A stretch of DNA of 64,000 nucleotides, from positions 62,001-126,000 of the forward strand of contig NZ_JXJO01000011.1 in NCBI RefSeq assembly GCF_000826655.1, in the 5' to 3' direction. The notes under the pieces are model-generated. The model saw only the letters and a program-made list of their open reading frames with translations. It did not search any database and was not told the origin of the DNA. Of this stretch, positions 1 to 64,000 are shown in pieces. Both the position numbers and the translations under genes were made by a program. Each line of letters starts with the position of its first letter. Position 1 is the first letter of the stretch. This DNA is from Psychroserpens damuponensis (GTDB lineage Bacteria > Bacteroidota > Bacteroidia > Flavobacteriales > Flavobacteriaceae).

Positions 1-212
1 TACCAGTAATGCTTTATGATGCAAAATTATCACAAACGATGGCCAAAATGTTGTTAGACGAAGGCATTTATGTTATTGGCTTCTTCTTCCCAGTTGTACC
101 TAGAGATAAAGCTAGAATTCGCGTTCAATTATCAGCAGCACATACAAAAGCGCATTTAGACAAGGCAATTACTGCATTCATTAAGGTAGGTAAAGCTTTA
201 GAAATTATTTAA
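1..212 (+). CDS. kbl: 2-amino-3-ketobutyrate CoA ligase (glycine C-acetyltransferase), C-terminal part
   Basis: Only the last ~70 codons are present; the gene enters from the left edge and the reading frame is open from base 3. Kbl is a PLP enzyme of the alpha-oxoamine synthase family that converts 2-amino-3-ketobutyrate and CoA to glycine and acetyl-CoA in threonine breakdown. The visible tail reads PVMLYDAKLSQ, then GIYVIGFFFPVVP and RVQLSAAHT, which match the C-terminal small domain of Kbl (family pattern GIYV.GFF.PVVP...RIR.QMSAAHT). The stop is TAA at 210-212. The catalytic lysine lies upstream of the window. The assignment rests on strong end-of-protein similarity recalled from the family; another alpha-oxoamine synthase is possible but less likely. 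Confidence 0.88.
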   Translation, partial: PVMLYDAKLSQTMAKMLLDEGIYVIGFFFPVVPRDKARIRVQLSAAHTKAHLDKAITAFIKVGKALEII

Positions 213-267
213 AATAATTCCAAACTCCCTATTTATAGTACAATTAACCAATATTTTTTTATATTTG

Positions 268-300
268 TTTTGTTAATAAAATTTAACAACTTACTTTTGT
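268..300 (+). promoter_or_regulatory. Bacteroidota-type promoter for the OmpA-like gene
   Basis: TTTTG at 268-272 is followed after 20 bases by TACTTTTG at 293-300. This fits the Bacteroidota sigma-A consensus TTTG-N19-20-TAnnTTTG. It would start transcription near 307, leaving a ~30-nt A-rich leader before the ATG at 337. The near-consensus form suits a highly expressed outer-membrane protein. Confidence 0.6.
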
Positions 301-336
301 CTTTAATTAACACTTAAAAATTAAATTATTTTGAAT

Positions 337-1695
337 ATGAAAAATCTTAGCAGATTATTTTTCGCTTTGTTGCTAGTATTAAGCTTCAATGCAAATGCAC
401 AAGATAGCGACAATCCTTGGAAAATCGTTCTTGGCGCTAATGCAGTTGATCTTTATCCTGTAGGAGAAGACGCACCACGTGGTGAGTATTTTGATGAATT
501 CTTCAATGCTGAAGATCACTGGAATATTTTACCATCATTATCAACTTTATCTGTATCTAGATATTTAGATAGTGGTTTTACATTTACTGCAGCTGGTTCT
601 ATTAATGAAATTAGTAAAATTGGAGATTCTTCAGCTGACGATTTATCTTACTACGCATTAGATGGTGCTGTATCTTACAGCTTCAAAAACCTTATTAATA
701 AAGATTGGCTTGATCCTTACTTAGGAGCAGGTGGTGGTTACACATGGGTAGATGATATTGGTGCTGGTACTGTAAACGGTACATTTGGTATCAACTTCTG
801 GTTCTCAGATAACGTAGGTATTAATACTCAAACTTCATACAAACATGCTTTTGAAGATTACCTTCCTAGTCACTGGCAACATACTGTAGGTCTTGCTATC
901 AAATTTGGTGGTAAAGATACTGATGGTGATGGTGTATACGACAAAGATGATGCTTGTCCAGATGTTCCTGGTTTAGAAGCATTCAACGGATGTCCAGATT
1001 CTGATAACGATGGTATCGAAGACTCTAAAGATGATTGTCCTAACCAAGCTGGTTTAGCTGAGTTTAACGGTTGTCCTGATGGAGATAGCGATGGTGTTGC
1101 TGATAAAGATGATGACTGTCCTACAGTTGCAGGTTTAAAAGCTTTAAACGGTTGTCCTGATGCTGATAGCGATGGTGTTGCTGATAATGTTGATGAATGT
1201 CCTAACGAAAAAGGTCCTTCTGCTAACAAAGGATGTCCTTGGCCTGATACTGATGGTGACGGAATCTTAGATAAAGATGATCAATGTCCTAACGAAGCTG
1301 GTACTGTTGCTAACAATGGTTGCCCAGAAGTTGATCCAACTCCAGAAGTTATCAAAACTTTAAACGATTACGCTAGAACAATCTTATTTGATACTGGTAA
1401 AGCTTCTATCAAATCTGAATCTAATGAAGTATTAGCTGCAATGACAGCAATTTTCAAAGAGTATCCAAGAGCTGATTTCTCTATCGATGGTCATACTGAT
1501 AGTGTAGGTTCTAAATCTACTAACCAGTTATTATCTGAAAGAAGAGCGAACTCAGTAAGAGATTACTTAATTGCAAACGGAATCGATGCAGCAAGATTAA
1601 CTGCAAATGGTTACGGTGAAGATTACCCTATCGCTAATAACAAAACTAGAAACGGTAGAAAAGAAAACAGACGTGTTGAAGTAAAACTTAAATAA
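337..1695 (+). CDS. OmpA-family outer membrane protein with thrombospondin type-3 repeats
   Basis: A secreted 452-residue protein. Residues 1-22 form a signal peptide ending NANAQ. Residues ~23-190 have the aromatic and glycine pattern of an eight-strand OmpA-type barrel. Residues ~192-335 hold five Asp-rich calcium-binding repeats of type DxDGDGVxDxxDxCP, each closed by an NGCP-like cysteine. Residues ~345-452 are an OmpA C-terminal peptidoglycan-binding domain ([25 protein letters not shown]). The frame can open at TTG 331, but ATG 337 gives the clean signal peptide. The likely role is anchoring the outer membrane to peptidoglycan, as in major flavobacterial OmpA/P60-type porins. A promoter precedes it and a strong terminator follows, so it is probably monocistronic. 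Confidence 0.92.
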
Positions 1696-1722
1696 GTTTC
1701 ACATTAACAACATAAATTATAG

Positions 1723-1757
1723 AAAAAACGCTCCGATATTCGGAGCGTTTTTTATTT
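1723..1757 (+). terminator. Rho-independent terminator after the OmpA-like gene
   Basis: CGCTCCGA at 1729-1736 pairs with TCGGAGCG at 1740-1747 across a three-base loop. Six A precede the stem and a T-rich tract follows it, 30-60 bases after the stop codon. Confidence 0.9.
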
Positions 1758-1764
1758 TTATACT

Positions 1765-4527
1765 ATGAGAACATTCATAGACGACGTTATTACAGATTTA
1801 TTAGACAAAGGTGATGATATTTCTCAGCTAACGTTTGTGTTACCCAGTAAACGTGCTGGGACATTTTTAAAACAAGCCATTTCTAGCCACGTTAAAAAAA
1901 CTATATTTTCCCCTCAAATTGTATCCATAGAAGAGTTTGTTGAAACACTTTCGAATTTTCAGTATGCGACAAATGCTGAGTTACTTTTTGAATTCTACGA
2001 GGTTTATTTAACACACACACCTAAAGAGCACATAGAACCTTTTGATAAGTTCTCTAAATGGGCTCAAATTCTACTTCAAGATTTTAATGAATTAGATCGA
2101 TACTTAATCGAAAAGAATAAAATCTTTGATTATTTAGCTGCCATAAAAGAAATTGAAAACCATCATTGGTCTCTAGATGAAGAGCCTACACAATACATTA
2201 AAAATTACCTTCAGTTTTGGAATCGCTTAAAAACATATTATACCGCATTTCAAAATCAGCTTCGTGCTAAAAAAAAGGGATATCAAGGTTTAATTTATAA
2301 AGAAGCAGTAAACAATATTGAACATTACATATCAATTAGCCCAAATAAAAAATTTGTATTCGTTGGTTTTAATGCATTAAATAAAGCCGAAGAACTCATC
2401 ATACAACAATTGTTAGAACAAGAACTCGCTACAATATATTGGGATATTGATGATGCCTTTATTACAAACCCAATTCATGATGCAGGATTATTTACAAGAG
2501 CACATAAAAGAACATGGCCTTATTTTAACACTCATGATTTTAATTGGATTCAAAATCATTATTCCGAAGAAAAAGATATCGAAATTATTGGAGCTCCAAA
2601 AAATATAAGTCAGATTAAGTATGTTGGAGAATTACTAGAAACTATTTATAACCAAAAGCAGACGCTTCAAAATGTTGCTGTTATCCTTGGTGATGAAACT
2701 TTGCTCATCCCCTTACTTAATTCTATCCCAAAAGCTATAAAAGCCATAAATATTACAATGGGATTACCGCTAAAGGCTATTCCGTTAGCATCATTATTTG
2801 AAAGCCTTTTCAATATTCATAAAACAACATCTCGCCAGCTCTATTACAAGGATATTATCAATCTATTATCTAATCCTTTTGTAAACCCGCTATTTGAACA
2901 TGAAACATCTAATAGCGCAGAAACATTAATTAACCATATACAATTTAATAATAAAGTTTACTTAACTGTTGGTGAGATTAAAGAGATAATAAACACGCAT
3001 CACGAACTTATTGATATTCTATTTGATAATTGGGAAGATCAACCTAAAAAAGCGCTTAAAAACTGCTCTAAACTCATTTATTACATTAAATCAAATCTAG
3101 AAGACGACAAAACGAGTAATCGTCTCCCATTAGAATATTTGTTCCGATTTAATCAGGTATTTAATTCGCTAGATACTTTAAATACCTCCTTTACTCATAT
3201 TAATTCTATTGCTACACTTTTCAGTTTGTATAGAGAACTTATAAAAAGTGAAACCTTAGATTTTAAAGGCGAACCTTTAAAAGGATTACAAATTATGGGT
3301 ATGTTAGAATCTAGAGTTTTAGATTTTGAAACGGTCATTATAACTTCGGTAAACGAAGGCATATTACCTGCAGGCAAAAGCAATAATTCATTTATTCCCT
3401 TTGATGTTAAAATAGAAAATCAATTACCCACTTATAAAGAGAAGGATGCGGTATATACTTATCATTTCTATCGCTTACTGCAACGTGCTAAAACCGCATA
3501 CATTTTATATAATACAGAACCAGATGTACTAAATGGAGGTGAAAAAAGTAGGTTTATCACACAACTAGAAATTGAAAAGAAACACCCTATAAAACATCAT
3601 ATAGTATCTGCACAAGTACCATCATTAGAAAACAGATTACAACAGGTAAAAAAGACACCAAAAGTGATTGCAACACTTAATAAAGTTGCTGCTAAAGGGT
3701 TTTCTCCCTCTTCATTGACTAACTACATGAGAAACCCAATTGATTTTTATTATGAAAAGGTTTTAGGCATTAAAAGATACGAAGAGGTTGAAGAGAGTGT
3801 CGCATTTAATACTCTAGGTACCGTAATTCATAATACATTAGAAGATTTTTACAAACCCCTTGTTGGTCATAGTCTTAAAACTAATGACATTAAGACCATG
3901 AGATCAAAAATCGACGACACAGTAACACATCATTTCAAACAAGAATTTAAAGAAGGTGATATTGCTAGTGGTAAAAACCTCATCATTTATGAAATTTCAA
4001 AACGCTATATCTCTAATTTTTTGGATATTGAATTGAACACGATTAAAGAGGGAAACACCATCAAGATCATAGCGATTGAAACCAAAAACGATGTCCCAAT
4101 TTATATAGAAAGCTTATCAAAAACTGTAAACCTAACAGGTAAAGTAGATCGTGTTGATGAGTACAATGGCACGTTGAGAATAATTGACTATAAAACAGGT
4201 AAGGTCGCACCAGGACAGGTAAACATTATAGATTGGGAAGATATAACTACAGATTACGATAAATACAGTAAAAGCTTTCAAATCCTTATGTATGCTTATA
4301 TGATGTATAAGGACAATAAAATAAATTTACCTGTTGAGGCAGGCATCATTTCATTTAAAAGTTTAAATCTTGGACTATTAAAATTTGCAACTAAACCTTC
4401 TTTAAATAGCAAAACAAAGGATTATTCGATTACTTCGGAAACTTTAGATGCATTTGAAATTGAGCTTAAAAAATTAATATCTGAGATCTTCAACGAGACC
4501 ATAAACTTTATAGAAAAAGAAGTGTAA
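1765..4527 (+). CDS. AddB-like PD-(D/E)XK nuclease family protein
   Basis: A 920-residue protein built like the AddB subunit of AddAB/RexAB double-strand-break resection enzymes. The N-terminus (LTFVLPSKRAGTFLKQ) resembles the degenerate first motif of the AddB helicase-like half. A middle segment (ITSVNEGILPAGKSNN) matches the part of that fold following motif IV. The C-terminal nuclease domain begins near FSPSSLTNYMRNP (~650). It carries GTVIHNTLEDFY (His about 689), then D795 in KVDRVD and D808-x-K810 in IDYKTGK, the expected metal-binding and catalytic set. The four-cysteine Fe-S site of Bacillus AddB is not apparent, so this is the Bacteroidota version. An AddA/UvrD-type partner would be expected nearby but is not in this window. 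It is one base from the next gene. Confidence 0.82.
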   Translation: MRTFIDDVITDLLDKGDDISQLTFVLPSKRAGTFLKQAISSHVKKTIFSPQIVSIEEFVETLSNFQYATNAELLFEFYEVYLTHTPKEHIEPFDKFSKWAQILLQDFNELDRYLIEKNKIFDYLAAIKEIENHHWSLDEEPTQYIKNYLQFWNRLKTYYTAFQNQLRAKKKGYQGLIYKEAVNNIEHYISISPNKKFVFVGFNALNKAEELIIQQLLEQELATIYWDIDDAFITNPIHDAGLFTRAHKRTWPYFNTHDFNWIQNHYSEEKDIEIIGAPKNISQIKYVGELLETIYNQKQTLQNVAVILGDETLLIPLLNSIPKAIKAINITMGLPLKAIPLASLFESLFNIHKTTSRQLYYKDIINLLSNPFVNPLFEHETSNSAETLINHIQFNNKVYLTVGEIKEIINTHHELIDILFDNWEDQPKKALKNCSKLIYYIKSNLEDDKTSNRLPLEYLFRFNQVFNSLDTLNTSFTHINSIATLFSLYRELIKSETLDFKGEPLKGLQIMGMLESRVLDFETVIITSVNEGILPAGKSNNSFIPFDVKIENQLPTYKEKDAVYTYHFYRLLQRAKTAYILYNTEPDVLNGGEKSRFITQLEIEKKHPIKHHIVSAQVPSLENRLQQVKKTPKVIATLNKVAAKGFSPSSLTNYMRNPIDFYYEKVLGIKRYEEVEESVAFNTLGTVIHNTLEDFYKPLVGHSLKTNDIKTMRSKIDDTVTHHFKQEFKEGDIASGKNLIIYEISKRYISNFLDIELNTIKEGNTIKIIAIETKNDVPIYIESLSKTVNLTGKVDRVDEYNGTLRIIDYKTGKVAPGQVNIIDWEDITTDYDKYSKSFQILMYAYMMYKDNKINLPVEAGIISFKSLNLGLLKFATKPSLNSKTKDYSITSETLDAFEIELKKLISEIFNETINFIEKEV

Positions 4528-4528
4528 G

Positions 4529-5380
4529 ATGATACAAAAAAATCAAATTTTACGAAGAGGTCATAAAAAGCCAATCGTTTGGGATGCATTTTATAATTCT
4601 AATAAAACACCTAAACCAATTGTTATCTTTTGTCATGGATATAAAGGGTTTAAAGATTGGGGAAGTTGGAATTTAGTCGCTGAGTATTTTAGTAAACAAG
4701 AATTATTTTTTATTAAATTTAATTTTTCTCATAATGGTGGTACTGTTAATAACCCAATAGATTTTCCAGACCTAGACGCCTTCGCCGAAAATAATTACAC
4801 TAAAGAGCTTCATGATTTAGACGACCTTTTAAATCATCTCATTTCCGAAGCATTTGAACATAAAAATGAGATTGATATCTCAAATATTACATTAATTGGT
4901 CATTCTAGAGGTGGCGGAATTTCAATCATAAAAACTCATGAAGATAAACGTATTACAAAGCTCATCACTTGGGCTAGTATTTGTGATTTTGGAAAAAGAA
5001 CCGCTACTACTGGAGCATTAGAGCAATGGAGAAAAAATGGCGTAAAGTATGTTTTAAACGGAAGAACAAAACAGCAAATGCCACATAATTATCAATTTTA
5101 TGAAGACTTTAAAGCTCATGAAGAGCGTTTGCATATTGAAACTGCTATAAGAGAAATTAAAGTTCCTCTATTAATTATTCATGCCAAGGACGATCCATCA
5201 GTACCCTTTGATGAAGCCAAAGCACTACAATCTTGGAATACTAAAAATCTACTCATTGCCATAGACGATTCTAATCATGTATTTGGCTCGAGTCATCCTT
5301 GGGAAAAGGACCAATTACCTATAGCTCTACAAACTGTTGTTGAAAAAAGCATCGGTTTTATAAAAAATAAAGGGGTTTAG
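4529..5380 (+). CDS. Alpha/beta hydrolase
   Basis: A cytoplasmic serine hydrolase of 283 residues with no signal peptide. The fold markers run in order: the oxyanion region FCHGYKGFKDWG, the nucleophile elbow GHSRGG with Ser126, the acid D221/D222 in HAKDDPSVP, and His250 in SNHVFG. It resembles the dienelactone-hydrolase or acylaminoacyl-peptidase-like group, but the substrate cannot be told from sequence. It starts one base after the stop of the AddB-like gene, so the two are probably co-transcribed. Its 3' end converges on the universal stress gene with only 8 bases between stop codons. Confidence 0.85.
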   Translation: MIQKNQILRRGHKKPIVWDAFYNSNKTPKPIVIFCHGYKGFKDWGSWNLVAEYFSKQELFFIKFNFSHNGGTVNNPIDFPDLDAFAENNYTKELHDLDDLLNHLISEAFEHKNEIDISNITLIGHSRGGGISIIKTHEDKRITKLITWASICDFGKRTATTGALEQWRKNGVKYVLNGRTKQQMPHNYQFYEDFKAHEERLHIETAIREIKVPLLIIHAKDDPSVPFDEAKALQSWNTKNLLIAIDDSNHVFGSSHPWEKDQLPIALQTVVEKSIGFIKNKGV

Positions 5381-5388
5381 AGATTATG

Positions 5389-6186
5389 TTATTTCAATCC
5401 GCTTAAAACTAACACAGGCAAACTAGAACTATGAAAATCCTTTTTTAGCACAGTATTACTTTCCCATAACTTGGTAAAGAATCCTCGTTTACGTCTCACC
5501 ACACAAAGTAAATCTGGTTTATTTGCCTGGTGATGTTCTAACACACCTTGAAATGTTGTTGGATTTTCAGAATGTGTTGTTTTAGTAATCAAAGCTGCTA
5601 AATCTTCGTTAACATTAAAATCACCTTCATTATAAAACGTCGTTTTTACGAGTAATAGGTTAACAATAGATTTAAATTGATGCTTAATATCTTTTAGAGG
5701 CTTTAAGGCTTCTTGCTTTTTAATTTGCGCCGATTTTAAAGCCATTAGAATATAAATTATTGGTCTATACGTATAACCTTCTGGTATAATTAACGCAGGA
5801 ATATTTGTTTGCTTAACAATCTTCCCAGAAGTTTTACCTAAGTACACTTCGTCTTTTATAGAATTGGTTCTAGGTTCTAACAAAATGAGATCCACATCTA
5901 ATGCTTTACAGGCCAATTCTAAAGTATCTACTAATTTCCCTTTAAACGTTTTTATTACAACCTCAACACCTTTGGTATCTATTTTAGCCACATGTCCTTG
6001 TAAAAACGAAATGCTTTCGCGTTCTAAAATATGATCTATTTTAATCATTGTACCAGATTTAGTATAGACATTATAAATTTGTACTACATATAATTTGGCA
6101 CCAAACGCTCGTGCAAAATCTACGGCATATTGTAAATGACTTTCTGCATTTTTAGAGGACCCAACAGGAATAAGAATAGACTTCAT
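5389..6186 (-). CDS. Universal stress protein (tandem UspA domains)
   Basis: A 265-residue protein with two Usp-like halves. The first begins MKSILIPVGSSKNAESH, with the usual strand-then-helix LQYAVDFARAFGAKLYVVQI, and ends at IVKQTNIPALIIPEG. The second ends with the parallel strand LPVLVLSGLK. The open frame extends 47 codons further upstream, but that extension overlaps the divergent GNAT gene and lacks the Usp pattern, so the start is ATG at 6186-6184. Double-domain Usp proteins act in the cytoplasm and often bind ATP or AMP. The nucleotide-binding glycine motif is poorly conserved here, so binding is uncertain. Confidence 0.82.
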   Translation of the reverse strand: MKSILIPVGSSKNAESHLQYAVDFARAFGAKLYVVQIYNVYTKSGTMIKIDHILERESISFLQGHVAKIDTKGVEVVIKTFKGKLVDTLELACKALDVDLILLEPRTNSIKDEVYLGKTSGKIVKQTNIPALIIPEGYTYRPIIYILMALKSAQIKKQEALKPLKDIKHQFKSIVNLLLVKTTFYNEGDFNVNEDLAALITKTTHSENPTTFQGVLEHHQANKPDLLCVVRRKRGFFTKLWESNTVLKKDFHSSSLPVLVLSGLK

Positions 6187-6244
6187 AATCAAATTTTTAA
6201 AAGTAACTTTGTAATTTACTATTTCGTAAAGGTAATTATTAAAA

Positions 6245-6745
6245 ATGATACGTAAAGCAACACCAAAAGATATTGAGGCTATCCTAGAGATCACCAAAGC
6301 ATGTGCGAAACATATGATAACAAACAATATTTTTCAATGGAATGCACATTACCCAAATAAAGAAGCCTTCAAAAATGATATTGACAGACAAGAACTCTAT
6401 GTTTTAGAACTAAAAAATACCATTGTAGGTTGTGTAGTAATTTCAACACACATGGATAATGAATACCAACCCATTACCTGGCTTACACCTAACACTAATA
6501 ATATTTATATTCATCGTTTAGCGATACACCCAAAACATCAAAGACAAGGTTTTGCACAAAAATTAATGAATTACGCTGAAACATACTCAAAAAACAATCA
6601 TTATACGTCTGTGCGATTAGATACGTTCTCTCAAAACCACCGAAACCAAAAATTTTATGAACATCGTGGCTATCAAAAACGAGGTGCTATTTTTTTTCCT
6701 AAACAAAGTGAATTGCCTTTTCACTGTTATGAACTCGTATTGTGA
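6245..6745 (+). CDS. GNAT-family N-acetyltransferase
   Basis: A 166-residue acyl-CoA-dependent acetyltransferase. The conserved acetyl-CoA-binding motif A is visible as IYIHRLAIHPKHQRQGFAQKLM, where QRQGFA is the pyrophosphate loop, followed by motif B (VRLDTFSQNHRNQKFYEHRGYQ). The opening MIRKATPKDIEAILEIT is typical of single-domain GNATs. The substrate is not predictable. Its stop overlaps the start of the MATE gene by four bases (GTGA at 6742-6745), so the two are translationally coupled; a role beside a drug exporter is possible but is inference. Confidence 0.9.
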   Translation: MIRKATPKDIEAILEITKACAKHMITNNIFQWNAHYPNKEAFKNDIDRQELYVLELKNTIVGCVVISTHMDNEYQPITWLTPNTNNIYIHRLAIHPKHQRQGFAQKLMNYAETYSKNNHYTSVRLDTFSQNHRNQKFYEHRGYQKRGAIFFPKQSELPFHCYELVL

Positions 6746-8076
6746 AAACTGATATTACTTTAAAAAACATTAACAAACTCGCTATTCCTGCATTAATCTC
6801 TGGAGTTGCAGAGCCTATCTTATCACTAACCGATACTGCAATTATTGGTAATGTAGATTACAATGCTGCCGAATCTCTAGCAGCTGTTGGTGTTGTTGGT
6901 ACGTTTATTTCTATGCTCATATGGGTATTAGGGCAAACACGAAGTGCCATTTCATCTATCGTTTCTCAACATGTTGGAGCCAATAAATTAGACGATGTTA
7001 AAAATCTTCCTGCGCAAGCCATATTGATTATTACCTCTATAAGTATTCTCATTATAATTACGACGCTACCTTTTTCTTCGGAAATTTTTAAACTCTACAA
7101 TGCGTCTGGTACCATTTTAAATTATAGCGTTGCCTATTATAATATTCGTGTTTTTGGATTTCCGTTTACCTTATTCACAATTGCCATTTTTGGCACTTTT
7201 AGAGGTCTTCAAAATACGTATTACCCAATGATTATTGCTATTATTGGTACTATTATAAATATTGTGTTAGATTTTGCTTTTGTATATGGTATTGAAGGCA
7301 TCATCAAGCCTATGCATATTGAAGGTGCTGCTTATGCAAGTGTGATTGCTCAAATTATTATGGCGCTTTGCTCAGCTTACTTTTTACTTAAAAAGACAGA
7401 TATTTCATTGCGTGTTACGTTTCCGCTAAACCCAAAAATGAAACATTTTGCCTTAATGATTCTCAATCTTTTTGTACGTACTTTGGCTTTAAATGCTACA
7501 CTATATTTTGCTACTAGATTTGCCACCTCATATGGTACAGAATATATTGCAGCTTACACCATTGCTATTAATTTATGGTTTTTAGGTGCCTTTATAATTG
7601 ATGGCTATGCAAGTGCTGGTAATATTCTCTCCGGAAAATTGCTAGGCGAGAAAAATTATAAAAAACTGGTGGAGCTTAGTAATTTTTTAATTAAGTGCGG
7701 AATTGCTGTTGGTATATTGCTTACAATTTTAGGCTTAATAGCTTATAATTTTGTTGGTCTCATTTTCACTAAAGATCCCAAAGTACTCGAACAATTTTAT
7801 AACGTGTTTTGGATTGTTTTAGCCATGCAACCTTTATGTGCGCTTGCTTTTATTTTTGATGGCATGTTTAAAGGCCTAGGTAAAATGAAGTTTTTAAGAA
7901 ATTTACTTTTACTTTCTACTGGTCTTGTATTTATTCCGTTATTATTTTTACTAGATTATTTTGACCTTAAATTATATGCTGTTTTTATTGCATTAACAGT
8001 TTGGATCATGGCCAGAGGCTTCCCGTTAATCATAAAATTTAGGCAACTATTTTTGTCACTTTCACAAAAGACGTAA
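6742..8076 (+). CDS. MATE-family multidrug/Na+ antiporter
   Basis: A 444-residue inner-membrane exporter with about 12 hydrophobic segments in two homologous six-helix halves. The start MKTDITLKNINKLAIPALISGVAEPILSLTDTAIIG holds the MATE signature (A-P-I-x-S-L-T-D-T-A-I-I-G) of the DinF-like branch. The start codon is GTG at 6742, set by the GTGA overlap with the upstream acetyltransferase. MATE proteins use a cation gradient to expel organic cations or drugs; the substrate here is unknown. Confidence 0.9.
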   Translation: MKTDITLKNINKLAIPALISGVAEPILSLTDTAIIGNVDYNAAESLAAVGVVGTFISMLIWVLGQTRSAISSIVSQHVGANKLDDVKNLPAQAILIITSISILIIITTLPFSSEIFKLYNASGTILNYSVAYYNIRVFGFPFTLFTIAIFGTFRGLQNTYYPMIIAIIGTIINIVLDFAFVYGIEGIIKPMHIEGAAYASVIAQIIMALCSAYFLLKKTDISLRVTFPLNPKMKHFALMILNLFVRTLALNATLYFATRFATSYGTEYIAAYTIAINLWFLGAFIIDGYASAGNILSGKLLGEKNYKKLVELSNFLIKCGIAVGILLTILGLIAYNFVGLIFTKDPKVLEQFYNVFWIVLAMQPLCALAFIFDGMFKGLGKMKFLRNLLLLSTGLVFIPLLFLLDYFDLKLYAVFIALTVWIMARGFPLIIKFRQLFLSLSQKT

Positions 8077-8101
8077 CTTTGGTCTATAATCAAATTAAAT
8101 T

Positions 8102-8251
8102 ATGTTGTTAATAACTCTTGTTCAAGATTCATCTGCTTACGATGCTGGATATAATGTTGGTTACACTATTGGTAGGTATTTACCTTTTGTGATTCTTGTT
8201 GTTATTGCATTTTTTCTATTCAGATATTTTAAAAATAAACCTAAAAAATAA
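8102..8251 (+). CDS. Small single-pass membrane protein (49 aa)
   Basis: An unrecognised short gene starting at ATG 8102, 25 bases after the MATE stop. The product starts MLLITLVQDSSAYDAGY. It then has a Gly/Tyr-rich stretch (YNVGYTIGRY), one strongly hydrophobic helix (PFVILVVIAFFLFRYF), and a basic tail KNKPKK. The topology is probably N-out/C-in by the positive-inside rule. It lies between the MATE gene and another tiny membrane ORF, all on the same strand, which suggests a polycistronic unit. The function is unknown; coding status rests on the clean membrane segment and spacing. Confidence 0.55.
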   Translation: MLLITLVQDSSAYDAGYNVGYTIGRYLPFVILVVIAFFLFRYFKNKPKK

Positions 8252-8255
8252 CCTT

Positions 8256-8354
8256 ATGGATTTCATGTCATTTATTAGCGGAAACGGACTCTTTCTAATT
8301 TTAGGAATCGTTTTAGTGATTGTATATTTCTACAACCGTAATAAGAGACGTTAA
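8256..8354 (+). CDS. Tiny membrane peptide (32 aa)
   Basis: ATG at 8256, five bases after the stop of the 49-residue membrane ORF. The product begins MDFMSFISGNGLFLILG, continues as a hydrophobic helix LILGIVLVIVYFY and ends in the basic cluster NRNKRR. It ends exactly where the convergent oxygenase gene ends (stop codons abut at 8354/8355). Function is unknown. The two tiny ORFs share an architecture of helix plus basic tail, which supports their being real, but the evidence is modest. Confidence 0.45.
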   Translation: MDFMSFISGNGLFLILGIVLVIVYFYNRNKRR

Positions 8355-9011
8355 TTATCTTGTTTTTAACCATCCTGTTATACTCAAGCGCTCGGTTTCT
8401 ACAACTTTAACTTCGTGCTCAATAATTTGACTTTCAAATATAACGATGCGTCCAGGAAATGGATAGATCACTTTTTCGGTATCTACTCCATTATCATCCA
8501 AATATAAAACAAGTTCTCCTCCATTTTCAGGTGTCCAATCTTGGTCATTTAAATAACATACAAAGGAAAGTTTGCGTCTGTCATCATTTTGAAATGTATC
8601 TATATGACGTTTATAAAACGTACCTTTTGGATATAAAGCATAATGAAATTCTTTATGCAATATTCCCATGAAACAGGTTTTGTTTAAATAGGAGACTAAG
8701 TCGTTTATTTGTGTGAAAAACAATGCTTCGGCTAGATTGGCTTTTTTTTCATCAATCCATAAAATTTGATCGCCTCTTATAGATTTAATAATATGTTCAT
8801 TAACACGATTACCAATGGCTGCTTTTTTAAAACGATCATCTTCATGTTTAGCTACAAGAGACTGTCTTAAATGTGAGACGATTTCCGAAGAAAAAAAATC
8901 ATCAATAATACTATATTGCTGAAATGCTATGTCGTGAATTATCTTTTCATAGACTGGATTTTCAACAAAAGGAATCTCTGCAAAAAGCTGATCATGTGCA
9001 ACATCTATCAT
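8355..9011 (-). CDS. 2-oxoglutarate/Fe(II)-dependent oxygenase (prolyl-4-hydroxylase-like)
   Basis: A 218-residue jelly-roll dioxygenase. The iron-binding triad is visible as H136-x-D138 in KRHIDTF and H199 in IIEHEV. R208 (ERLSITGW) would bind the 2-oxoglutarate carboxylate. The segment FVCYLNDQDWTPENGGELVLY is the strand-loop region characteristic of the P4Hc family. Length and motif spacing suit a bacterial prolyl-4-hydroxylase-like enzyme acting on a protein or small-molecule substrate, which I cannot name. It is transcribed alone and converges with the tiny membrane ORFs. Confidence 0.87.
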   Translation of the reverse strand: MIDVAHDQLFAEIPFVENPVYEKIIHDIAFQQYSIIDDFFSSEIVSHLRQSLVAKHEDDRFKKAAIGNRVNEHIIKSIRGDQILWIDEKKANLAEALFFTQINDLVSYLNKTCFMGILHKEFHYALYPKGTFYKRHIDTFQNDDRRKLSFVCYLNDQDWTPENGGELVLYLDDNGVDTEKVIYPFPGRIVIFESQIIEHEVKVVETERLSITGWLKTR

Positions 9012-9122
9012 AACTTTTATCTAAAAATATTTGAGCTTCTATCGTTAAAAGCGCGCAAATGTAATCTAAAAACCAATTACTTTGACAAAATGAATATCTT
9101 TGCATTGAAAACACACAATTAA

Positions 9123-9575
9123 ATGAGTAACATTCGCATTACAAAACAATTTTCTTTTGAAACAGGTCACGCCTTATACGGTTACGACGGAAAATGTAAA
9201 AACGTTCATGGTCACAGTTATCGCTTGGATGTCACAGTTATTGGACAACCAATATCAGATCAAACCAATGTGAAATTTGGGATGGTGATTGATTTTGGTG
9301 ATTTAAAAAAAATTGTGAAAGAAGAAATTGTAGACGTATTTGATCATGCCACAGTGTTTAATAAAAACACGCCTCATGTAGAATTGGCTAAAGAATTGCA
9401 AGCAAGAGATCACAATGTACTTTTAGTTGATTATCAACCTACAAGCGAAATGATGGTAATTGATTTTGCATCAAAAATTAAAAAACGTTTACCAAATAAT
9501 ATCGTATTACATTCTTTAAAACTTCAGGAAACAGCAAGCTCATATGCGCAGTGGTTTGCATCAGATAATGACTAA
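9123..9575 (+). CDS. queD: 6-carboxytetrahydropterin synthase (6-pyruvoyl-tetrahydropterin synthase family)
   Basis: A 150-residue enzyme of the QueD/PTPS family, which makes 6-carboxy-5,6,7,8-tetrahydropterin from dihydroneopterin triphosphate in the queuosine/7-deazaguanine pathway. The zinc histidines are H16 (FETGHALYG), H29 and H31 (VHGHSYRL). C25 in GKCKNVHGH is the catalytic cysteine position. The acidic DHATVF and the late QETASSYAQW segment carry the conserved Glu. A -7-like element TATCTTTG lies at 9095-9102, about 21 bases before the ATG. The end overlaps the lpxH start. Confidence 0.88.
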   Translation: MSNIRITKQFSFETGHALYGYDGKCKNVHGHSYRLDVTVIGQPISDQTNVKFGMVIDFGDLKKIVKEEIVDVFDHATVFNKNTPHVELAKELQARDHNVLLVDYQPTSEMMVIDFASKIKKRLPNNIVLHSLKLQETASSYAQWFASDND

Positions 9576-10341
9576 ACCTACTAACATAACAATTCCTAAA
9601 GGAAAGAAAATTTATTTCTCAAGTGATAATCATCTAGGTGCTCCAACCCATGAGGCATCTTTACCTCGTGAAAAGAAATTTGTGGCTTGGTTAGATGACA
9701 TAAAACAAGATGCTGCTGCTATTTTTTTATTAGGTGATTTGTTCGACTTTTGGTTTGAATATGGTACAGTTGTACCTAAAGGATTTGTTAGAACTTTAGG
9801 GAAATTAGCAGAAATTAGCGACTCAGGTATTCCTATTTACTTTTTTGTTGGTAACCATGATTTATGGATGAATGGCTATTTTGAAAAAGAACTCAATATA
9901 CCAGTATATCACAAACCAAAAGAATTCACATTTAACAACACTACATTTTATATTGCTCATGGTGACGGTTTAGGACCGTTTGACAAAGGTTATAAACGTA
10001 TGAAAAAGGTATTTACCAACCCAGTGTTTAAATTTCTGTTTAAATGGTTACATCCTGATATTGGGATGAAAGTTGCTCAATATTTATCGGTAAAAAATAA
10101 GCTCATTTCTGGTGATGATGATGCCACCTATTTAGGTGAAGATAACGAATGGCTTATTCAATACAGTAAATCAGAATTACAAAAACAACATCGTGATTTC
10201 TTTGTGTATGGTCATCGTCATTTGCCAATGGATCTGGATTTAGGTCAAAATTCAAAATATGTAAATCTAGGTGATTGGATTACCTATTTCACTTATGGTG
10301 TTTTTGATGGTGAAGAATTTGAATTGAAAACTTATAGGTAG
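9568..10341 (+). CDS. lpxH: UDP-2,3-diacylglucosamine diphosphatase (LpxH-type metallophosphoesterase)
   Basis: A 257-residue calcineurin-like phosphoesterase. Its motifs run in order: SSDNHLG, GDLFDFWFEY, VGNHDLW, AHGDGLGP and YGHRHLP, the two-metal site and substrate signature of LpxH. LpxH cleaves UDP-2,3-diacylglucosamine to lipid X in lipid A synthesis at the inner membrane. The first motif has Asn (SDNHLG) where many LpxH proteins have SDLHL. The frame opens at 9544, but ATG 9568 overlaps the queD stop by 8 bases, gives a normal N-terminus and is the better start. The 3' end meets the MFS gene with one base between stops. Confidence 0.85.
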   Translation: MTKPTNITIPKGKKIYFSSDNHLGAPTHEASLPREKKFVAWLDDIKQDAAAIFLLGDLFDFWFEYGTVVPKGFVRTLGKLAEISDSGIPIYFFVGNHDLWMNGYFEKELNIPVYHKPKEFTFNNTTFYIAHGDGLGPFDKGYKRMKKVFTNPVFKFLFKWLHPDIGMKVAQYLSVKNKLISGDDDATYLGEDNEWLIQYSKSELQKQHRDFFVYGHRHLPMDLDLGQNSKYVNLGDWITYFTYGVFDGEEFELKTYR

Positions 10342-10342
10342 G

Positions 10343-11614
10343 TTAAGCTTCTTCCTTCTCATGCTCCTCAATATCCTTAGTTAAATCCAATTTCCTAAAG
10401 GTAGGAGATACTAAAGCTGTAGTCACCACGGTAATCAAAGTCATTGTACCTCCAAAAACGACTGCTGTAACGGTTCCCATATATTTTGCTGTAAGTCCAC
10501 TTTCTAAAGCACCTAATTCATTAGAAGAACCAACAAACATAGAGTTTACCGAAGATACACGACCACGCATATGATCTGGTGTTTTAATTTGAAGAATGGT
10601 TTGTCTAATTACCATGGACACACCATCTGTAACTCCACTAAAAAATAATGCTACAACTGATACCCAGAAAATAGATGATAATCCAAACACAATAATACAA
10701 ACACCAAAACCAAAAATAGCAACGAGCAATTTCATACCTGCATTTTTACTAATTGGTATATATGCAGTTACCAACATCGTCAAAAATGCTCCAACTGAAG
10801 GTGCAGCGACCAAAACTCCAAAACCTTGTGGTCCTACTTTTAAAATATCTTGTGCAAATACTGCTGCTAAAGCTATAGCTCCTCCAAATAAAACAGAAAC
10901 CATATCTAAAGTAATAGCTCCTAAAATGGCTTTGGTATTAAAAACAAAAGATAAGCCTTCAGACAAACTAGACGAGATACTCTCACCAATTTTTGGATTA
11001 AGTATGGGTTTTCTTGGTATTTGAAATATCATAACAAATGAAAACAATACCAAACCAAAAACAATACATAACGACCAATGTACACCAATCCAGCTAATAG
11101 AAAAGCCTGCGAAAGCAACACCTAAAACACGAGCCATTTGCCACGTAGAACTATTCCAGGTTGCTGCGTTTGGATATATTTTCTTCGGAACAATAAGCGC
11201 TACTAAAGAAAAAATAGTAGGACCAAAAAATGCTCTTAAAAAGCCACCAAAAAATACTAATGCATAAATTGAATATAACATACTATTTTTTGACCAAGAC
11301 TCAATTACAGTTTGCGATGTCAACCAAAATAAGCCAAAACTAATTAATGAAAACGCACCAATACATAAGGCTAAAAGATTTCGTTTTTCTCGTTGATCTA
11401 CAATATGACCTGCAAATAAAGCCATTACAAATGCAGGAGCAAACTCACACAATCCTATAATACCTAAACTTAATGGATCTTTTGTTAGTGCATAAACCTG
11501 CCACTCTATGACTATAAACTGCATAGACCAACCAAAAATTAGTGCAAAACGTACTAATAAAAACATGTTAAACTCTCTGTATCGCAATGCTGCGTAAGGA
11601 TCTTTTTTAGACAA
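10343..11614 (-). CDS. MFS transporter
   Basis: A 423-residue inner-membrane protein with about 12 hydrophobic segments and the inter-helix 2-3 loop AGHIVDQREKRN, an MFS motif A variant (GxxaDrxxrR). The N-terminus (YAALRYREFNMFLLVRFALIFGWSMQFIVIEWQVYALTKDP) resembles the MFS_3/EntS-like enterobactin exporter group. Substrate is unknown. It is transcribed from its own start, with a dispersed repeat remnant in the ~90 bases between it and the next upstream minus-strand gene. It ends with one base between its stop and that of lpxH, which arrives from the other strand. Confidence 0.88.
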   Translation of the reverse strand: MSKKDPYAALRYREFNMFLLVRFALIFGWSMQFIVIEWQVYALTKDPLSLGIIGLCEFAPAFVMALFAGHIVDQREKRNLLALCIGAFSLISFGLFWLTSQTVIESWSKNSMLYSIYALVFFGGFLRAFFGPTIFSLVALIVPKKIYPNAATWNSSTWQMARVLGVAFAGFSISWIGVHWSLCIVFGLVLFSFVMIFQIPRKPILNPKIGESISSSLSEGLSFVFNTKAILGAITLDMVSVLFGGAIALAAVFAQDILKVGPQGFGVLVAAPSVGAFLTMLVTAYIPISKNAGMKLLVAIFGFGVCIIVFGLSSIFWVSVVALFFSGVTDGVSMVIRQTILQIKTPDHMRGRVSSVNSMFVGSSNELGALESGLTAKYMGTVTAVVFGGTMTLITVVTTALVSPTFRKLDLTKDIEEHEKEEA

Positions 11615-11649
11615 TTTTAAATAATTAAAGGTTAATCAAAGGTAGATAA

Positions 11650-11696
11650 AATGTCATTGCGAGCGAAGTGATGAATCTCATAATTTGTGAGATTAA
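11650..11696. repeat. Dispersed repeat remnant (GTCATTGCGAGCGAAG type) with hairpin
   Basis: GTCATTGCGAGCGAAGTG at 11653-11670 runs into an imperfect palindrome AATCTCA...TGAGATT (11673-11694). The same word family occurs widely in intergenic DNA of many bacteria, Bacteroidota included, by memory of such genomes. A shorter relative in the other orientation lies at 23751-23778. Confidence 0.6.
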
Positions 11697-11703
11697 AAAG
11701 GAA

Positions 11704-12807
11704 CTAATTTGAATCAATTAATTTAAACTCCACACGTCTATTTAATTCTTGTCCTTCTTTCGTGTTATTAGTTGCAACTGGTTTTGAACTTCCGAAGCCA
11801 AAAAATTTAATTCTGCTTTTTTTGAGCCCTAAGGTTATCAAATAATCTGAAACCGCTTTAGCTCTTAAATTAGATAACTTTTCATTTCGTGTAGCTAAAC
11901 CAACAGCATCTGTATGACCATATATTTCTACTTTGAGGTTTGGATGAACCAATAGGTGTTGGTATAAATCTTCTATTTCAGTAATTGAGTTTGGTAATAA
12001 TTTAGACTTATCAAACTCAAACAACACATTTTTAAACGTGTAAATTGTATTGTTTTCTATTATAGGTTTATCTTCAACTATAATCGCTTCTTTTTGTGCT
12101 TTTTCTAAAGATTTTAAAGAAACATCGTCTATATAATAATATGAAAAGTAGAACTCACTCGTTGATAATACTGTTTGTTTTTTAGTTTTTGTGTTTCTAT
12201 AAAAATTTCCAATTGAAAAATAATTCTCATAACCATCTGCAATAAATTCAAATGAATATTCCATCCAAGTTTCTTTGTTTGCGAAATAGATTTCTTCGGA
12301 ATGTGAATACATTTTAAACTTACCTTCTGTTGCTTTTGATGGTTTTATAACTTTTTCACAACGATTAGAATGGTAACAGGGTTTTAACTTTTCTTCTGTA
12401 ATTAAAACATTAATATCTGTTAATACATATGATGATTTATCTGCTAAGCTTAAATAAAATGTCATTTTATATTTTTCACCTTTTATCAGTGTTTTTGATA
12501 GCTGACCTTGAACATATTCTCTATAATTATCATTAGTATATAAATACATCCCAGCATAAGATGTACCTGATTTAGGTTTTTGAAAACCATTGTAGTTATT
12601 AATTCCCATGACTTGACTACAAGAATCAAAAAAATCGGTAGAACCATAATTTGGAATAGACCATTTTAGAATAGATTGATCAAAACCTCCTAAATTAACA
12701 AGACATTTATAGGATGAATGCGCTTCAAAACTAGGATTTAGAACTAGATTTTGTGCCAACGAAAATTTCAGAATACAACAAAAAATAATAGTAATTATTA
12801 ATTTCAT
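11704..12807 (-). CDS. OmpA-domain cell-envelope protein
   Basis: A secreted 367-residue protein. The signal peptide is ~1-19 (ending FSLAQ). Residues ~20-230 form a beta-rich galactose-binding-like domain beginning NLVLNPSFEAHSSYKC, with several cysteines. Residues ~255-367 are an OmpA-like peptidoglycan-binding domain (VLFEFDKSKLLPNS, EIYGHTDAVG, LSNLRAKAVSDYL, NRRVEFKLI). NLVLNPSFE is a common start for flavobacterial secreted carbohydrate-binding-like modules. The likely role is a periplasmic or outer-membrane protein tethered to peptidoglycan; the ligand of the first domain is unknown. It ends 89 bases before the MFS start on the same strand. Confidence 0.85.
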   Translation of the reverse strand: MKLIITIIFCCILKFSLAQNLVLNPSFEAHSSYKCLVNLGGFDQSILKWSIPNYGSTDFFDSCSQVMGINNYNGFQKPKSGTSYAGMYLYTNDNYREYVQGQLSKTLIKGEKYKMTFYLSLADKSSYVLTDINVLITEEKLKPCYHSNRCEKVIKPSKATEGKFKMYSHSEEIYFANKETWMEYSFEFIADGYENYFSIGNFYRNTKTKKQTVLSTSEFYFSYYYIDDVSLKSLEKAQKEAIIVEDKPIIENNTIYTFKNVLFEFDKSKLLPNSITEIEDLYQHLLVHPNLKVEIYGHTDAVGLATRNEKLSNLRAKAVSDYLITLGLKKSRIKFFGFGSSKPVATNNTKEGQELNRRVEFKLIDSN

Positions 12808-12836
12808 AAGTGTAAAACGAAAAGCTAAACTGAATA

Positions 12837-14525
12837 TTATGCTTTAATATCTTTCAATTTTAATTGCAAACTCACATTACCTTGCCAATGATTTTCATCA
12901 ATAGAATACACAGCATCAAAAGGTTTATTATGTGTTATTAAATCACACTTATTTCCTAAATTAAATCCAATACAGACTATTTTATCTGTACCTTGAGTTG
13001 CAGTTAATCGCAAATGTTTATCGTCTTCTCCAACACATTTTCCATAACCTGTATCTCTTAAATTCTCAGTCATAAAAATTGGTGTCATATTTCCTGGTCC
13101 GAAAGGTGCAAACTGACTTATAATACGGTGAAATTTAGGTGTAATATCCTGCAACTTAATTTGCATATCTACCTTAATTTCTGGTGTCAGTAAAGCTCTA
13201 TCTATAGTATTTGAAACCACATCTTCAAAGGCTTGTTTGAACGCGTCGTAGTTTTTAGGATCAAGGGTTAAACCTGCTGCGTATTTATGACCTCCAAATT
13301 GCTCAATATGTTCTGCACAAGCCTCTAAAGCGTTATACACGTCAAAACCTTTTACAGATCGTGCTGATGCTGCGAGTTTATCACCACTTTTTGTAAACAC
13401 TAAGGTTGGCCTGTAATGCGTTTCAATTAATCTAGAGGCTACAATACCAATAACACCTTTGTGCCAAGTCTCATCATAAACAACGGTTGTTAATTTATCT
13501 TCTTCTTTGTTTTCTGTAATTTGAACGAGTGCTTCTTCGGTAATACGTCGATCTGTTTCTCGTCTATCGAGATTAAATTCGTTAATTTCATTCGCGTATG
13601 CTTTGGCTAATTCTTCATCAGTTTCTGTTAGCAAGGTCACAGCATAGTTACCATGTTTCATACGACCAGCTGCATTTATTCTTGGTGCTACAATAAACAC
13701 CACATCTGTTATGGTGAGCACGTCTTTTTTAACTTGCTCTATAATTGCTTTAATTCCTGGTCTTGGTTGCGTATTTATAATACCTAAGCCAAAGGTGGCC
13801 AACGCACGATTTTCTCCAACAATTGGTACAATATCTGCTCCAATTGCAGTTGCTACCAAATCTAGATATTCTCCTAAATCTTCAATTGTTTTTCCATCTT
13901 TTGAGGCTAATGCTTGTATCAATTTAAACCCTACTCCACAACCACATAATTCCTTAAATGGGTATTTGCAATCGTCTCTTTTAGGATCTAAAACCGCAAC
14001 TGCTTTTGGTAATTCTAAACCAGGTCTATGGTGATCACAAATAATAAAATCGATACCTTTTTCTAGAGCGTAATTAACTTTATCAATAGCTTTTACACCA
14101 CAATCTAATGCAATAATTAATGAAAATTCATTATCCTGAGCAAAGTCAATACCTTTGTATGAAATCCCATAACCTTCGTCATAGCGATCTGGAATGTAGG
14201 TCGCAATTTGTTCAGATTTTGTTTTTAAGTATGATGACATCAAAGCCACAGAGGTTGTACCGTCAACATCATAATCACCATACACTAAAATATTTTCATT
14301 GTTAAGAAGTGCTGTTTCAATTCTAGCAACTGCCTTATCCATATCTTTCATTAAAAATGGATCGTGCAATTCTTCAAAACTGGGTCTAAAAAAACGCTTG
14401 GCTTCATCGTACGTTTCAATACCTCTTTGTACGAGTAAGTTTGCTACAGATTGATCTACCTGAAGTGCTTTTTGTAAATCTTCAACGGTTTTAGAATCTG
14501 GTTTTGGTTTAAGTGTCCAACGCAT
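12837..14525 (-). CDS. recJ: Single-stranded-DNA-specific 5'-3' exonuclease RecJ
   Basis: A 562-residue DHH-superfamily nuclease. The N-terminus has the DHH motifs VYGDYDVDGTTS, IALDCG and CDHHRPG, which bind Mn/Mg. DHHA1 follows with QFGGHKYAAGLTL, and an OB-fold C-terminus binds ssDNA. Length is normal for RecJ. It degrades 5' ssDNA in recombination (RecF pathway), base excision and mismatch repair. The gene is next to an OmpA-domain gene and an osmC gene with no clear functional link. The N-terminus MRWTLKPKPDSKTVEDLQKALQ is usual for Bacteroidota RecJ. Confidence 0.96.
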   Translation of the reverse strand: MRWTLKPKPDSKTVEDLQKALQVDQSVANLLVQRGIETYDEAKRFFRPSFEELHDPFLMKDMDKAVARIETALLNNENILVYGDYDVDGTTSVALMSSYLKTKSEQIATYIPDRYDEGYGISYKGIDFAQDNEFSLIIALDCGVKAIDKVNYALEKGIDFIICDHHRPGLELPKAVAVLDPKRDDCKYPFKELCGCGVGFKLIQALASKDGKTIEDLGEYLDLVATAIGADIVPIVGENRALATFGLGIINTQPRPGIKAIIEQVKKDVLTITDVVFIVAPRINAAGRMKHGNYAVTLLTETDEELAKAYANEINEFNLDRRETDRRITEEALVQITENKEEDKLTTVVYDETWHKGVIGIVASRLIETHYRPTLVFTKSGDKLAASARSVKGFDVYNALEACAEHIEQFGGHKYAAGLTLDPKNYDAFKQAFEDVVSNTIDRALLTPEIKVDMQIKLQDITPKFHRIISQFAPFGPGNMTPIFMTENLRDTGYGKCVGEDDKHLRLTATQGTDKIVCIGFNLGNKCDLITHNKPFDAVYSIDENHWQGNVSLQLKLKDIKA

Positions 14526-14550
14526 GTACTAATATAGAAAATAATCGCTG

Positions 14551-14970
14551 TTAATTATGGTAATGAATCGATGTTTTTACTTCAGCAAACCTTCGGAACA
14601 TTTCCATCACACCACAATAGGTCTCGATAGAGAGGTTTACTGCTTTTTCTATTTTGTTATGGTCTAGCTCATTTCCGTAGAAATGATATTCAACTGCAAC
14701 CGTATGATAATATTTAGGATGCTCGTTGGTTAATTCTCCATAGGTATCAATTCTAAAATCTGAAAAAGGCACCTTCATTTTTTTGAGAATCGACACTACA
14801 TCTAACCCAGAACAACCAGCTAAAGATGACAACATCATTGCCTTTGGCGCATACCCAGAATTATGACCTCCATTTTCTGGAGAGGTATCCATGGTGAGGA
14901 GTTTCCCGCTTGGATTATCAGATTCAAATTGTAAATTTCCTTTCCAATGTGTTACGACTTTATGTGACAT
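14551..14970 (-). CDS. OsmC-family peroxiredoxin-like protein
   Basis: A 139-residue protein with the two OsmC/Ohr active-site cysteines: C53 in SLAGCSGLDVVSILKKM and C119 in IETYCGVMEM. The family reduces organic hydroperoxides; this short form with GCSGLDV belongs to the YhfA-like branch of unknown physiological substrate. It is divergent from the AhpD-like gene starting at 15050, with only ~80 bases between the two starts. The shared region probably carries both promoters, which suggests joint oxidative-stress expression. Confidence 0.88.
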   Translation of the reverse strand: MSHKVVTHWKGNLQFESDNPSGKLLTMDTSPENGGHNSGYAPKAMMLSSLAGCSGLDVVSILKKMKVPFSDFRIDTYGELTNEHPKYYHTVAVEYHFYGNELDHNKIEKAVNLSIETYCGVMEMFRRFAEVKTSIHYHN

Positions 14971-15049
14971 CTTTATATGTTTTAAGTTGAGATTTTATGA
15001 AGTTATGAGTACTTTTATACTCAAAAATACTACTAAAAAAAACAAAACT

Positions 15050-15652
15050 ATGGCATTAGTCACTCCTTTATCTGCAGAACATGATCCTGAAACAAAAAAG
15101 CTAGCAGAATTTTTTAATGAAACCCTTGGCTTTTGCCCAAATTCGGTATTAACAATGCAACGTCGTCCTGCCATTTCAAAGGCATTTATAAACCTTAACA
15201 AAGCGGTTATGGCAAATGAAGGTCGCGTAACCTCTGCCTTAAAACGCATGATTGCTTGGGTATCTAGCAACTCAACAGGTTGTCGTTATTGCCAAGCACA
15301 TGCCATTCGCGCTGCAGAGCGTTATGGTGCTGAGCAAGAGCAATTAGATAATATTTGGGAGTATAGAACTCACAGTGCTTTTTCTGATGCTGAACGTGCT
15401 GCACTCGATTTTAGTTTGGCCGCTTCTCAAGTTCCAAATGCTGTAAATGCAGACATTAAAAAGCGTTTATATGAGCATTGGGATGAAGGTGAAATTGTTG
15501 AAATGTTAGGTGTCATTTCTCTTTTTGGTTACCTCAACCGCTGGAACGACTCTATGGGAACAGATATTGAAGAAGGTGCTGTAGAAAGCGGTAATCAATA
15601 TTTAGGTAAGCATGGTTTTGAAGTTGGCAAACATGATGGATCTAAATATTAA
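15050..15652 (+). CDS. Carboxymuconolactone decarboxylase / AhpD-like peroxidase-related protein
   Basis: A 200-residue AhpD-fold protein with the redox motif C78-x-x-C81-x-x-H84 (GCRYCQAHA), in which the cysteine pair and His form the proton relay of alkylhydroperoxidase D. The length and the tail YLNRWNDSMGTDIEEGA match the peroxidase-related CMD subgroup. The frame is open far upstream (14891), but that part is antisense to osmC. ATG 15050 gives MALVTPLSAEHDPETK, the usual family start; ATG 15005 is an alternative. Its pairing with osmC supports a role in peroxide defence. The natural thiol partner is unknown. Confidence 0.85.
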   Translation: MALVTPLSAEHDPETKKLAEFFNETLGFCPNSVLTMQRRPAISKAFINLNKAVMANEGRVTSALKRMIAWVSSNSTGCRYCQAHAIRAAERYGAEQEQLDNIWEYRTHSAFSDAERAALDFSLAASQVPNAVNADIKKRLYEHWDEGEIVEMLGVISLFGYLNRWNDSMGTDIEEGAVESGNQYLGKHGFEVGKHDGSKY

Positions 15653-15704
15653 TACACAGTTCTAGACCTTCAATTAGCACTGTCTCAATGTGATGTATAT
15701 AATT

Positions 15705-15745
15705 AACCTGCAAGGTTTTTATTAACCTTGTAGGTGTTTTATTAT
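15705..15745 (+). terminator. Terminator after the AhpD-like gene
   Basis: ACCTGCAAGGTT pairs with AACCTTGTAGGT across a short T-rich loop, with one mismatch, followed by GTTTTATT. Degenerate relatives of this arm sequence lie at 44697-44755 and 46079-46105, so it may also be part of a dispersed repeat family. Confidence 0.65.
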
Positions 15746-15875
15746 GTAGCTTTTATTTTTTTCTTCGGAAATTGGAGTTTTTCATACTTCCCTAACTAAA
15801 AACACCAGTTCACTCATTATTGGTTTTTAAAATTGTTGTCCTGATATAGATTTGAATCATCAAACCATCTATATC

Positions 15876-18722
15876 ATGACACAACTTCTACACAAAAATT
15901 ATCTTTTACTCTTCTTTGTTCTAATCACAGCGAGCCTATTTTCTCAAGAAGGCATTGTTTCTGGAACATTAAAATCACAAACCGATGGCTTACCACTTCC
16001 TGGAGTGAGCATCATTATAAAAGGAACCAAAACAGGTGTGCAAACAGATTTTGATGGCTATTATCAAATACCATGTCGTGTTGGACAGACTTTAGTTTAC
16101 AGTTTTGTAGGCATGAAAGCTCGCGAAGTTAGAGTCACTCCTCAATTATTTGATAGTCAATCTCATGACAACATGGTTGAAGAAGTGCCTGTAAAACCTA
16201 TAGAAAATGAAGCGTATAAAAAAGCCATCCAAAAAAAACATGATAACACCTTATATATTCCAAATTTAGAACAATCAAACCTTACCTATAATAAAGACAA
16301 CTATTTTCAATATGAAAGAATAAAACATATTGATATCAAAAAAGACAAGGTTGATATTACTTATTTTGATCCAGATATTTTCTTTGAGGTTGGCTATAAT
16401 ACGATTTTTGGTATTCAGTATTTTAAAGACAAAAATTTACCTCAACTTCAAAACACCTATGCACAAGGTGGAACTCTAAATGGAAATTTAACCTTTCAAG
16501 GTGCTGAAACCGGAAATCTATTTTCATATGGCCCAAAAATTAGTAATCTAGAGTTTGATGGCAGCAACTATGCTTACGATAATAACGGACAATTAGTTTC
16601 TGTGGGAGAAGGCAACGGAAATCCTGCTGTTAATTACGACAATTCAGTATTAAAAACAGCTATAAAAACGTCAAACAATTTGTTTTTTAATGTCTCTACA
16701 CAAAAAAGTAAAATAGAACTCAATTACACAAATACAACCTTAAAAGACGTTTTTAATAGCGAAAAAAGTAGTGGTAATGATCTAAAACTCTCATTTAAAA
16801 ATAGAAGGTCTTATCATCAAAAAGGATTAAATTGGTTGGGTTATGTGTCATTCGGAAATTATAAAAACAACCAACCTAACGTCAATGGGTTTTTAAATAA
16901 TGCTTTACTTAATTCTTGGGCTACACCTTCAACGTTTAGCAATGCACAAGGCAATCTACTTTCTAATAGTTCTCAACGCAGTTTTAATTCTAATTTTAAT
17001 AATCCTAATTGGCTTTTAGCTCACCATCAAAATACTGACAAGACAAACTATTTTATTGCTACGATTCAAAATGACATTAACATTTCCGAAGACATAAATG
17101 TAGAAACCAACCTGAGTTACACCTACAATAAAAACAGTCAAAACTTTGGATTACCAACAAACACTGTGGGTTTTGAAGATGGCTACCTCAGCTCAAAAGC
17201 TATTAAAACGAATGTATTTAATGCCTTGTTGAAATTTACTTTTGATAATAACAACTATAGTCCAAGAATTAAAGGTGTGTCTCAGTTTGATTTTTCATCA
17301 GAGCATATGCAATATGATTTTAATGAAGCTAATGGGTTTATGCCTTTTTCATTTGAAAACCCTGAATCTAATAATACTGTTAAAACGCAATTAAATCGTA
17401 CTAGTTTAAGATTGCTCAACTCTTGGACTTTTAATTTTAGTGAAGAAAGTATTGATATTATTGCAGCCAATAACGCTTACATATCATCACTACAGGATAA
17501 TAAATTGTTTTTACCATATTTAGAATTTAAAGTAGATGTGGCAGACTTAATTTACATTGATTTTTTAGACCAATTCTATGTCACTGCAACAACATCGTAT
17601 GATGTTAATGAGCCTCATTTATTTTACAATAATATGAGTCATAATAGTTTGCTATTAACTCCTGAGCAAAGTTTATCATACACTGCAAATAACGACTTAT
17701 TCTTAACTGAGAATTTACAACTTGAAGAAAAAAAACATTATGAATTTGATGCATCTATGAGGTTTTATCTTTTAAATTCAGGATTTAATTTTAAAGCTAC
17801 TTATTTTAATTCTGAAACTCAAGGATCTGTTTTTCCTGTACTTGAGAATAATGCCTTTAAACTTCAAAACACTGCAGATATTAGTAACAAAGGTTTTGAA
17901 ATGAGCCTTAACACGAGATTTTACCTCATTGATAAATTATATTACAAACCCAGTATTGTATTTTCAAAATCTAGAACCAGAGTTCAAAAATTATATAACG
18001 ATGCTCAAAACATTCCAATTGCTGGGTTTTCAACTGTATCTAAAAACCTTATAGTTGGTGAGCGAGCTGGTGTTATTGTAGGATCTGCATATACTAGAGA
18101 TGCTCAAAACAACATTGTTATTGATGATCAAGGATTTCCTTTAGTAAATGCTCAATCTAAAATTATTGGTGATCCTACACCAGATTTCAACTTAGGTTTT
18201 GAGAATAATTTCGAGTTTAAAAATTTTAATTTAAACCTTGTTTTAGACTTTCAAAAAGGAGGTGATGTTTGGAACGGCACCCAAAACACGCTTAATTACC
18301 TTGGGACGTCTCAACAATCTGCAAACGATAGAAACATCACAAATTTCATATTTCAAGGTGTTAATCAAAATGGTAATCCAAATACGATTCCTGTAGATTT
18401 TTACAACCCTGAAAATGATATTTCACAAAATAGGTTTGTACGCTACGGTTTTTCTGGTGTGGATGAAGATGCTATTGAAGATGGTAGTTATATCAATTTA
18501 AAATCGGTGTCGCTCTCATATACATTCAAACAAAAAAATAAAAACACATTTTTTAGGCAAATAGATATGAGCCTCTATGCCAATAACCTTATCACTTGGA
18601 CAGCTTATGAAGGTGCATCACCTTATAGAAATCTCTACGACTCGCCTTCTGGTCAAGCTTTAAACTTTTTTAATATGCCAATTACAAGTGAAGTTGGTTT
18701 TAAACTTAACGTAAAAATATAA
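15876..18722 (+). CDS. SusC/RagA-type outer-membrane barrel lacking its plug domain
   Basis: A 948-residue protein starting at ATG 15876 (the frame opens at TTG 15852 without a signal sequence). Residues 1-24 form a signal peptide ending LFSQ. Residues ~26-95 are a carboxypeptidase-D regulatory-like domain (LPLPGVSIIIKG, DFDGYYQI). A SusC protein would then show a plug of ~120 residues (EVVVxGYG ... GVIxITT). None is present; a ~70-residue linker joins directly to the barrel. SusC barrel landmarks follow: AQGGTLNGNL and LFSYGPKI early, GDPTPDFNLGFENNFEF, DFQKGGDVWNGTQN and the closing strand SEVGFKLNVKI. No susD gene is nearby. The next gene, 4 bases on, carries the missing plug. The residual function may be a docking or export channel (inference). 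Confidence 0.85.
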   Translation: MTQLLHKNYLLLFFVLITASLFSQEGIVSGTLKSQTDGLPLPGVSIIIKGTKTGVQTDFDGYYQIPCRVGQTLVYSFVGMKAREVRVTPQLFDSQSHDNMVEEVPVKPIENEAYKKAIQKKHDNTLYIPNLEQSNLTYNKDNYFQYERIKHIDIKKDKVDITYFDPDIFFEVGYNTIFGIQYFKDKNLPQLQNTYAQGGTLNGNLTFQGAETGNLFSYGPKISNLEFDGSNYAYDNNGQLVSVGEGNGNPAVNYDNSVLKTAIKTSNNLFFNVSTQKSKIELNYTNTTLKDVFNSEKSSGNDLKLSFKNRRSYHQKGLNWLGYVSFGNYKNNQPNVNGFLNNALLNSWATPSTFSNAQGNLLSNSSQRSFNSNFNNPNWLLAHHQNTDKTNYFIATIQNDINISEDINVETNLSYTYNKNSQNFGLPTNTVGFEDGYLSSKAIKTNVFNALLKFTFDNNNYSPRIKGVSQFDFSSEHMQYDFNEANGFMPFSFENPESNNTVKTQLNRTSLRLLNSWTFNFSEESIDIIAANNAYISSLQDNKLFLPYLEFKVDVADLIYIDFLDQFYVTATTSYDVNEPHLFYNNMSHNSLLLTPEQSLSYTANNDLFLTENLQLEEKKHYEFDASMRFYLLNSGFNFKATYFNSETQGSVFPVLENNAFKLQNTADISNKGFEMSLNTRFYLIDKLYYKPSIVFSKSRTRVQKLYNDAQNIPIAGFSTVSKNLIVGERAGVIVGSAYTRDAQNNIVIDDQGFPLVNAQSKIIGDPTPDFNLGFENNFEFKNFNLNLVLDFQKGGDVWNGTQNTLNYLGTSQQSANDRNITNFIFQGVNQNGNPNTIPVDFYNPENDISQNRFVRYGFSGVDEDAIEDGSYINLKSVSLSYTFKQKNKNTFFRQIDMSLYANNLITWTAYEGASPYRNLYDSPSGQALNFFNMPITSEVGFKLNVKI

Positions 18723-18726
18723 TGCT

Positions 18727-21700
18727 ATGAAAACGATAAAAAACAAGCTTCTATTTGTAATTCTAATATGCCTTTTAACAAGTACTTTAACTGCTTTTAA
18801 AAGTTCAAAAACGACTCCTGCTCCAATAGAAAAAATCTATACGCAAACCGATAGACCTTTCTATTTTCCAGGAGAAACCATTTGGTTTAAATCTTATGTG
18901 GTTTTACAAGACCATACGACTTCTCATATGAGTGACATTGTACATGCACAGCTCATCTCACCAAGAGGAACTGTAGTTAATTCTTTAAAATTAGCCGTAA
19001 AAGATGGTTATGTATATGGAGATTTTAATATTGATCCTAATTGGGTTGGTGGCATTTACACCTTGAAAGTATTTACCAATTGGATGCGAAATTTTGGTGA
19101 AGATACTTTTTTTACAAAACAAATTACCATTCAAAAAGTAGTAAAACCCAACTTACTACTAAACCTAAAATTTGAGAAAGAAGGGTATGGTAAAAACTCT
19201 CAAGTGATTGCTAATTTTGAAGCAAAAGATTTAGATAATAATCCGCTATCCAATAAAGATCTCACATTTGAGGTTGCCATAAAAGGTACAAAAATAAGCA
19301 CTCAAAACCTTACTACTAATACCTTCGGAAAAGCAACACCTACATTTACATTGCCTCAAGATTTAGAGTCGTCTGATGTTGTACTAAATGTTCTCATGTC
19401 GTACAAAGGCAGTACAGAGTCTATATCTCGAGCTGTTCCTGTTGTTTTAGACACTATTGATCTTCAGTTTTTTGCTGAAAGCGGACAAATAATCGCAGGT
19501 GTCACCAATACTGTCGCTTTTAAAGCCATTAATGAGTTTGGAAAACCTGTAGACGTCAGTGGAGATATCGTTAATGGAAAAGGTCAAACAGTAGCTAAAT
19601 TCTCTAGTTTTCATGACGGTATGGGAAGCATTAATATTTCCGCAGAAAAAGGAGAGCATTACGTCGCCAAATTAAAAACACCTTTTGTGTCTACACGAAT
19701 TGTAAAGCTGCCAAACGTTCAAAATAAAGGCACACGGTTTTTAGTAACAACGCGTGATTCTAAAGCAGAAATAAAATTATTTTCTACGGAAAAAGAGCCT
19801 TTATTTTTAGAAATATCTAATGCAACAGAGGTTTTATTAGAGAAGAAAATTTCAGCAGATAAAAAATTACTAAAGATAAACACCGAAGATTTTCCCATGG
19901 GAATCACAACATTTTCTATCAAAAATTCAACAAATGATATAGTTGCCGAACGTTTGGTTTTTGTCAATGCGCACAAAGAATTAAATATTGATATTGCTTT
20001 AGACAAAACCAATTATCAAACCCGAGAAAAGGTAAAACTTAGCATCACAACAACCGATTCAAACGGAAATCCATTACCTTCAAATCTATCTATTGCTGTG
20101 GCAGATAACAAACTACTATCCTTTGCAGATGATAAACAAGATCATATATTATCATATTTATTAATGTCTTCACAACTTAAAGGGAAAATTCATAAACCTA
20201 GTTTTTACTTTAATCCTGACGACAAAAAATCGGCCCAAGCCTTAGATTATGTAATGCTCACTCATGGTTGGAGAAGTCATTTAAAATATCAAAAAGTAGA
20301 TTTAAAAACGGCTCAATTTGCACCAGAACAACACAATAACCAAACTGGTGTTATTGTAGACAAAAAAGGAAACCCAACTACAGCTCACCTTTTATTAATG
20401 GATCAATCTGGCAATAAAGTGTTAGTATTTGATACTAAAGATGATGGATCGTTTTCATTCAAATTTGGAGATGAACGTTCACTCATTTTATTGGCTTATC
20501 GTGATGATGGTGAAACGGTTACCATTAGAACAAATACGCTAAAAAAAGGACAGTTAGCAAGACAAGTAAATGTTCAAAATAAAAGAACTATAAAAAAGAC
20601 CGAAGCATTTATAACCAAGGATAAATCACCTAGAGCAAGTGTTGAAGAAAAAGTAGCTGTGGCTTCAATAGACATGGAAGAGGATTTATCTGAATTAGAA
20701 TCGGTAGTCATTACAGGATATGCTGGCAGTGTTAATAGTAGTAGAGTAACAAGCTCTGTAGTCACAGTTAGTAGTGAGAGTATTCAAAATGTACCTGTTC
20801 ATACAATAGATCAATTATTACAAGGTCAAGTTGCAGGTGTACAAGTAACCAACGGTTCTGGACAACCAGGACAAAGTGCAACTATTGTTATAAGAGGTAG
20901 AAATAATCTAAATGGCGATACAGAGCCTTTGTTTATTGTTGATGGCGTTCCTGTAGATCAATCTACATTTAGAACCTTAAACTCATCAAATATTAAATCT
21001 ATGTCTGTTATAAAAGATGCTGCAGCTACTGCAATTTATGGAAATAGAGGAAGTGGAGGCGTTATTGTTATCTCAACAAACAACAGTTATTATATTAATA
21101 ATAATGGCAAGAAAAAACTCAATAATGCTAAATACAACAATTATGCTATTGAAGGTTTTTATTATAGAGCTCCTATTGGTATCTATGAGCCAAGACAGTT
21201 TTATATGCCAAAATATGTAGCTAATGATGTACCACAAGAGCGTACAGATTTTAGACAAACCATCTATTGGAATCCTGTAGTACAAACCGATGAAAATGGA
21301 AAGGCAGAACTAGAATTTTATAATAACGATGCCATTACCTCTTTTAAAATTTCTGCGGAAGGCATAAGCTATAATGGTAATTTAGGACGCGAACAGGAAA
21401 CTTACGCTACCAAAAAATTATTAAATGTAGATTTTAAAGCTCCAAATTATATGGTGTTAGAAGACACTGTTAGTCTTCCGGTTACAATTACCAATGAAAC
21501 TTCAGAAGCTATAGAAGCAGATTTAGAAATGTCATTACCCGAACATTTAAAACTTGCCGAAGGTTTTGACAAAAAAGTGCGTATTGAAGCACATAGCTCT
21601 ATATTAAAACCCATTTGTGTGATCCCAATTAAAACGGCCAAGACGACCACAATAGATATTTCAGTAAGCTCAAAAAATCATAATGATGTAATTAAAAAAG

Positions 21701-23310
21701 AAGTGACTGTATTAAGTCCGTATTTTCCATCAGAAACCTCCATTTCAGGATCAAAATCAAAAGCCGTAACATTTGATATTAATAGTGTTGTTGCTGGTAG
21801 TCTTCATGCTGAGTTTAATATTTATACAGATGTTGTTGGTGATGTTATGGATGGGATTGAATCTCTAATTAGAGCGCCACATGGTTGTTTTGAGCAAACC
21901 TCATCATCAACATACCCAAATATTATGGTGCTCCAATATCTTAAAGAATCTGGAAAAAGCAATCCGGAAATTGAAGCTAAAGCACTGGATTTTATTAAAA
22001 AAGGTTATAAACGTCTTATTAGCTTTGAAACTGCAAAAAACGGATTTGAATGGTTTGGAAACACACCTCCTCACGAAACCTTAACTGCTTACGGAGTTTT
22101 AGAATTCACAGAAATGAAAAGGGTTTATGATGGTGTTGACCAAAAAATGATTGATAGAACCGTTGATTGGCTCATGAGCAGAAAAGATAGTAAAGGCGGG
22201 TTTTTAAAAAGTAAAAGAGGCTATGATAGTTTTGCGAGCTCACCTGTTGACGTTGCCAATGCATATATCGTGTATGCCATTAGCGAGTCTGGTGTAGCTG
22301 CAAACATCAATTTAGAATATGAAACAGCTTTTAAAGATGCTTTAAAAACTAAGGATACTTACAAAATGGCAATGCTCACTTTAGCGAGTTACAATTTGGG
22401 TAAAACTAAAAATGCGCAACTCCTATTAAAAGAACTTAAACAAGCGATTTCTAATTTCGATTTCGAGAACCTTCCTGTAGAGCAAACTATTACAAGGTCC
22501 TACGGAAATGCTAAAAATATTGAAACTACAGCTTTTACAGTACTCGCTTTATTACGAGAAAACAAAATAGATCATACGTTAATCGCTAAAGGTATAGACC
22601 ATATAGTTAGTAAAAGAAGTCATAATCGATTTGGATCTACACAGTCTACAGCCATGGCTTTAAAAGCATTAATTGCATACACAGAACAGCAAAAAAAGAT
22701 GATGATTACAGACAATGATTCCGTAGAAATAAACATTAATGGTACTTCATTTACATCTAAACTAAAAATGACGAATAACGGTAAAATTACAATCGATGGT
22801 TTAGGCACTTACATAAAACAAGGTTCACAAAACGTAGCCATTACATTTAATAATGAAAACACAACGTTCCCTTATAGTTTAGTTATTGGTTGGGATAGTT
22901 ACACACCAGATTCGGCAAAAGAGAAGTTTCTAGATTTAAAAACAAGTATTGCAGAGACTAATTATAAAGTAGGAGATAATGTGAGCATGACTATAGATGT
23001 CACTAATTTAAAATATGACGGATTAGGGATGGTCACATCAATTATTGGAATTCCCTCAGGAACCACAGCGCAACCTTGGCAACTAAAAACCCTTTTAGAG
23101 CAAGAAAAAGTAGCTTACTATGAAATTTTTGATAACTACTTAGTTTTGTATTGGAGATCATTTGCTGCGAAAGAAACAAAAACGATTCGATTAGATCTTA
23201 AAGCAGATATTGCTGGCACTTATAAAGCTCCTGCAAGTACAGTGTATCCGTATTATGGCGACGAATTTAAAACCTGGATTACAGGAAACACAATTGACAT
23301 TTTGAATTAA
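18727..23310 (+). CDS. Thioester alpha-2-macroglobulin-like protein with embedded SusC-type plug domain
   Basis: A secreted 1527-residue protein. Signal peptide ~1-23, no lipobox. Residues ~34-540 are macroglobulin (MG) domains beginning IEKIYTQTDRPFYFPGETIW. Residues ~541-640 form a regulatory-like beta domain (GVIVDKKGNPTTAHLL). Residues ~655-790 are a TonB-receptor plug of SusC type: LESVVITGYAG, TIDQLLQGQVAGVQVTNGSG, IVIRGRNNLNG, PLFIVDGVPVD, MSVIKDAAATAIYGNRGS, GGVIVIST. The A2M domain follows (TIYWNPVVQTDENGKAEL, ~843). The thioester site is C1054-F-E-Q1057, then a helical thioester domain and a C-terminal receptor-like beta domain. Bacterial A2Ms trap proteases covalently through the Cys-Gln thioester. 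The plug is in frame and uninterrupted. It starts 4 bases after the plug-less barrel gene, so the two are almost surely one operon. Confidence 0.9.
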   Translation: MKTIKNKLLFVILICLLTSTLTAFKSSKTTPAPIEKIYTQTDRPFYFPGETIWFKSYVVLQDHTTSHMSDIVHAQLISPRGTVVNSLKLAVKDGYVYGDFNIDPNWVGGIYTLKVFTNWMRNFGEDTFFTKQITIQKVVKPNLLLNLKFEKEGYGKNSQVIANFEAKDLDNNPLSNKDLTFEVAIKGTKISTQNLTTNTFGKATPTFTLPQDLESSDVVLNVLMSYKGSTESISRAVPVVLDTIDLQFFAESGQIIAGVTNTVAFKAINEFGKPVDVSGDIVNGKGQTVAKFSSFHDGMGSINISAEKGEHYVAKLKTPFVSTRIVKLPNVQNKGTRFLVTTRDSKAEIKLFSTEKEPLFLEISNATEVLLEKKISADKKLLKINTEDFPMGITTFSIKNSTNDIVAERLVFVNAHKELNIDIALDKTNYQTREKVKLSITTTDSNGNPLPSNLSIAVADNKLLSFADDKQDHILSYLLMSSQLKGKIHKPSFYFNPDDKKSAQALDYVMLTHGWRSHLKYQKVDLKTAQFAPEQHNNQTGVIVDKKGNPTTAHLLLMDQSGNKVLVFDTKDDGSFSFKFGDERSLILLAYRDDGETVTIRTNTLKKGQLARQVNVQNKRTIKKTEAFITKDKSPRASVEEKVAVASIDMEEDLSELESVVITGYAGSVNSSRVTSSVVTVSSESIQNVPVHTIDQLLQGQVAGVQVTNGSGQPGQSATIVIRGRNNLNGDTEPLFIVDGVPVDQSTFRTLNSSNIKSMSVIKDAAATAIYGNRGSGGVIVISTNNSYYINNNGKKKLNNAKYNNYAIEGFYYRAPIGIYEPRQFYMPKYVANDVPQERTDFRQTIYWNPVVQTDENGKAELEFYNNDAITSFKISAEGISYNGNLGREQETYATKKLLNVDFKAPNYMVLEDTVSLPVTITNETSEAIEADLEMSLPEHLKLAEGFDKKVRIEAHSSILKPICVIPIKTAKTTTIDISVSSKNHNDVIKKEVTVLSPYFPSETSISGSKSKAVTFDINSVVAGSLHAEFNIYTDVVGDVMDGIESLIRAPHGCFEQTSSSTYPNIMVLQYLKESGKSNPEIEAKALDFIKKGYKRLISFETAKNGFEWFGNTPPHETLTAYGVLEFTEMKRVYDGVDQKMIDRTVDWLMSRKDSKGGFLKSKRGYDSFASSPVDVANAYIVYAISESGVAANINLEYETAFKDALKTKDTYKMAMLTLASYNLGKTKNAQLLLKELKQAISNFDFENLPVEQTITRSYGNAKNIETTAFTVLALLRENKIDHTLIAKGIDHIVSKRSHNRFGSTQSTAMALKALIAYTEQQKKMMITDNDSVEININGTSFTSKLKMTNNGKITIDGLGTYIKQGSQNVAITFNNENTTFPYSLVIGWDSYTPDSAKEKFLDLKTSIAETNYKVGDNVSMTIDVTNLKYDGLGMVTSIIGIPSGTTAQPWQLKTLLEQEKVAYYEIFDNYLVLYWRSFAAKETKTIRLDLKADIAGTYKAPASTVYPYYGDEFKTWITGNTIDILN

Positions 23311-23338
23311 TGGTTGGTTGATTTTTAATTGTGTTTTG

Positions 23339-23381
23339 AAACCTCTTCATTTTCGTTACTTCGGAAATGGGAGGTTTTTTT
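23339..23381 (+). terminator. Terminator after the macroglobulin gene
   Basis: AAACCTC at 23339-23345 pairs with GAGGTTT at 23371-23377, with an imperfect inner stem (TTCATTTT against AAATGG), then a run of T. The loop contains TTCGGAA. Confidence 0.65.
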
Positions 23382-23750
23382 GGTTAAAATGACTTTTTTA
23401 ATATTACACTTTCTATTAATTCTGGCATAAAATTTCTCTAAACACTTGATAACACTATCATAAAAAATAATTAGTGTAATTGTGTCCCTTAAAATCACGC
23501 TAAAATGTTAAAATTCATTGTAATAAACTAAAAATTATACTTCTAAAAATCAACTATTTACAATGTCCTTTTCTGGTTAAATTTCTTCATTTATGTTTGC
23601 TCAACAAAATCTAAAACAATTTTTGTATTAAACCATATCACGAAAAATATGATTGATTGGTTTTAGATTAGCCGAAACGATTTATTATGGAATTTGGGGA
23701 AATAGTTATGATAACTCAAAAATTAAAACCCTTGGTTATTATAAAAATAT

Positions 23751-23778
23751 AGATTCTTCGCTACGCTCTAAATGACAT
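23751..23778. repeat. Short dispersed repeat relative (CTTCGCTACGCTC type)
   Basis: GATTCTTCGCTACGCTCTAAATGACA resembles the reverse orientation of the GTCATTGCGAGCGAAG element seen at 11653. It is likely a degenerate copy of the same intergenic family. Confidence 0.45.
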
Positions 23779-23792
23779 TAGTCAAATTCAAG

Positions 23793-24365
23793 CTATAAAA
23801 TCGTGTGAACTGTTCTTTTCAACTCAGGTAAAACCTCATCCTCAAACCAAGGATTCTTAGTCAACCAAAATCGATTTCTTGGGCTAGGGTGTGGTAGTGT
23901 AAAATATTGAGGTAAGTAGTCTTTATAATTAGCAACCGTTTCTGTTAATGTGCGTTTGGCTTGGTCTTTTAAATAATACTTTTGTGCGTACATCCCAATT
24001 AAAATCACCAACTCTACATTTTGCATTTCATTAAATAAAGGTTGATGCCATTGAGGTGCACATTCTTTTCGAGGTGGTAAATCACCACTTTTTCCTTTTC
24101 CTGGATAACAAAAACCCATAGGTATGATGGCAAATTTTGTTTCGTCATAAAAATCCTCATCTGTGACGTTTAACCATTTACGTAATTGTTTACCACTTGC
24201 ATCATCCCAAGGAATTCCCGAAGCATGCACTTTGGTTCCTGGTGCTTGACCAATAATCATAATTTTAGAATCGGGATGACCTGTTGCAATAGGTCGTGGA
24301 CCCAGCGGTAAATGCGCTTCGCAAATATGGCATTGCCTTATGTCATGCAATACATCTTTCATCAT
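23793..24365 (-). CDS. Uracil-DNA glycosylase family protein
   Basis: A 190-residue protein of the UDG superfamily. Motif 1, IIGQAPGTKVHASG, forms the uracil-binding loop, and the DNA-intercalation loop is seen as LPHPSPRNR. The segment IPWDDASGKQLRKWL is typical of the COG1573-like group conserved in many bacteria. An N-terminal CHICEAHLP has two cysteines, but the four-Cys Fe-S set of family 4/5 enzymes is not evident. The likely role is excision of deaminated bases, but the subfamily's exact activity is unproven. It lies 3 bases downstream of the flavoprotein gene on the same strand, so they probably share a transcript. Confidence 0.8.
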   Translation of the reverse strand: MMKDVLHDIRQCHICEAHLPLGPRPIATGHPDSKIMIIGQAPGTKVHASGIPWDDASGKQLRKWLNVTDEDFYDETKFAIIPMGFCYPGKGKSGDLPPRKECAPQWHQPLFNEMQNVELVILIGMYAQKYYLKDQAKRTLTETVANYKDYLPQYFTLPHPSPRNRFWLTKNPWFEDEVLPELKRTVHTIL

Positions 24366-24368
24366 AAG

Positions 24369-25730
24369 TTAGTCATCATTTTTCATCATGCTTTTTAGAT
24401 CATTGCTTTGAGATGGATAGGTAAATATCATCTTTTTAAAAGCATCAACTGTCATGTTATTATTCATGGCAGTGGTTAAAACATTAATAGTTTCGTTGGC
24501 CTGAGAACTTAATACATGTGCACCAACAATTTTATTTGTGCGCTCATTTACCAAAATTTTATAAGCATAAGCCTCTGCATTTTCCTTTTTTGCATTGTAC
24601 CAATTTGACGCATCACCTTTATAAACCCTTACAGTTTTATATCGTTTTTTAGCCTCCTCTTCCGAATAACCAACCATTGCCATTTGTGGATGCGTAAATA
24701 CAACTGATGGTACTAACGGATCTTTAAATTCTTTCGCATTTCCGAAGCAAATATTATGACCAACAATATAACCTTGCAAACCAGAAAGTGGTGTTAAAGG
24801 CAACGATTTACTAGATACATCTCCACATGCATACACATTTTTATGACTTGTACTTTGTAAAAAATCATTGACAAGTATACCAGAACCGTCTGCATTAATT
24901 TTTGCTTTATCTAAATCTAAAAGTGCAGTTGCAGGTACACGACCAGACGTATTAAAAATCATTCTAGATGTTATAGTTTTGGTTTTATTTTTATGAGTAA
25001 AAGTGACACGATGGTTCTTTTTTAATTTTTCTACGGAAATCGTCTCGGCATTAAACTTAAAGTTAACACCATTTTTGGTTAAGCTTTTAACCAGCTTATT
25101 GACCAAAAAGGAATCAAATTGACTTAAAGCTTGATCACCATGTTCTAAAATAGTGACGTTACAACCCAAGGTTGATAACATAAAAGCAAACTCCATCCCA
25201 ACATATCCTGAACCTATAAATGTTGCCGACTTCGGGATTTTTTTCAAATTTAATATATCATCACTAGTCTTTAAAAACTCAGCACCTTTAAAAGTTAAAG
25301 TTCGTGGCACAAAACCGGTAGCAATCACAAATGTATCTGCTACAATGCGCTTGCCTTCAACCATGATCTCTGTGTCGCTAATAAATTTTGGAGATTGGTG
25401 ATACAAGTCTATCCCTAACTTTAAAAGGTCTTTTTCTGTAGACTTTGGCACCTTATCTGTAAATGTAGATTTAAAATTCTGTACAGTGTCCCAATCAATT
25501 TTTGGTAGTTTTTTAATACCCAATGTACTAAGTTGCTTTGTGTGTTGTAGCACATTTGCAAATTGAATCATTACTTTTTTGGGATCACAACCTCTAATAG
25601 CGCACGTACCTCCAAATGCTCTATTATCTGAAATTGCAACAGAGAGTCCTTCTTGTGCACATGTTTTGGCAGCTGTTTGTCCTGCGATGCCGCTCCCAAT
25701 TATAAATACGTCGTAATGTGTTTTTTCCAT
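24369..25730 (-). CDS. Pyridine nucleotide-disulfide oxidoreductase (glutathione reductase-like)
   Basis: A 453-residue class I flavoprotein. FAD binding is at FIIGSGIAGQTAAK. The redox-active CX4C is C43/C48 in GGTCAIRGCDPKK. The NAD(P) fold is at ATFIGSGYVGMEFAFML, and the second FAD motif at VYACGDVSS. VFTHPQMAMVGYSEEEA leads into the dimer interface domain. Unusually, the C-terminal catalytic HPxxxE motif is replaced by TYPSQSND, so the His/Glu acid-base pair of glutathione or lipoamide reductases is absent. It may thus be an oxidoreductase with a different electron acceptor. It sits in the same strand run as the UDG-like gene and rsmI. Confidence 0.83.
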   Translation of the reverse strand: MEKTHYDVFIIGSGIAGQTAAKTCAQEGLSVAISDNRAFGGTCAIRGCDPKKVMIQFANVLQHTKQLSTLGIKKLPKIDWDTVQNFKSTFTDKVPKSTEKDLLKLGIDLYHQSPKFISDTEIMVEGKRIVADTFVIATGFVPRTLTFKGAEFLKTSDDILNLKKIPKSATFIGSGYVGMEFAFMLSTLGCNVTILEHGDQALSQFDSFLVNKLVKSLTKNGVNFKFNAETISVEKLKKNHRVTFTHKNKTKTITSRMIFNTSGRVPATALLDLDKAKINADGSGILVNDFLQSTSHKNVYACGDVSSKSLPLTPLSGLQGYIVGHNICFGNAKEFKDPLVPSVVFTHPQMAMVGYSEEEAKKRYKTVRVYKGDASNWYNAKKENAEAYAYKILVNERTNKIVGAHVLSSQANETINVLTTAMNNNMTVDAFKKMIFTYPSQSNDLKSMMKNDD

Positions 25731-25811
25731 GGTTTTTATTTAGTCATGAAAATTACTCAAATAAAGCACCAAAACGTATTGCAAATACTTTAAAAGTTAG
25801 CCCAAATACTA

Positions 25812-26483
25812 TTATTTATTACCTCCAACAATAATCACAATTTCACCTTTTGGTGGTTTATTGGTATAATGTGCTAATACTTCTTTTGCAGTTCCTCTAA
25901 TGGTTTCTTCGTATAATTTTGTCAATTCTCGAGAGACAGATACTGGTCGTTCTTCTCCAAAATACTCACAAAAGTTGGTGAGTGTTTTTATTAATTTATG
26001 CGGACTTTCATAAAAGATAATAGTTCTTGTTTCTTCGGCAAGTAGTTTTAATCGTGTTTGTCGTCCCTTTTTTACAGGTAAAAACCCTTCAAACACAAAC
26101 TTATCGTTTGGCAATCCAGAATTTACTAACGCAGGAACAAAAGCCGTAGCTCCTGGTAAACAATCGACTTCAATATGGTGTTCAACACATGCTCTGGTTA
26201 ATAAAAAACCAGGATCTGAAATTGCTGGAGTTCCTGCATCACTAATGAGTGCAATTGCAATTCCGCTTTTTAGTTTTTGCACCAAATTATCTACCATTTT
26301 ATGCTCGTTGTGCATGTGATGGCTTTGCATTTGTGTAGTAATCTCGTAATGTTTCAAAAGTTTTCCAGAGGTACGTGTGTCTTCCGCTAAAATTAAATCG
26401 ACGTCTTTTAAAACATCAACAGCACGAAAAGTCATGTCTTTTAAATTTCCGATAGGTGTTGGTACAATAAAAAGTTTGCTCAT
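25812..26483 (-). CDS. rsmI: 16S rRNA (cytidine(1402)-2'-O)-methyltransferase RsmI
   Basis: A 223-residue SAM-dependent methyltransferase of the tetrapyrrole-methylase fold. The start SKLFIVPTPIGNLKDMTFRA is the hallmark of RsmI. ILAEDTRTS, LISDAGTPAISDPG and CLPGATAFVPALVNSGLP follow, with the tail RELTKLYEETIRGTA. It 2'-O-methylates C1402 in the decoding centre. Length is somewhat short (E. coli ~286), as is usual in Bacteroidota, where the C-terminal helical extension is reduced. It diverges from the large T9SS cargo gene. Confidence 0.96.
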   Translation of the reverse strand: MSKLFIVPTPIGNLKDMTFRAVDVLKDVDLILAEDTRTSGKLLKHYEITTQMQSHHMHNEHKMVDNLVQKLKSGIAIALISDAGTPAISDPGFLLTRACVEHHIEVDCLPGATAFVPALVNSGLPNDKFVFEGFLPVKKGRQTRLKLLAEETRTIIFYESPHKLIKTLTNFCEYFGEERPVSVSRELTKLYEETIRGTAKEVLAHYTNKPPKGEIVIIVGGNK

Positions 26484-26577
26484 TGGTAAGAAAATTTCAA
26501 TTCAAATTTACAATGTTTTCAATTATTTGACGCAATCATTACATTTTTTTAGCATCTTTATAGAAACTATCCGCTTT

Positions 26578-29500
26578 ATGATTAATAGATTAACCTGCTT
26601 TATATTTGTCTTTTTTTGCTGTGCTACACTAACTGCACAAACCACAGATTTATCAATTGTTACTCAAGCTCAAAGTACGGCAGGAACTGATATTTCACAA
26701 ATTGAAATTTTTGATGATTTTCAATACATAGTAACGATTATAAATTCGGGTAATGCCGTTACTAACGCCTCGTTTGAAATCACTATGGATGAAGGTTTAC
26801 AAAATCTAAGCCTTGCCAATATTAGCTCTCAAAATAATACTGGAGGCGCTTCTAATGCTAGCGGTTTTAATTTATCTACATTACATGTATTAACAGGAAC
26901 AGTTGCAAATTTACCTACAGACTCTAGTGTAGAAATAAAAATTGAAGTCACTGCACCTTCAACGGTTGGTGGTATTGCTATAGATGCAGTTATTTCGCCT
27001 CCAAATGGAACAGAAGATACTAACATTAGCAATAATCAATCCTTAATTTCTATTGATGTTATTGATGTAGATATCAATTTCTCTATCACTCATGAACAAT
27101 TAACTCCTGCTCCTGGCACTCCTATATCATCATGGAATTCTCAAGCAACTTATAGGTTTACAATTACTAATAATAGTGATATAGATTTTCCTGTAGAAGC
27201 CATAGAGTCACGGTTAACCTTATTGACCGATTTGGATTATGGTCGGCCTAATGTTCAACTTTTATCTGTAGAATGTATAGAAGCAACCAATGGCACACAA
27301 TGTCCTAATGTTGCTGGAATTTCAGGAAACCCGGTTTTATTAAGCGCCACTGCAAACCTATTAACATACTCTACACCACATGTTTATACTGCAGGTGGAT
27401 CTATTACTTTTGAAGTTGTATATCAATTTTTAGACCCATCTTGTGCTATAGAATTAAACCCAATAAATGTACAAAGTAGAGTAGAAATCACTTTGGATCA
27501 TACCAATTCTGGTAATAGTCTTTCTAACCCAGTAATTACAAATCTTTTAGAATCTGAATTATGCCAAACAACCGATGCTTGCATAGACACAATACAAACA
27601 GATCCAGACCCTTTAACTGCAGTCAATTGGAATGAAGAAGTCACTTTTGAAACTACCATTTGCAACAATGGACCTCTAGATGCTAATGTGTCATTTTTTC
27701 TGCAAAATTTAGCGCCTACAATAGAATGGAATATTTTATCTGTGGAATGCATAGGAACAACTGGAAGCATTTCTTGTGATGAAATTAATATTAGCATTAA
27801 TGACATATTTTGGGTAAGCGATGTATTTATAATGCCAGTAGATGCAACTGTTACCATGAGAACAATAGCAGTTTTTATAGAACCAGATTGCTCTCCAAGT
27901 ACTGAGCCCAATCAAGCACTTATTAGAAGTGGGATAAATGTTTTAGAGTCTGATATTTTAGATTCTAATATTATAAATAATACTCAAAACGATTATGTAT
28001 CATTACCTGCAACTTCGGCTTGTGAAACTGTAAATCTCAATGTTACTAAAACACAAATAAACCCAGTATTACCCAATGGAGGAACTCCTCAAAACCCAAC
28101 AGGTCAAGGAGAAATAACTTATGAAATAACCGTAAACAACCCAAGTGAATTAGATACATTTATTGAGTTACAAGAATTCATTCCTGGACCAGGAACTGTT
28201 CCTTTTACAGCAACATTGGTCGCTTTAAATTGTGTATCAACAACAGGAACAGCATCCTGCTTTGAACTTTTAAATACCAATATAGGAATCGAGTTTGATG
28301 GCATACCTCAAGGAGGAGAACCTGATACCTTTTGGGAAATTTTACCAGAAGACAATTGGAGTTTGCCTGCAAACAGCTCTGTTACTTTTGAGCTTACTAT
28401 ACTTTGGGATACAGATTGCTCTGTTAGTGCAATTCCTGTGACCAATACTGTAAATGTTAATAATGCCAATAGCAATGTAGATAGTGATTTCAATGATAAT
28501 GAAGCCGAAGTCGTTACCTTTTTTGCTCCTTGTGTAGATTTAGTCGTTCAAACGTTTCCTGAGTTTACTCAAGTCAACGTCAATCAAAATTTTGATTGGA
28601 TTATCGATATTACAAACAGTGAAAATAGCTCAAATGCTATAAACATCGACTTTGAAGACACCATAAATGAGGTGTTTAATATTACTGGAACGCCTACTTG
28701 TGTGGTTACTAACGGAAATGCAACATGTATTACCAATCTAGATTTCGCAACCAATAATGTTACTGGCACTATTGCAAATATGGATGCCGGCTCAACTATA
28801 AGAATTAGAATACCAGTTACTGCACCAAGTTTTGGAGGCGCTTACAATAATATTGCTGTAGCAACACCTGATGAAAATGATAATCGCGAAGTCTCACCAG
28901 AAACCAATACCTCAATTAGTAATATTCAAGTGGTTGCTCCTACACTAATAAAAAGTTATAATCCTACAACAATAACAATTGGAGAAGAAAGTACATTAAC
29001 TTTTACGGTAAATAATTTACCTGATAATTCATCACAAAGTAACATTTCATTTACAGATGTTTTCCCTTCGGAAATTACTATAACTTCACAACCGCAATGG
29101 GTTTCACAAAACGGCTGTACGGCAACATTTATTGGCACAACTGGTGATAATTTTGCAGGAGTTTCAAATTTGATATTTCCGGAAGGTGTAACTTCATGTT
29201 CGTTTAGTGTTGTTGTGACATCAAACAGTCCTGGTATTTACCTCAACGACACCAATAATTTTGAAAATCAAAATAATATAGACACGTCTCAAACCAATGC
29301 AACTTTAACCGTTCTAGATGATGAATCTAATGTGGATATCGAAATTCTAAAAAATGTCTCTCCTCAAGAAGCTTCTATTGGTGATCAAGTAACGTTTCAA
29401 ATTACGGCTACTAATCTAGGTACAACCATAGCAACAGATATTGAAATTTTAGATATGTTTCCTAATGGGATGGATATTGTGTCTGCGACGGTTTCCGAAG

Positions 29501-29973
29501 GACAATTTAATAACACAACTTTTACCTGGACCATTGATGCATTGTCGAGCAATCAATTTGAAACTTTAACCATTGTTGCTCAAATAACTTCAAGTACAGA
29601 ACTTTTAAACGTGGCACAATTACTCACTTTAAATGAACCAGATAGAGATGCTACAAATAATATGGACGATGCTGAGGTTATAGTAGATAATTGTTTTTAT
29701 GTCACAGATGGACTATCACCAAATAACGACGGACTTAATGACACCTTTTATATAGAATGTATTAATGATTACCCAGGCAATACCATAAAAATTTATAATA
29801 GATATGGTGTTCAAGTCTATGAAAGTAGTAATTATCAAAACGATTGGGACGGAACACCAAATATGGGAATTCCATCAACATCAGAAATACTTCCTGTTGG
29901 AACTTATTTTTACATACTCGATCTAAATACTGGAGCAAAACCATTAATTGGTTGGTTGTACCTCAATTATTAG
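26578..29973 (+). CDS. Large secreted DUF11-repeat protein with T9SS type B sorting domain
   Basis: A secreted 1131-residue protein. The frame opens at 26377, but ATG 26578 gives the signal peptide MINRLTCFIFVFFCCATLTAQ. It contains at least six related beta-sandwich repeats of DUF11/conserved-repeat type, seen as DLSIVTQAQS, VNLNVTKTQINP, VDLVVQTFPEF, TLIKSYNPTTITIGE and VDIEILKNVSPQEASIGD, each with VTFxxxxxN-type strands. The last ~90 residues are a gliding-motility-associated (CHU_C) type B sorting domain: YVTDGLSPNNDGLNDTF, IKIYNRYGVQVYES, LPVGTYFYILDL. The likely role is an adhesin or surface-layer protein exported by T9SS; the ligand is unknown. It is monocistronic. Confidence 0.88.
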   Translation: MINRLTCFIFVFFCCATLTAQTTDLSIVTQAQSTAGTDISQIEIFDDFQYIVTIINSGNAVTNASFEITMDEGLQNLSLANISSQNNTGGASNASGFNLSTLHVLTGTVANLPTDSSVEIKIEVTAPSTVGGIAIDAVISPPNGTEDTNISNNQSLISIDVIDVDINFSITHEQLTPAPGTPISSWNSQATYRFTITNNSDIDFPVEAIESRLTLLTDLDYGRPNVQLLSVECIEATNGTQCPNVAGISGNPVLLSATANLLTYSTPHVYTAGGSITFEVVYQFLDPSCAIELNPINVQSRVEITLDHTNSGNSLSNPVITNLLESELCQTTDACIDTIQTDPDPLTAVNWNEEVTFETTICNNGPLDANVSFFLQNLAPTIEWNILSVECIGTTGSISCDEINISINDIFWVSDVFIMPVDATVTMRTIAVFIEPDCSPSTEPNQALIRSGINVLESDILDSNIINNTQNDYVSLPATSACETVNLNVTKTQINPVLPNGGTPQNPTGQGEITYEITVNNPSELDTFIELQEFIPGPGTVPFTATLVALNCVSTTGTASCFELLNTNIGIEFDGIPQGGEPDTFWEILPEDNWSLPANSSVTFELTILWDTDCSVSAIPVTNTVNVNNANSNVDSDFNDNEAEVVTFFAPCVDLVVQTFPEFTQVNVNQNFDWIIDITNSENSSNAINIDFEDTINEVFNITGTPTCVVTNGNATCITNLDFATNNVTGTIANMDAGSTIRIRIPVTAPSFGGAYNNIAVATPDENDNREVSPETNTSISNIQVVAPTLIKSYNPTTITIGEESTLTFTVNNLPDNSSQSNISFTDVFPSEITITSQPQWVSQNGCTATFIGTTGDNFAGVSNLIFPEGVTSCSFSVVVTSNSPGIYLNDTNNFENQNNIDTSQTNATLTVLDDESNVDIEILKNVSPQEASIGDQVTFQITATNLGTTIATDIEILDMFPNGMDIVSATVSEGQFNNTTFTWTIDALSSNQFETLTIVAQITSSTELLNVAQLLTLNEPDRDATNNMDDAEVIVDNCFYVTDGLSPNNDGLNDTFYIECINDYPGNTIKIYNRYGVQVYESSNYQNDWDGTPNMGIPSTSEILPVGTYFYILDLNTGAKPLIGWLYLNY

Positions 29974-30029
29974 ACGTCTAAAGTTTTTGAGTCCTGCTAA
30001 TCATCGCACAGGAAAAAAGATATTGTTTG

Positions 30030-30764
30030 TTATTGAAATTTACGTTCAACAATTGTTAAAAAACGCTCTTCAAACTCTTCCTTACCACTCCAGTTATTAT
30101 AATCTGGTTTTACGATATCATTAAGTAAATGTGAGGCTTCTTTAAATGTACTTGTCGTATTTAATTGAGATAAAACTCGTTCATAATCTTCAATTTTACC
30201 ATTAAATAAATGCTTTATAAAAGCGAGTTTATCATTGAGACCAATATTTAAACCTCCATTTTTGAGTTTATCATTTAAAGATTTTCTAAAATTCTCATTG
30301 GCTTGATCTACGGGTTCAAAAACAGGAATATCCTCAAACCCAGCAGTAATATCGTCTATATGAGTTTTAGGTGTTTCTTTTTCTGCGATAGTTGTTTTAA
30401 CTATATCATCAACTTGCTCAGAGTCTTGTGGCATTTGCGCAACCATGTCTTTGATTTTCTCCATGACTGGTTCATAAATTCCATCGTCTTCGTGTTCATC
30501 TAAATTGACATAAATTTTATCTTCATGCTCAATGTTATCACTTACTTTATTATTAAATGCGGTATCTAACATTCCAAAAAAAGAAGAATCGTTACCTATT
30601 GTGGGTAAATGACCTTCAAAATTTTCGTTTGCAAATTTTAAAACGCTCAATTTTTCATATAAAACACCAGCTTCAGCATGTAGTTTTATGACATCCTCTT
30701 TTCCTTTAAGTTTTAAAATTCTATGTGCAATGCTTATTAAGTCGGCTTCGAGCTTCTTCTTCAT
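30030..30764 (-). CDS. Conserved hypothetical protein
   Basis: A 244-residue acidic, soluble protein with no signal or membrane segment and no fold I recognise. The N-terminal ~70 residues (ADLISIAHRILKLKGKEDVIKLHAEAGVLYEKLSVLKF) and the C-terminal ~90 (NENFRKSLNDKLKNGGLNIGLNDKLAFIKHLFNG) are helical and look conserved; the centre (100-155) is low-complexity and acidic. The pattern (a helical head, a disordered middle and a helical DUF-like tail) is familiar from hypothetical proteins of Flavobacteriaceae. It is divergent from tdk, with ~100 bases between starts. Confidence 0.6.
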   Translation of the reverse strand: MKKKLEADLISIAHRILKLKGKEDVIKLHAEAGVLYEKLSVLKFANENFEGHLPTIGNDSSFFGMLDTAFNNKVSDNIEHEDKIYVNLDEHEDDGIYEPVMEKIKDMVAQMPQDSEQVDDIVKTTIAEKETPKTHIDDITAGFEDIPVFEPVDQANENFRKSLNDKLKNGGLNIGLNDKLAFIKHLFNGKIEDYERVLSQLNTTSTFKEASHLLNDIVKPDYNNWSGKEEFEERFLTIVERKFQ

Positions 30765-30868
30765 AACTTTTTATTTTTTATTCCCGATTAGGTTTTTGAT
30801 TTTTAATAAATTTGCTTCACCTTTATACAAAACGAACACTAAGTTGGTTTTAGTGTTAAAATTACAAA

Positions 30869-31516
30869 ATGTTTCTCGAAAATACAGTAAATCAGAAAGA
30901 ACAATTTGGATGGATTGAAGTCATTTGTGGCTCAATGTTTTCTGGCAAAACCGAAGAATTAATTCGCAGGCTAAAACGTGCGCAATTTGCAAAACAGAGG
31001 GTTGAAATTTTTAAACCTGCCGTTGATGTGCGCTATGATGAAGAGATGGTAGTCTCTCATGATGCTAACGAAATTAGATCCACTCCAGTGCCTGCTGCTG
31101 CTAATATTCCTATTTTAGCAGATGGCTGCGATGTTGTTGGCATTGATGAAGCTCAATTTTTTGATGATGAAATTGTTAGAGTTTGTAATGATTTAGCAAA
31201 TAAAGGAATACGCGTTATTGTTGCTGGTTTAGATATGGATTTTAAAGGCAATCCATTTGGTCCAATGCCCAATTTAATGGCAACTGCAGAGTATGTTACT
31301 AAAGTACATGCTGTTTGTACAAGAACAGGAAATTTAGCTCAATACAGCTATAGAAAAGCCACTAGTGAAGCCCTTGTTTTGCTAGGCGAAGTTGATGAAT
31401 ATGAACCGCTTAGTCGTGCCGCATATTATAAGGCTATGCTAAGTGACAAATTACCTCAAATGAATGTCAACGACCCTCAAGAAATCCCAAATAAAGACGG
31501 TAAACCAAATGTCTAA
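30869..31516 (+). CDS. tdk: Thymidine kinase
   Basis: A 215-residue type II thymidine kinase (dTMP salvage). The Walker A is [11 protein letters not shown], Walker B IDEAQFF, and the lid and lasso region follows. [26 protein letters not shown] is a diagnostic TK1-family stretch. In typical TK1 enzymes the lasso is held by a four-cysteine zinc site. Here the segment reads [18 protein letters not shown] with only one cysteine, so the zinc site appears lost. The stop overlaps the alr start by 8 bases. Confidence 0.93.
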
Positions 31517-32618
31517 AGCCAGAGAAACTGTTTTAGAAATCGATTTAAAAGCGCTAAAACATAATTACGAGTATATTCAATCCAAACTCAACAGCAACAC
31601 CAAAACATTAGCTGTTGTTAAAGCATTTGCATATGGTAGCGAAGCCAGTGAAGTGGCTCTTTTTTTACAAAACTTACATGTAGACTATTTTGCTGTAGCT
31701 TATATTAATGAAGGTATTGCATTGCGTGATGCAGGCATTACCAAGCCAATTTTAGTACTTCACCCTCAGGCGATCAATTTCAAAACATTAATTGAGCGCT
31801 GCTTAGAGCCTAGTATTTATAGCACTAAAATTTTAAAAGAGTTTATCGCAGCTGCCACACAAGAAAAACAAAACAATTATCCCGTACATATTAAATTTAA
31901 TACTGGACTGAATAGATTAGGTTTTGACAAAAATGATGTGGATAATGTGGTTGCAATAACTTCGGAAACATCGTCCATAAAAGTGACGTCTATTTTTTCA
32001 CATTTAGCTGAAAGCGAAAATCTAAAAGAGCGTGATTTTACACGATTACAAATTGAACGTTTTAAGCAAATTTCCGATAAATTTACCGAAAGTATTGGCT
32101 ATAAACCTATATTACATTTAGCAAATACTTCTGGTATTTTAAATTATCCTGAGGCCCATTTAGATATGGTGAGAACTGGTATTGGATTAAATGGTTATGG
32201 TAATTCTGAAGAAGAAAACAAAAACCTCAAACCTATTGCAACTTTAAAGTCTGTAATTTCTCAAATTCATAACATAGAGACAGGAGAAACCGTTGGTTAT
32301 AACAGAGCTTATAAAAGTGAAGGCTCTCAAAAAACAGCCACAATTCCTATTGGTCATGCAGACGGTATCGGACGACAATACGGTAATAAAAAAGGATTTG
32401 TAACTATAAACGGTGAAAAAGCATATATCATTGGTAATGTTTGTATGGATATGATTATGGTAGACATTACAGGTATTAATTGTAACGAAGGCGACGAGGT
32501 CATAATCTTTGGAAACACACCAAATGCCTCACAATTTGCACAATCTGCAAACACGATATCTTACGAAATTATTACGGCAATTTCTCAGCGTGTAAAACGC
32601 TTAATTATAAGTGATTAG
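31509..32618 (+). CDS. alr: Alanine racemase
   Basis: A 369-residue PLP enzyme that makes D-alanine for peptidoglycan. The PLP lysine is K38 in [16 protein letters not shown]; typical enzymes have VVKANAYGHG. The second catalytic Tyr lies in VGYNRAYKS, and the barrel strands include [12 protein letters not shown] and [11 protein letters not shown]. The PLP-phosphate region is [12 protein letters not shown]. The frame could open at 31464, but ATG 31509 gives [20 protein letters not shown], the normal start, overlapping tdk by 8 bases. It likely shares the tdk transcript. Missing Asn after the lysine (KAF rather than KAN) is a minor variation. Confidence 0.94.
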
Positions 32619-32696
32619 TTTTTTTTATGTTAAATTATGTGACTTTTTAACTACATTAGTGTCATATAATTATCTAACTAATAAATATTAAAGATT

Positions 32697-33098
32697 ATGT
32701 TTAAAGAATTTAAGAATTTTATAATGACAGGTAATGTCATTGATTTAGCAGTTGCTGTGATACTTGCTGGTGCTGTAGGACTAGTAGTAAACGGTTTTGT
32801 GAGCGATATCATGATGCCAATTATAGGTAATTTTGCAGGAGGAGTTGATTTTGCAGACATGAAACATGTTTTATCTCCAGCCGTAGTTGCTGCTGATGGT
32901 ACAATTACTAAACCAGAAAATGCAATAATGTATGGTAAATGGGTGAACTCAATCATCAACTTAATCATTGTTGGTTTTGTATTATTTATGATTGTTAAAG
33001 CATACAACAAAACAAAAGCACCAGTTGAAGCTCCAGCTCCAGCAGGACCATCTGAACTTGATATTTTAAAAGAAATCAGAGATTCACTAAAAAAATAA
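32697..33098 (+). CDS. mscL: Large-conductance mechanosensitive channel MscL
   Basis: A 133-residue inner-membrane channel that releases solutes on hypo-osmotic shock. MFKEFKNFIMTGNVIDLAVAVILAGAVGLVVNGFVSDI is the N-terminal amphipathic helix plus TM1 with the pore glycines and alanines. MMPIIGNFAGGVDF is the start of the periplasmic loop. TM2 is WVNSIINLIIVGFVLFMIVKAYN, and the C-terminal helix bundle ends with SELDILKEIRDSL. Length is normal. A strong palindromic terminator follows. Confidence 0.96.
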   Translation: MFKEFKNFIMTGNVIDLAVAVILAGAVGLVVNGFVSDIMMPIIGNFAGGVDFADMKHVLSPAVVAADGTITKPENAIMYGKWVNSIINLIIVGFVLFMIVKAYNKTKAPVEAPAPAGPSELDILKEIRDSLKK

Positions 33099-33142
33099 TG
33101 CTAGATAGCTAACCGCTACATTATATATTTTAAGTAAACTTT

Positions 33143-33172
33143 AACCGCTTCACATGTGAAGCGGTTTTTTTA
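33143..33172 (+). terminator. Terminator after mscL
   Basis: AACCGCTTCACA (33143-33154) and TGTGAAGCGGTT (33155-33166) form a perfect 24-base palindrome, followed by seven further T-rich bases. Because the arms abut, the hairpin must open a small loop at the centre. Confidence 0.88.
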
Positions 33173-33305
33173 TTGAATTCTTATAAACCATAGATTTAAA
33201 TCAATAAACTTCAATTTAACATCTATTTTTTTAACAAAAAAAGTATGTTTCTTAAATGGTTTAATCTAATAAAAACTATAATTTTATCCCTTAAAATTTC
33301 ATCTT

Positions 33306-34295
33306 ATGAAAGTAGCCGTAGTTGGTGCCACTGGTTTAGTTGGCGAAGTCATGCTCAAAGTTCTATCAGAACGTAATTTTCCTATTTCAGAATTAATACC
33401 TGTTGCTTCAAAGCGCTCAATAGGAAAACTAATTACATTTAAAAATAAAGATTACAAAGTGGTTGGAATGCAAGCCGCTATTGACATGAAACCAAATGTA
33501 GCATTATTTTCAGCTGGAGGTAATACCTCATTAGAATGGGCTCCAAAATTTGCTGAAGCTGGTATTACAGTGATTGATAATTCTTCGGCTTGGCGAATGG
33601 ATCAATCAAAACGACTTGTTGTGCCAGAAATTAATGCAAATCAATTAACTTCCGAAGATAAAATTATTGCAAACCCAAATTGTTCTACCATACAAATGGT
33701 GGTGGCTTTAGCTCCTCTTCATAAAAAATATAAAATCAAACGTATTGTCGTCTCAACCTACCAATCTATTACAGGAACTGGTGTAAAAGCAGTTAAGCAA
33801 CTAGAAAATGAAATGGCTGGCATAAAGGGAGAAATGGCATATCCTTATCCTATTCACCAAAATGCAATTCCTCATTGCGATGTGTTTGAAGACAATGGCT
33901 ACACCAAAGAGGAAATGAAATTAGTAAGAGAAACACAAAAAATATTAGACGATCGTACTATTGCGGTTACAGCAACTGCGGTTAGAATTCCTACAGCTGG
34001 AGGTCATAGTGAAGCCATAAACGTTGAATTTGAAAATGATTTTGATTTAGTAGAAGTAAGACATCTTTTAAACGAAGCTTCTGGAATTACGGTTCAAGAC
34101 AATATTGATGTAAACACTTACCCAATGCCAATTTATGCTAACGGAAAAGATGATGTTTTCGTAGGAAGAATTCGTCGTGATGGATCGCAACCTAACACTT
34201 TAAATTTATGGGTAGTAAGTGATAATCTTAGAAAAGGCGCAGCAACCAATACCATTCAAATTGCTGAGCACTTATTAAAACAAAATTTATTGTAA
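33306..34295 (+). CDS. asd: Aspartate-semialdehyde dehydrogenase
   Basis: A 329-residue NADP-dependent enzyme at the branch to lysine/diaminopimelate, threonine and methionine. The Rossmann start is KVAVVGATGLVGEVMLKVL. The active-site Cys is in ANPNCSTIQMVVAL, and the substrate-binding region is STYQSITGTGVKAVKQLENE, then PYPIHQNAIPHCD. VTATAVRIPTAGGHSEAINVEF carries the catalytic His region. Length and motifs match the bacterial class. It is a stand-alone gene with 207 bases before it and 189 after it. Confidence 0.96.
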   Translation: MKVAVVGATGLVGEVMLKVLSERNFPISELIPVASKRSIGKLITFKNKDYKVVGMQAAIDMKPNVALFSAGGNTSLEWAPKFAEAGITVIDNSSAWRMDQSKRLVVPEINANQLTSEDKIIANPNCSTIQMVVALAPLHKKYKIKRIVVSTYQSITGTGVKAVKQLENEMAGIKGEMAYPYPIHQNAIPHCDVFEDNGYTKEEMKLVRETQKILDDRTIAVTATAVRIPTAGGHSEAINVEFENDFDLVEVRHLLNEASGITVQDNIDVNTYPMPIYANGKDDVFVGRIRRDGSQPNTLNLWVVSDNLRKGAATNTIQIAEHLLKQNLL

Positions 34296-34484
34296 ATTCT
34301 TCATTTAATTTGGTAGGGTTTTTACAGCTCAACTTGTTTTATAAGCACAAACACAAAGTGTTTATAAAAAGATGTGATTTATAAACAAATTACCTCTTGT
34401 TGACTGATAAAAAGTGCATTACGACTAATTAATTATATTAACAATTAGTTTGTAATTATATTTACTATCCAAATTTTACTATAA

Positions 34485-35849
34485 ATGTTAAGAAATTACC
34501 TAAAATTCTTAAGCATAATAATATTAACACTAAGTATTTTTTCTTGTAGTGATGATGATAATTATGTACCCATAACAATTGAAGCAAATTCTGATGCTGT
34601 AGACGTCTCTCAAAATAGTGCTATTACAATTGATGTATTAGCAAATGACTTCAATATCCCTAACAGTGGATCATTAATTGCTCTAGCACCTCAAAATGGT
34701 ACAACGCAAATTTTAGACCCTAATACAACACCAAATAATCCATCAGATGATGTGATTCAATACACGCCAAATATAGATTATATTGGTAATGACTCCTTTC
34801 AATATACAATTTGTGATTCTAATAATAACTGCGGAAATGGAACAGTTAATATCACAGTCTCTCCTGTTGTAAGTTTTAATTTAGGAGAAGTACCATACGC
34901 TACACTCTCAGAATATAATTTTTTTAATGGTGATTTAAAAAATTTAAATCCAGTAAATGGTGTTATGCCATATGATTTAAACTCTACACTATTTACAGAT
35001 TACGCACATAAAAAACGTTTTATATGGATGCCTGAAGGAACAAAAGCCAATTACAATAGTGATTTTACGCCTTTAGATTTCCCTGTTGGATCTGTAATTA
35101 TCAAAAACTTTTATTATGATAATGTACAACCAAGCAATACAACCTTTATTATTGAAACACGATTAATGTATATGACTGCTGAAGGTTGGGATTTTGCCAA
35201 ATATGTTTGGAATGACGAACAAACAGAAGCAACATTTACTAACGCTGGAAGTTTTAAAAATCTAGAATGGATAGAAAATGGTATCACAAATACCGTAACC
35301 TATAGAGTTCCTTCAAGAAATGAGTGTTTTACTTGCCATAATAAGTTTGGAACTCCTGTACCAATTGGCCCTAAACCACAAAATTTAAACAGAGATTTAA
35401 ATTATCCTGATGGCAGTACCGCTAATCAACTTCAAAAAATGATCGAGATTGGTTATTTAGAAGACAATCTTCCAACTTCAATTGTTTCAACTGTTAACTG
35501 GGAAGATGACACATTAGATTTAAACTTAAGATTACGCTCATATTTAGATATTAATTGTGCGCATTGTCACTCAGAAGAAAGTTATTGTGAATATAGACCA
35601 ATGCGTTTTGCTTTTCATGAAAATGAAGATGACACCAACAAAGGTGTATGTGTACAACCAGACACGCAAATTGAAGGCACATCTCATATTATTGCACCTG
35701 GAAATTTAGAAGCATCTGTATTAAGATATAGAGTTTCATCAATAGAAGAACAAAACAGGATGCCCTTACTAGGAAGAACACTCAAACACGATGAAGGTGT
35801 TCGATTAATAGAAGAATGGATAAATTCTCTTAGCGGAGACTGTCAATAA
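34485..35849 (+). CDS. Diheme c-type cytochrome-like lipoprotein (SO_2930-type)
   Basis: A 454-residue outer-envelope lipoprotein. The lipobox is at C21 (LSIFSC), followed by SDDD, an acidic stretch of the kind linked to surface exposure in Bacteroidota (inference). Residues ~30-125 are a cadherin-like/Ig tandem module (DVLANDFNIPNSG, DSFQYTICD). The rest matches the SO_2930-type family of diheme cytochromes: VMPYDLNSTLFTDYAHKKRFIWMPEG, then two CxxCH heme motifs, C281-F-T-C284-H285 and C358-A-H-C361-H362. The redox partner is unknown. It is followed after 18 bases by the FG-GAP/ASPIC genes, a probable operon. Confidence 0.78.
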   Translation: MLRNYLKFLSIIILTLSIFSCSDDDNYVPITIEANSDAVDVSQNSAITIDVLANDFNIPNSGSLIALAPQNGTTQILDPNTTPNNPSDDVIQYTPNIDYIGNDSFQYTICDSNNNCGNGTVNITVSPVVSFNLGEVPYATLSEYNFFNGDLKNLNPVNGVMPYDLNSTLFTDYAHKKRFIWMPEGTKANYNSDFTPLDFPVGSVIIKNFYYDNVQPSNTTFIIETRLMYMTAEGWDFAKYVWNDEQTEATFTNAGSFKNLEWIENGITNTVTYRVPSRNECFTCHNKFGTPVPIGPKPQNLNRDLNYPDGSTANQLQKMIEIGYLEDNLPTSIVSTVNWEDDTLDLNLRLRSYLDINCAHCHSEESYCEYRPMRFAFHENEDDTNKGVCVQPDTQIEGTSHIIAPGNLEASVLRYRVSSIEEQNRMPLLGRTLKHDEGVRLIEEWINSLSGDCQ

Positions 35850-35867
35850 ATTAAAATTATTACAATT

Positions 35868-37889
35868 ATGAAATCAAAATTACTCTTACTAACCATTTTA
35901 GGAATTGCATTTTGCATTCCATCATTTGGGCAACCCGTAAATGATGTTGTCAGTGGTGCAATTCCAATTACACCATCTCCAGAAGGAACTGGGTGTTCTT
36001 CACCAAGTTTCTACTTAGCTTTTACTACAGATGGTACAACCGACAGTGGAGTTCAAGGGTCTTGTACTCCATCTGAAAATGATCAATTCTTTACATGGAC
36101 AGCAACACATACAGGTTTATTTTTCTCATCTGAAAGCCCAGGAGATCCTGGTATTGTAGTTTGGGACTCATCAGGAACAAATGAAATTGCATGTTCTACT
36201 ACTTTTGTAACCGAAAACGTATATGGTTGGAATATTGGTGATGAATTAATCATACAAATTTATGATTATGCATCAAATTCAGATGTCGCATTCTGTTTAG
36301 AAGCTATTAACTATTCACCTCCTCCTCCATTGCCAGTGACCTTTGATGCACAAAGCTCTGGTGCTTCAGGAAGTTATAAAATTGCCGTTGTAGATATGAA
36401 TGGAGATTTCCTTGATGATTTGGTTACAATATCTTCAAACAATGTGAATATTAGAGAACAAAATAGTGGTGGTGGTTTTACAACTAAAAACATAACAACA
36501 TCAAATGCAAATAACCTTCCATCTTGGAGTTTGGCTGCTGCTGATTACGATGGAAATGGCTATACAGATTTATTGTATGGTGGTGGAAGCGGTGTAACGT
36601 TTATGAAAGCGAATAGTACTGGTACTGGTTTTACTGAAATCTCTGGTCCTGAAGATATTTTTTCTCAACGTTCAAACTTTTCAGATATAAATAATGACGG
36701 TAATCTTGATGCTTTTGTGTGTCATGATGTTGCACCTAATGTTTACTATATCAATGATGGAAGTGGAAACCTTTCATATTACCAATCTAACGACCCAAGT
36801 GCTCCTTATGAATTAGGAAATTATTCTTCAGGTGGAGATTATGGCTCTATTTGGATAGATTATGATAATGATAGAGATTTAGATTTATTTATAGCTAAAT
36901 GCGGTGGAGAAGTCGCTCGTCGTACCAATGTCATGTATACAAATGATGGTAATGGAAACTATACTGAAAACGCTGCCGCAATTGGGTTAGCAGATCCAAT
37001 GCAAACTTGGTCTGCAGCTTGGGGAGATTTTGATAGTGATGGTGATATGGACGTTTTTGTAGGAGCTAGTGCTGGTGATCATAAACTTATGAGAAATGAT
37101 AATGGTATATTTGTAGATACAACAACAGGATCTGGAGTAAGTGCATTAACTAGTAACTCAACAGAAACTGTAACTTTTGATTTTGATAATGACGGTCATT
37201 TAGATTTAGTGTCTGGCAATAATATTTTATTTGGAAATGGAGACATGACGTTTAATGTCTATACTAGTGTTTTTCCTGGTTCTGGTTCATATGGAGATTT
37301 AAATGACGATGGTTATATTGATTCATTTAACTCAGGTTCAATATATCTTAACAATGCCGAAAGCAATAACAACTGGATCAAAATACACACAATAGGAACG
37401 GTTAGTAATATTAATGGTATTGGTGCACGTGTTGAAGTTCATACACCCTCAGGTATTAAAATTAGAGACGTTAAAAGTGGTGACGGATTTAGATATATGA
37501 ATTCCCTAAACACACACGTAGGTATTGGTTCTGACACTACAATTAACAGTGTAGTAGTATATTGGCCATCTGGTGTAATTGATACTATTAATAATCCAAC
37601 AATTAATGGTGCTTTAGAAATTATTGAAGGAGACACATTAAGCTTAGAAAACTCTCTAACTAATGATTTGGTGATATACCCTAATCCTGCAAAAGATGTT
37701 TTAAATTTTAGTTCTTTAGAGCTAAATGAAAACATGATGTTTACCATTTTTGACATCACGGGAAAAAGAGTCATGAATTCTAAACTATTAGATACAACAA
37801 TTGATATTTCAAAATTAACTCCAGGTAACTATATCCTTAGATTTGTTTCAGGCTCTTCAATAAAAAGTCAAAAATTTATCAAATACTAA
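35868..37889 (+). CDS. FG-GAP/VCBS repeat protein with ASPIC/UnbV domain and T9SS type A tail
   Basis: A secreted 673-residue protein. Signal peptide ~1-21 (ending SFGQ). An N-terminal beta module (~22-150) contains CSSPSFYLAF. FG-GAP repeats of a calcium-binding propeller follow: DMNGDFLDDLV, DYDGNGYTDLLYG, DINNDGNLDAFVC, DYDNDRDLDLF, DFDSDGDMDVF, DFDNDGHLDLV. An ASPIC/UnbV domain is recognised by NWIKIHTIG, GIGARVEVHTPSG and VYWPSGVIDT. A type A T9SS sorting domain ends in IYPNPAKDVLNFSS and IKSQKFIKY. It is probably a cell-surface or secreted protein of unknown ligand. Its neighbour downstream is a close paralogue. Confidence 0.88.
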   Translation: MKSKLLLLTILGIAFCIPSFGQPVNDVVSGAIPITPSPEGTGCSSPSFYLAFTTDGTTDSGVQGSCTPSENDQFFTWTATHTGLFFSSESPGDPGIVVWDSSGTNEIACSTTFVTENVYGWNIGDELIIQIYDYASNSDVAFCLEAINYSPPPPLPVTFDAQSSGASGSYKIAVVDMNGDFLDDLVTISSNNVNIREQNSGGGFTTKNITTSNANNLPSWSLAAADYDGNGYTDLLYGGGSGVTFMKANSTGTGFTEISGPEDIFSQRSNFSDINNDGNLDAFVCHDVAPNVYYINDGSGNLSYYQSNDPSAPYELGNYSSGGDYGSIWIDYDNDRDLDLFIAKCGGEVARRTNVMYTNDGNGNYTENAAAIGLADPMQTWSAAWGDFDSDGDMDVFVGASAGDHKLMRNDNGIFVDTTTGSGVSALTSNSTETVTFDFDNDGHLDLVSGNNILFGNGDMTFNVYTSVFPGSGSYGDLNDDGYIDSFNSGSIYLNNAESNNNWIKIHTIGTVSNINGIGARVEVHTPSGIKIRDVKSGDGFRYMNSLNTHVGIGSDTTINSVVVYWPSGVIDTINNPTINGALEIIEGDTLSLENSLTNDLVIYPNPAKDVLNFSSLELNENMMFTIFDITGKRVMNSKLLDTTIDISKLTPGNYILRFVSGSSIKSQKFIKY

Positions 37890-37894
37890 ATATT

Positions 37895-37928
37895 AGAGCC
37901 TCTAAGTTAACAATTTAGAGGCTTTTTT
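37895..37928 (+). terminator. Terminator between the two FG-GAP/ASPIC genes
   Basis: AGCCTCTAA at 37897-37905 pairs with TTAGAGGCT at 37915-37923, followed by TTTTT. The AGCCTCTA arm recurs in the terminator after the second paralogue, as if the whole gene-plus-terminator cassette was duplicated. Confidence 0.85.
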
Positions 37929-37958
37929 ATTACTTTTATCAACTATAATCAATCAACT

Positions 37959-40373
37959 ATGAAAAAAATTACACTTATACTATTTCTATGTAGTGCTTTT
38001 TGGGGCTTTTCACAAACCTTAAATCAACCAGCAAATTGGCCTAATTCAAATTGGACAATCACTGGTAATTATTTAACATCTACAGATGTATTTGAAGCAA
38101 ATCCTACAATAAGTGCTAATTTTTCATATGATGATGATGATGCACAAAATGGTCACAATGATGATATTGCCGCAGAATCTCCAATTATAGATTTAACAGC
38201 TGCTTTTAATGCTAATGAAACCTGGATTTCTGTAAGTTCTAATTACGTTTTTAATGATATTGGAGAAACTTTATCCGTACAATATTGGGATGCTGATATC
38301 GCATCATGGGTAATATGGGGAGATGAATTATCTGGTACGCAAGATCCACCTACTAATAATTTTTGTTCTGGATTACATGACGTTTATAATTCAACAGCTT
38401 TAAATATCTCTTCATTTTCATCAAATCAACTAAGCAATTTTAAATATCGAATTTCTTACGATGATAACGATATTTGGGGATGGGGTTTTTGTTTTAACTC
38501 TCCAACTATTGCTTCGCAAATTCCACCTGCGTGTCCTAACATCTCAAACCTTAGTGTCGCTGATATAAATACAAATGCTGCCAATGTTTATTGGCTTCCA
38601 GGAGATACCGAAACGAGCTGGGAAATCGTTGTACAAAATCCTGGTTCTGGATTACCTTCTGGATCGGGAACTCCTACATCTTCTAATAATCCTTATTTGC
38701 TTTCTGGTTTAAATTCATCTACAGCTTATGAGGTGTATGTAAGAGGTTATTGTGGTGGTACAGATTACAGTAACTGGATTGGACCATTAACTTTTACAAC
38801 ATTAGTAGATGCACGTGTTAACTTTTCAACACAAAACATGTCAATTGGAAATTACGATTTAACAGTTGTAGATATGAATGGTGACCATTTAGATGATATT
38901 GTTTCTGCATCTTCAACTAATGTTAATGTACACTATCAACTAGCAACTGGAGGTTTTAATGAAGTTAATATCCCTACACCAAACGCAGATTATTTACCTG
39001 GATGGAGTATGGCTGCAGCAGATTATGACAGAAATGGTCAAACCGATTTATTATATGGTGCTGGTAGTGGAGTTACTTTCATGAAATCAAACAGTGATGG
39101 AACTGGTTTTACTCAATCATCTACAACAGAATATGTGTTTTCTCAACGCTCAAACTTTATAGACATTAACAATGATGGTCATTTAGATGCTTTTGTTTGC
39201 CATGATGTTGCACCAAATGTTTACTTCATAAATGATGGTAATGGTGATTTAACATACTACCAATCTAGCGTTACACCAAACGCTCCTGTAAATTTAGGAG
39301 ATTATGCGTCTGGTGGAAATTATGGATCTATTTGGATTGATTATGACAATGATAGAGATATGGATATGTTTATTGCTAAATGTGGTGGTGAAACAAACAG
39401 GAGAAGAAATATTATGCTTACCAATAATGGCGATGGCACCTATACAGAAAATTCAGCAATTTTACAGTTAGATGACCCAATGCAAACGTGGTCTTCATCT
39501 TGGGGAGATTATGATAATGATGGCGACATGGATTTATTTGTAGGTGCAAGTTCTGGTAATCATAAATTAATGAGAAATGATGGCAATGGTGTATTCTTTG
39601 ATGTAACAGCTGGTGCAGGTGTTAGTGGAGCACCAACAGGTCATGAAAATGTAAGCTATGACATCGATAATGATGGCTACCTAGACATTCTTTGTAATGG
39701 TACTATTCTCTACGGAAAAGGTGATTTAACATTTGAAGATTCTGATGACAATCAATTAAACTATAAAAACGGATCTTTTGGTGATTTAAATAGTGATGGT
39801 TTTATAGATGCCTATTACAACGGTACAATTTATTGGAACCTTACCACACCTAATAATTGGATTACAATTAATACTGTAGGTGTCATTAGTAATATTGATG
39901 GTATTGGAGCTCGTGTAGAACTTACTACAAGCAACGGTACACAAATTAGAGATGTTAGAAGTGGAGAAGGTTTTGAATTCATGAGTACTTTAAATACACA
40001 CTTCGGAATTGGCACTGAAACAGAAATTGATCATATCACAATTTATTGGCCATCTGGTGTAATAGACATTATTACAGATCCTGCCATTAACACACCTCTT
40101 GAAGTTGTTGAAGGTGCAACCCTTACTTTAGAAAACTCTTTTGTAAATGACCTTGTAATTTATCCTAATCCTACAGTAAATGAATTAAATATCTCAAGTA
40201 CTGAAGACTTACAAGATGCAATCTATACAATTTTTGACATCAATGGTAGACGAATCATGAATTCTAAATTAAACCAAAATACAATTGATGTAAGTGCTCT
40301 TAATACAGGTCATTATATTATAAGAATCGTATCAGGAAACAAAATTAAAAGTCAGAAGTTTATAAAAAAGTAA
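37959..40373 (+). CDS. FG-GAP/ASPIC protein with fibronectin III domain and T9SS type A tail (paralogue)
   Basis: A secreted 804-residue protein. Signal peptide ~1-19 (ending GFSQ). Residues ~20-195 are a beta-rich Cys-containing domain not shared with the first copy. Residues ~196-280 are a fibronectin type III module (SNLSVADINTNAANVYWLPG, YEVYVRGYCGGTDYSNW). From ~290 it is closely related to the upstream protein: DMNGDHLDDIV, FVCHDVAPNVYFINDG, AKCGGETNRR, DDPMQTWSSSWGDYD, GASSGNHKLMRND. It then has the ASPIC domain and a type A tail (VIYPNPTVNELNIS, IKSQKFIKK). The N-terminal difference suggests different binding specificities. Its own terminator follows. Confidence 0.88.
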   Translation: MKKITLILFLCSAFWGFSQTLNQPANWPNSNWTITGNYLTSTDVFEANPTISANFSYDDDDAQNGHNDDIAAESPIIDLTAAFNANETWISVSSNYVFNDIGETLSVQYWDADIASWVIWGDELSGTQDPPTNNFCSGLHDVYNSTALNISSFSSNQLSNFKYRISYDDNDIWGWGFCFNSPTIASQIPPACPNISNLSVADINTNAANVYWLPGDTETSWEIVVQNPGSGLPSGSGTPTSSNNPYLLSGLNSSTAYEVYVRGYCGGTDYSNWIGPLTFTTLVDARVNFSTQNMSIGNYDLTVVDMNGDHLDDIVSASSTNVNVHYQLATGGFNEVNIPTPNADYLPGWSMAAADYDRNGQTDLLYGAGSGVTFMKSNSDGTGFTQSSTTEYVFSQRSNFIDINNDGHLDAFVCHDVAPNVYFINDGNGDLTYYQSSVTPNAPVNLGDYASGGNYGSIWIDYDNDRDMDMFIAKCGGETNRRRNIMLTNNGDGTYTENSAILQLDDPMQTWSSSWGDYDNDGDMDLFVGASSGNHKLMRNDGNGVFFDVTAGAGVSGAPTGHENVSYDIDNDGYLDILCNGTILYGKGDLTFEDSDDNQLNYKNGSFGDLNSDGFIDAYYNGTIYWNLTTPNNWITINTVGVISNIDGIGARVELTTSNGTQIRDVRSGEGFEFMSTLNTHFGIGTETEIDHITIYWPSGVIDIITDPAINTPLEVVEGATLTLENSFVNDLVIYPNPTVNELNISSTEDLQDAIYTIFDINGRRIMNSKLNQNTIDVSALNTGHYIIRIVSGNKIKSQKFIKK

Positions 40374-40391
40374 ACTTCTTAACAATATCCT

Positions 40392-40428
40392 AAAAAAGCC
40401 TCTACATGAACTAGTAGAGGCTTTTTTG
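40392..40428 (+). terminator. Terminator after the second FG-GAP/ASPIC gene
   Basis: A 14-base arm ending AAAGCCTCTAC (40392-40405) pairs with GTAGAGGCTTTTTT (40414-40427). It is nearly the same core as the terminator at 37897. Confidence 0.9.
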
Positions 40429-40465
40429 TTTATTTTTGGTAGAACAACTAATCATACCATACATT

Positions 40466-42634
40466 ATGAAAAACATTTCATTAGTAATACTAGCCATTCT
40501 AGCGCTTAGTGCCTGTAAAGAAGAAGCTAAAGAACAAAAACAAGATATTGTGGTCAATTATCCTGAAACTAAAAAAGTAGATACAATTACCAATTACTTC
40601 GGAACAGAAGTTAAAGATCCTTACCGTTGGCTTGAAGACGATAAAAGTAGCGAAACTGAAGATTGGGTTAAAGCTCAAAACGTGTCTACCTATGGCTATT
40701 TAGATAATATTCCATACCGTGAAGAATTAAAAGAACGTTTATCAAAACTCTGGAATTACGAAAAAGTAGGTTCACCATTTAAAGAAGGAGACTATACCTA
40801 TTTCTACAAAAATGATGGTTTACAAAACCAATATGTTATTTATCGCTATAAAACAGGAGAAGATCCTAAAACAGCCGAAGTTTTCTTAGATCCAAACACC
40901 TTTAACGATGAAGGCACCATCTCTCTTGGAGGCGCAAGTTTTTCAAAAGATGGCAAAACCTTGGCGTATGCTATTTCCGAAGGAGGAAGTGATTGGAGAA
41001 AAATTCTCATCATGGATACCGAAACTAAAAAGATTGTAGAAGACACCTTAATCGATGTTAAATTTAGTGGTATGTCATGGTATAAAAATGAAGGGTTTTA
41101 CTACTCTAGTTATGACAAACCAAAAGGCAGCGAACTATCTGCTAAAACAGATCAACACAAATTATACTACCATAAATTAGGAACATCTCAAAAAGATGAT
41201 CCTGTCATTTTTGGCGGTACAGCTGCTCAAAAACACCGTTATGTAGGCGGTAGAGTTTCCGAAGATAATAAATACCTCGTGATAACTGCTAGTGTTTCAA
41301 CATCTGGAAACAAGCTGTTTATTAAGGACCTTGAAAAACCAAATAGTTCTTTAATAACAGTAGTAGATCACACCAATAGTGACACATATCCAATTGAAAA
41401 TGTTGGTAGCAAACTATATTTAGTAACCAATCTCAATGCTCCTAATAAAAAAATTGTAACGGTAGACGCCTCCAATCCAACTCCAGAAAACTGGGTAGAT
41501 TTCATCCCAGAAACTAAAAATGTACTAAGTCCATCAACAGGTGGTGGCTATTTCTTTGCAGAATATATGGTAGATGCAGTTTCTAAGGTTATGCAATATG
41601 ATTACGACGGAAAATTAGTAAGAGAAGTAGAACTTCCTGGTGTGGGTAGCGCTGGAGGTTTTGGTGCTAAAAAAGAAGATACAGAATTATTTTATTCATT
41701 TACAAACTATGTAACTCCTGGTAGTATTTATAAATATGATATTAAAACTGGAGCTTCAAAGGTATTTGTAAAACCAGAAATAGATTTCAATCCTGAAGAT
41801 TATGAAAGTAAACAAGTATTCTATGCCTCTAAAGACGGTACAAAAGTACCAATGATTATAACGCATAAAAAGGGATTAGAACTTGATGGTAAAAACCCAA
41901 CCATACTATATGGATATGGTGGTTTCAATGTGAGTTTAACACCGTCGTTTAGCATCGCAAATGCGGTTTGGATGGAGCAAGGTGGTATTTATGCAGTTCC
42001 AAACCTAAGAGGTGGTGGAGAATATGGTAAAGCTTGGCATGATGCAGGAACACAATTAAAAAAACAAAACGTTTTTGATGATTTCATTGCAGCCGCCGAA
42101 TATTTAATTGCTAAAAACTACACATCTAGTGATTATTTAGCCATTAGAGGTGGATCAAATGGAGGTCTATTAGTTGGTGCTACAATGACACAACGTCCAG
42201 ATTTGATGAAGGTAGCCATACCGGCAGTTGGTGTTTTAGACATGCTACGTTACCATACATTTACAGCTGGTGCAGGATGGGCTTACGACTATGGTACTGC
42301 AGATGATAATAAAGAAATGTTTGAATACCTCAAAGGCTATTCTCCAGTACATAATGTAAAAGAAGGTGTGCAATATCCTGCAACCTTAGTCACTACAGGA
42401 GATCATGATGATCGTGTTGTACCAGCGCATAGTTTTAAATTTGCAGCAGAGTTACAAGACAAGCAAACAGGTAACAACCCAACACTAATTCGTATTGAAA
42501 CAGATGCAGGTCATGGAGCAGGAACTCCTGTATCTAAAACTATCGAGCAATATGCCGATATTTTTGGATTCACGCTTTTCAATATGGGGTTTGAAGTACT
42601 CCCAAGTGATACTAAAGAAAAAGTAAAAGGCTAA
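40466..42634 (+). CDS. Prolyl oligopeptidase family serine peptidase (S9A), lipoprotein
   Basis: A 722-residue lipoprotein starting at ATG 40466 (the frame opens at 40436, which lacks a signal). The lipobox is LALSAC with KEEAKE after it. The S9A propeller domain is N-terminal ([20 protein letters not shown] is the family's opening). The catalytic domain follows with [13 protein letters not shown], Ser564 in [12 protein letters not shown], the acid within D646-H-D-D649 ([15 protein letters not shown]), and His683 in DAGHGAG. It cleaves after proline in short peptides, here in the periplasm or on the surface. It is separated from the ASPIC gene by a terminator and so is transcribed alone. Confidence 0.93.
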
Positions 42635-42653
42635 AATTCACTATATATATTTT

Positions 42654-42685
42654 AAAGTCGCTCTATTAAAGAGCGACTTTTTTTA
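42654..42685 (+). terminator. Terminator after the prolyl oligopeptidase gene
   Basis: AAAGTCGCTCT (42654-42664) pairs with AGAGCGACTTT (42670-42680) around a five-base loop, then a T tract. Confidence 0.92.
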
Positions 42686-42703
42686 TAGTATTTTTACAAC
42701 ACT

Positions 42704-43618
42704 ATGCTTAACGTAAAAAACCTCACATTTTCTTATAATAAAACCACCATTTTAAAAGCCTTAACTTTTAATGTAGCTCAAGGTGAAAACCTAGCAATTA
42801 TTGGCGAAAGCGGTTCGGGTAAAAGCACGCTTTTAAAAGTGTTGTATGGTGAATTTGATCTTAACTTCGGAAATATCTACTGGAAAGATACTGAAATCCT
42901 TGGTCCAAAACATAATCTTGTAGTAGGTTACGATTTTATGAAATACGTGGCTCAAGAATTTGATCTCATGCCATTTATTTCGGTAGAAGAAAATATCGGC
43001 AAGTTCCTCTCCAATTTTTTTCCCAACGAAAAGAAAAAACGAACAGCAGAATTATTAGATGTTGTAGAACTCACACCTTTTGCAAAAACAAAAGTTAAAA
43101 CGCTTTCTGGCGGACAAAAACAACGTGTAGCATTAGCGAGAGCTTTAGCCAAACAACCCGAAATTATATTATTAGACGAACCTTTTAGTCATATTGATAA
43201 TTTTAAAAAACAATCGCTTAGACGTAATGTTTTTAAATATCTTAAAGACAAAAACATCACGTGTATCGTCGCCACTCATGACAATAATGACGTTCTTGGC
43301 TTTGCAGATAATATGATACTTCTCAATGAAAATAAAATAGAAATTTATAATACACCTCAAGCGCTATACAACAATCCAAAAACACCCTTAATTGCATCAT
43401 TTTTTGGAGAATTTAATATTATAAATAACAACATTGTATATGCAAATCAATTACAAGTTGTTGATAATTCAAATTTAAACGCAACTGTAATTAAAAGTTA
43501 TTTTAAAGGAAATTATCATTTAGTTGAAGCCATTTTAAATGAACAAAAAGTACTTTTTGAAAGTGAAAATCGTCTCGAAAAAGATGAGAATGTATACCTA
43601 GAAATACGTAAAAAGTAA
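42704..43618 (+). CDS. ABC transporter ATP-binding protein
   Basis: A 304-residue cytoplasmic ATPase. Walker A is GESGSGKSTLLKVL, the Q-loop is YVAQEFDLMPF, the signature LSGGQKQRVALARALA, Walker B IILLDEPFSH, and the H-loop VATHDNND. The C-terminal ~80 residues (ASFFGEFNIINNNIVY) resemble a TOBE-like regulatory tail of PotA/CysA-type importers. No membrane or binding-protein component is adjacent, so its partner is encoded elsewhere or it works as an orphan. Substrate unknown. Confidence 0.88.
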   Translation: MLNVKNLTFSYNKTTILKALTFNVAQGENLAIIGESGSGKSTLLKVLYGEFDLNFGNIYWKDTEILGPKHNLVVGYDFMKYVAQEFDLMPFISVEENIGKFLSNFFPNEKKKRTAELLDVVELTPFAKTKVKTLSGGQKQRVALARALAKQPEIILLDEPFSHIDNFKKQSLRRNVFKYLKDKNITCIVATHDNNDVLGFADNMILLNENKIEIYNTPQALYNNPKTPLIASFFGEFNIINNNIVYANQLQVVDNSNLNATVIKSYFKGNYHLVEAILNEQKVLFESENRLEKDENVYLEIRKK

Positions 43619-43704
43619 AATTTAAAACACTAATATTTGCTTTTTTAAAAAAAATATAATACTTCGTATTATGTAAGCTGATTTTCTAAAAAACAAAAAA
43701 TAAA

Positions 43705-43737
43705 TTTTGAAAAGTCAAAAATAAATGTAAATCTTTG
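43705..43737 (+). promoter_or_regulatory. Bacteroidota-type promoter of the small unit
   Basis: TTTTG at 43705-43709, a 20-base spacer, then AATCTTTG at 43730-43737 (consensus TAnnTTTG, with the first T replaced by A). It has the same spacing as the OmpA promoter at 268-300. Predicted transcription start is near 43744. Confidence 0.6.
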
Positions 43738-43828
43738 CAACGCAGCAACATAAAAACAATTGGTCACTAAGTGTAGTTAGAGTGCAACCAAAACACAGTA
43801 AAAGAAGTAGAATTAAAAATTAAAACAC

Positions 43829-43903
43829 ATGAGTTTATTTGTAACATATCAAAACAATCCAAAAGGAATATCGCCTTTTGTGATGCTTCGCGATTATCGT
43901 TAG
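43829..43903 (+). CDS. Possible 24-residue peptide (leader-like)
   Basis: ATG at 43829 after an A-rich tract, stop TAG at 43901-43903. The peptide starts MSLFVTYQNN and ends FVMLRDYR. It lies 25 bases before the terminator stem, the classic spacing of attenuator leader peptides. No run of a single regulatory amino acid is present, although Arg codons flank the last residues, so the sensed signal is unclear. Function not recognised. Confidence 0.35.
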   Translation: MSLFVTYQNNPKGISPFVMLRDYR

Positions 43904-43927
43904 ATAAACTTTATAAAATTATAAATG

Positions 43928-43969
43928 AAAAATCCGAAGCCACTTAAAAACTGTTTCGGATTTTTTTTT
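43928..43969 (+). terminator. Terminator of the small unit
   Basis: AATCCGAA (43931-43938) pairs with TTCGGATT (43955-43962). It is preceded by A5 and followed by a run of T, with a loop of about 16 bases. Confidence 0.85.
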
Positions 43970-43971
43970 AA

Positions 43972-44125
43972 ATCCTGAATGTATTTCAGGATCTCATCCT
44001 TAACCACACCGGTTCAACCTCCTCCAAAACAGGTATTACAAAGTTGAGTGAATTTGTCACCTCGAGCAAAGTTGAGAGGTTTCACATTCTTTAAAATTAA
44101 TTATCTCCTGAAAATAATTTCAGGA
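43972..44125. repeat. Cluster of short intergenic repeats (CCTGAA hairpins and CTCGAGCAAAGT word)
   Basis: ATCCTGAA...TTTCAGGAT at 43972-43992 and TCCTGAAA...TTTCAGGA at 44106-44125 are paired hairpins of one type. Between them, CTCGAGCAAAGTTGAGAG lies at 44061-44078. A half copy (ATCCTGAAAGGTATTTCA) is at 45472-45489. Such words are common intergenic debris in flavobacterial genomes (from memory). Confidence 0.55.
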
Positions 44126-44143
44126 TAAAAAAAATAAAATATA

Positions 44144-44692
44144 ATGGACACGAATTTGTTAAACAACTACGTGTTAAAAGCCATAGATGCTTATCCATAC
44201 GAATTAGAAGAAACCGTAGAAAATCTAAACTACGCACTGTCATACGAGAGTAATAACGTTTATGCCTTATACCTCATGGGACGATTACAAGCAGAGCAGT
44301 TTGGAGATTACGAGAAAGCCAAATACTATTTTGCTGAGGCATTAGCAAATAAAATGGATTTTATAAAAGTCTATCCAACGTATATTTTGGTCTTAATCTG
44401 GAACCACGATTTCAACGAAGCGCAAAAACTAATAGATTTTGCACTTACCGTCAAAGCCGTACAAAAAGGAGAACTTTTAGTTTTACAAGCGCAACTTTTT
44501 GAATGCCAAGAAACGTATAAAAAAGCATTAAAAACTTTTAAAAAAGCAAAGTTGTTTGTTTACAATAACAGTTTTAGTTCGTTTATAGATTCTGAAATAG
44601 AACGCATAAACCACAAATTAAAACCAAATAAAACAAAGGCTTCCAAATCTAAAAAGAAGAAAAAAAGGAAGCATAAAAAGAAGAAAAAATAA
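44144..44692 (+). CDS. TPR-like protein with lysine-rich C-terminal tail
   Basis: A 182-residue cytoplasmic protein. Helical pairs of TPR type are visible at ~20-60 (AIDAYPYELEETVENLNYALSYESNN, YALYLMGRLQAEQFGDYEKAKYYFAEAL) and ~90-145 (NEAQKLIDFAL, ETYKKALKTFKKAKLF). The last ~20 residues are almost all Lys/Arg/Ser (KPNKTKASKSKKKK and onward), suggesting binding to nucleic acid or another polyanion (inference). It lies upstream of the phosphoesterase gene with a 92-base gap containing a small hairpin. Function unknown. Confidence 0.65.
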   Translation: MDTNLLNNYVLKAIDAYPYELEETVENLNYALSYESNNVYALYLMGRLQAEQFGDYEKAKYYFAEALANKMDFIKVYPTYILVLIWNHDFNEAQKLIDFALTVKAVQKGELLVLQAQLFECQETYKKALKTFKKAKLFVYNNSFSSFIDSEIERINHKLKPNKTKASKSKKKKKRKHKKKKK

Positions 44693-44784
44693 TCAACCTA
44701 CGAGATTAGTTGCTAAACCAAGTCAAAGCAAAAACCTTGTAAGTTTAAATAAAGAGATTCCCACTTTCATGGGAAATAGAAAAC

Positions 44785-45351
44785 ATGAATAAAACAAGAA
44801 ACACATATTTCACTTCAGATCATCACTTTGGTCATGAGAATATTATAAAATTCACCAATCGTCCATTTGGTAGTGTAGAAGAAATGGATCAAGAGCTCAT
44901 AAAACGATGGAACAGTCGTGTCAATAAACATGATAAGGTTTACCATTTAGGAGATTTCGGACTCTGTAAAGCAGAGCGAATGCGAGAAGTCCTGGAGCAA
45001 TTAAACGGAAAAATATTTTTAATACGAGGCAATCACGAAGGTGCTGCCTTAGCCAATCCTAACCGGTTTGAATGGATTAAAGATTACTTCGAGCTTAATG
45101 TCAATGATGCACATGCTCCAAATGGCAAGCAAAAAATCATCCTCTTGCATTACGCAATGCGAGTTTGGCGATCCAGCTTTAGAGGCACATGGCATCTCTA
45201 CGGTCATTCACATGGTACATTGCAAGATGATCCTACCATGAACAGTTTTGATGTAGGTGTAGATTGTCACGATTTTTACCCGTTAACTTACCATGAAGTC
45301 AAAACTATTATGAGTAAAAAAATTTGGGAACCACCATTTAAAAACAAGTAA
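44785..45351 (+). CDS. Metallophosphoesterase
   Basis: A 188-residue calcineurin-like phosphoesterase. Its motifs are TSDHHFGHENII, LGDFGL, RGNHEGAA, LHYAMRVWRSS and YGHSHG, giving a two-metal centre. The sequence resembles the short phosphoesterase family often found in phages and plasmids and in tRNA/RNA-repair contexts, but there is no direct substrate evidence. It is downstream of the TPR gene on the same strand. A structured repeat begins right after its stop. Confidence 0.85.
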   Translation: MNKTRNTYFTSDHHFGHENIIKFTNRPFGSVEEMDQELIKRWNSRVNKHDKVYHLGDFGLCKAERMREVLEQLNGKIFLIRGNHEGAALANPNRFEWIKDYFELNVNDAHAPNGKQKIILLHYAMRVWRSSFRGTWHLYGHSHGTLQDDPTMNSFDVGVDCHDFYPLTYHEVKTIMSKKIWEPPFKNK

Positions 45352-45354
45352 TAT

Positions 45355-45448
45355 TTGGGCGTAACCCAAACCAAAACGTTTGGGTCGCGCTTTTCGCAGT
45401 CGCTCTCTTTGAGGAGCTCCAACAATGCTTCAATCGCTTACGCGAGAT
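45355..45448 (+). repeat. Structured dispersed repeat, copy A (plus orientation)
   Basis: It begins 3 bases after the phosphoesterase stop with TTGGGCGTAACCCAA, then GGGTCGCGCTTTTCGC, a variable hairpin (CTCTCTTTGAGGAGCTCC) and CTTCAATCGCTTACGC. Copy B at 48023-48119 shows the same order of blocks on the minus strand. I recall the same block pattern from many flavobacterial intergenic regions. Confidence 0.65.
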
Positions 45449-45602
45449 CGATAAATTTAATTTTATCCTGAAAGGTATTTCACCTCTTGAAACTGTAAAA
45501 ACGAGAGTAAAGCGAGACTAAAGCAAAGCATATATAAAATAAAAATGCAACCTTAGAAAGGAAAAAAGTGGGCTAACTTCGGTTGGTCTGCTTTTTATAT
45601 TG

Positions 45603-46052
45603 TCACACGACCTTTGTAATCTCAAATTCTAAATTTCTAAAAGAAATTAGCTCACCTTTTTGTTTTCCAATAATCAATTGTGCAATTGGTGTAATCGCAG
45701 AAATCGCATAAAACTTTTCATTCTCAACCGTAACTTCTCCTGCACTTATGGCTACAAAATAATTAGCTTGTGTTGTATAGACGATGCTTCCTAGAGTTAC
45801 AATTTCCGAAGATTTAGAAATGTCAATTTTTGATAATATGTGGTTTACTTTTTGAATTTCGGCTAATTGCTGTCCGGCTTTTTCACGCTCTAATTGCAAC
45901 ATCGCACGACCTGTTTCATGCTTATCACCTGCTGAGCTTTTGGTTTCGGTAGTTAATGAGTCTTGAATTTCATTAATAGTGTTTTGAATTGTTTTAAAAC
46001 GGTTATCAATAAATAATTGACAGTGATTATATAATAGTTCTTTTAATTTCAT
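45603..46052 (-). CDS. GreA/GreB-like C-terminal domain protein
   Basis: A 149-residue protein starting at MKLKELLYNH (ATG at 46052; an upstream ATG at 46073 would add 7 residues). The N-terminal ~75 residues are helical/coiled (FKTIQNTINEIQDSL, EREKAGQQLAEIQKV) and rich in charges, unlike the paired GreA coiled coil with its acidic tip. The C-terminal ~70 residues (EIVTLGSIVYTTQANYFVAISAGEV, FYAISAITPIAQLIIGKQKGE) match the FKBP-like GreA_GreB C domain. The likely role is binding RNA polymerase or an associated factor; cleavage-stimulating activity is doubtful without the acidic tip. It is downstream of mtgA. Confidence 0.7.
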   Translation of the reverse strand: MKLKELLYNHCQLFIDNRFKTIQNTINEIQDSLTTETKSSAGDKHETGRAMLQLEREKAGQQLAEIQKVNHILSKIDISKSSEIVTLGSIVYTTQANYFVAISAGEVTVENEKFYAISAITPIAQLIIGKQKGELISFRNLEFEITKVV

Positions 46053-46110
46053 TTGAATATTTAAAATGGTCATTATACCTACGAGGTATCAAAAACCTTG
46101 CAGGATAAAA

Positions 46111-46815
46111 TTAATTTTTATCATCTTGATTTGGGTACTTTAATGGTCCGAAATAATTCATTTGTTTGATTATCCATGTTTTGCGACTTTCAATATAAGC
46201 GGTTGCTGGATTTGCTTTATATCGCATTGGGTTTGGCAAAATAGAAGCAATTGCAGCAGCTTCCCTTTTAGATAAACTAGAAGCTGTTTTTTTAAACCAA
46301 TATTGAGATGCCGCTTCAATACCGTAAATCCCTGGACCCATTTCAATACTGTTGAGATAGACTTCTATAATGCGTTCTTTACTCCAAATTAACTCAATTA
46401 AAAACGTAAAGTAGGTTTCTAAACCTTTACGCAACCAACTGCGTTGAGGCCAAAGAAAAACGTTTTTAGCGGTTTGCTGACTAATGGAACTTGCTCCTTT
46501 TAATTTTTTTCCTTTTTTATTGTGTTCGTAAGCTTTTTCTATAGCCTTTACATCAAATCCATGATGTACTAAAAAGTGTTGATCTTCACTGCAAATTACA
46601 GCGAGTTGAACGTGTTTAGAAATCTCATTAATGGACACCCAGTCATGCTCCCAACCTTTTTTACTAGCATCGGTTTGTTCAATATTTTTAATCACCATTA
46701 AAGGCGTTATTGGCACAGGAACCCATTTAAAAACAACCACAATTAGTATAGAGAACACAAACAACCACAATAGAGTTTTGACTATAAATTTGAAAAAACG
46801 CTTGATGAATTTCAT
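46111..46815 (-). CDS. mtgA: Monofunctional peptidoglycan glycosyltransferase
   Basis: A 234-residue inner-membrane enzyme of family GT51. A single N-terminal TM helix (~10-30, FFKFIVKTLLWLFVFSILIVVVF) is followed by the catalytic motif AVICSEDQHFLVHHGFD, where Glu is the general base. GASSISQQTAKNVFLWPQRSW (motif 2), IELIWSKERIIEVYLNSIEMG (motif 3) and YGIEAASQYWF come next. It polymerises lipid II without a transpeptidase domain. It lies 7 bases after the FAD oxidase stop on the same strand, so it is probably co-transcribed. Confidence 0.95.
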   Translation of the reverse strand: MKFIKRFFKFIVKTLLWLFVFSILIVVVFKWVPVPITPLMVIKNIEQTDASKKGWEHDWVSINEISKHVQLAVICSEDQHFLVHHGFDVKAIEKAYEHNKKGKKLKGASSISQQTAKNVFLWPQRSWLRKGLETYFTFLIELIWSKERIIEVYLNSIEMGPGIYGIEAASQYWFKKTASSLSKREAAAIASILPNPMRYKANPATAYIESRKTWIIKQMNYFGPLKYPNQDDKN

Positions 46816-46822
46816 AAATATA

Positions 46823-47929
46823 CTACAATAGATCTGCTAATTCTTTTCCTATTAAACTCCCAATGGCAACTCCCATTCCTCCTAATCTAACTCCACAGTA
46901 TACATTATTTGAAAGTTGTTTTACTATTGGTTTTTTTTGCGGACCAACTCCCATAATCCCACTCCATCTATGATCAATTTCAAAGGGTGTATTTGGTAAA
47001 ATGGTGTGTTTTAATAAGTCTTCTAGTTTATTTTGTATGAGATCTGTTTGAGATAAAGATGTCGTTTCTTCTCCTTTAAAATCTAGATTTCGACCACCTC
47101 CAAATAGTATCCTATTGTCAATGTTTCTAAAATAATAATAGCCTTGATCTAAATGAAACGTGCCTTTGATATGCAAATTATTTATAGGTTTAGTGATGAG
47201 TACTTGAGCTCTTGCTGGTTTGACTTCGGAAATGTTTAATGTAGAAGCAAAGCCATTTGTTGCAATGAGTAGCTTGGAGGTAGTACATTCAAACTGATTT
47301 GTTTTAATATGTACTAATTGGTTCGTCTCAGAAACATTTTCTACAGTTATATTATTAAGTATTATGATACCTTGTTGCAGTGCCAACTGTGTTAACGACA
47401 TCATCATTTTACCAGTGTCAATTTGACCTTCAAATTGATTAAAACCCAAGATAGGATTGCACTTTTTAAATCCAAATGGATTAGACTTAAAACTAAATAC
47501 TTCTTGTTTAAATAATGGTTTTAATAGTGTATTAATATCTTGCTTTTTATCTTGACATAGCTGTAATAAATCTGTATTCGTAAACAACTCGTAACCGCCA
47601 AGTTCTTGATAGTCTATAGTAGTGTCGCCTAAAGTTTCTCGTAATAGTTGCAAGCCTTCAATACGGTTTTTCACCAAATTAAAAACCTCTTGGTTGGTAT
47701 GTGTTTTAAGGTCATCAACCATTTCACTTAAACTTCCAAAACATGCAAATCCAGCATTTTTTGTACTCGCTCCTTGTGGCAACATGCCTTTTTCTAGAAT
47801 TAGAATTTTAGATTTAGGAAAGCGTTTTTTAAGTTGTAGGGCACAATTGAGTCCAACAATTCCACTTCCAACGATTGTGTAATCAATATTGGTGAGCCAT
47901 GATTGTATTTCCCAGTAACTTAAATTCAA
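46823..47929 (-). CDS. FAD-dependent amine/glycine oxidase-like protein (DAO family)
   Basis: A 368-residue flavoprotein. The N-terminal Rossmann motif is YTIVGSGIVGLNCALQLKKRFPK, with an acidic residue at the end of strand 2 (LEKG). The DAO substrate domain reads TKNAGFACFGSL and HLDQGYYYFRNIDNRILFGG. It ends in HRWSGIMGVG, the conserved loop near the flavin, and YCGVRLGGMGVAIGS. It oxidises an amino acid or amine (glycine oxidase or D-amino-acid oxidase type); the substrate cannot be assigned. It precedes mtgA with a 7-base gap. The upstream 264 bases carry repeat copy B and the accC terminator. Confidence 0.82.
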   Translation of the reverse strand: MNLSYWEIQSWLTNIDYTIVGSGIVGLNCALQLKKRFPKSKILILEKGMLPQGASTKNAGFACFGSLSEMVDDLKTHTNQEVFNLVKNRIEGLQLLRETLGDTTIDYQELGGYELFTNTDLLQLCQDKKQDINTLLKPLFKQEVFSFKSNPFGFKKCNPILGFNQFEGQIDTGKMMMSLTQLALQQGIIILNNITVENVSETNQLVHIKTNQFECTTSKLLIATNGFASTLNISEVKPARAQVLITKPINNLHIKGTFHLDQGYYYFRNIDNRILFGGGRNLDFKGEETTSLSQTDLIQNKLEDLLKHTILPNTPFEIDHRWSGIMGVGPQKKPIVKQLSNNVYCGVRLGGMGVAIGSLIGKELADLL

Positions 47930-48022
47930 TAGCGTTGTTAGTTAGGTTATTGAGTAAAAATAGTGATTTTTGGATTGCTAGGTCTTAAAATTTAGAATCT
48001 GTCTTGTGGCAGTCGTCTCTGT

Positions 48023-48119
48023 TAAGGATAGAAGCGATATCCTTTTTTGCTTTTTCAAAAAAGATTTAGCGAATAGCCTGACGCTTTGAAGCTTTCTGCG
48101 GAAAAGGGTAACAGCCAAA
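48023..48119 (-). repeat. Structured dispersed repeat, copy B (minus orientation)
   Basis: Read on the minus strand it starts with TTTGGCTGTTACCC, then GCGTCAGGCTATTCGC. Two hairpins follow: CTTTTTTG...CAAAAAAG, and AAGGATA...TATCCTT around TCGCTTC. The order of blocks is that of copy A at 45355. It lies 3' of accC, beyond its terminator, as copy A lies 3' of the phosphoesterase gene. Confidence 0.7.
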
Positions 48120-48154
48120 TTCTATTGATTACACTTTGCGAAAATTATGTGATA

Positions 48155-48187
48155 TAAAAAAAAACTCCGAAACGTTAATTTCGGAGT
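48155..48187 (-). terminator. Terminator after accC
   Basis: ACTCCGAA (48164-48171) pairs with TTCGGAGT (48180-48187) and a T-run follows on the minus strand, immediately after the accC stop at 48194. Confidence 0.88.
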
Positions 48188-48193
48188 CTATAT

Positions 48194-49549
48194 TTAATCT
48201 TCTTCTTGGATAGGTTGCATGGTGAAATCTTCCATGAATTTAGTGGTATAATTACCTGCTAAATAATCTGGATGATCCATCAATTGCCTATGAAAAGGAA
48301 TTGTAGTTTTTATACCTTCAATGACGAATTCGTCTAAAGCACGTTTCATTTTATTGATGGCTTCTTCACGAGTTTGCGCAGTGGTAATCAACTTTGCAAT
48401 CATAGAATCGTAGTTTGGCGGAATCACATAACCTGCATAAACGTGTGTGTCTAAACGCACACCATGACCTCCTGGTGCATGAAGTGTTGTGATGCGACCT
48501 GGTGAAGGTCTAAAATCGTTAAATGGATCTTCGGCATTAATACGACACTCAATTGAATGTAAGTTTGGCGTATAGTTTTTACCAGAAATTGGCACACCTG
48601 CAGCTACTAATATTTGCTCTCTAATAAGGTCAAAATCAATAACTTGCTCTGTAATTGGATGTTCTACTTGAATACGTGTATTCATTTCCATGAAGTAGAA
48701 ATTACGATGTTTATCTACTAAAAACTCGACAGTTCCTGCACCTTCATATTTAATATATTCGGCGGCTTTAACTGCGGCTTCACCCATTTTTTTACGCAAA
48801 GCAGTCGTCATAAATGGTGACGGTACTTCTTCGGTTAATTTTTGGTGACGACGTTGTACTGAGCAATCACGTTCTGATAAATGACAAGCTTTACCAGTAG
48901 AATCACCAACAATTTGTATCTCGATATGACGTGGCTCTTCAATGAGTTTTTCCATGTACATATCGTCATTTCCAAAGGCTGCTTTAGATTCTGCTCTTGC
49001 AGATTCCCATGCATTTTGTAAGTCTTCGGGTTTCCAAACTGCACGCATCCCTTTTCCACCACCACCTGCAGATGCTTTAAGCATTACTGGATAACCGGTT
49101 TCTTTTGCTACTTTTTTACAGTCTTCAAAATCTTTTATAACACCTTCACTTCCTGGTACACAAGGCACACCTGCTTCTAGCATTGTTGCTTTAGCATTGG
49201 CTTTGTCTCCCATTCTATCAATCATTTCTGGAGAGGCTCCAATAAATTTGATATCATGCTCTTCACAAATTTTTGAAAATTTAGCATTTTCTGACAAAAA
49301 CCCATATCCAGGGTGAATGGCATCAGCATTTGTAATTTCTGCTGCTGCGATGATATTTGATACTTTAAGGTAAGATTCGCTACTTGATGGTGGGCCAATA
49401 CAAACTGCTTCGTCTGCAAACTTAACGTGTAAGCTTTCTGCATCTGCTGTAGAATATACAGCTACAGTTTTGATACCCATTTCTTTACAGGTTCTAATCA
49501 CACGTAGTGCGATTTCTCCTCTATTGGCTATTAATATTTTTTTAAACAT
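48194..49549 (-). CDS. accC: Acetyl-CoA carboxylase biotin carboxylase subunit
   Basis: A 451-residue ATP-grasp enzyme. The N-domain starts [26 protein letters not shown]. The glycine-rich ATP loop is [14 protein letters not shown], the biotin region [21 protein letters not shown], and the catalytic stretch [18 protein letters not shown]. It carboxylates the biotin on AccB using bicarbonate and ATP, the first step of fatty-acid synthesis. It lies just downstream of accB and fabH, one transcription unit, and ends at a strong terminator. Confidence 0.98.
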
Positions 49550-49640
49550 ATTTTTTTAGTTTAAGAGTTTTTGGTTTAGCTGTTTATAAGTTTAAATGAC
49601 TTGGATTTAAACTTTAAACTTTAAACTTCTAAACTTAAAA

Positions 49641-50123
49641 TTATGAAGGATCTACTAAAAACAATGGTTGATCAAACTCTACAGGAGAAGCATCATCCAC
49701 TAAAACTTTAACAATTTTACCTGATACTTCAGATTCGATTTCATTAAATAATTTCATTGCTTCAATAACACAAAGTACATCACCTTCTCCTATTGAAGTA
49801 CCAACCTCAACAAACATTGGTTTATCTGGAGATGGTTTACGGTAAAATGTACCAATAATTGGAGATTTAATTGTGATATATTTTGAGTCTTCTGAAGCTG
49901 CTGGAGCTTCTGCAACTGGTGCTGCAGCTGGTGCAGGAGCCGTTGGCAATGCTTGAGCTACTGGTTGGTTTACAGGTATTTGCTGAACGTAAGTTGTTGT
50001 TTCTCCTTTATCATCTGAACCTGTTCTAATGGTAATTTTAATATCATCCATTTCTAATTTAACCTCACTTGCGCCAGATTTAGCTACAAACTTGATTAAG
50101 TTCTGAATTTCTTTAATATCCAT
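49641..50123 (-). CDS. accB: Acetyl-CoA carboxylase biotin carboxyl carrier protein
   Basis: A 160-residue protein. The N-terminal dimerisation segment is MDIKEIQNLIKFVAKSGASEV. An Ala/Pro-rich flexible linker (~57-80) follows, then the biotinyl domain with K124 in CVIEAMKLFNEI and the thumb-region GTFYRKPSPDK. The open frame runs 32 codons upstream into fabH, but the ATG at 50123 gives the usual start. AccB carries CO2 as carboxybiotin from AccC to the AccA/AccD transferase. It is encoded between fabH and accC, 41 bases after the fabH stop. Confidence 0.97.
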   Translation of the reverse strand: MDIKEIQNLIKFVAKSGASEVKLEMDDIKITIRTGSDDKGETTTYVQQIPVNQPVAQALPTAPAPAAAPVAEAPAASEDSKYITIKSPIIGTFYRKPSPDKPMFVEVGTSIGEGDVLCVIEAMKLFNEIESEVSGKIVKVLVDDASPVEFDQPLFLVDPS

Positions 50124-50163
50124 AATTAATAGTCGTTTTAAAATAGTTAGTTTAAAAAGTTGT

Positions 50164-51159
50164 TTATGAATTATAAGCCCATTTAAAATAAATAGAGCCC
50201 CAAGTAAATCCACCACCAAAGGCAGCGAAAATTATCTTGTCATCTTTTTTTAATTGTGATTCGTAATCGTGTAATAGTAATGGTAATGTTGCTGATGTTG
50301 TATTTCCATATTTATGAATATTCATCATTACCTTTGCAGAGTCTAGAGATACTCTATTTGCAGTTGCTTCAATAATTCTTTTATTAGCTTGATGAGCCGC
50401 TAACCATGAAATGTCATCATTTGTTAAGTCATTTCGTTTCATGATGCGTTCTGTAACATCTGCCATGTTAAAAACTGCATTTTTAAATACGGTTTTTCCT
50501 TCTTGAAATATATAATGTTTACCTTGGTTAAATGTATCTTCTGTAATTGGGTATGAAGATCCTCCATAAGTGGCTTGTAAAAACTCTCGTCCTTCTCCAT
50601 TACTTCGTAATAGTTCATCTTGCAAACCTAAACCTTCATGGTTTGGTTCAAATAGAACCGCTCCAGCACCATCACCAAAAATGATACATGTTGCTCGATC
50701 TTTATAATTTATAAATGAAGAGTTTTTATCTGCACCAATTAGTAAGACGTTTTTATATTTACCTGACTCAATATAACTTGAGGCAACTGACATTCCGAAG
50801 AGAAAACTAGAGCATGCAGCTTCTAAATCAAAAGAAAATGCATTAGTTGCTCCGATCTCTGTAGCAGTAAAAGCTGCGGTTGAGGCAGCTTTCATATCTG
50901 GTGTTGCAGTGGCAACAATTACTAGTTCTATATCTTTAGGGTCAATACCTTTTTTATCAATAAGGTTTTGAGCAGCTTTAATCGCTAAAAAGGAGGTTCC
51001 TTTACCTTCTTCTTTAAGAATACGTCGTTCTTTAATACCTGTACGAGTGGTAATCCATTCGTCATTGGTATCAACCATAGTTTCTAATATCTGGTTGGTT
51101 AGTTTATACTCAGGAAGATAAGCTCCTACTCCTGTAATCGCAGCTGTGATTTTACTCAT
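50164..51159 (-). CDS. fabH: 3-oxoacyl-ACP synthase III (ketoacyl-ACP synthase III)
   Basis: A 331-residue thiolase-fold enzyme that condenses acetyl-CoA (or branched acyl-CoA) with malonyl-ACP. The catalytic triad is C116 in DLEAACSSFLFGM, His in AAHQANKRI and Asn in KYGNTTSATLPL. The N-terminus ITGVGAYLPEYKLTN and the SNGEGREFLQATYGGSS region are typical of Bacteroidota FabH. It initiates fatty-acid chains and is placed directly before accB/accC, which supply malonyl-CoA. It is separated from rpmF by 179 bases with a terminator. Confidence 0.95.
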   Translation of the reverse strand: MSKITAAITGVGAYLPEYKLTNQILETMVDTNDEWITTRTGIKERRILKEEGKGTSFLAIKAAQNLIDKKGIDPKDIELVIVATATPDMKAASTAAFTATEIGATNAFSFDLEAACSSFLFGMSVASSYIESGKYKNVLLIGADKNSSFINYKDRATCIIFGDGAGAVLFEPNHEGLGLQDELLRSNGEGREFLQATYGGSSYPITEDTFNQGKHYIFQEGKTVFKNAVFNMADVTERIMKRNDLTNDDISWLAAHQANKRIIEATANRVSLDSAKVMMNIHKYGNTTSATLPLLLHDYESQLKKDDKIIFAAFGGGFTWGSIYFKWAYNS

Positions 51160-51290
51160 ATTAAATTTTTAATATCAACTCAAAAAAAGCAGAAATTTGT
51201 AAAAAAAAGATAAATCTTTAATGAATTTACTAATTTTTGAGTGATTAACACGCAAATTAAGGTTTTTTTAGACTCTGAAAAATTAAACAT

Positions 51291-51318
51291 AAAAAAAACG
51301 CTCAACAATGAGCGTTTT
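51291..51318 (-). terminator. Terminator between rpmF and fabH
   Basis: AAAACGCTCA (51295-51304) pairs with TGAGCGTTTT (51309-51318). On the minus strand the T-run lies just after the stem, downstream of rpmF. It may limit read-through from the ribosomal gene into fabH. Confidence 0.82.
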
Positions 51319-51338
51319 ATTATATGCATGCATAATAC

Positions 51339-51542
51339 TTATGCTAAGTTTTCTTCTTTTTCTGAGTTGTCAATTAAAACTTGACCTCTATAATATAATT
51401 TACCTTCGTGCCAGTGAGCTCTGTGGTAAAGGTGTGCTTCTCCTGTTGTAGGACAAGTAGCTATAGTAGGAACAGACGCTTTGTAGTGTGTTCTTCTTTT
51501 ATCTCTTCTTGTTTTCGATATTTTTCTCTTAGGATGTGCCAT
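51339..51542 (-). CDS. rpmF: 50S ribosomal protein L32
   Basis: A 67-residue basic protein. It begins [22 protein letters not shown], matching the L32 start (AvPKrkxSkxrRdkRRxhyk). The C-terminal part, [25 protein letters not shown], carries a single Cys rather than a full zinc ribbon. It lies right after the DUF177 gene (8-base gap), a gene order widely conserved in bacteria (yceD-rpmF-plsX/fabH), which supports the call. Confidence 0.95.
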
Positions 51543-51550
51543 TTTATATG

Positions 51551-52105
51551 TTATTTATCCGTTAATAGTTTTTTTAATGTATTCCAACGAGGATCAATTT
51601 CCTCAGATGTTTCTTCTTTTTCGCTTAAGCTTTTAGGGCTTAATTCTTCTAATTTTTTAAGTATGTCTGAATCTAATGTACCGTCTTCAACTCCTGGATG
51701 AACACGTTTAGCTGGCATTGATAATATAATTAACTCATATATATATTGTGCCACATTAATTTCATATTCTCCATGTGGGATGATTAGTATATCTTCAAAT
51801 TCGTCATTATATTCTTCACCAAACTTTACGACTAGTTTAAATTCACCCTCAACAGCTTGGTTATAAGGTTCATTAGTAAGGTCACAGTTTACGTTTACAG
51901 TGCCAGTGATTTCAAAATATAATTCTAAAAACGTTGATTTTTTTTCAAAAACCAAATTTGCTTTTACATCTACAGCATTAAAATCATCATACTCAAAACA
52001 CTCAAAGAACTTATTATCAATTTGATAATCAAAATGGTGCTTTCCTACTTTAAGACCAATAAATGGTATAGTATATTCCTTTAAAGGCTTCATCATCGCA
52101 TTCAT
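51551..52105 (-). CDS. DUF177 (YceD-like) protein
   Basis: A 184-residue cytoplasmic protein. The family mark is the central Cys in [34 protein letters not shown], followed by the acidic [36 protein letters not shown]. The conserved place directly before rpmF confirms it. YceD/DUF177 proteins are implicated in ribosome or 23S rRNA assembly in bacteria and plastids, but the molecular activity is not settled. The C-terminus is acidic, like other members. Confidence 0.88.
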
Positions 52106-52184
52106 TTTGAGCCTGCAAAGATATAAATATTAATTAATTAAACTAGGGTTATAAACAAAAAATGTTTATAACATTTTTAACTTG

Positions 52185-53240
52185 CTATCTTGACGGTTTT
52201 CCTAGACGTTTAGGCGCTTTTTTTAATGGATTTTTTGAATACTCATTATATTCTTGTCTATTATTAAAAATCTCAATAGCTTTAAACACAGCTTCTTTAA
52301 ATGAACCATGATCTGCTTCTCCTTGTCCAGCAATTTCAAATGCTGTGCCATGATCTGGTGATGTTCTTACTTTACTTAATCCAGCTGTATAATTTACACC
52401 ATGACCAAAAGCTATTGTTTTAAACGGAATTAAACCTTGGTCGTGATAAGATGCTATTATAGCATCAAAGTTTTTATAATTACCTGAACCGAAAAAACTA
52501 TCTGCCGAATATGGTCCATACACCAATTTATCTTTAATTGCTTCTAGTGTTGGTCTCAAAACAGCATCATCTTCTTCTCCAATAACGCCATTATCTCCTG
52601 CATGTGGATTAATACCTAATACGGCAATTTTAGGTTTTCTAATTTGAAAATCTTCAACTAACGATTTATAAACCGTATTTATTTTTTCATTAATTAGCTC
52701 TGCAGTTATATAACTTGATACATCTTTTACAGGTACATGATCTGTAAGAAGGCCTACTTTTAATATATCGGTTATCATGAACATCAAACTTTTTCCGCCT
52801 AATTTTTCGGCTAAATAATTGGTGTGTCCTGGAAATTTAAAACTTTCAGACTGAATATTATGTTTGTGAATTGGAGCGGTTACCAAGACATCTATAGCAT
52901 TGTTTTTTAATGCTTTTGTGGCTGCTTCTAAAGATTTAACCGAAAATTCTCCAATCTTAAGGTCTTCTTCACCAAAATTAATATTGACATTGTCTTTCCA
53001 TACGTTAACAACATTTATTTTACCATCTACAATTTGATCGGTATGATTGATACCATGAAAGTTAATGTTGCTTTTAAAATGTTTTTTAAAAAAAGACATG
53101 GTTTTAATTGAACCAAAAATTACTGGTGTACAAAACTCTAACATTCTATTGTCTTCAAAAGTTTTGATTATAATTTCAGATCCAATTCCATTGAGGTCTC
53201 CTATTGAAATCCCTAGTTTTATTTTTTTATCTTTTTCCAT
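52185..53240 (-). CDS. pdxA: 4-hydroxythreonine-4-phosphate dehydrogenase
   Basis: A 351-residue NAD-dependent enzyme of pyridoxal-phosphate synthesis. GISIGDLNGIGSEIIIKTFED is the opening. The zinc-site histidines appear in VTAPIHKHNIQ and SYHDQGLIPFKTIAF, with PGHTNYLAEKLG and TSPDHGTAFEIAGQGEAD as the catalytic stretches. It is the first gene of the minus-strand block (followed by DUF177, rpmF, fabH, accB, accC). The gap to DUF177 is about 80 bases, so a shared transcript is plausible but not certain. It diverges from the riboflavin synthase gene over ~230 bases. Confidence 0.94.
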   Translation of the reverse strand: MEKDKKIKLGISIGDLNGIGSEIIIKTFEDNRMLEFCTPVIFGSIKTMSFFKKHFKSNINFHGINHTDQIVDGKINVVNVWKDNVNINFGEEDLKIGEFSVKSLEAATKALKNNAIDVLVTAPIHKHNIQSESFKFPGHTNYLAEKLGGKSLMFMITDILKVGLLTDHVPVKDVSSYITAELINEKINTVYKSLVEDFQIRKPKIAVLGINPHAGDNGVIGEEDDAVLRPTLEAIKDKLVYGPYSADSFFGSGNYKNFDAIIASYHDQGLIPFKTIAFGHGVNYTAGLSKVRTSPDHGTAFEIAGQGEADHGSFKEAVFKAIEIFNNRQEYNEYSKNPLKKAPKRLGKPSR

Positions 53241-53471
53241 TAAGATGTTTTCTAATGTGCGTAAATTTGTATTTACAAATCTAATCCAAAATACGCATTA
53301 GAAAATTTATTACAAATTAAAATTTCTACAAAATAAGTCGTTTCACTTGTTTTTTCGGCTTTAAAATAGTCATACTATATTAAATGCTCTATAAACACTT
53401 CTTATTTTGTTGATTTAATTTTTAGTATCTAAGTCTAACACGTAATTTGAATTCAAAAATTATTCGACATT

Positions 53472-54062
53472 ATGTTTACAGGTATTATTGAGGATTTAGG
53501 AATTATTACAAAGCTTGATAAAGAGCAAGATAATTTACATATAACAGTAAAAAGCGCCATTACTAACGAGTTAAAAATAGATCAAAGTGTTTCTCATAAT
53601 GGCATATGTTTAACGGTAGTTGAGATTTCCGAAGAACACTACAGCGTAACTGCAATTAAAGAAACCATTGATAAAACTAATATTAGTGATTTAAATATAG
53701 GAGATTTTGTAAATCTAGAACGCGCTATGAAGTTGGGTGACCGTTTGGATGGACATATTGTACAAGGACATGTAGATCAAATTGGAACTTGTGAAAGCAT
53801 AAAAGAAGACAATGGTAGCTGGATATTTACTTTTAGTTATGATGACACCTTAGGTAATGTTACTATTGAAAAAGGATCTGCCACTGTTAATGGTGTAAGT
53901 TTAACTGTTGTAAACTCACAAAATAATAGTTTTAGTGTAGCTATAATTCCTTATACATACGAACATACGAACTTTAAACACTTGAAAAAGGGCTCTAAAA
54001 TTAATTTAGAATTTGATGTATTAGGGAAATATATACAAAAGCTCTACAACAACAGACTGTAA
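53472..54062 (+). CDS. ribE: Riboflavin synthase alpha subunit
   Basis: A 196-residue enzyme made of two lumazine-binding (Lum_binding) half-repeats. The first begins MFTGIIEDLGIITKLDKEQ, with VSHNGICLTV; the second begins LDGHIVQGHVDQIGTCESI and contains KGSATVNGVSLTVV. The paired repeats and the MFTGIIE start are diagnostic. It dismutates two 6,7-dimethyl-8-ribityllumazine molecules into riboflavin and a pyrimidinedione. It is a lone gene on the plus strand, converging with the small sorted-protein gene. Confidence 0.96.
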   Translation: MFTGIIEDLGIITKLDKEQDNLHITVKSAITNELKIDQSVSHNGICLTVVEISEEHYSVTAIKETIDKTNISDLNIGDFVNLERAMKLGDRLDGHIVQGHVDQIGTCESIKEDNGSWIFTFSYDDTLGNVTIEKGSATVNGVSLTVVNSQNNSFSVAIIPYTYEHTNFKHLKKGSKINLEFDVLGKYIQKLYNNRL

Positions 54063-54063
54063 A

Positions 54064-54264
54064 CTAGTTTTTTGATCTCTGTAAGGTTTTCTTTATACCT
54101 ATGTAAGCACCTACAACTAAGGCCAACGTCGTAAATCCATCAATAGGTAATCCTGGTGGTGGTGGTGGCATAGGTGGTGGTGGTGCACCATCTTGTGCGA
54201 CACATACACAACTTATTAAAACAAATAAGATCGAGGCTGGGATTTTCTTGTTTTGTATTTTCAT
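54064..54264 (-). CDS. Small secreted protein with Pro-rich linker and PID-type membrane sorting tail
   Basis: A 66-residue protein. The signal peptide is ~1-23 (ending CVAQ). A proline-rich linker follows (APPPPMPPPPPG), then the motif LPIDG, a hydrophobic helix (FTTLALVVGAYIGI) and a basic tail KKTLQRSKN. This matches the layout of short flavobacterial proteins annotated as carrying a PID-CTERM sorting domain (recalled, not checked). It is probably anchored in the membrane as a very short surface or periplasmic peptide. The GGTGG-rich DNA reflects Pro codons. It ends 2 bases from the riboflavin synthase stop. Confidence 0.72.
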   Translation of the reverse strand: MKIQNKKIPASILFVLISCVCVAQDGAPPPPMPPPPPGLPIDGFTTLALVVGAYIGIKKTLQRSKN

Positions 54265-54520
54265 TAGGGTGTAAATGTATAAAAAAAAGGTCTCAACAAA
54301 TTATAATAGCAAAAAAACATCCGTAAAACGCTAATATATTCGACAAAATGTACAGCCTCACGGTATAGCGTTAAAATTATATTAAAATCAAATATATAGT
54401 TTTTTGCGATAAACTCATGAGTTTCAACATTTTTTTCGTTTTAAATAATTGTTACTAGGTTGTTTATATTTATTAGTACTTACGAAACAAATTCTTTAAT
54501 GGTTTTAAACCTACTATTAA

Positions 54521-55270
54521 CTAGCGATGCATTTGATCTAATATTTCAATAACTTCTGCTTTTTTTCTAACTGATACCGGAACATTCTCACCATTTTTTA
54601 GCATTAAATAACCACCATCGGTCTTTATAAAAGCACTTATATATTGTAAATTAACCAAATGGCTTTGATGAATTCTCAAAAACCCTGTTGGCTTTAATAA
54701 ATCTGCAAAATATTTTAAGGTTTTAGTTACAAATACCTTTTTGCCATCATGAAGATGAAACATTGTGTTATTACTATCAGACTCACATCTAACAATATCG
54801 TTTAAATTAACAATGATTATTTTATCTAGTGTATGTAGAGATATTTTATCTGGTTTTTTTTCTGGAGCGGTTAAGGTCTCTTTTAATATAGTTAAACGCT
54901 CTTTGTTGGGTTGAATTTGTTGCTTAGCGCGCTCAATGGCATCTAATAATTCGTTATGAGCATAAGGTTTCAAGACATAGTCTATTGCTGCAAACTTGAA
55001 AGCTTTAATAGCAAATTCATCACTTGCTGTAACAAATATAATTTTCGAGGTTAACTCCGGAAAAATTTCCAAAACATCAAAACCCGTACCATCTCCCAAC
55101 ATAATATCTAAAAACAATATGTCTGGCTGCTCTTTTCTAAGCACTTTAGCAGCTTCTACAACACTTTGCGCTGTGTTTATAATTTGTATGTCTTTATGAT
55201 GAGTTTCAATGTCACTTTTTAAAAGCTGCATTGCGTCTTTCATGTCTTCTACGATGATTGCTGTTAGCAT
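54521..55270 (-). CDS. LytTR-family two-component response regulator
   Basis: A 249-residue regulator. The receiver domain is residues 1-120, with acidic E8/D9 and phospho-acceptor D55 in DILFLDIMLGDG; FVTASDEFAIKAFKFAAIDYVLKPY carries the switch Thr and Lys. Residues ~145-245 form a LytTR DNA-binding domain (HTLDKIIIVNLNDIVRCESDSN, FLRIHQSHLVNLQYI). It lies 63 bases downstream of its sensor kinase, and the pair should respond together. The target genes are not evident in this window. Confidence 0.94.
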   Translation of the reverse strand: MLTAIIVEDMKDAMQLLKSDIETHHKDIQIINTAQSVVEAAKVLRKEQPDILFLDIMLGDGTGFDVLEIFPELTSKIIFVTASDEFAIKAFKFAAIDYVLKPYAHNELLDAIERAKQQIQPNKERLTILKETLTAPEKKPDKISLHTLDKIIIVNLNDIVRCESDSNNTMFHLHDGKKVFVTKTLKYFADLLKPTGFLRIHQSHLVNLQYISAFIKTDGGYLMLKNGENVPVSVRKKAEVIEILDQMHR

Positions 55271-55333
55271 AATTTTGTTTTTAAAATTACTTCTGGTATC
55301 ATTATTAATAATTGAATCTTATACAATTTACTC

Positions 55334-58300
55334 TCAATAATCTGTTTCTAATGGGATGTTAAATACAATGGTCGTGCCACCAATACTCCCATCTTCCAAT
55401 TGAATTTCTGAAATTTCTAAAGCATTTGCTCCAGAGATGGATTCTAGCCGCTCTTTAGTTACTGTCAATGCCATAGATTGATGATCGGTTTTAGGTTTTT
55501 GCTGTTGAGAACTAAAAATACCAACACCATTATCTATGATAGTAACTTTTAAAATATCGTCAGTATTTGTAAATTCTAGAATCAACTTTCCTGCCCTTGG
55601 CCCTTTAAGTATACCATGCCTTATCGCATTTTCTACAAAAGGCTGAATAAGCATTGGAGGAATTAAAATCTCCTCAGCATCTAAATTTGTATTTACATTA
55701 ATTTTATACTCAAAAGGTTGCTCTGCCATTAAACGCTCTACTTCTATATAATGACGAATTGTTTTTATTTCTTGATCTAATGAAATACTATCTTTTCTAG
55801 AATTAACTAAGGTCTCTCTAAGCAAAGTTGCAAAACTGTTAACCGTTTCATTCATTTTCTCTGGCTTGGTTGGTGCCATTGCTTTTATACCATTAAGTAC
55901 ATTAAAAATAAAATGCGGATTCATTTGCAAACGCAACGCCTTTTGCTCCAAGGTTAATAGATGATTCTCTAGTTCTAGTCTTTTTTTATCTTCGGAATTT
56001 TTTCGTTTCAAACGTTTAATATACTGATACACTATAAACGTTAACAACAAAATAGCAGCTGCAATGAGTAACCATTGAAACCATGGTTTTTTAAACAACG
56101 GACTTTCAATAAAAAACGAAAACTTAAGCGGCTCACTCGTTACCCAACGATGATTTCTTGATTGCACAACAAAATCATGCGCACCATAATTAAGCTCAGG
56201 CAAATCTTGAGTATTATTTTTAGACCAAGGACTCCATTCGTTAGTATTTAATTTATACCGATATTCAATACCGTTGGGATGATCTAAATCTACTGTTTTA
56301 AAAGTAAAACTCATTTGCTGTTGCTCGGGATTTAATTTCAAAACATTAGTTGAATAATACTGCAACGAGTCTATACTTTCAAACTCTACTTTAACATCTT
56401 CTAAAAAGAGTTTTGGTTTTTCGGTATCACGTGTTATTTCGGTAGGTTGATATTCGGTTAAGCCGTAAAGCGCACCAAACCATAGGTGACCATTATCATC
56501 TTTATCTACTGCATTTAAACAGGTTTCAACTCCTAAAAATCCATCATTTCTCCCAAAGAAAAAGGCATCTTTTATAATATTGTCTTTATCTAATTCTAGC
56601 TTATCAACACCACGCTCTGTACCAACCCAAAGATATCCTTGATCATCAAAAATGAGTTGATAAATATTATCTGAAGCCCCTTTTTTAGCGCCTTCTAATT
56701 TCTTAAAGGATTCAAAATTATCGTCATTAGACCACCAAACCCCTTTTCCTGCTGTTCCTAAATACAATGTTTCATTTTTAAAAACAATAGAATTAATCTG
56801 CACATGTTGCTTTAAAACTTGACCTAAATGCGTGACTTTATCCTTAAAAACATAACCCAAATGACCTTTTTTGGTCACATACCATAAACGATTTTTGCTG
56901 TCCTTAATCATGTCCATAATATAGAGGTCATCAATACCATCTAGAGTTCCAAAAGTTTTATAAACTTGTAAGCTATCGCTTTTAGGATTGTAATTAAATT
57001 TTACAATTCCGCTAGAATAAGTAGCAGCATACATCGCATCGTTAGACACCTGTAATTTTCTAATCCAATCAAACGGAAACCCATTATCTGTACTCAATAC
57101 TTTTGAGATTTCTATTGTCTTCGGAAATTTTAACTTCGATTTTTTTAGCGTATCAATTACAATAGAGTCTTTTGTAAATTCACCTTTAAATAGCACACCT
57201 CTACCTTCAGATCCTGCCCAAATGTTTCCACTTTTATCACTAGCAATCGTTTTTATTTTTACTTGAGAAAACGCTTGCGGAATATCGATATCATGAACTC
57301 CAAACTTGTCTATTTTAATTAATCCAGCTTCAGAATTTGATATCCATATTGCTTTATTGCTATGATGAACTGCATAGACGCGATTTCCGTTGAGTCCTGT
57401 TTCAGTATTAAAATGCTTAAAATTATTTTGGAAATATTTATACAATCCACCTCCAGATGTGGCTATCCAAATATTAGACTGTTTGTCTTTAAAAATTTGT
57501 TTCACATCAGGAACCAAAAGTCCGTTTGAGGTATTTAGTGATAAAATTTCAGACCAAGAATTGGTATCCATTACCGAAACTCCATCATGCTGTGTACCTA
57601 GCCACAGTTGATTATTTATAATTGTAGCACTATTTATTCTAAGTGGTTCTTTTATTAAAATTTGGTCGTCAAAATCTCGAGAATCAAATACAAATGTACC
57701 ATCATTAAATGTTGATGCTATTATTTTATTAACAAACCCAACAGTGGTTTTAAAATCACCATTTTCTACTTTTTCTACATGTTTTGGAGATGCTATTTGA
57801 CCTTCAAATTTCCAGAGGCCATTTTGAGTTGCTAACCAAAACCTTTTATCAAAATAAATATAATCGTTAATTTGAGTATTATCAATTTGAGGGTTTAAGT
57901 TTACTTTTTTTACTGATAGATTTTTATCTATAGCATAAACACCTTTTGTGGTTAATACAATCACTTGATGGTCGAAAATATTTATCTTAACAATTTCAGG
58001 AATTTCTATGTTTATGAACTTCTGTTTTATTTTTATTGAGAGACCGCGTTTTGTACCAATATATAAGGTGTCATTTTGAGAATGGATGGCATTAATGTAG
58101 TTTGAAGCCAAACCCTTAGACTCGTTATAGACGGTGAAAATTTCGCCATCAAAACGTGCCAATCCTCCACCTTGGGTTCCTAACCATAAATAGCCTTTAT
58201 GATCTTGAGCAATGGCATATACTTGAGATTGCGGCAAACCGTCTTCTAGAGTTAGCGATTGTAGTTGCTTGTTTTGAGCGTTTGATGAGTGGATATTTCC

Positions 58301-58378
58301 GAAGAAAATTCCGAAGAAAAAAAGAAGAAGGTTATATGTGATTTTAAATTTCAATATGGTATTTATTTGTATTTGCAA
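55334..58378 (-). CDS. Propeller-domain histidine kinase (LytS-type catalytic core)
   Basis: A 1014-residue membrane sensor. The signal peptide is ~1-35 (ending SSNAQ). Two seven-bladed propeller-like domains of Reg_prop repeats come next (GLPQSQVYAIAQDHKGYLWLGT, KGLASNYINAIH, NGLLVPDVKQIFKDKQSNIWIAT). A Y_Y_Y domain (~710-790, EYRYKLNTNEWSPWS) leads to a TM helix (WFQWLLIAAAILLLTFIVYQYI), and then a His_kinase core: H822 in LQMNPHFIFNVLNG, N in PPMLIQPFVENAIRHG, and IIDNGVGIF. The kinase phosphorylates the LytTR regulator downstream. The ligand is unknown. Confidence 0.93.
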   Translation of the reverse strand: MQIQINTILKFKITYNLLLFFFGIFFGNIHSSNAQNKQLQSLTLEDGLPQSQVYAIAQDHKGYLWLGTQGGGLARFDGEIFTVYNESKGLASNYINAIHSQNDTLYIGTKRGLSIKIKQKFINIEIPEIVKINIFDHQVIVLTTKGVYAIDKNLSVKKVNLNPQIDNTQINDYIYFDKRFWLATQNGLWKFEGQIASPKHVEKVENGDFKTTVGFVNKIIASTFNDGTFVFDSRDFDDQILIKEPLRINSATIINNQLWLGTQHDGVSVMDTNSWSEILSLNTSNGLLVPDVKQIFKDKQSNIWIATSGGGLYKYFQNNFKHFNTETGLNGNRVYAVHHSNKAIWISNSEAGLIKIDKFGVHDIDIPQAFSQVKIKTIASDKSGNIWAGSEGRGVLFKGEFTKDSIVIDTLKKSKLKFPKTIEISKVLSTDNGFPFDWIRKLQVSNDAMYAATYSSGIVKFNYNPKSDSLQVYKTFGTLDGIDDLYIMDMIKDSKNRLWYVTKKGHLGYVFKDKVTHLGQVLKQHVQINSIVFKNETLYLGTAGKGVWWSNDDNFESFKKLEGAKKGASDNIYQLIFDDQGYLWVGTERGVDKLELDKDNIIKDAFFFGRNDGFLGVETCLNAVDKDDNGHLWFGALYGLTEYQPTEITRDTEKPKLFLEDVKVEFESIDSLQYYSTNVLKLNPEQQQMSFTFKTVDLDHPNGIEYRYKLNTNEWSPWSKNNTQDLPELNYGAHDFVVQSRNHRWVTSEPLKFSFFIESPLFKKPWFQWLLIAAAILLLTFIVYQYIKRLKRKNSEDKKRLELENHLLTLEQKALRLQMNPHFIFNVLNGIKAMAPTKPEKMNETVNSFATLLRETLVNSRKDSISLDQEIKTIRHYIEVERLMAEQPFEYKINVNTNLDAEEILIPPMLIQPFVENAIRHGILKGPRAGKLILEFTNTDDILKVTIIDNGVGIFSSQQQKPKTDHQSMALTVTKERLESISGANALEISEIQLEDGSIGGTTIVFNIPLETDY

Positions 58379-58428
58379 CTTACAATTTTGAACGCATTTT
58401 TTTATACTTCTCGTATTTTATTTCAATG

Positions 58429-58465
58429 AAAAAGCGCTGCACTCTTTAAGAGTTACAGCGCTAAA
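58429..58465 (-). terminator. Terminator after the SH3 protein gene
   Basis: AGCGCTG...CAGCGCT with an inner ACTCT/AGAGT stem (58433-58462) is followed on the minus strand by CTTTTTC. It lies ~30 bases past the stop at 58496. Confidence 0.8.
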
Positions 58466-58495
58466 AACATCACTAAACATCAATTAACTAACTTT

Positions 58496-59239
58496 TTATT
58501 TGTTTTCAAATTCGCAGGATACTGCGTAATTATCGTCTTGTAATTCTATTTTTTCTAAAGCCACCAAAGTTGTGGTTTGCATTAATTTATCATTTTTAAA
58601 TACGATGTAGGAGTTGGTACTTGTAACATCACAGCTTTCGCTATCTGGATTGCAAAGTGTAATAACATCTGTACCGTATGTATTGTCTTGTTTGTTGATA
58701 ATACTCACTAAATCGTGATTTAACGACTCAGATTTTACAAAGATTTTGTCTAGTTCTTGTCCGTTTTTTACAGCTCTAATTTGAAAACGCTTATAGCCTT
58801 TGTAATCTACTCCTGCTTCACCAAATACGAATTTAATTTCTGGATTGATTTGGCTTACCATTGTTTTTTGAGAGATGAGTCCTCCCCAAATCCATCCTAC
58901 TTGTGGTCCCATTTTTATTTTGTAAAATCTACTAGTTACTCCGTTTATTGTTTGAGATGTTTCACTTTTTGCTAATAACCTCACATTGGTTCCTATTTTA
59001 AGCGTTGTTAATTTCTCGCATTGTACAGATGCACAATCTCTAAGGGCAACATCGTTTCCTAGAAGGTATTGTGATGCTTTTGCTGCAGAATTTGTATAAA
59101 CATCAAATTCTACTTCTTTATTTTGTGCATAAATATTTGATGCTACAAATAACATTGCTAAAATCATTACTGCTTGAAACAATTTTGATACTCTTGTTTG
59201 TGTTTTGTTTTCGTTTTGGGTGTTCTTTAAAGTTCTCAT
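58496..59239 (-). CDS. Secreted SH3-domain protein
   Basis: A 247-residue secreted protein. ATG at 59239 is the better start (the frame opens at 59281); a signal peptide follows after ~20 residues (MILAMLFVASNIYAQ). Residues ~60-130 form an SH3-like domain (VALRDCASVQCEKLTTLKIGTNVRLL, MGPQVGWIWGGLIS) with a Cys pair likely forming a disulfide. The rest (~140-247) is beta-rich with more cysteines (LCNPDSESCDV). The likely role is binding peptidoglycan or peptide in the periplasm; no specific partner is visible. It has its own terminator. Confidence 0.75.
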   Translation of the reverse strand: MRTLKNTQNENKTQTRVSKLFQAVMILAMLFVASNIYAQNKEVEFDVYTNSAAKASQYLLGNDVALRDCASVQCEKLTTLKIGTNVRLLAKSETSQTINGVTSRFYKIKMGPQVGWIWGGLISQKTMVSQINPEIKFVFGEAGVDYKGYKRFQIRAVKNGQELDKIFVKSESLNHDLVSIINKQDNTYGTDVITLCNPDSESCDVTSTNSYIVFKNDKLMQTTTLVALEKIELQDDNYAVSCEFENK

Positions 59240-59368
59240 AATATTTTGTTTTTGGGTTAAACTATTTGTTTGATACCTCAAAGATATATAGAGACTACAG
59301 TAAAATTTGGACGCTTCTAGAATTCGTAAGGAAGTGTTTAGAATTCGTTTAATTATTAGGTTTAGAAA

Positions 59369-59398
59369 ATAAAAAAACCTTCATAATAGAAGGTTTTA
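59369..59398 (-). terminator. Terminator after the EcsC gene
   Basis: AAAACCTTC (59374-59382) pairs with GAAGGTTTT (59389-59397) around ATAATA. On the minus strand it is followed by a T-run, 35 bases after the EcsC stop. Confidence 0.82.
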
Positions 59399-59432
59399 GT
59401 TGGTGTTTATAGTAAATAAAATTGTTTTGATG

Positions 59433-60293
59433 TTAGCTTTTAATAGTCTTAGACACATTTATAGTTTCGTAAATCAACTTCACATTAGCTGCTCCATATT
59501 GACGTTCTAATCGTTTGATCGTAAAATGAGATGTTGCCATTTTTTGAAAATGATCTATAAATATATAATTTAGGCTACCACCACCAACTGCTCCAACAAT
59601 TGGTACAGCTTGGGCTAGAAATTTTTCACTAATTAAAAGGCTCAGTCTAGTTGCAATTTTAGACACAAAACTACTTAAAGCACCAGAACCTAAAGCACTC
59701 GCTCCCTTTATTAATGTGTCTAATCCCACTTTTAAACTGGCTGTAGAGACATTGTTTAATGCCGAATTTATTGCAATTCTAGTTGTATAATAACTTATTT
59801 CTAAATCGTCATCATCTTTAGAATCTCCACCAAGAGCAAATACTTCTAGACATGCCATTTGACCTTCTAGTGTATAAATATCTTCACCTTCGCTTCTAGC
59901 AATATCCATTATAGTACGCATTAAAAACTTGGTAGTAATTGTTAATTCTGAAGCGAAAATCGCAGTACCAAAACCTGTCGTTAATCCAAAAAAACCGCTA
60001 AGCGCGCCACTTCCTGTAACAATACTCTTATATGTTTTTTTTGAGGGTTTCTTAAAGGTTTTGTTTTTTTGAATGGTTAGCAAGTTGGCTTTGATGACTT
60101 TTAATAATGCTTTTTGCGTCATGCTTTGCAGTTTAACCACCACTTTTTCTGGTACAAATTTTATCCCAGTTTCTACTGTATCGCCAATTTTATTCACATT
60201 TCGCATGGCCCAACTTATATTTAGCATATTAGATTTTGCGAGTTTCAATGCTTCTAAATCTTCGGGTGATATTGTGTTTGTGGTTAATTTCAA
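59433..60293 (-). CDS. EcsC-family protein
   Basis: A 286-residue protein. The conserved stretch GSGALSGFFGLTTGFGTAIFASELTITTKFLMRTIMDIARSEGED identifies EcsC, a family with glycine-rich membrane-associated helices. YTLEGQMACLEVFALGGDSKDDDDLEISYYTTRIA and AVPIVGAVGGGSLNYIFIDHF follow. In Bacillus EcsC is encoded with an ABC transporter but its activity is unknown. Here it stands alone. It is divergent from the propeller/LuxR regulator gene, ~240 bases away. Confidence 0.85.
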   Translation of the reverse strand: MKLTTNTISPEDLEALKLAKSNMLNISWAMRNVNKIGDTVETGIKFVPEKVVVKLQSMTQKALLKVIKANLLTIQKNKTFKKPSKKTYKSIVTGSGALSGFFGLTTGFGTAIFASELTITTKFLMRTIMDIARSEGEDIYTLEGQMACLEVFALGGDSKDDDDLEISYYTTRIAINSALNNVSTASLKVGLDTLIKGASALGSGALSSFVSKIATRLSLLISEKFLAQAVPIVGAVGGGSLNYIFIDHFQKMATSHFTIKRLERQYGAANVKLIYETINVSKTIKS

Positions 60294-60509
60294 AGTTTAG
60301 CTATTAGATTCTGTTTTTAAGGTTTAATACAACTTAATTTAAAACTATTTGTCGCTGAGCATCTAAGATTGTTACAGCCTGTTAATTTAAAAGTAATCAT
60401 TATAACACAAAAATTAGTGTTATTTCATTAAATGATATTTCTAATCCTATTTATACATTTATAACATATAGCCTTAGTTTATTTATTCTTATTTTTAAAA
60501 ATTGTTTTA

Positions 60510-60536
60510 ATGAAATTGATGTTCCCTAAAAATTGA
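60510..60536 (+). CDS. Possible 8-residue upstream ORF coupled to the LuxR-type regulator
   Basis: ATG at 60510 opens a tiny frame (MKLMFPKN) whose stop TGA (60534-60536) overlaps the TTG start of the regulator (60533-60535) by two bases. It may couple translation of the regulator. It could equally be a chance ORF. Confidence 0.3.
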   Translation: MKLMFPKN

Positions 60537-63346
60537 AAAAGACCGTATACATATTATCGTTTTTCATATTATTTTTAATAAAAGCTTATGGCCAGTATTC
60601 GCCAAGCACCCATAATTATACTTTAGCAGAATATAAGGCTGGAAATCAAAATTGGGATATCACACGAGCCGAAGATGGTGGTGTTTATGTTGCAAATAAC
60701 AATGGGTTACTGGCTTATGATGGTATAGATTGGAAATTTTATCAGTTACCAAATAAAACAACAGTTCGTTCTGTATTTACAGACAAAGATATTGTGTTTA
60801 CTGGCTCTTATGAAGAATTTGGATATTGGGAAAAAGATGACCTCGGACTGTTAAAATACTACTCTCTTAGCGAAAAGGTTATTGACCAAATTTCTCCAAA
60901 CGAAGAGATTTGGCAAATTGTAAAGTTTCAGGACAAAATTATTTTTAGTTCATTTTTAAACATCTATATCTATGACTACAAGAATGTTATTCAATTAAGT
61001 CCAAAGTCATCTATAATGTCTAGTAATGTTATTGACAACAAACTTTACATCTGCACTTTAAATAAAGGCATTTTCTCTTTAGAGCATGATACACTAGAAC
61101 CCTTTTTTTATGATCCTAAATTAATTGACACGAAAATAGTTTCATTGGTGAGCTATAATGACAACTTACTTTTACTAACCTCATTGAAGGGCAGTTATTT
61201 TCTAAATAATAATCAACTAAAACCAACAGGGTTTACTATTGATGAAGAAATTAAGCACCATCAACTTAATAAATTTTCACAATTGGCAAATGGCGAAATG
61301 ATTTTTGGGACTATAAAAGATGGTTTGTTTTTAACAGATGACAAAGGCAATTTGAAATTTCATGTTAGTAAAGAAAATGGCTTGCTCAATAATACAGTAT
61401 TAGGACAACACGTTGATAAATCTAACAATTTATGGTTAGGGTTAGATAATGGGATTTCAAAAATGGATTTAGATAGTCATCATTATTTTTTTAATGATCA
61501 ATCGGGCAAACTTGGAGCTGTATACGATGTGATAAAATATAAAGACTGTATTTATATAGGAAGTAACACTGGACTTTTTAGATTAAATAAAAACGATAAG
61601 CTCCATTTCATAGAAGGTTCTCAAGGTCAGGTTTGGGATTTAAAAATAATTGAAGGACAACTTTTTTGTGGTCATAACGAAGGCACCTTTATTGTAGAGA
61701 AGGATAAATTAACTTTAATCTCAAATTATACTGGAGGTTGGACGATTAAAAAATTACCGGAAAAAAATCATACATATATACAAGGCACATATTCAGGCCT
61801 CGTAAAATTTGAAAAAAATGAAGGAGAGTGGTTAGTAACACATCTAGGAGAGACGACAATTCCTTCTCGATTTTTAGTTTTTGAAGATCCAACAACAGCT
61901 TGGGTTGCTCATGCTACTAAAGGGGTTTCTAAAATAAGTTTTGATGAGAATTATAATTCAATCACCTCTGTTAAAACCTATCAAAACAAAGGTCTTAGTT
62001 CTAATTACAATGTTAGGGTTTATAATATAAGAAATAACATAAGTTTTAAAACCAACGAAGGATGGCAACGCTATGAACCTATTTTAGACTCCATAATTCC
62101 TTATGATCTACTTAATAAACGATTAGGTGAAAATAGTTATATCATTTCAGAAGATAATACCGATCTAATAGCTCTAAAAAATAACGGAGGTTTTATAAAA
62201 TTCACATCGTTTGACAACATAGATGAGGACTTTTTTCTAAATAACCTTTTTCTAAAAAATAGATTTATAGTTGGCTATGAAAATATTTCTAAAATTAGTG
62301 ATTCGCTATATGCTTTAAATTTAGACAATGGTTTTATGCTGATTAATAGCACTTCAAATACTAACAATAAATTGTACAAACCAAGTATTGAGTCCATTAG
62401 CATAAGTGGAGAACGGATTCCTGTTAATAATGTAGAAGCAAATGGGCTAGGTTTTAATTTTAAAGAAAGTCTAGCCATAGAATTTTCATCTTCAAAATCA
62501 TTAAATCATCATTTCGAATATATTGTGACTGAAGCAAATGACAACATTGCTCATAATTCATGGCATAAAATAGAAGGAACCCAAGTAGAGCTATCAAATT
62601 TAACTGATGGTAAATACAGCTTGTTATTTAGAGCTTGTGATAATGCAGGTAATACTTCGTCAGCTCAATCTTTAGATATAGAAGTTTATCCGCCATGGTA
62701 CAGAGATACGCTTGGCTATTTTTTATACTTCCTTTTAGCGAGTTTAATTCTAGTTATTTTTTATACGCTTCACAATAAGAAGATCGCAAAAGAACAACGT
62801 TTAATAAAAATTAAATACCAGAAAGAGCAACAAAAATTACTTAGAGAACAAACGTTAGAAAACGAAAAGCGAATTGTTCAGCTTAAAAATGAATCGTTAC
62901 AAAATGAGATTAAATTAAAAAGTAAACAACTAGCCAATAACGCAATGGCATTAGTAAAGAAAAATGAAACGCTTCAAGACATTAAAAGAGACTTGATGGT
63001 AAACAAAGAAGGATTTAATAATTACTATTCGTATAAAAGGATTGTAAAAAAATTAGATAATTCAATAGTATTAAAGGACGAATGGGAAGTTTTCGAAAAT
63101 AATTTCAGTCAAGTACACGATGAGTTTTTCGAAATTTTAAAAACCAAACATTCAATACTTACACCTAAAGATTTAAAGATTTGTGCCTACATCAAAATGA
63201 ATCTTTCTTCTAAAGAAATTGCTCCACTTATGAATATCTCAGTAAGAGGAGTAGAAACACACCGATATCGACTAAAAAAGAAATTAAATTTAGAAAATGA
63301 CATTTCTTTAGCTGATTATTTATTAAATATTAAAAATCAGGTGTAA
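60533..63346 (+). CDS. Propeller sensor with Y_Y_Y domain and LuxR-type DNA-binding domain
   Basis: A 937-residue regulator. The start is TTG at 60533: the in-frame codon at 60527-60529 is TAA, and the signal peptide MKKTVYILSFFILFLIKAYG begins exactly there. Propeller repeats run ~25-600 (ITRAEDGGVYVANNNGLLAYDG, SNNLWLGLDNGISKM). A Y_Y_Y domain (~650-720) is followed by one TM helix (~725-747, YFLYFLLASLILVIFY), a coiled coil (~750-830) and a C-terminal LuxR/GerE HTH (~875-937, LTPKDLKICAYIKMNLSSKEIAPLMNISVRGVETHRYR). Membrane-bound one-component regulators of this shape control SusCD loci in Flavobacteriia. It lies directly upstream of a susC gene. Confidence 0.92.
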   Translation: MKKTVYILSFFILFLIKAYGQYSPSTHNYTLAEYKAGNQNWDITRAEDGGVYVANNNGLLAYDGIDWKFYQLPNKTTVRSVFTDKDIVFTGSYEEFGYWEKDDLGLLKYYSLSEKVIDQISPNEEIWQIVKFQDKIIFSSFLNIYIYDYKNVIQLSPKSSIMSSNVIDNKLYICTLNKGIFSLEHDTLEPFFYDPKLIDTKIVSLVSYNDNLLLLTSLKGSYFLNNNQLKPTGFTIDEEIKHHQLNKFSQLANGEMIFGTIKDGLFLTDDKGNLKFHVSKENGLLNNTVLGQHVDKSNNLWLGLDNGISKMDLDSHHYFFNDQSGKLGAVYDVIKYKDCIYIGSNTGLFRLNKNDKLHFIEGSQGQVWDLKIIEGQLFCGHNEGTFIVEKDKLTLISNYTGGWTIKKLPEKNHTYIQGTYSGLVKFEKNEGEWLVTHLGETTIPSRFLVFEDPTTAWVAHATKGVSKISFDENYNSITSVKTYQNKGLSSNYNVRVYNIRNNISFKTNEGWQRYEPILDSIIPYDLLNKRLGENSYIISEDNTDLIALKNNGGFIKFTSFDNIDEDFFLNNLFLKNRFIVGYENISKISDSLYALNLDNGFMLINSTSNTNNKLYKPSIESISISGERIPVNNVEANGLGFNFKESLAIEFSSSKSLNHHFEYIVTEANDNIAHNSWHKIEGTQVELSNLTDGKYSLLFRACDNAGNTSSAQSLDIEVYPPWYRDTLGYFLYFLLASLILVIFYTLHNKKIAKEQRLIKIKYQKEQQKLLREQTLENEKRIVQLKNESLQNEIKLKSKQLANNAMALVKKNETLQDIKRDLMVNKEGFNNYYSYKRIVKKLDNSIVLKDEWEVFENNFSQVHDEFFEILKTKHSILTPKDLKICAYIKMNLSSKEIAPLMNISVRGVETHRYRLKKKLNLENDISLADYLLNIKNQV

Positions 63347-63372
63347 CTTATTCTTATATCCTCAATTAAAAC

Positions 63373-63494
63373 TACGTCATTTATACGTCACATTGCGATT
63401 GTCTCGCTAACTACAACGTTTTTTTTATATATTTATATTACGTCAAATACTGTTTCCTTAACACTTTTTAACCTTCTTAGTGTTTTATGACGTA
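63373..63494 (+). promoter_or_regulatory. Cluster of four TACGTCA sites before susC
   Basis: TACGTCA occurs at 63373-63379, 63384-63390 and 63439-63445, and inverted (TGACGTA) at 63488-63494. The first two start 11 bases apart, one helical turn. The cluster lies between the LuxR-type regulator and the susC start at 63591, as expected for an operator. The binding protein is inferred, not shown. Confidence 0.55.
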
Positions 63495-63590
63495 TTTAAA
63501 ATGTAAATAGATAATTATAGGAATTAACATTAGATTATAACTTAGTCACTCAAATAAACTAACAGTCTAATTTAAATAGTAATCAATTTT

Positions 63591-64000
63591 ATGAAAACAA
63601 AAATCAGTCTATTGTTGATGCTGTTTGTTTCAATTTGCACTATGGCACAGCAAATTGAAATTAATGGTATTGTAACGAGTAAAAGTGATGGAATACCTTT
63701 ACCTGGAGTAAGTATTATAATTAAAGGGACAAGCACAGGTACGTCTTCCGATTTTGACGGTAATTACTCCTTATTAGTAAATAAAGGAGATCAAATAGAG
63801 TACAGTTATCTAGGTTTTGAGACAACAACCATTACAGTTAAAGATGAACTAAAAATTGATGTTGCACTAGTTGATGATATAGCAAGTTTAAATGAGGTTG
63901 TTGTAATTGGTTATGGGACTCAAAAACGTAAAGAAGTAACTGGCGCTATTGCTAGTGTTTCAGGAGCTGAAATAACTAAACAACCTGCAGTTAATGCGCT
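63591..64000 (+). CDS. SusC/RagA-family TonB-linked outer membrane protein, N-terminal part
   Basis: The first 136 codons of a gene that runs off the right edge. Signal peptide ~1-20 (ending CTMAQ). The CarboxypepD_reg domain is seen as NGIVTSKSDGIPLPGVSIIIKGTSTGTSSDFDGNYSL. The TonB-box-like linker and the plug start appear as LNEVVVIGYGTQKRKEVTGAI. It is a normal SusC, with plug, in contrast to the barrel at 15876. A susD partner is expected beyond the window. It probably takes up a carbohydrate under control of the regulator before it. Confidence 0.92.
   Translation, partial: MKTKISLLLMLFVSICTMAQQIEINGIVTSKSDGIPLPGVSIIIKGTSTGTSSDFDGNYSLLVNKGDQIEYSYLGFETTTITVKDELKIDVALVDDIASLNEVVVIGYGTQKRKEVTGAIASVSGAEITKQPAVNA

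Follow-up and report, generated by a model that had tools for sequence, protein, structure and literature searches.

A SusC-type barrel without a plug is encoded beside a thioester macroglobulin that carries one in Psychroserpens damuponensis and other Bacteroidota

In a 64,000-nucleotide stretch of the Psychroserpens damuponensis genome (hereafter the window), the parts of a SusC-type TonB-dependent receptor are divided between two adjacent genes, of which P0001 encodes the barrel without a plug and P0002 encodes a thioester macroglobulin that contains the plug. This split is conserved in several groups of Bacteroidota, and the plug occupies the position of the bait region in the macroglobulin chain. 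Descriptions of TonB receptors have plug and barrel on a single polypeptide, and those of macroglobulins have a free bait segment; the conserved pair deviates from both patterns at once and in a complementary manner; we found no description of such a gene pair in the open-access literature searched. We give an about even chance to the explanation that the two proteins form a split TonB-dependent receptor, in which the plug lies inside a complement-like macroglobulin, is docked from the periplasm and acts together with its linkers as a trigger.

The two genes and their products

All features given here lie on the forward strand. P0001 (15876..18722) reads from an ATG at 15876 to a stop codon at 18722 and encodes 948 residues, with a TTG at 15852 as an alternative start that would add eight residues; its N-terminus is likely a signal peptide. 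A CarboxypepD_reg-like domain (residues 28-90) is followed by a short linker to about residue 165, part of which is modeled with low confidence, and by a SusC-type barrel (about 169-947). CarbopepD_reg_2 (28-90) and CarboxypepD_reg were the sole Pfam matches, and no Plug was found at E<=1. We counted 22 long barrel strands from the secondary structure of the AlphaFold2 model (pLDDT 89.6, pTM 0.79), and the closest solved fold in Foldseek is the SusC protein BT2264 (5fq6, TMq 0.67), in line with a 22-strand barrel of the SusC fold. These results bear out the sequence-only reading, which had described a 948-residue CarboxypepD_reg and barrel protein devoid of a plug. A plug hidden in the barrel protein was ruled out, as Pfam Plug matched 0 of 79 barrels (E<=0.1). 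The N-terminal domain went unrecognized in 14 of 75 barrels.

The ATG of P0002 (18727..23310; 1527 residues) lies four bases beyond the stop codon of P0001. Pfam identified MG2 (36-119), Plug (673-779, E 1.4e-17), A2M (845-934) and TED (1032-1318), with bMG10 matching below threshold, and the MG, A2M and TED parts follow the A2M order according to Pfam, PDB profile and Foldseek comparisons. The domain search that had been proposed for both proteins therefore places the plug in P0002 and not in P0001, and the coordinates agree with the earlier description of a 1527-residue A2M protein, four bases downstream, with a plug and a thioester at 1054-1057. The plug segment as a whole spans about residues 645-785 (20659..21081) and contains LESVVITGYAG, whose counterpart in alignments with solved SusC proteins is the stretch before the plug, where the TonB box would lie. 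The SusC signature TIGR04057 scored slightly short of its cut-off on residues 756-784 (43.6 versus 46.2 bits) and was above it in two related macroglobulins (L139 and L121). Among the macroglobulin homologs scanned, Pfam Plug was present in 78/78, in each case at the bait position ahead of the A2M domain. The thioester motif G-C-F-E-Q (21883..21897; residues 1053-1057, with C1054 and Q1057) is, as far as its residues tell, intact, and GCFEQ is identical in 78/78 and 94/94 homologs (overlapping sets).

Behind the plug, the 94 paired homologs share a conserved stretch, FYxPxY...ERTDFRxTIYWNP (about residues 821-850; 21187..21276), which, judged by its position and by PMC9352918, likely corresponds to the bait region's alpha'NT end. 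From the domain order and the plug-free orthologs we further argue that the plug splits MG6. Among 12 segments compared, conservation is lowest in the two linkers flanking the plug, with mean majority fractions of 0.34 and 0.36; the plug itself is middling overall (0.54) with conserved signature residues. Confidence in the predicted model is low for the plug (pLDDT about 36-71 per ten-residue block), and about 67 residues before it (approximately 612-678) fall below pLDDT 50. The C-terminal half of P0002 aligns with human A2M, C3 and CD109; a bacterial A2M appeared in 0 of 53 PDB matches by sequence and in none of the 60 profile matches listed out of 67, and at fold level both kinds, bacterial A2Ms included, were matched. 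The model of P0002 is closer to A2M-type structures in the native state (TMq 0.42-0.46) than to activated ones (0.22-0.25). The seat of the plug at the bait position had escaped the sequence-only reading.

The complementarity of the two products is apparent against the NCBI single-chain SusC model TIGR04056 (981 positions), where the best stretch of P0001 covers model positions 650-980 and P0002 matches 61-221; in the Xanthocytophaga pair (L121) the best stretch of the barrel spans 190-980, and the A2M protein matches 70-205. By this alignment, P0001 and P0002 are complementary parts of one SusC model. The SusC gene at 63591 (L144:5592), earlier put forward as an internal control, holds up in this role, its single chain of 1032 residues carrying a barrel match in addition to CarbopepD_reg_2 (24-105) and Plug (113-218). 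Terminator-like hairpins from a consensus scan before (15706..15735) and after the pair (23346..23371) would bound a two-gene unit, which is weak evidence since five such hairpins were found versus 3.7 expected by chance; a promoter scan (48 sites versus 36 expected) was uninformative. The two immediate neighbors of the pair, of 253 and 190 residues, are AhpD-like and uracil-DNA-glycosylase-like by eye, and neither is a SusD-sized gene.

Distribution of the pair and of plug-like modules

The proposed genome survey for adjoining genes gave a consistent picture: a plugless barrel lies immediately upstream, on the same strand, in 96 of the 97 plug-bearing macroglobulin loci for which upstream DNA is available. 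The exception (L243) carries a plug-bearing A2M protein with no adjoining barrel, and no barrel was found elsewhere in its genome, which is fragmented. Within the Flavobacteriaceae, 8 of 149 genomes, P. damuponensis included, hold a close relative of the A2M protein, and all eight have the adjoining plugless barrel. The pair reaches well outside this family, as the split occurs with identical gene order in Flavobacteriaceae, Chitinophaga, Niastella, Xanthocytophaga, Saprospiraceae and a family f2, which is possibly Weeksellaceae-like. Its recurrence with constant gene order across these Bacteroidota groups rules out chance or an annotation error. Among 395 genomes sampled across the phylum, with two candidates scored per genome, full-length matches to the plugless barrel coincided with the four genomes that hold a plug-bearing A2M protein. 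A match was seen in one of nine genomes of the family of G277, namely G277 itself, and the count for the family of G391 (0 of 200 genomes) is uninformative.

Plug-free orthologs of the macroglobulin present the reverse situation. No such barrel was seen in the fetched regions beside 61 of them, two of which had no upstream DNA, and no full-length plugless barrel was found in their genomes, with up to 13 candidates scored per genome. In the three plug-free orthologs whose corresponding region was read (L138, L200 and L223), a charged linker replaces the plug. On a quick A2M tree of 85 sequences (50 plug-bearing, 34 plug-free and one outgroup, out of 158 available rows comprising 96, 61 and one, respectively), the plug state requires about three changes, which means that the association between plug and barrel rests on few independent events. 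With its long-branch outgroup, this tree favors plug loss within a single large clade, but the position of the root is unsure. In a distance-correlation test over 94 pairs, with 130-residue windows and a control for the remaining A2M protein, the plug was unremarkable (r 0.65, with other A2M windows reaching 0.92); its partial r of 0.25 was mid-range in a test that is weak for a window of this size, and the best partial values fell to the N-terminal MG windows and to residues 831-995. Co-evolution of plug and barrel beyond that of the remaining A2M protein was thus not detected by this weak test.

Plug-like segments also occur in other Bacteroidota proteins, in agreement with the sequence-only reading, which had noted that proteins combining plug and MG pieces exist. 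These are short MG proteins of 780-960 residues (some of 1200-1340) that lack a TED; their Pfam Plug is partial or missing in 10/10 scanned (three over the cut-off, three below it and four without a match), and none adjoins a plugless barrel. Plugs or half-plugs were also found in VWA proteins and in one small protein. In family f2, genes for an ECF sigma factor and an anti-sigma-like protein precede the pair, and the latter protein has a plug-like segment of its own and, by eye, one transmembrane-like stretch.

How the pair may work

In solved TonB-dependent transporters, the plug begins and ends on the periplasmic side, and the MG and TED domains that flank the plug in P0002 should therefore be periplasmic as well. 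The plug of FhuA can function with its barrel when made separately. The gene pattern suggests that the plug of P0002 docks in trans and from the periplasmic side, whereas we only infer the coupling to TonB, the trigger and the target of the pair. According to the explanation we prefer, the P0001 barrel would enter the outer membrane empty, and P0002 would be exported to the periplasm and its plug pushed into the barrel from below, leaving the MG ring and the thioester domain hanging at the periplasmic mouth of the barrel. The plug with its linkers would then constitute the trigger, located where other macroglobulins have their bait site, and for this reason cleavage of the plug may set off the thioester. 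The trigger segment would be broken by an agent passing through or acting at the barrel, for example a protease; alternatively, a ligand could cause TonB to pull the plug out, by which the plug would become cuttable. The alpha'NT-equivalent stretch would subsequently retract, the TED would swing out and the thioester would bond covalently to the intruder.

Several published observations bear on this scheme. The thioester of macroglobulins fires when the bait region is cut and released (PMC4498604; PMC9352918), and about half of the BtuB plug is unfolded by TonB pulling (PMC5413942). The trigger of human A2M needs a break in the chain, stretching being insufficient (PMC9352918), and pulling by TonB alone should accordingly not fire the thioester. 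The low-confidence stretch at about residues 612-678 of the modeled P0002 could be the real bait. More tentatively, and with less than an even chance of being right, we suggest that TonB gating and the thioester form one device, in which the plug doubles as channel gate and suicide-trap bait, so that any agent opening or attacking the channel would be caught covalently on the periplasmic side. In family f2, the second plug could fill barrels emptied by spent traps and so signal their loss to the cell.

The sequence-only reading had proposed that a plug in trans docks the macroglobulin into the barrel to anchor or gate a protease trap at the surface. Docking in trans is supported by the complementarity to the SusC model, the lack of a plug in all 79 barrels, the adjacency of the genes and the 61 plug-free orthologs without such a barrel, and from it we infer that the macroglobulin is anchored at the barrel; the surface location finds no support, since the orientation of solved plugs makes a surface trap unlikely. 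We likewise regard it as highly improbable that the A2M protein gets to the cell surface, whether via the barrel or by another route, and that the plug closes the barrel from outside. PopC protease secretion in Myxococcus requires the TonB-dependent transporter Oar (PMC6434023), which would speak for such export, but P0002 has no Por_Secre_tail match in Pfam, and the second plug-like segment of family f2, sitting on an anti-sigma-like protein with a transmembrane-like stretch, would also enter from the periplasm. An unlikely reading holds that the plug is an anchor only, for an ordinary periplasmic protease trap at the outer membrane with a flanking linker as bait and a barrel that transports nothing. 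E. coli A2M is periplasmic and anchored to the inner membrane (PMC4498604), and the poorly conserved linkers and the stretch below pLDDT 50 would suit such a bait; a lipobox-like motif is found in only 1/78 plug-bearing macroglobulins, yet it is also rare among plug-free ones (3/60) and hence not discriminating. A complete 22-strand barrel would, however, be a costly anchor, and the signature residues of the plug are conserved beyond what anchoring needs, even though conservation of the plug overall is middling.

The resemblance of the barrel to BT2264 and of the plug and pre-plug stretch to SusC importers, together with the ordinary SusC character, by size and domains, of three plug-bearing proteins closely related to the barrel (L173, L174 and L175), would also fit a true importer, whose thioester domain couples in the periplasm to the cargo coming in and so retains it or ratchets it inward, for nutrition and not for defense. 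We consider this quite unlikely, given that no SusD-sized gene directly adjoins the window pair and that thioester coupling spends one protein per event, which would be wasteful for nutrition. It is very unlikely, in our view, that the plug is a mobile Bacteroidota module with another binding role, the two genes being adjacent through inheritance and the barrel functioning alone as a pore that is open or closes itself. Plugs in TED-less MG, VWA and one small protein, the barrel-less locus L243 and the unremarkable plug window in the distance test speak for mobility, but in the 94 complete pairs compared the plug is exactly the part missing from its neighbor, and such barrels are not seen with the 61 plug-free orthologs. 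If docking is real, the pair would be a natural split receptor, helpful for work on the entry of plugs into barrels and their exit. With a complement-like thioester protein fixed beneath an outer-membrane pore, it would also represent a form of envelope defense or capture for which we found no description in the open-access literature searched.

Comparison with known systems

The pair shares with SusC/RagA transporters (TIGR04056; BT2264, BT1763, RagA) the 22-strand barrel, the CarboxypepD_reg-like N-terminal domain and the SusC-type plug. It differs from them in that plug and pre-plug stretch belong to a separate protein, so that the SusC-type plug is present in the pair and in none of the 79 barrel chains (Pfam, E<=0.1), and further in the barrels without a recognized N-terminal domain and in the window pair's lack of a directly adjoining SusD-sized gene. 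The short Bacteroidota MG proteins have the MG ring region and a plug-like segment in common with P0002 and their chains stop some 50 residues into the region behind its plug; unlike P0002, they have neither a TED nor a neighboring plugless barrel nor a complete Pfam Plug. Bacterial type I A2Ms, such as E. coli ECAM/YfhM and Salmonella SaA2M, contain the same MG, A2M and TED domains with a CXEQ thioester, and P0002 is likely periplasmic as they are, but it carries a plug at the bait position and has a barrel as partner, whereas the gene for ECAM often shares an operon with pbpC (PMC4498604). Finally, complement C3 and human A2M resemble P0002 in having an insert right before the A2M-domain part, a conserved stretch behind it and a thioester in the TED; their insert is a disordered bait region or an ANA domain, and here it is a TonB plug.

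A barrel and its plug in neighbouring genes

Two open reading frames on the plus strand, four bases apart, encode the barrel protein P0001 (15876-18722, 948 aa) and the adjoining macroglobulin (A2M) P0002 (18727-23310, 1527 aa), and these coordinates and their spacing agree with the sequence-only reading. That reading had also described P0001 as lacking a plug and P0002 as carrying one beside an intact thioester, and both points were borne out. Pfam found CarbopepD_reg_2 but no Plug domain in P0001, and MG2, Plug (residues 673-779, E 1.4e-17), A2M and thioester (TED) domains in P0002, where the GCFEQ thioester motif occupies residues 1053-1057. TIGR04056, the NCBI model of single-chain SusC proteins with 981 positions, matched P0002 over positions 61-221, and its best stretch in the barrel part of P0001 was 650-980. 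Among PDB sequences, the plug segment of P0002 matches RagA and SusC proteins, and its C-terminal part matches human A2M, CD109 and complement proteins. The A2M part of P0002 is closer in sequence to the metazoan proteins (A2M, CD109 and complement) than to the A2M of E. coli or Salmonella, neither of which occurs among its 53 PDB sequence matches.

An AlphaFold2 model of P0001 built from 79 sequences (pLDDT 89.6, pTM 0.79; low-confidence residues 95-111 and 119-129) contains 22 long strands, as counted from the predicted secondary structure, and groups with SusC proteins in Foldseek, with BT2264 as the top match (TMq 0.67). Elsewhere in the window, a large open reading frame at 26377-29973 shows by eye many repeat-like stretches and, at its end, a segment resembling the gliding-motility C-terminal domain of Bacteroidota.

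Distribution of the pair and of plug-free orthologs

Near full-length relatives of the A2M query part, at an identity of at least 37%, were found in 8 of 149 Flavobacteriaceae genomes (own genome included), each with the barrel gene immediately upstream. A scan of an 84,980-species collection confirmed 229 relatives, and the best 80, which were examined, include records named as Flavobacteriaceae, Chitinophaga, Niastella and Xanthocytophaga and as a Saprospiraceae MAG. Plug and TED share one reading frame in 78 of these 80 loci; in the other two the A2M is split over two frames, with the plug in the first. A same-strand barrel lies upstream in 75 of the 80, at a gap of 3-5 bases in 56 of the 75, and the remaining five have no upstream reading frame on their contig. 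Our own plug profile detected no plug in any of the 75 barrels, and Pfam Plug was absent from all 79 barrels scanned (those 75, P0001 and three more) and present in 78/78 A2Ms; GCFEQ was found in 78 of 78. NCBIfam models gave the same split in three further distant pairs or barrels; at locus L121, TIGR04056 covers 70-205 in the A2M and has its best stretch at 190-980 of 981 in the barrel. In f2, the family of genome G352, 15 of 148 genomes hold the A2M, all 15 with a plugless barrel. Over all samples, 96 of the 97 plug-bearing loci with upstream DNA, out of 102 seen, have the barrel beside the A2M.

Orthologs without a plug serve as natural controls. Of 395 genomes in a class sample, with two candidates scored in each, 64 had a match, and all 62 that were new were examined. 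The plug is absent in 60 of these, and among the 58 of them with an upstream reading frame the fetched regions contain no such barrel. The other two are L233, with both plug and barrel, and L243, a counter-example to the pairing in which the plug is present with no adjoining barrel. The plug-bearing A2M of L243 (1-4403) lies on a short contig of 7175 bases, and the locus may be an intermediate state or reflect a gap in the assembly. Together with L138 from the phylum sample, the plug-free orthologs number 61. A whole-genome barrel search over these 63 genomes, with up to 13 candidates scored per genome, returned 30 matches, and the single full-length plugless barrel belongs to the genome of L233; the rest are 28 frames of more than 1000 aa, of ordinary SusC length or longer, and one 327-aa fragment. 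In the phylum sample (395 genomes, two candidates scored per genome), full-length plugless-barrel matches, running from model start to end, came from four genomes, and these are also the four with a plug-bearing A2M. On an A2M tree of 85 rows made with a quick method, about three changes of plug state are required, so the plug-bearing loci are many but represent few evolutionary events.

A distance-correlation test, which like L243 counts against a plug acting in trans, did not make the plug stand out among A2M windows: the plug (20659-21081) gave r 0.65 against barrel distances, most other A2M windows exceeded 0.8, and parts of the TED were equally low. It is as if plugs had been exchanged with other SusC genes. 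Also against a plug acting in trans, plug modules are used outside the pair, in short macroglobulin-domain (MG) proteins, in VWA proteins and in a 156-aa protein (L142:2623-3093) that carries two repeats of a half-plug and lies just ahead of the barrel in genome G368. At L038-L049 lie MG proteins that lack a TED, in some cases two or three in tandem; their plugs are partial, weak or undetected, and no plugless barrel adjoins them. In genome G1177, a 1623-aa single chain (L247:6408-11279) reads CarboxypepD_reg, VIT, VWA, plug and SusC barrel; here an ITIH-like module has been inserted into a related barrel protein, ahead of its plug.

Plug position, bait region and side of the membrane

The plug of solved TonB receptors inserts from the periplasm, with both of its ends on the periplasmic side. 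The MG domains of P0002 precede the plug and the TED follows it, so that both would be expected to hang in the periplasm. In 10 of 15 f2 loci (L139:360-10565 and L162-L170), the pair comes after a protein that bears a plug-like segment of its own by our profile, either immediately or past one intervening VWA gene. Pfam detected Plug in three of the five such proteins that were scanned, each of the three also with VWA domains. By eye, the one sequence read, from L139, begins like an anti-sigma protein and contains a single transmembrane-like stretch. This second plug would also insert from the periplasm. An open reading frame of 171-174 aa lies before the plug-like protein in eight of the 10 loci; that of L139, the one tested with Pfam, is an ECF sigma factor, and the other seven are of similar size.

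Plug-free orthologs, 60 of which were compared, have a median of 229 residues between the N-terminal MG part and the A2M domain. This stretch includes two CarboxypepD_reg domains in L138 (Pfam), one in L200 (by eye), and a charged linker in all three orthologs read (L138, L200 and L223) that might resemble a bait region, the segment whose cutting triggers macroglobulins. The equivalent stretch of P0002, about 298 residues, comprises a sub-threshold CarboxypepD_reg-like part, a linker, the plug and a second linker, followed by a conserved FYxPxY...ERTDFRxTIYWNP whose end is common to the plug-free proteins. Work on human A2M has found that the end of the bait region threads through a channel and that its retraction once cut triggers collapse (PMC9352918); the thioester of E. 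coli A2M fires when the bait is untethered (PMC4498604). A model of residues 331-1527 of P0002 (78 rows; pLDDT 76.5, pTM 0.56) is closer to native than to activated A2M-type structures, with the plug at low confidence. The linker before the plug, poorly conserved and of low confidence, could itself be the bait, without involvement of the plug.

Comparison with known systems

Searches of an open-access library found no description of a plugless barrel paired with a plug-bearing macroglobulin. An ordinary SusC protein joins plug and barrel in one chain, as does the gene at 63591, which the sequence-only reading had rightly taken as an internal control (CarboxypepD_reg, plug and barrel in a single chain), whereas here the plug sits in the neighbouring macroglobulin. 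The parts of the pair belong to known families; the departure from them is a barrel without its plug and a macroglobulin that carries the plug instead.
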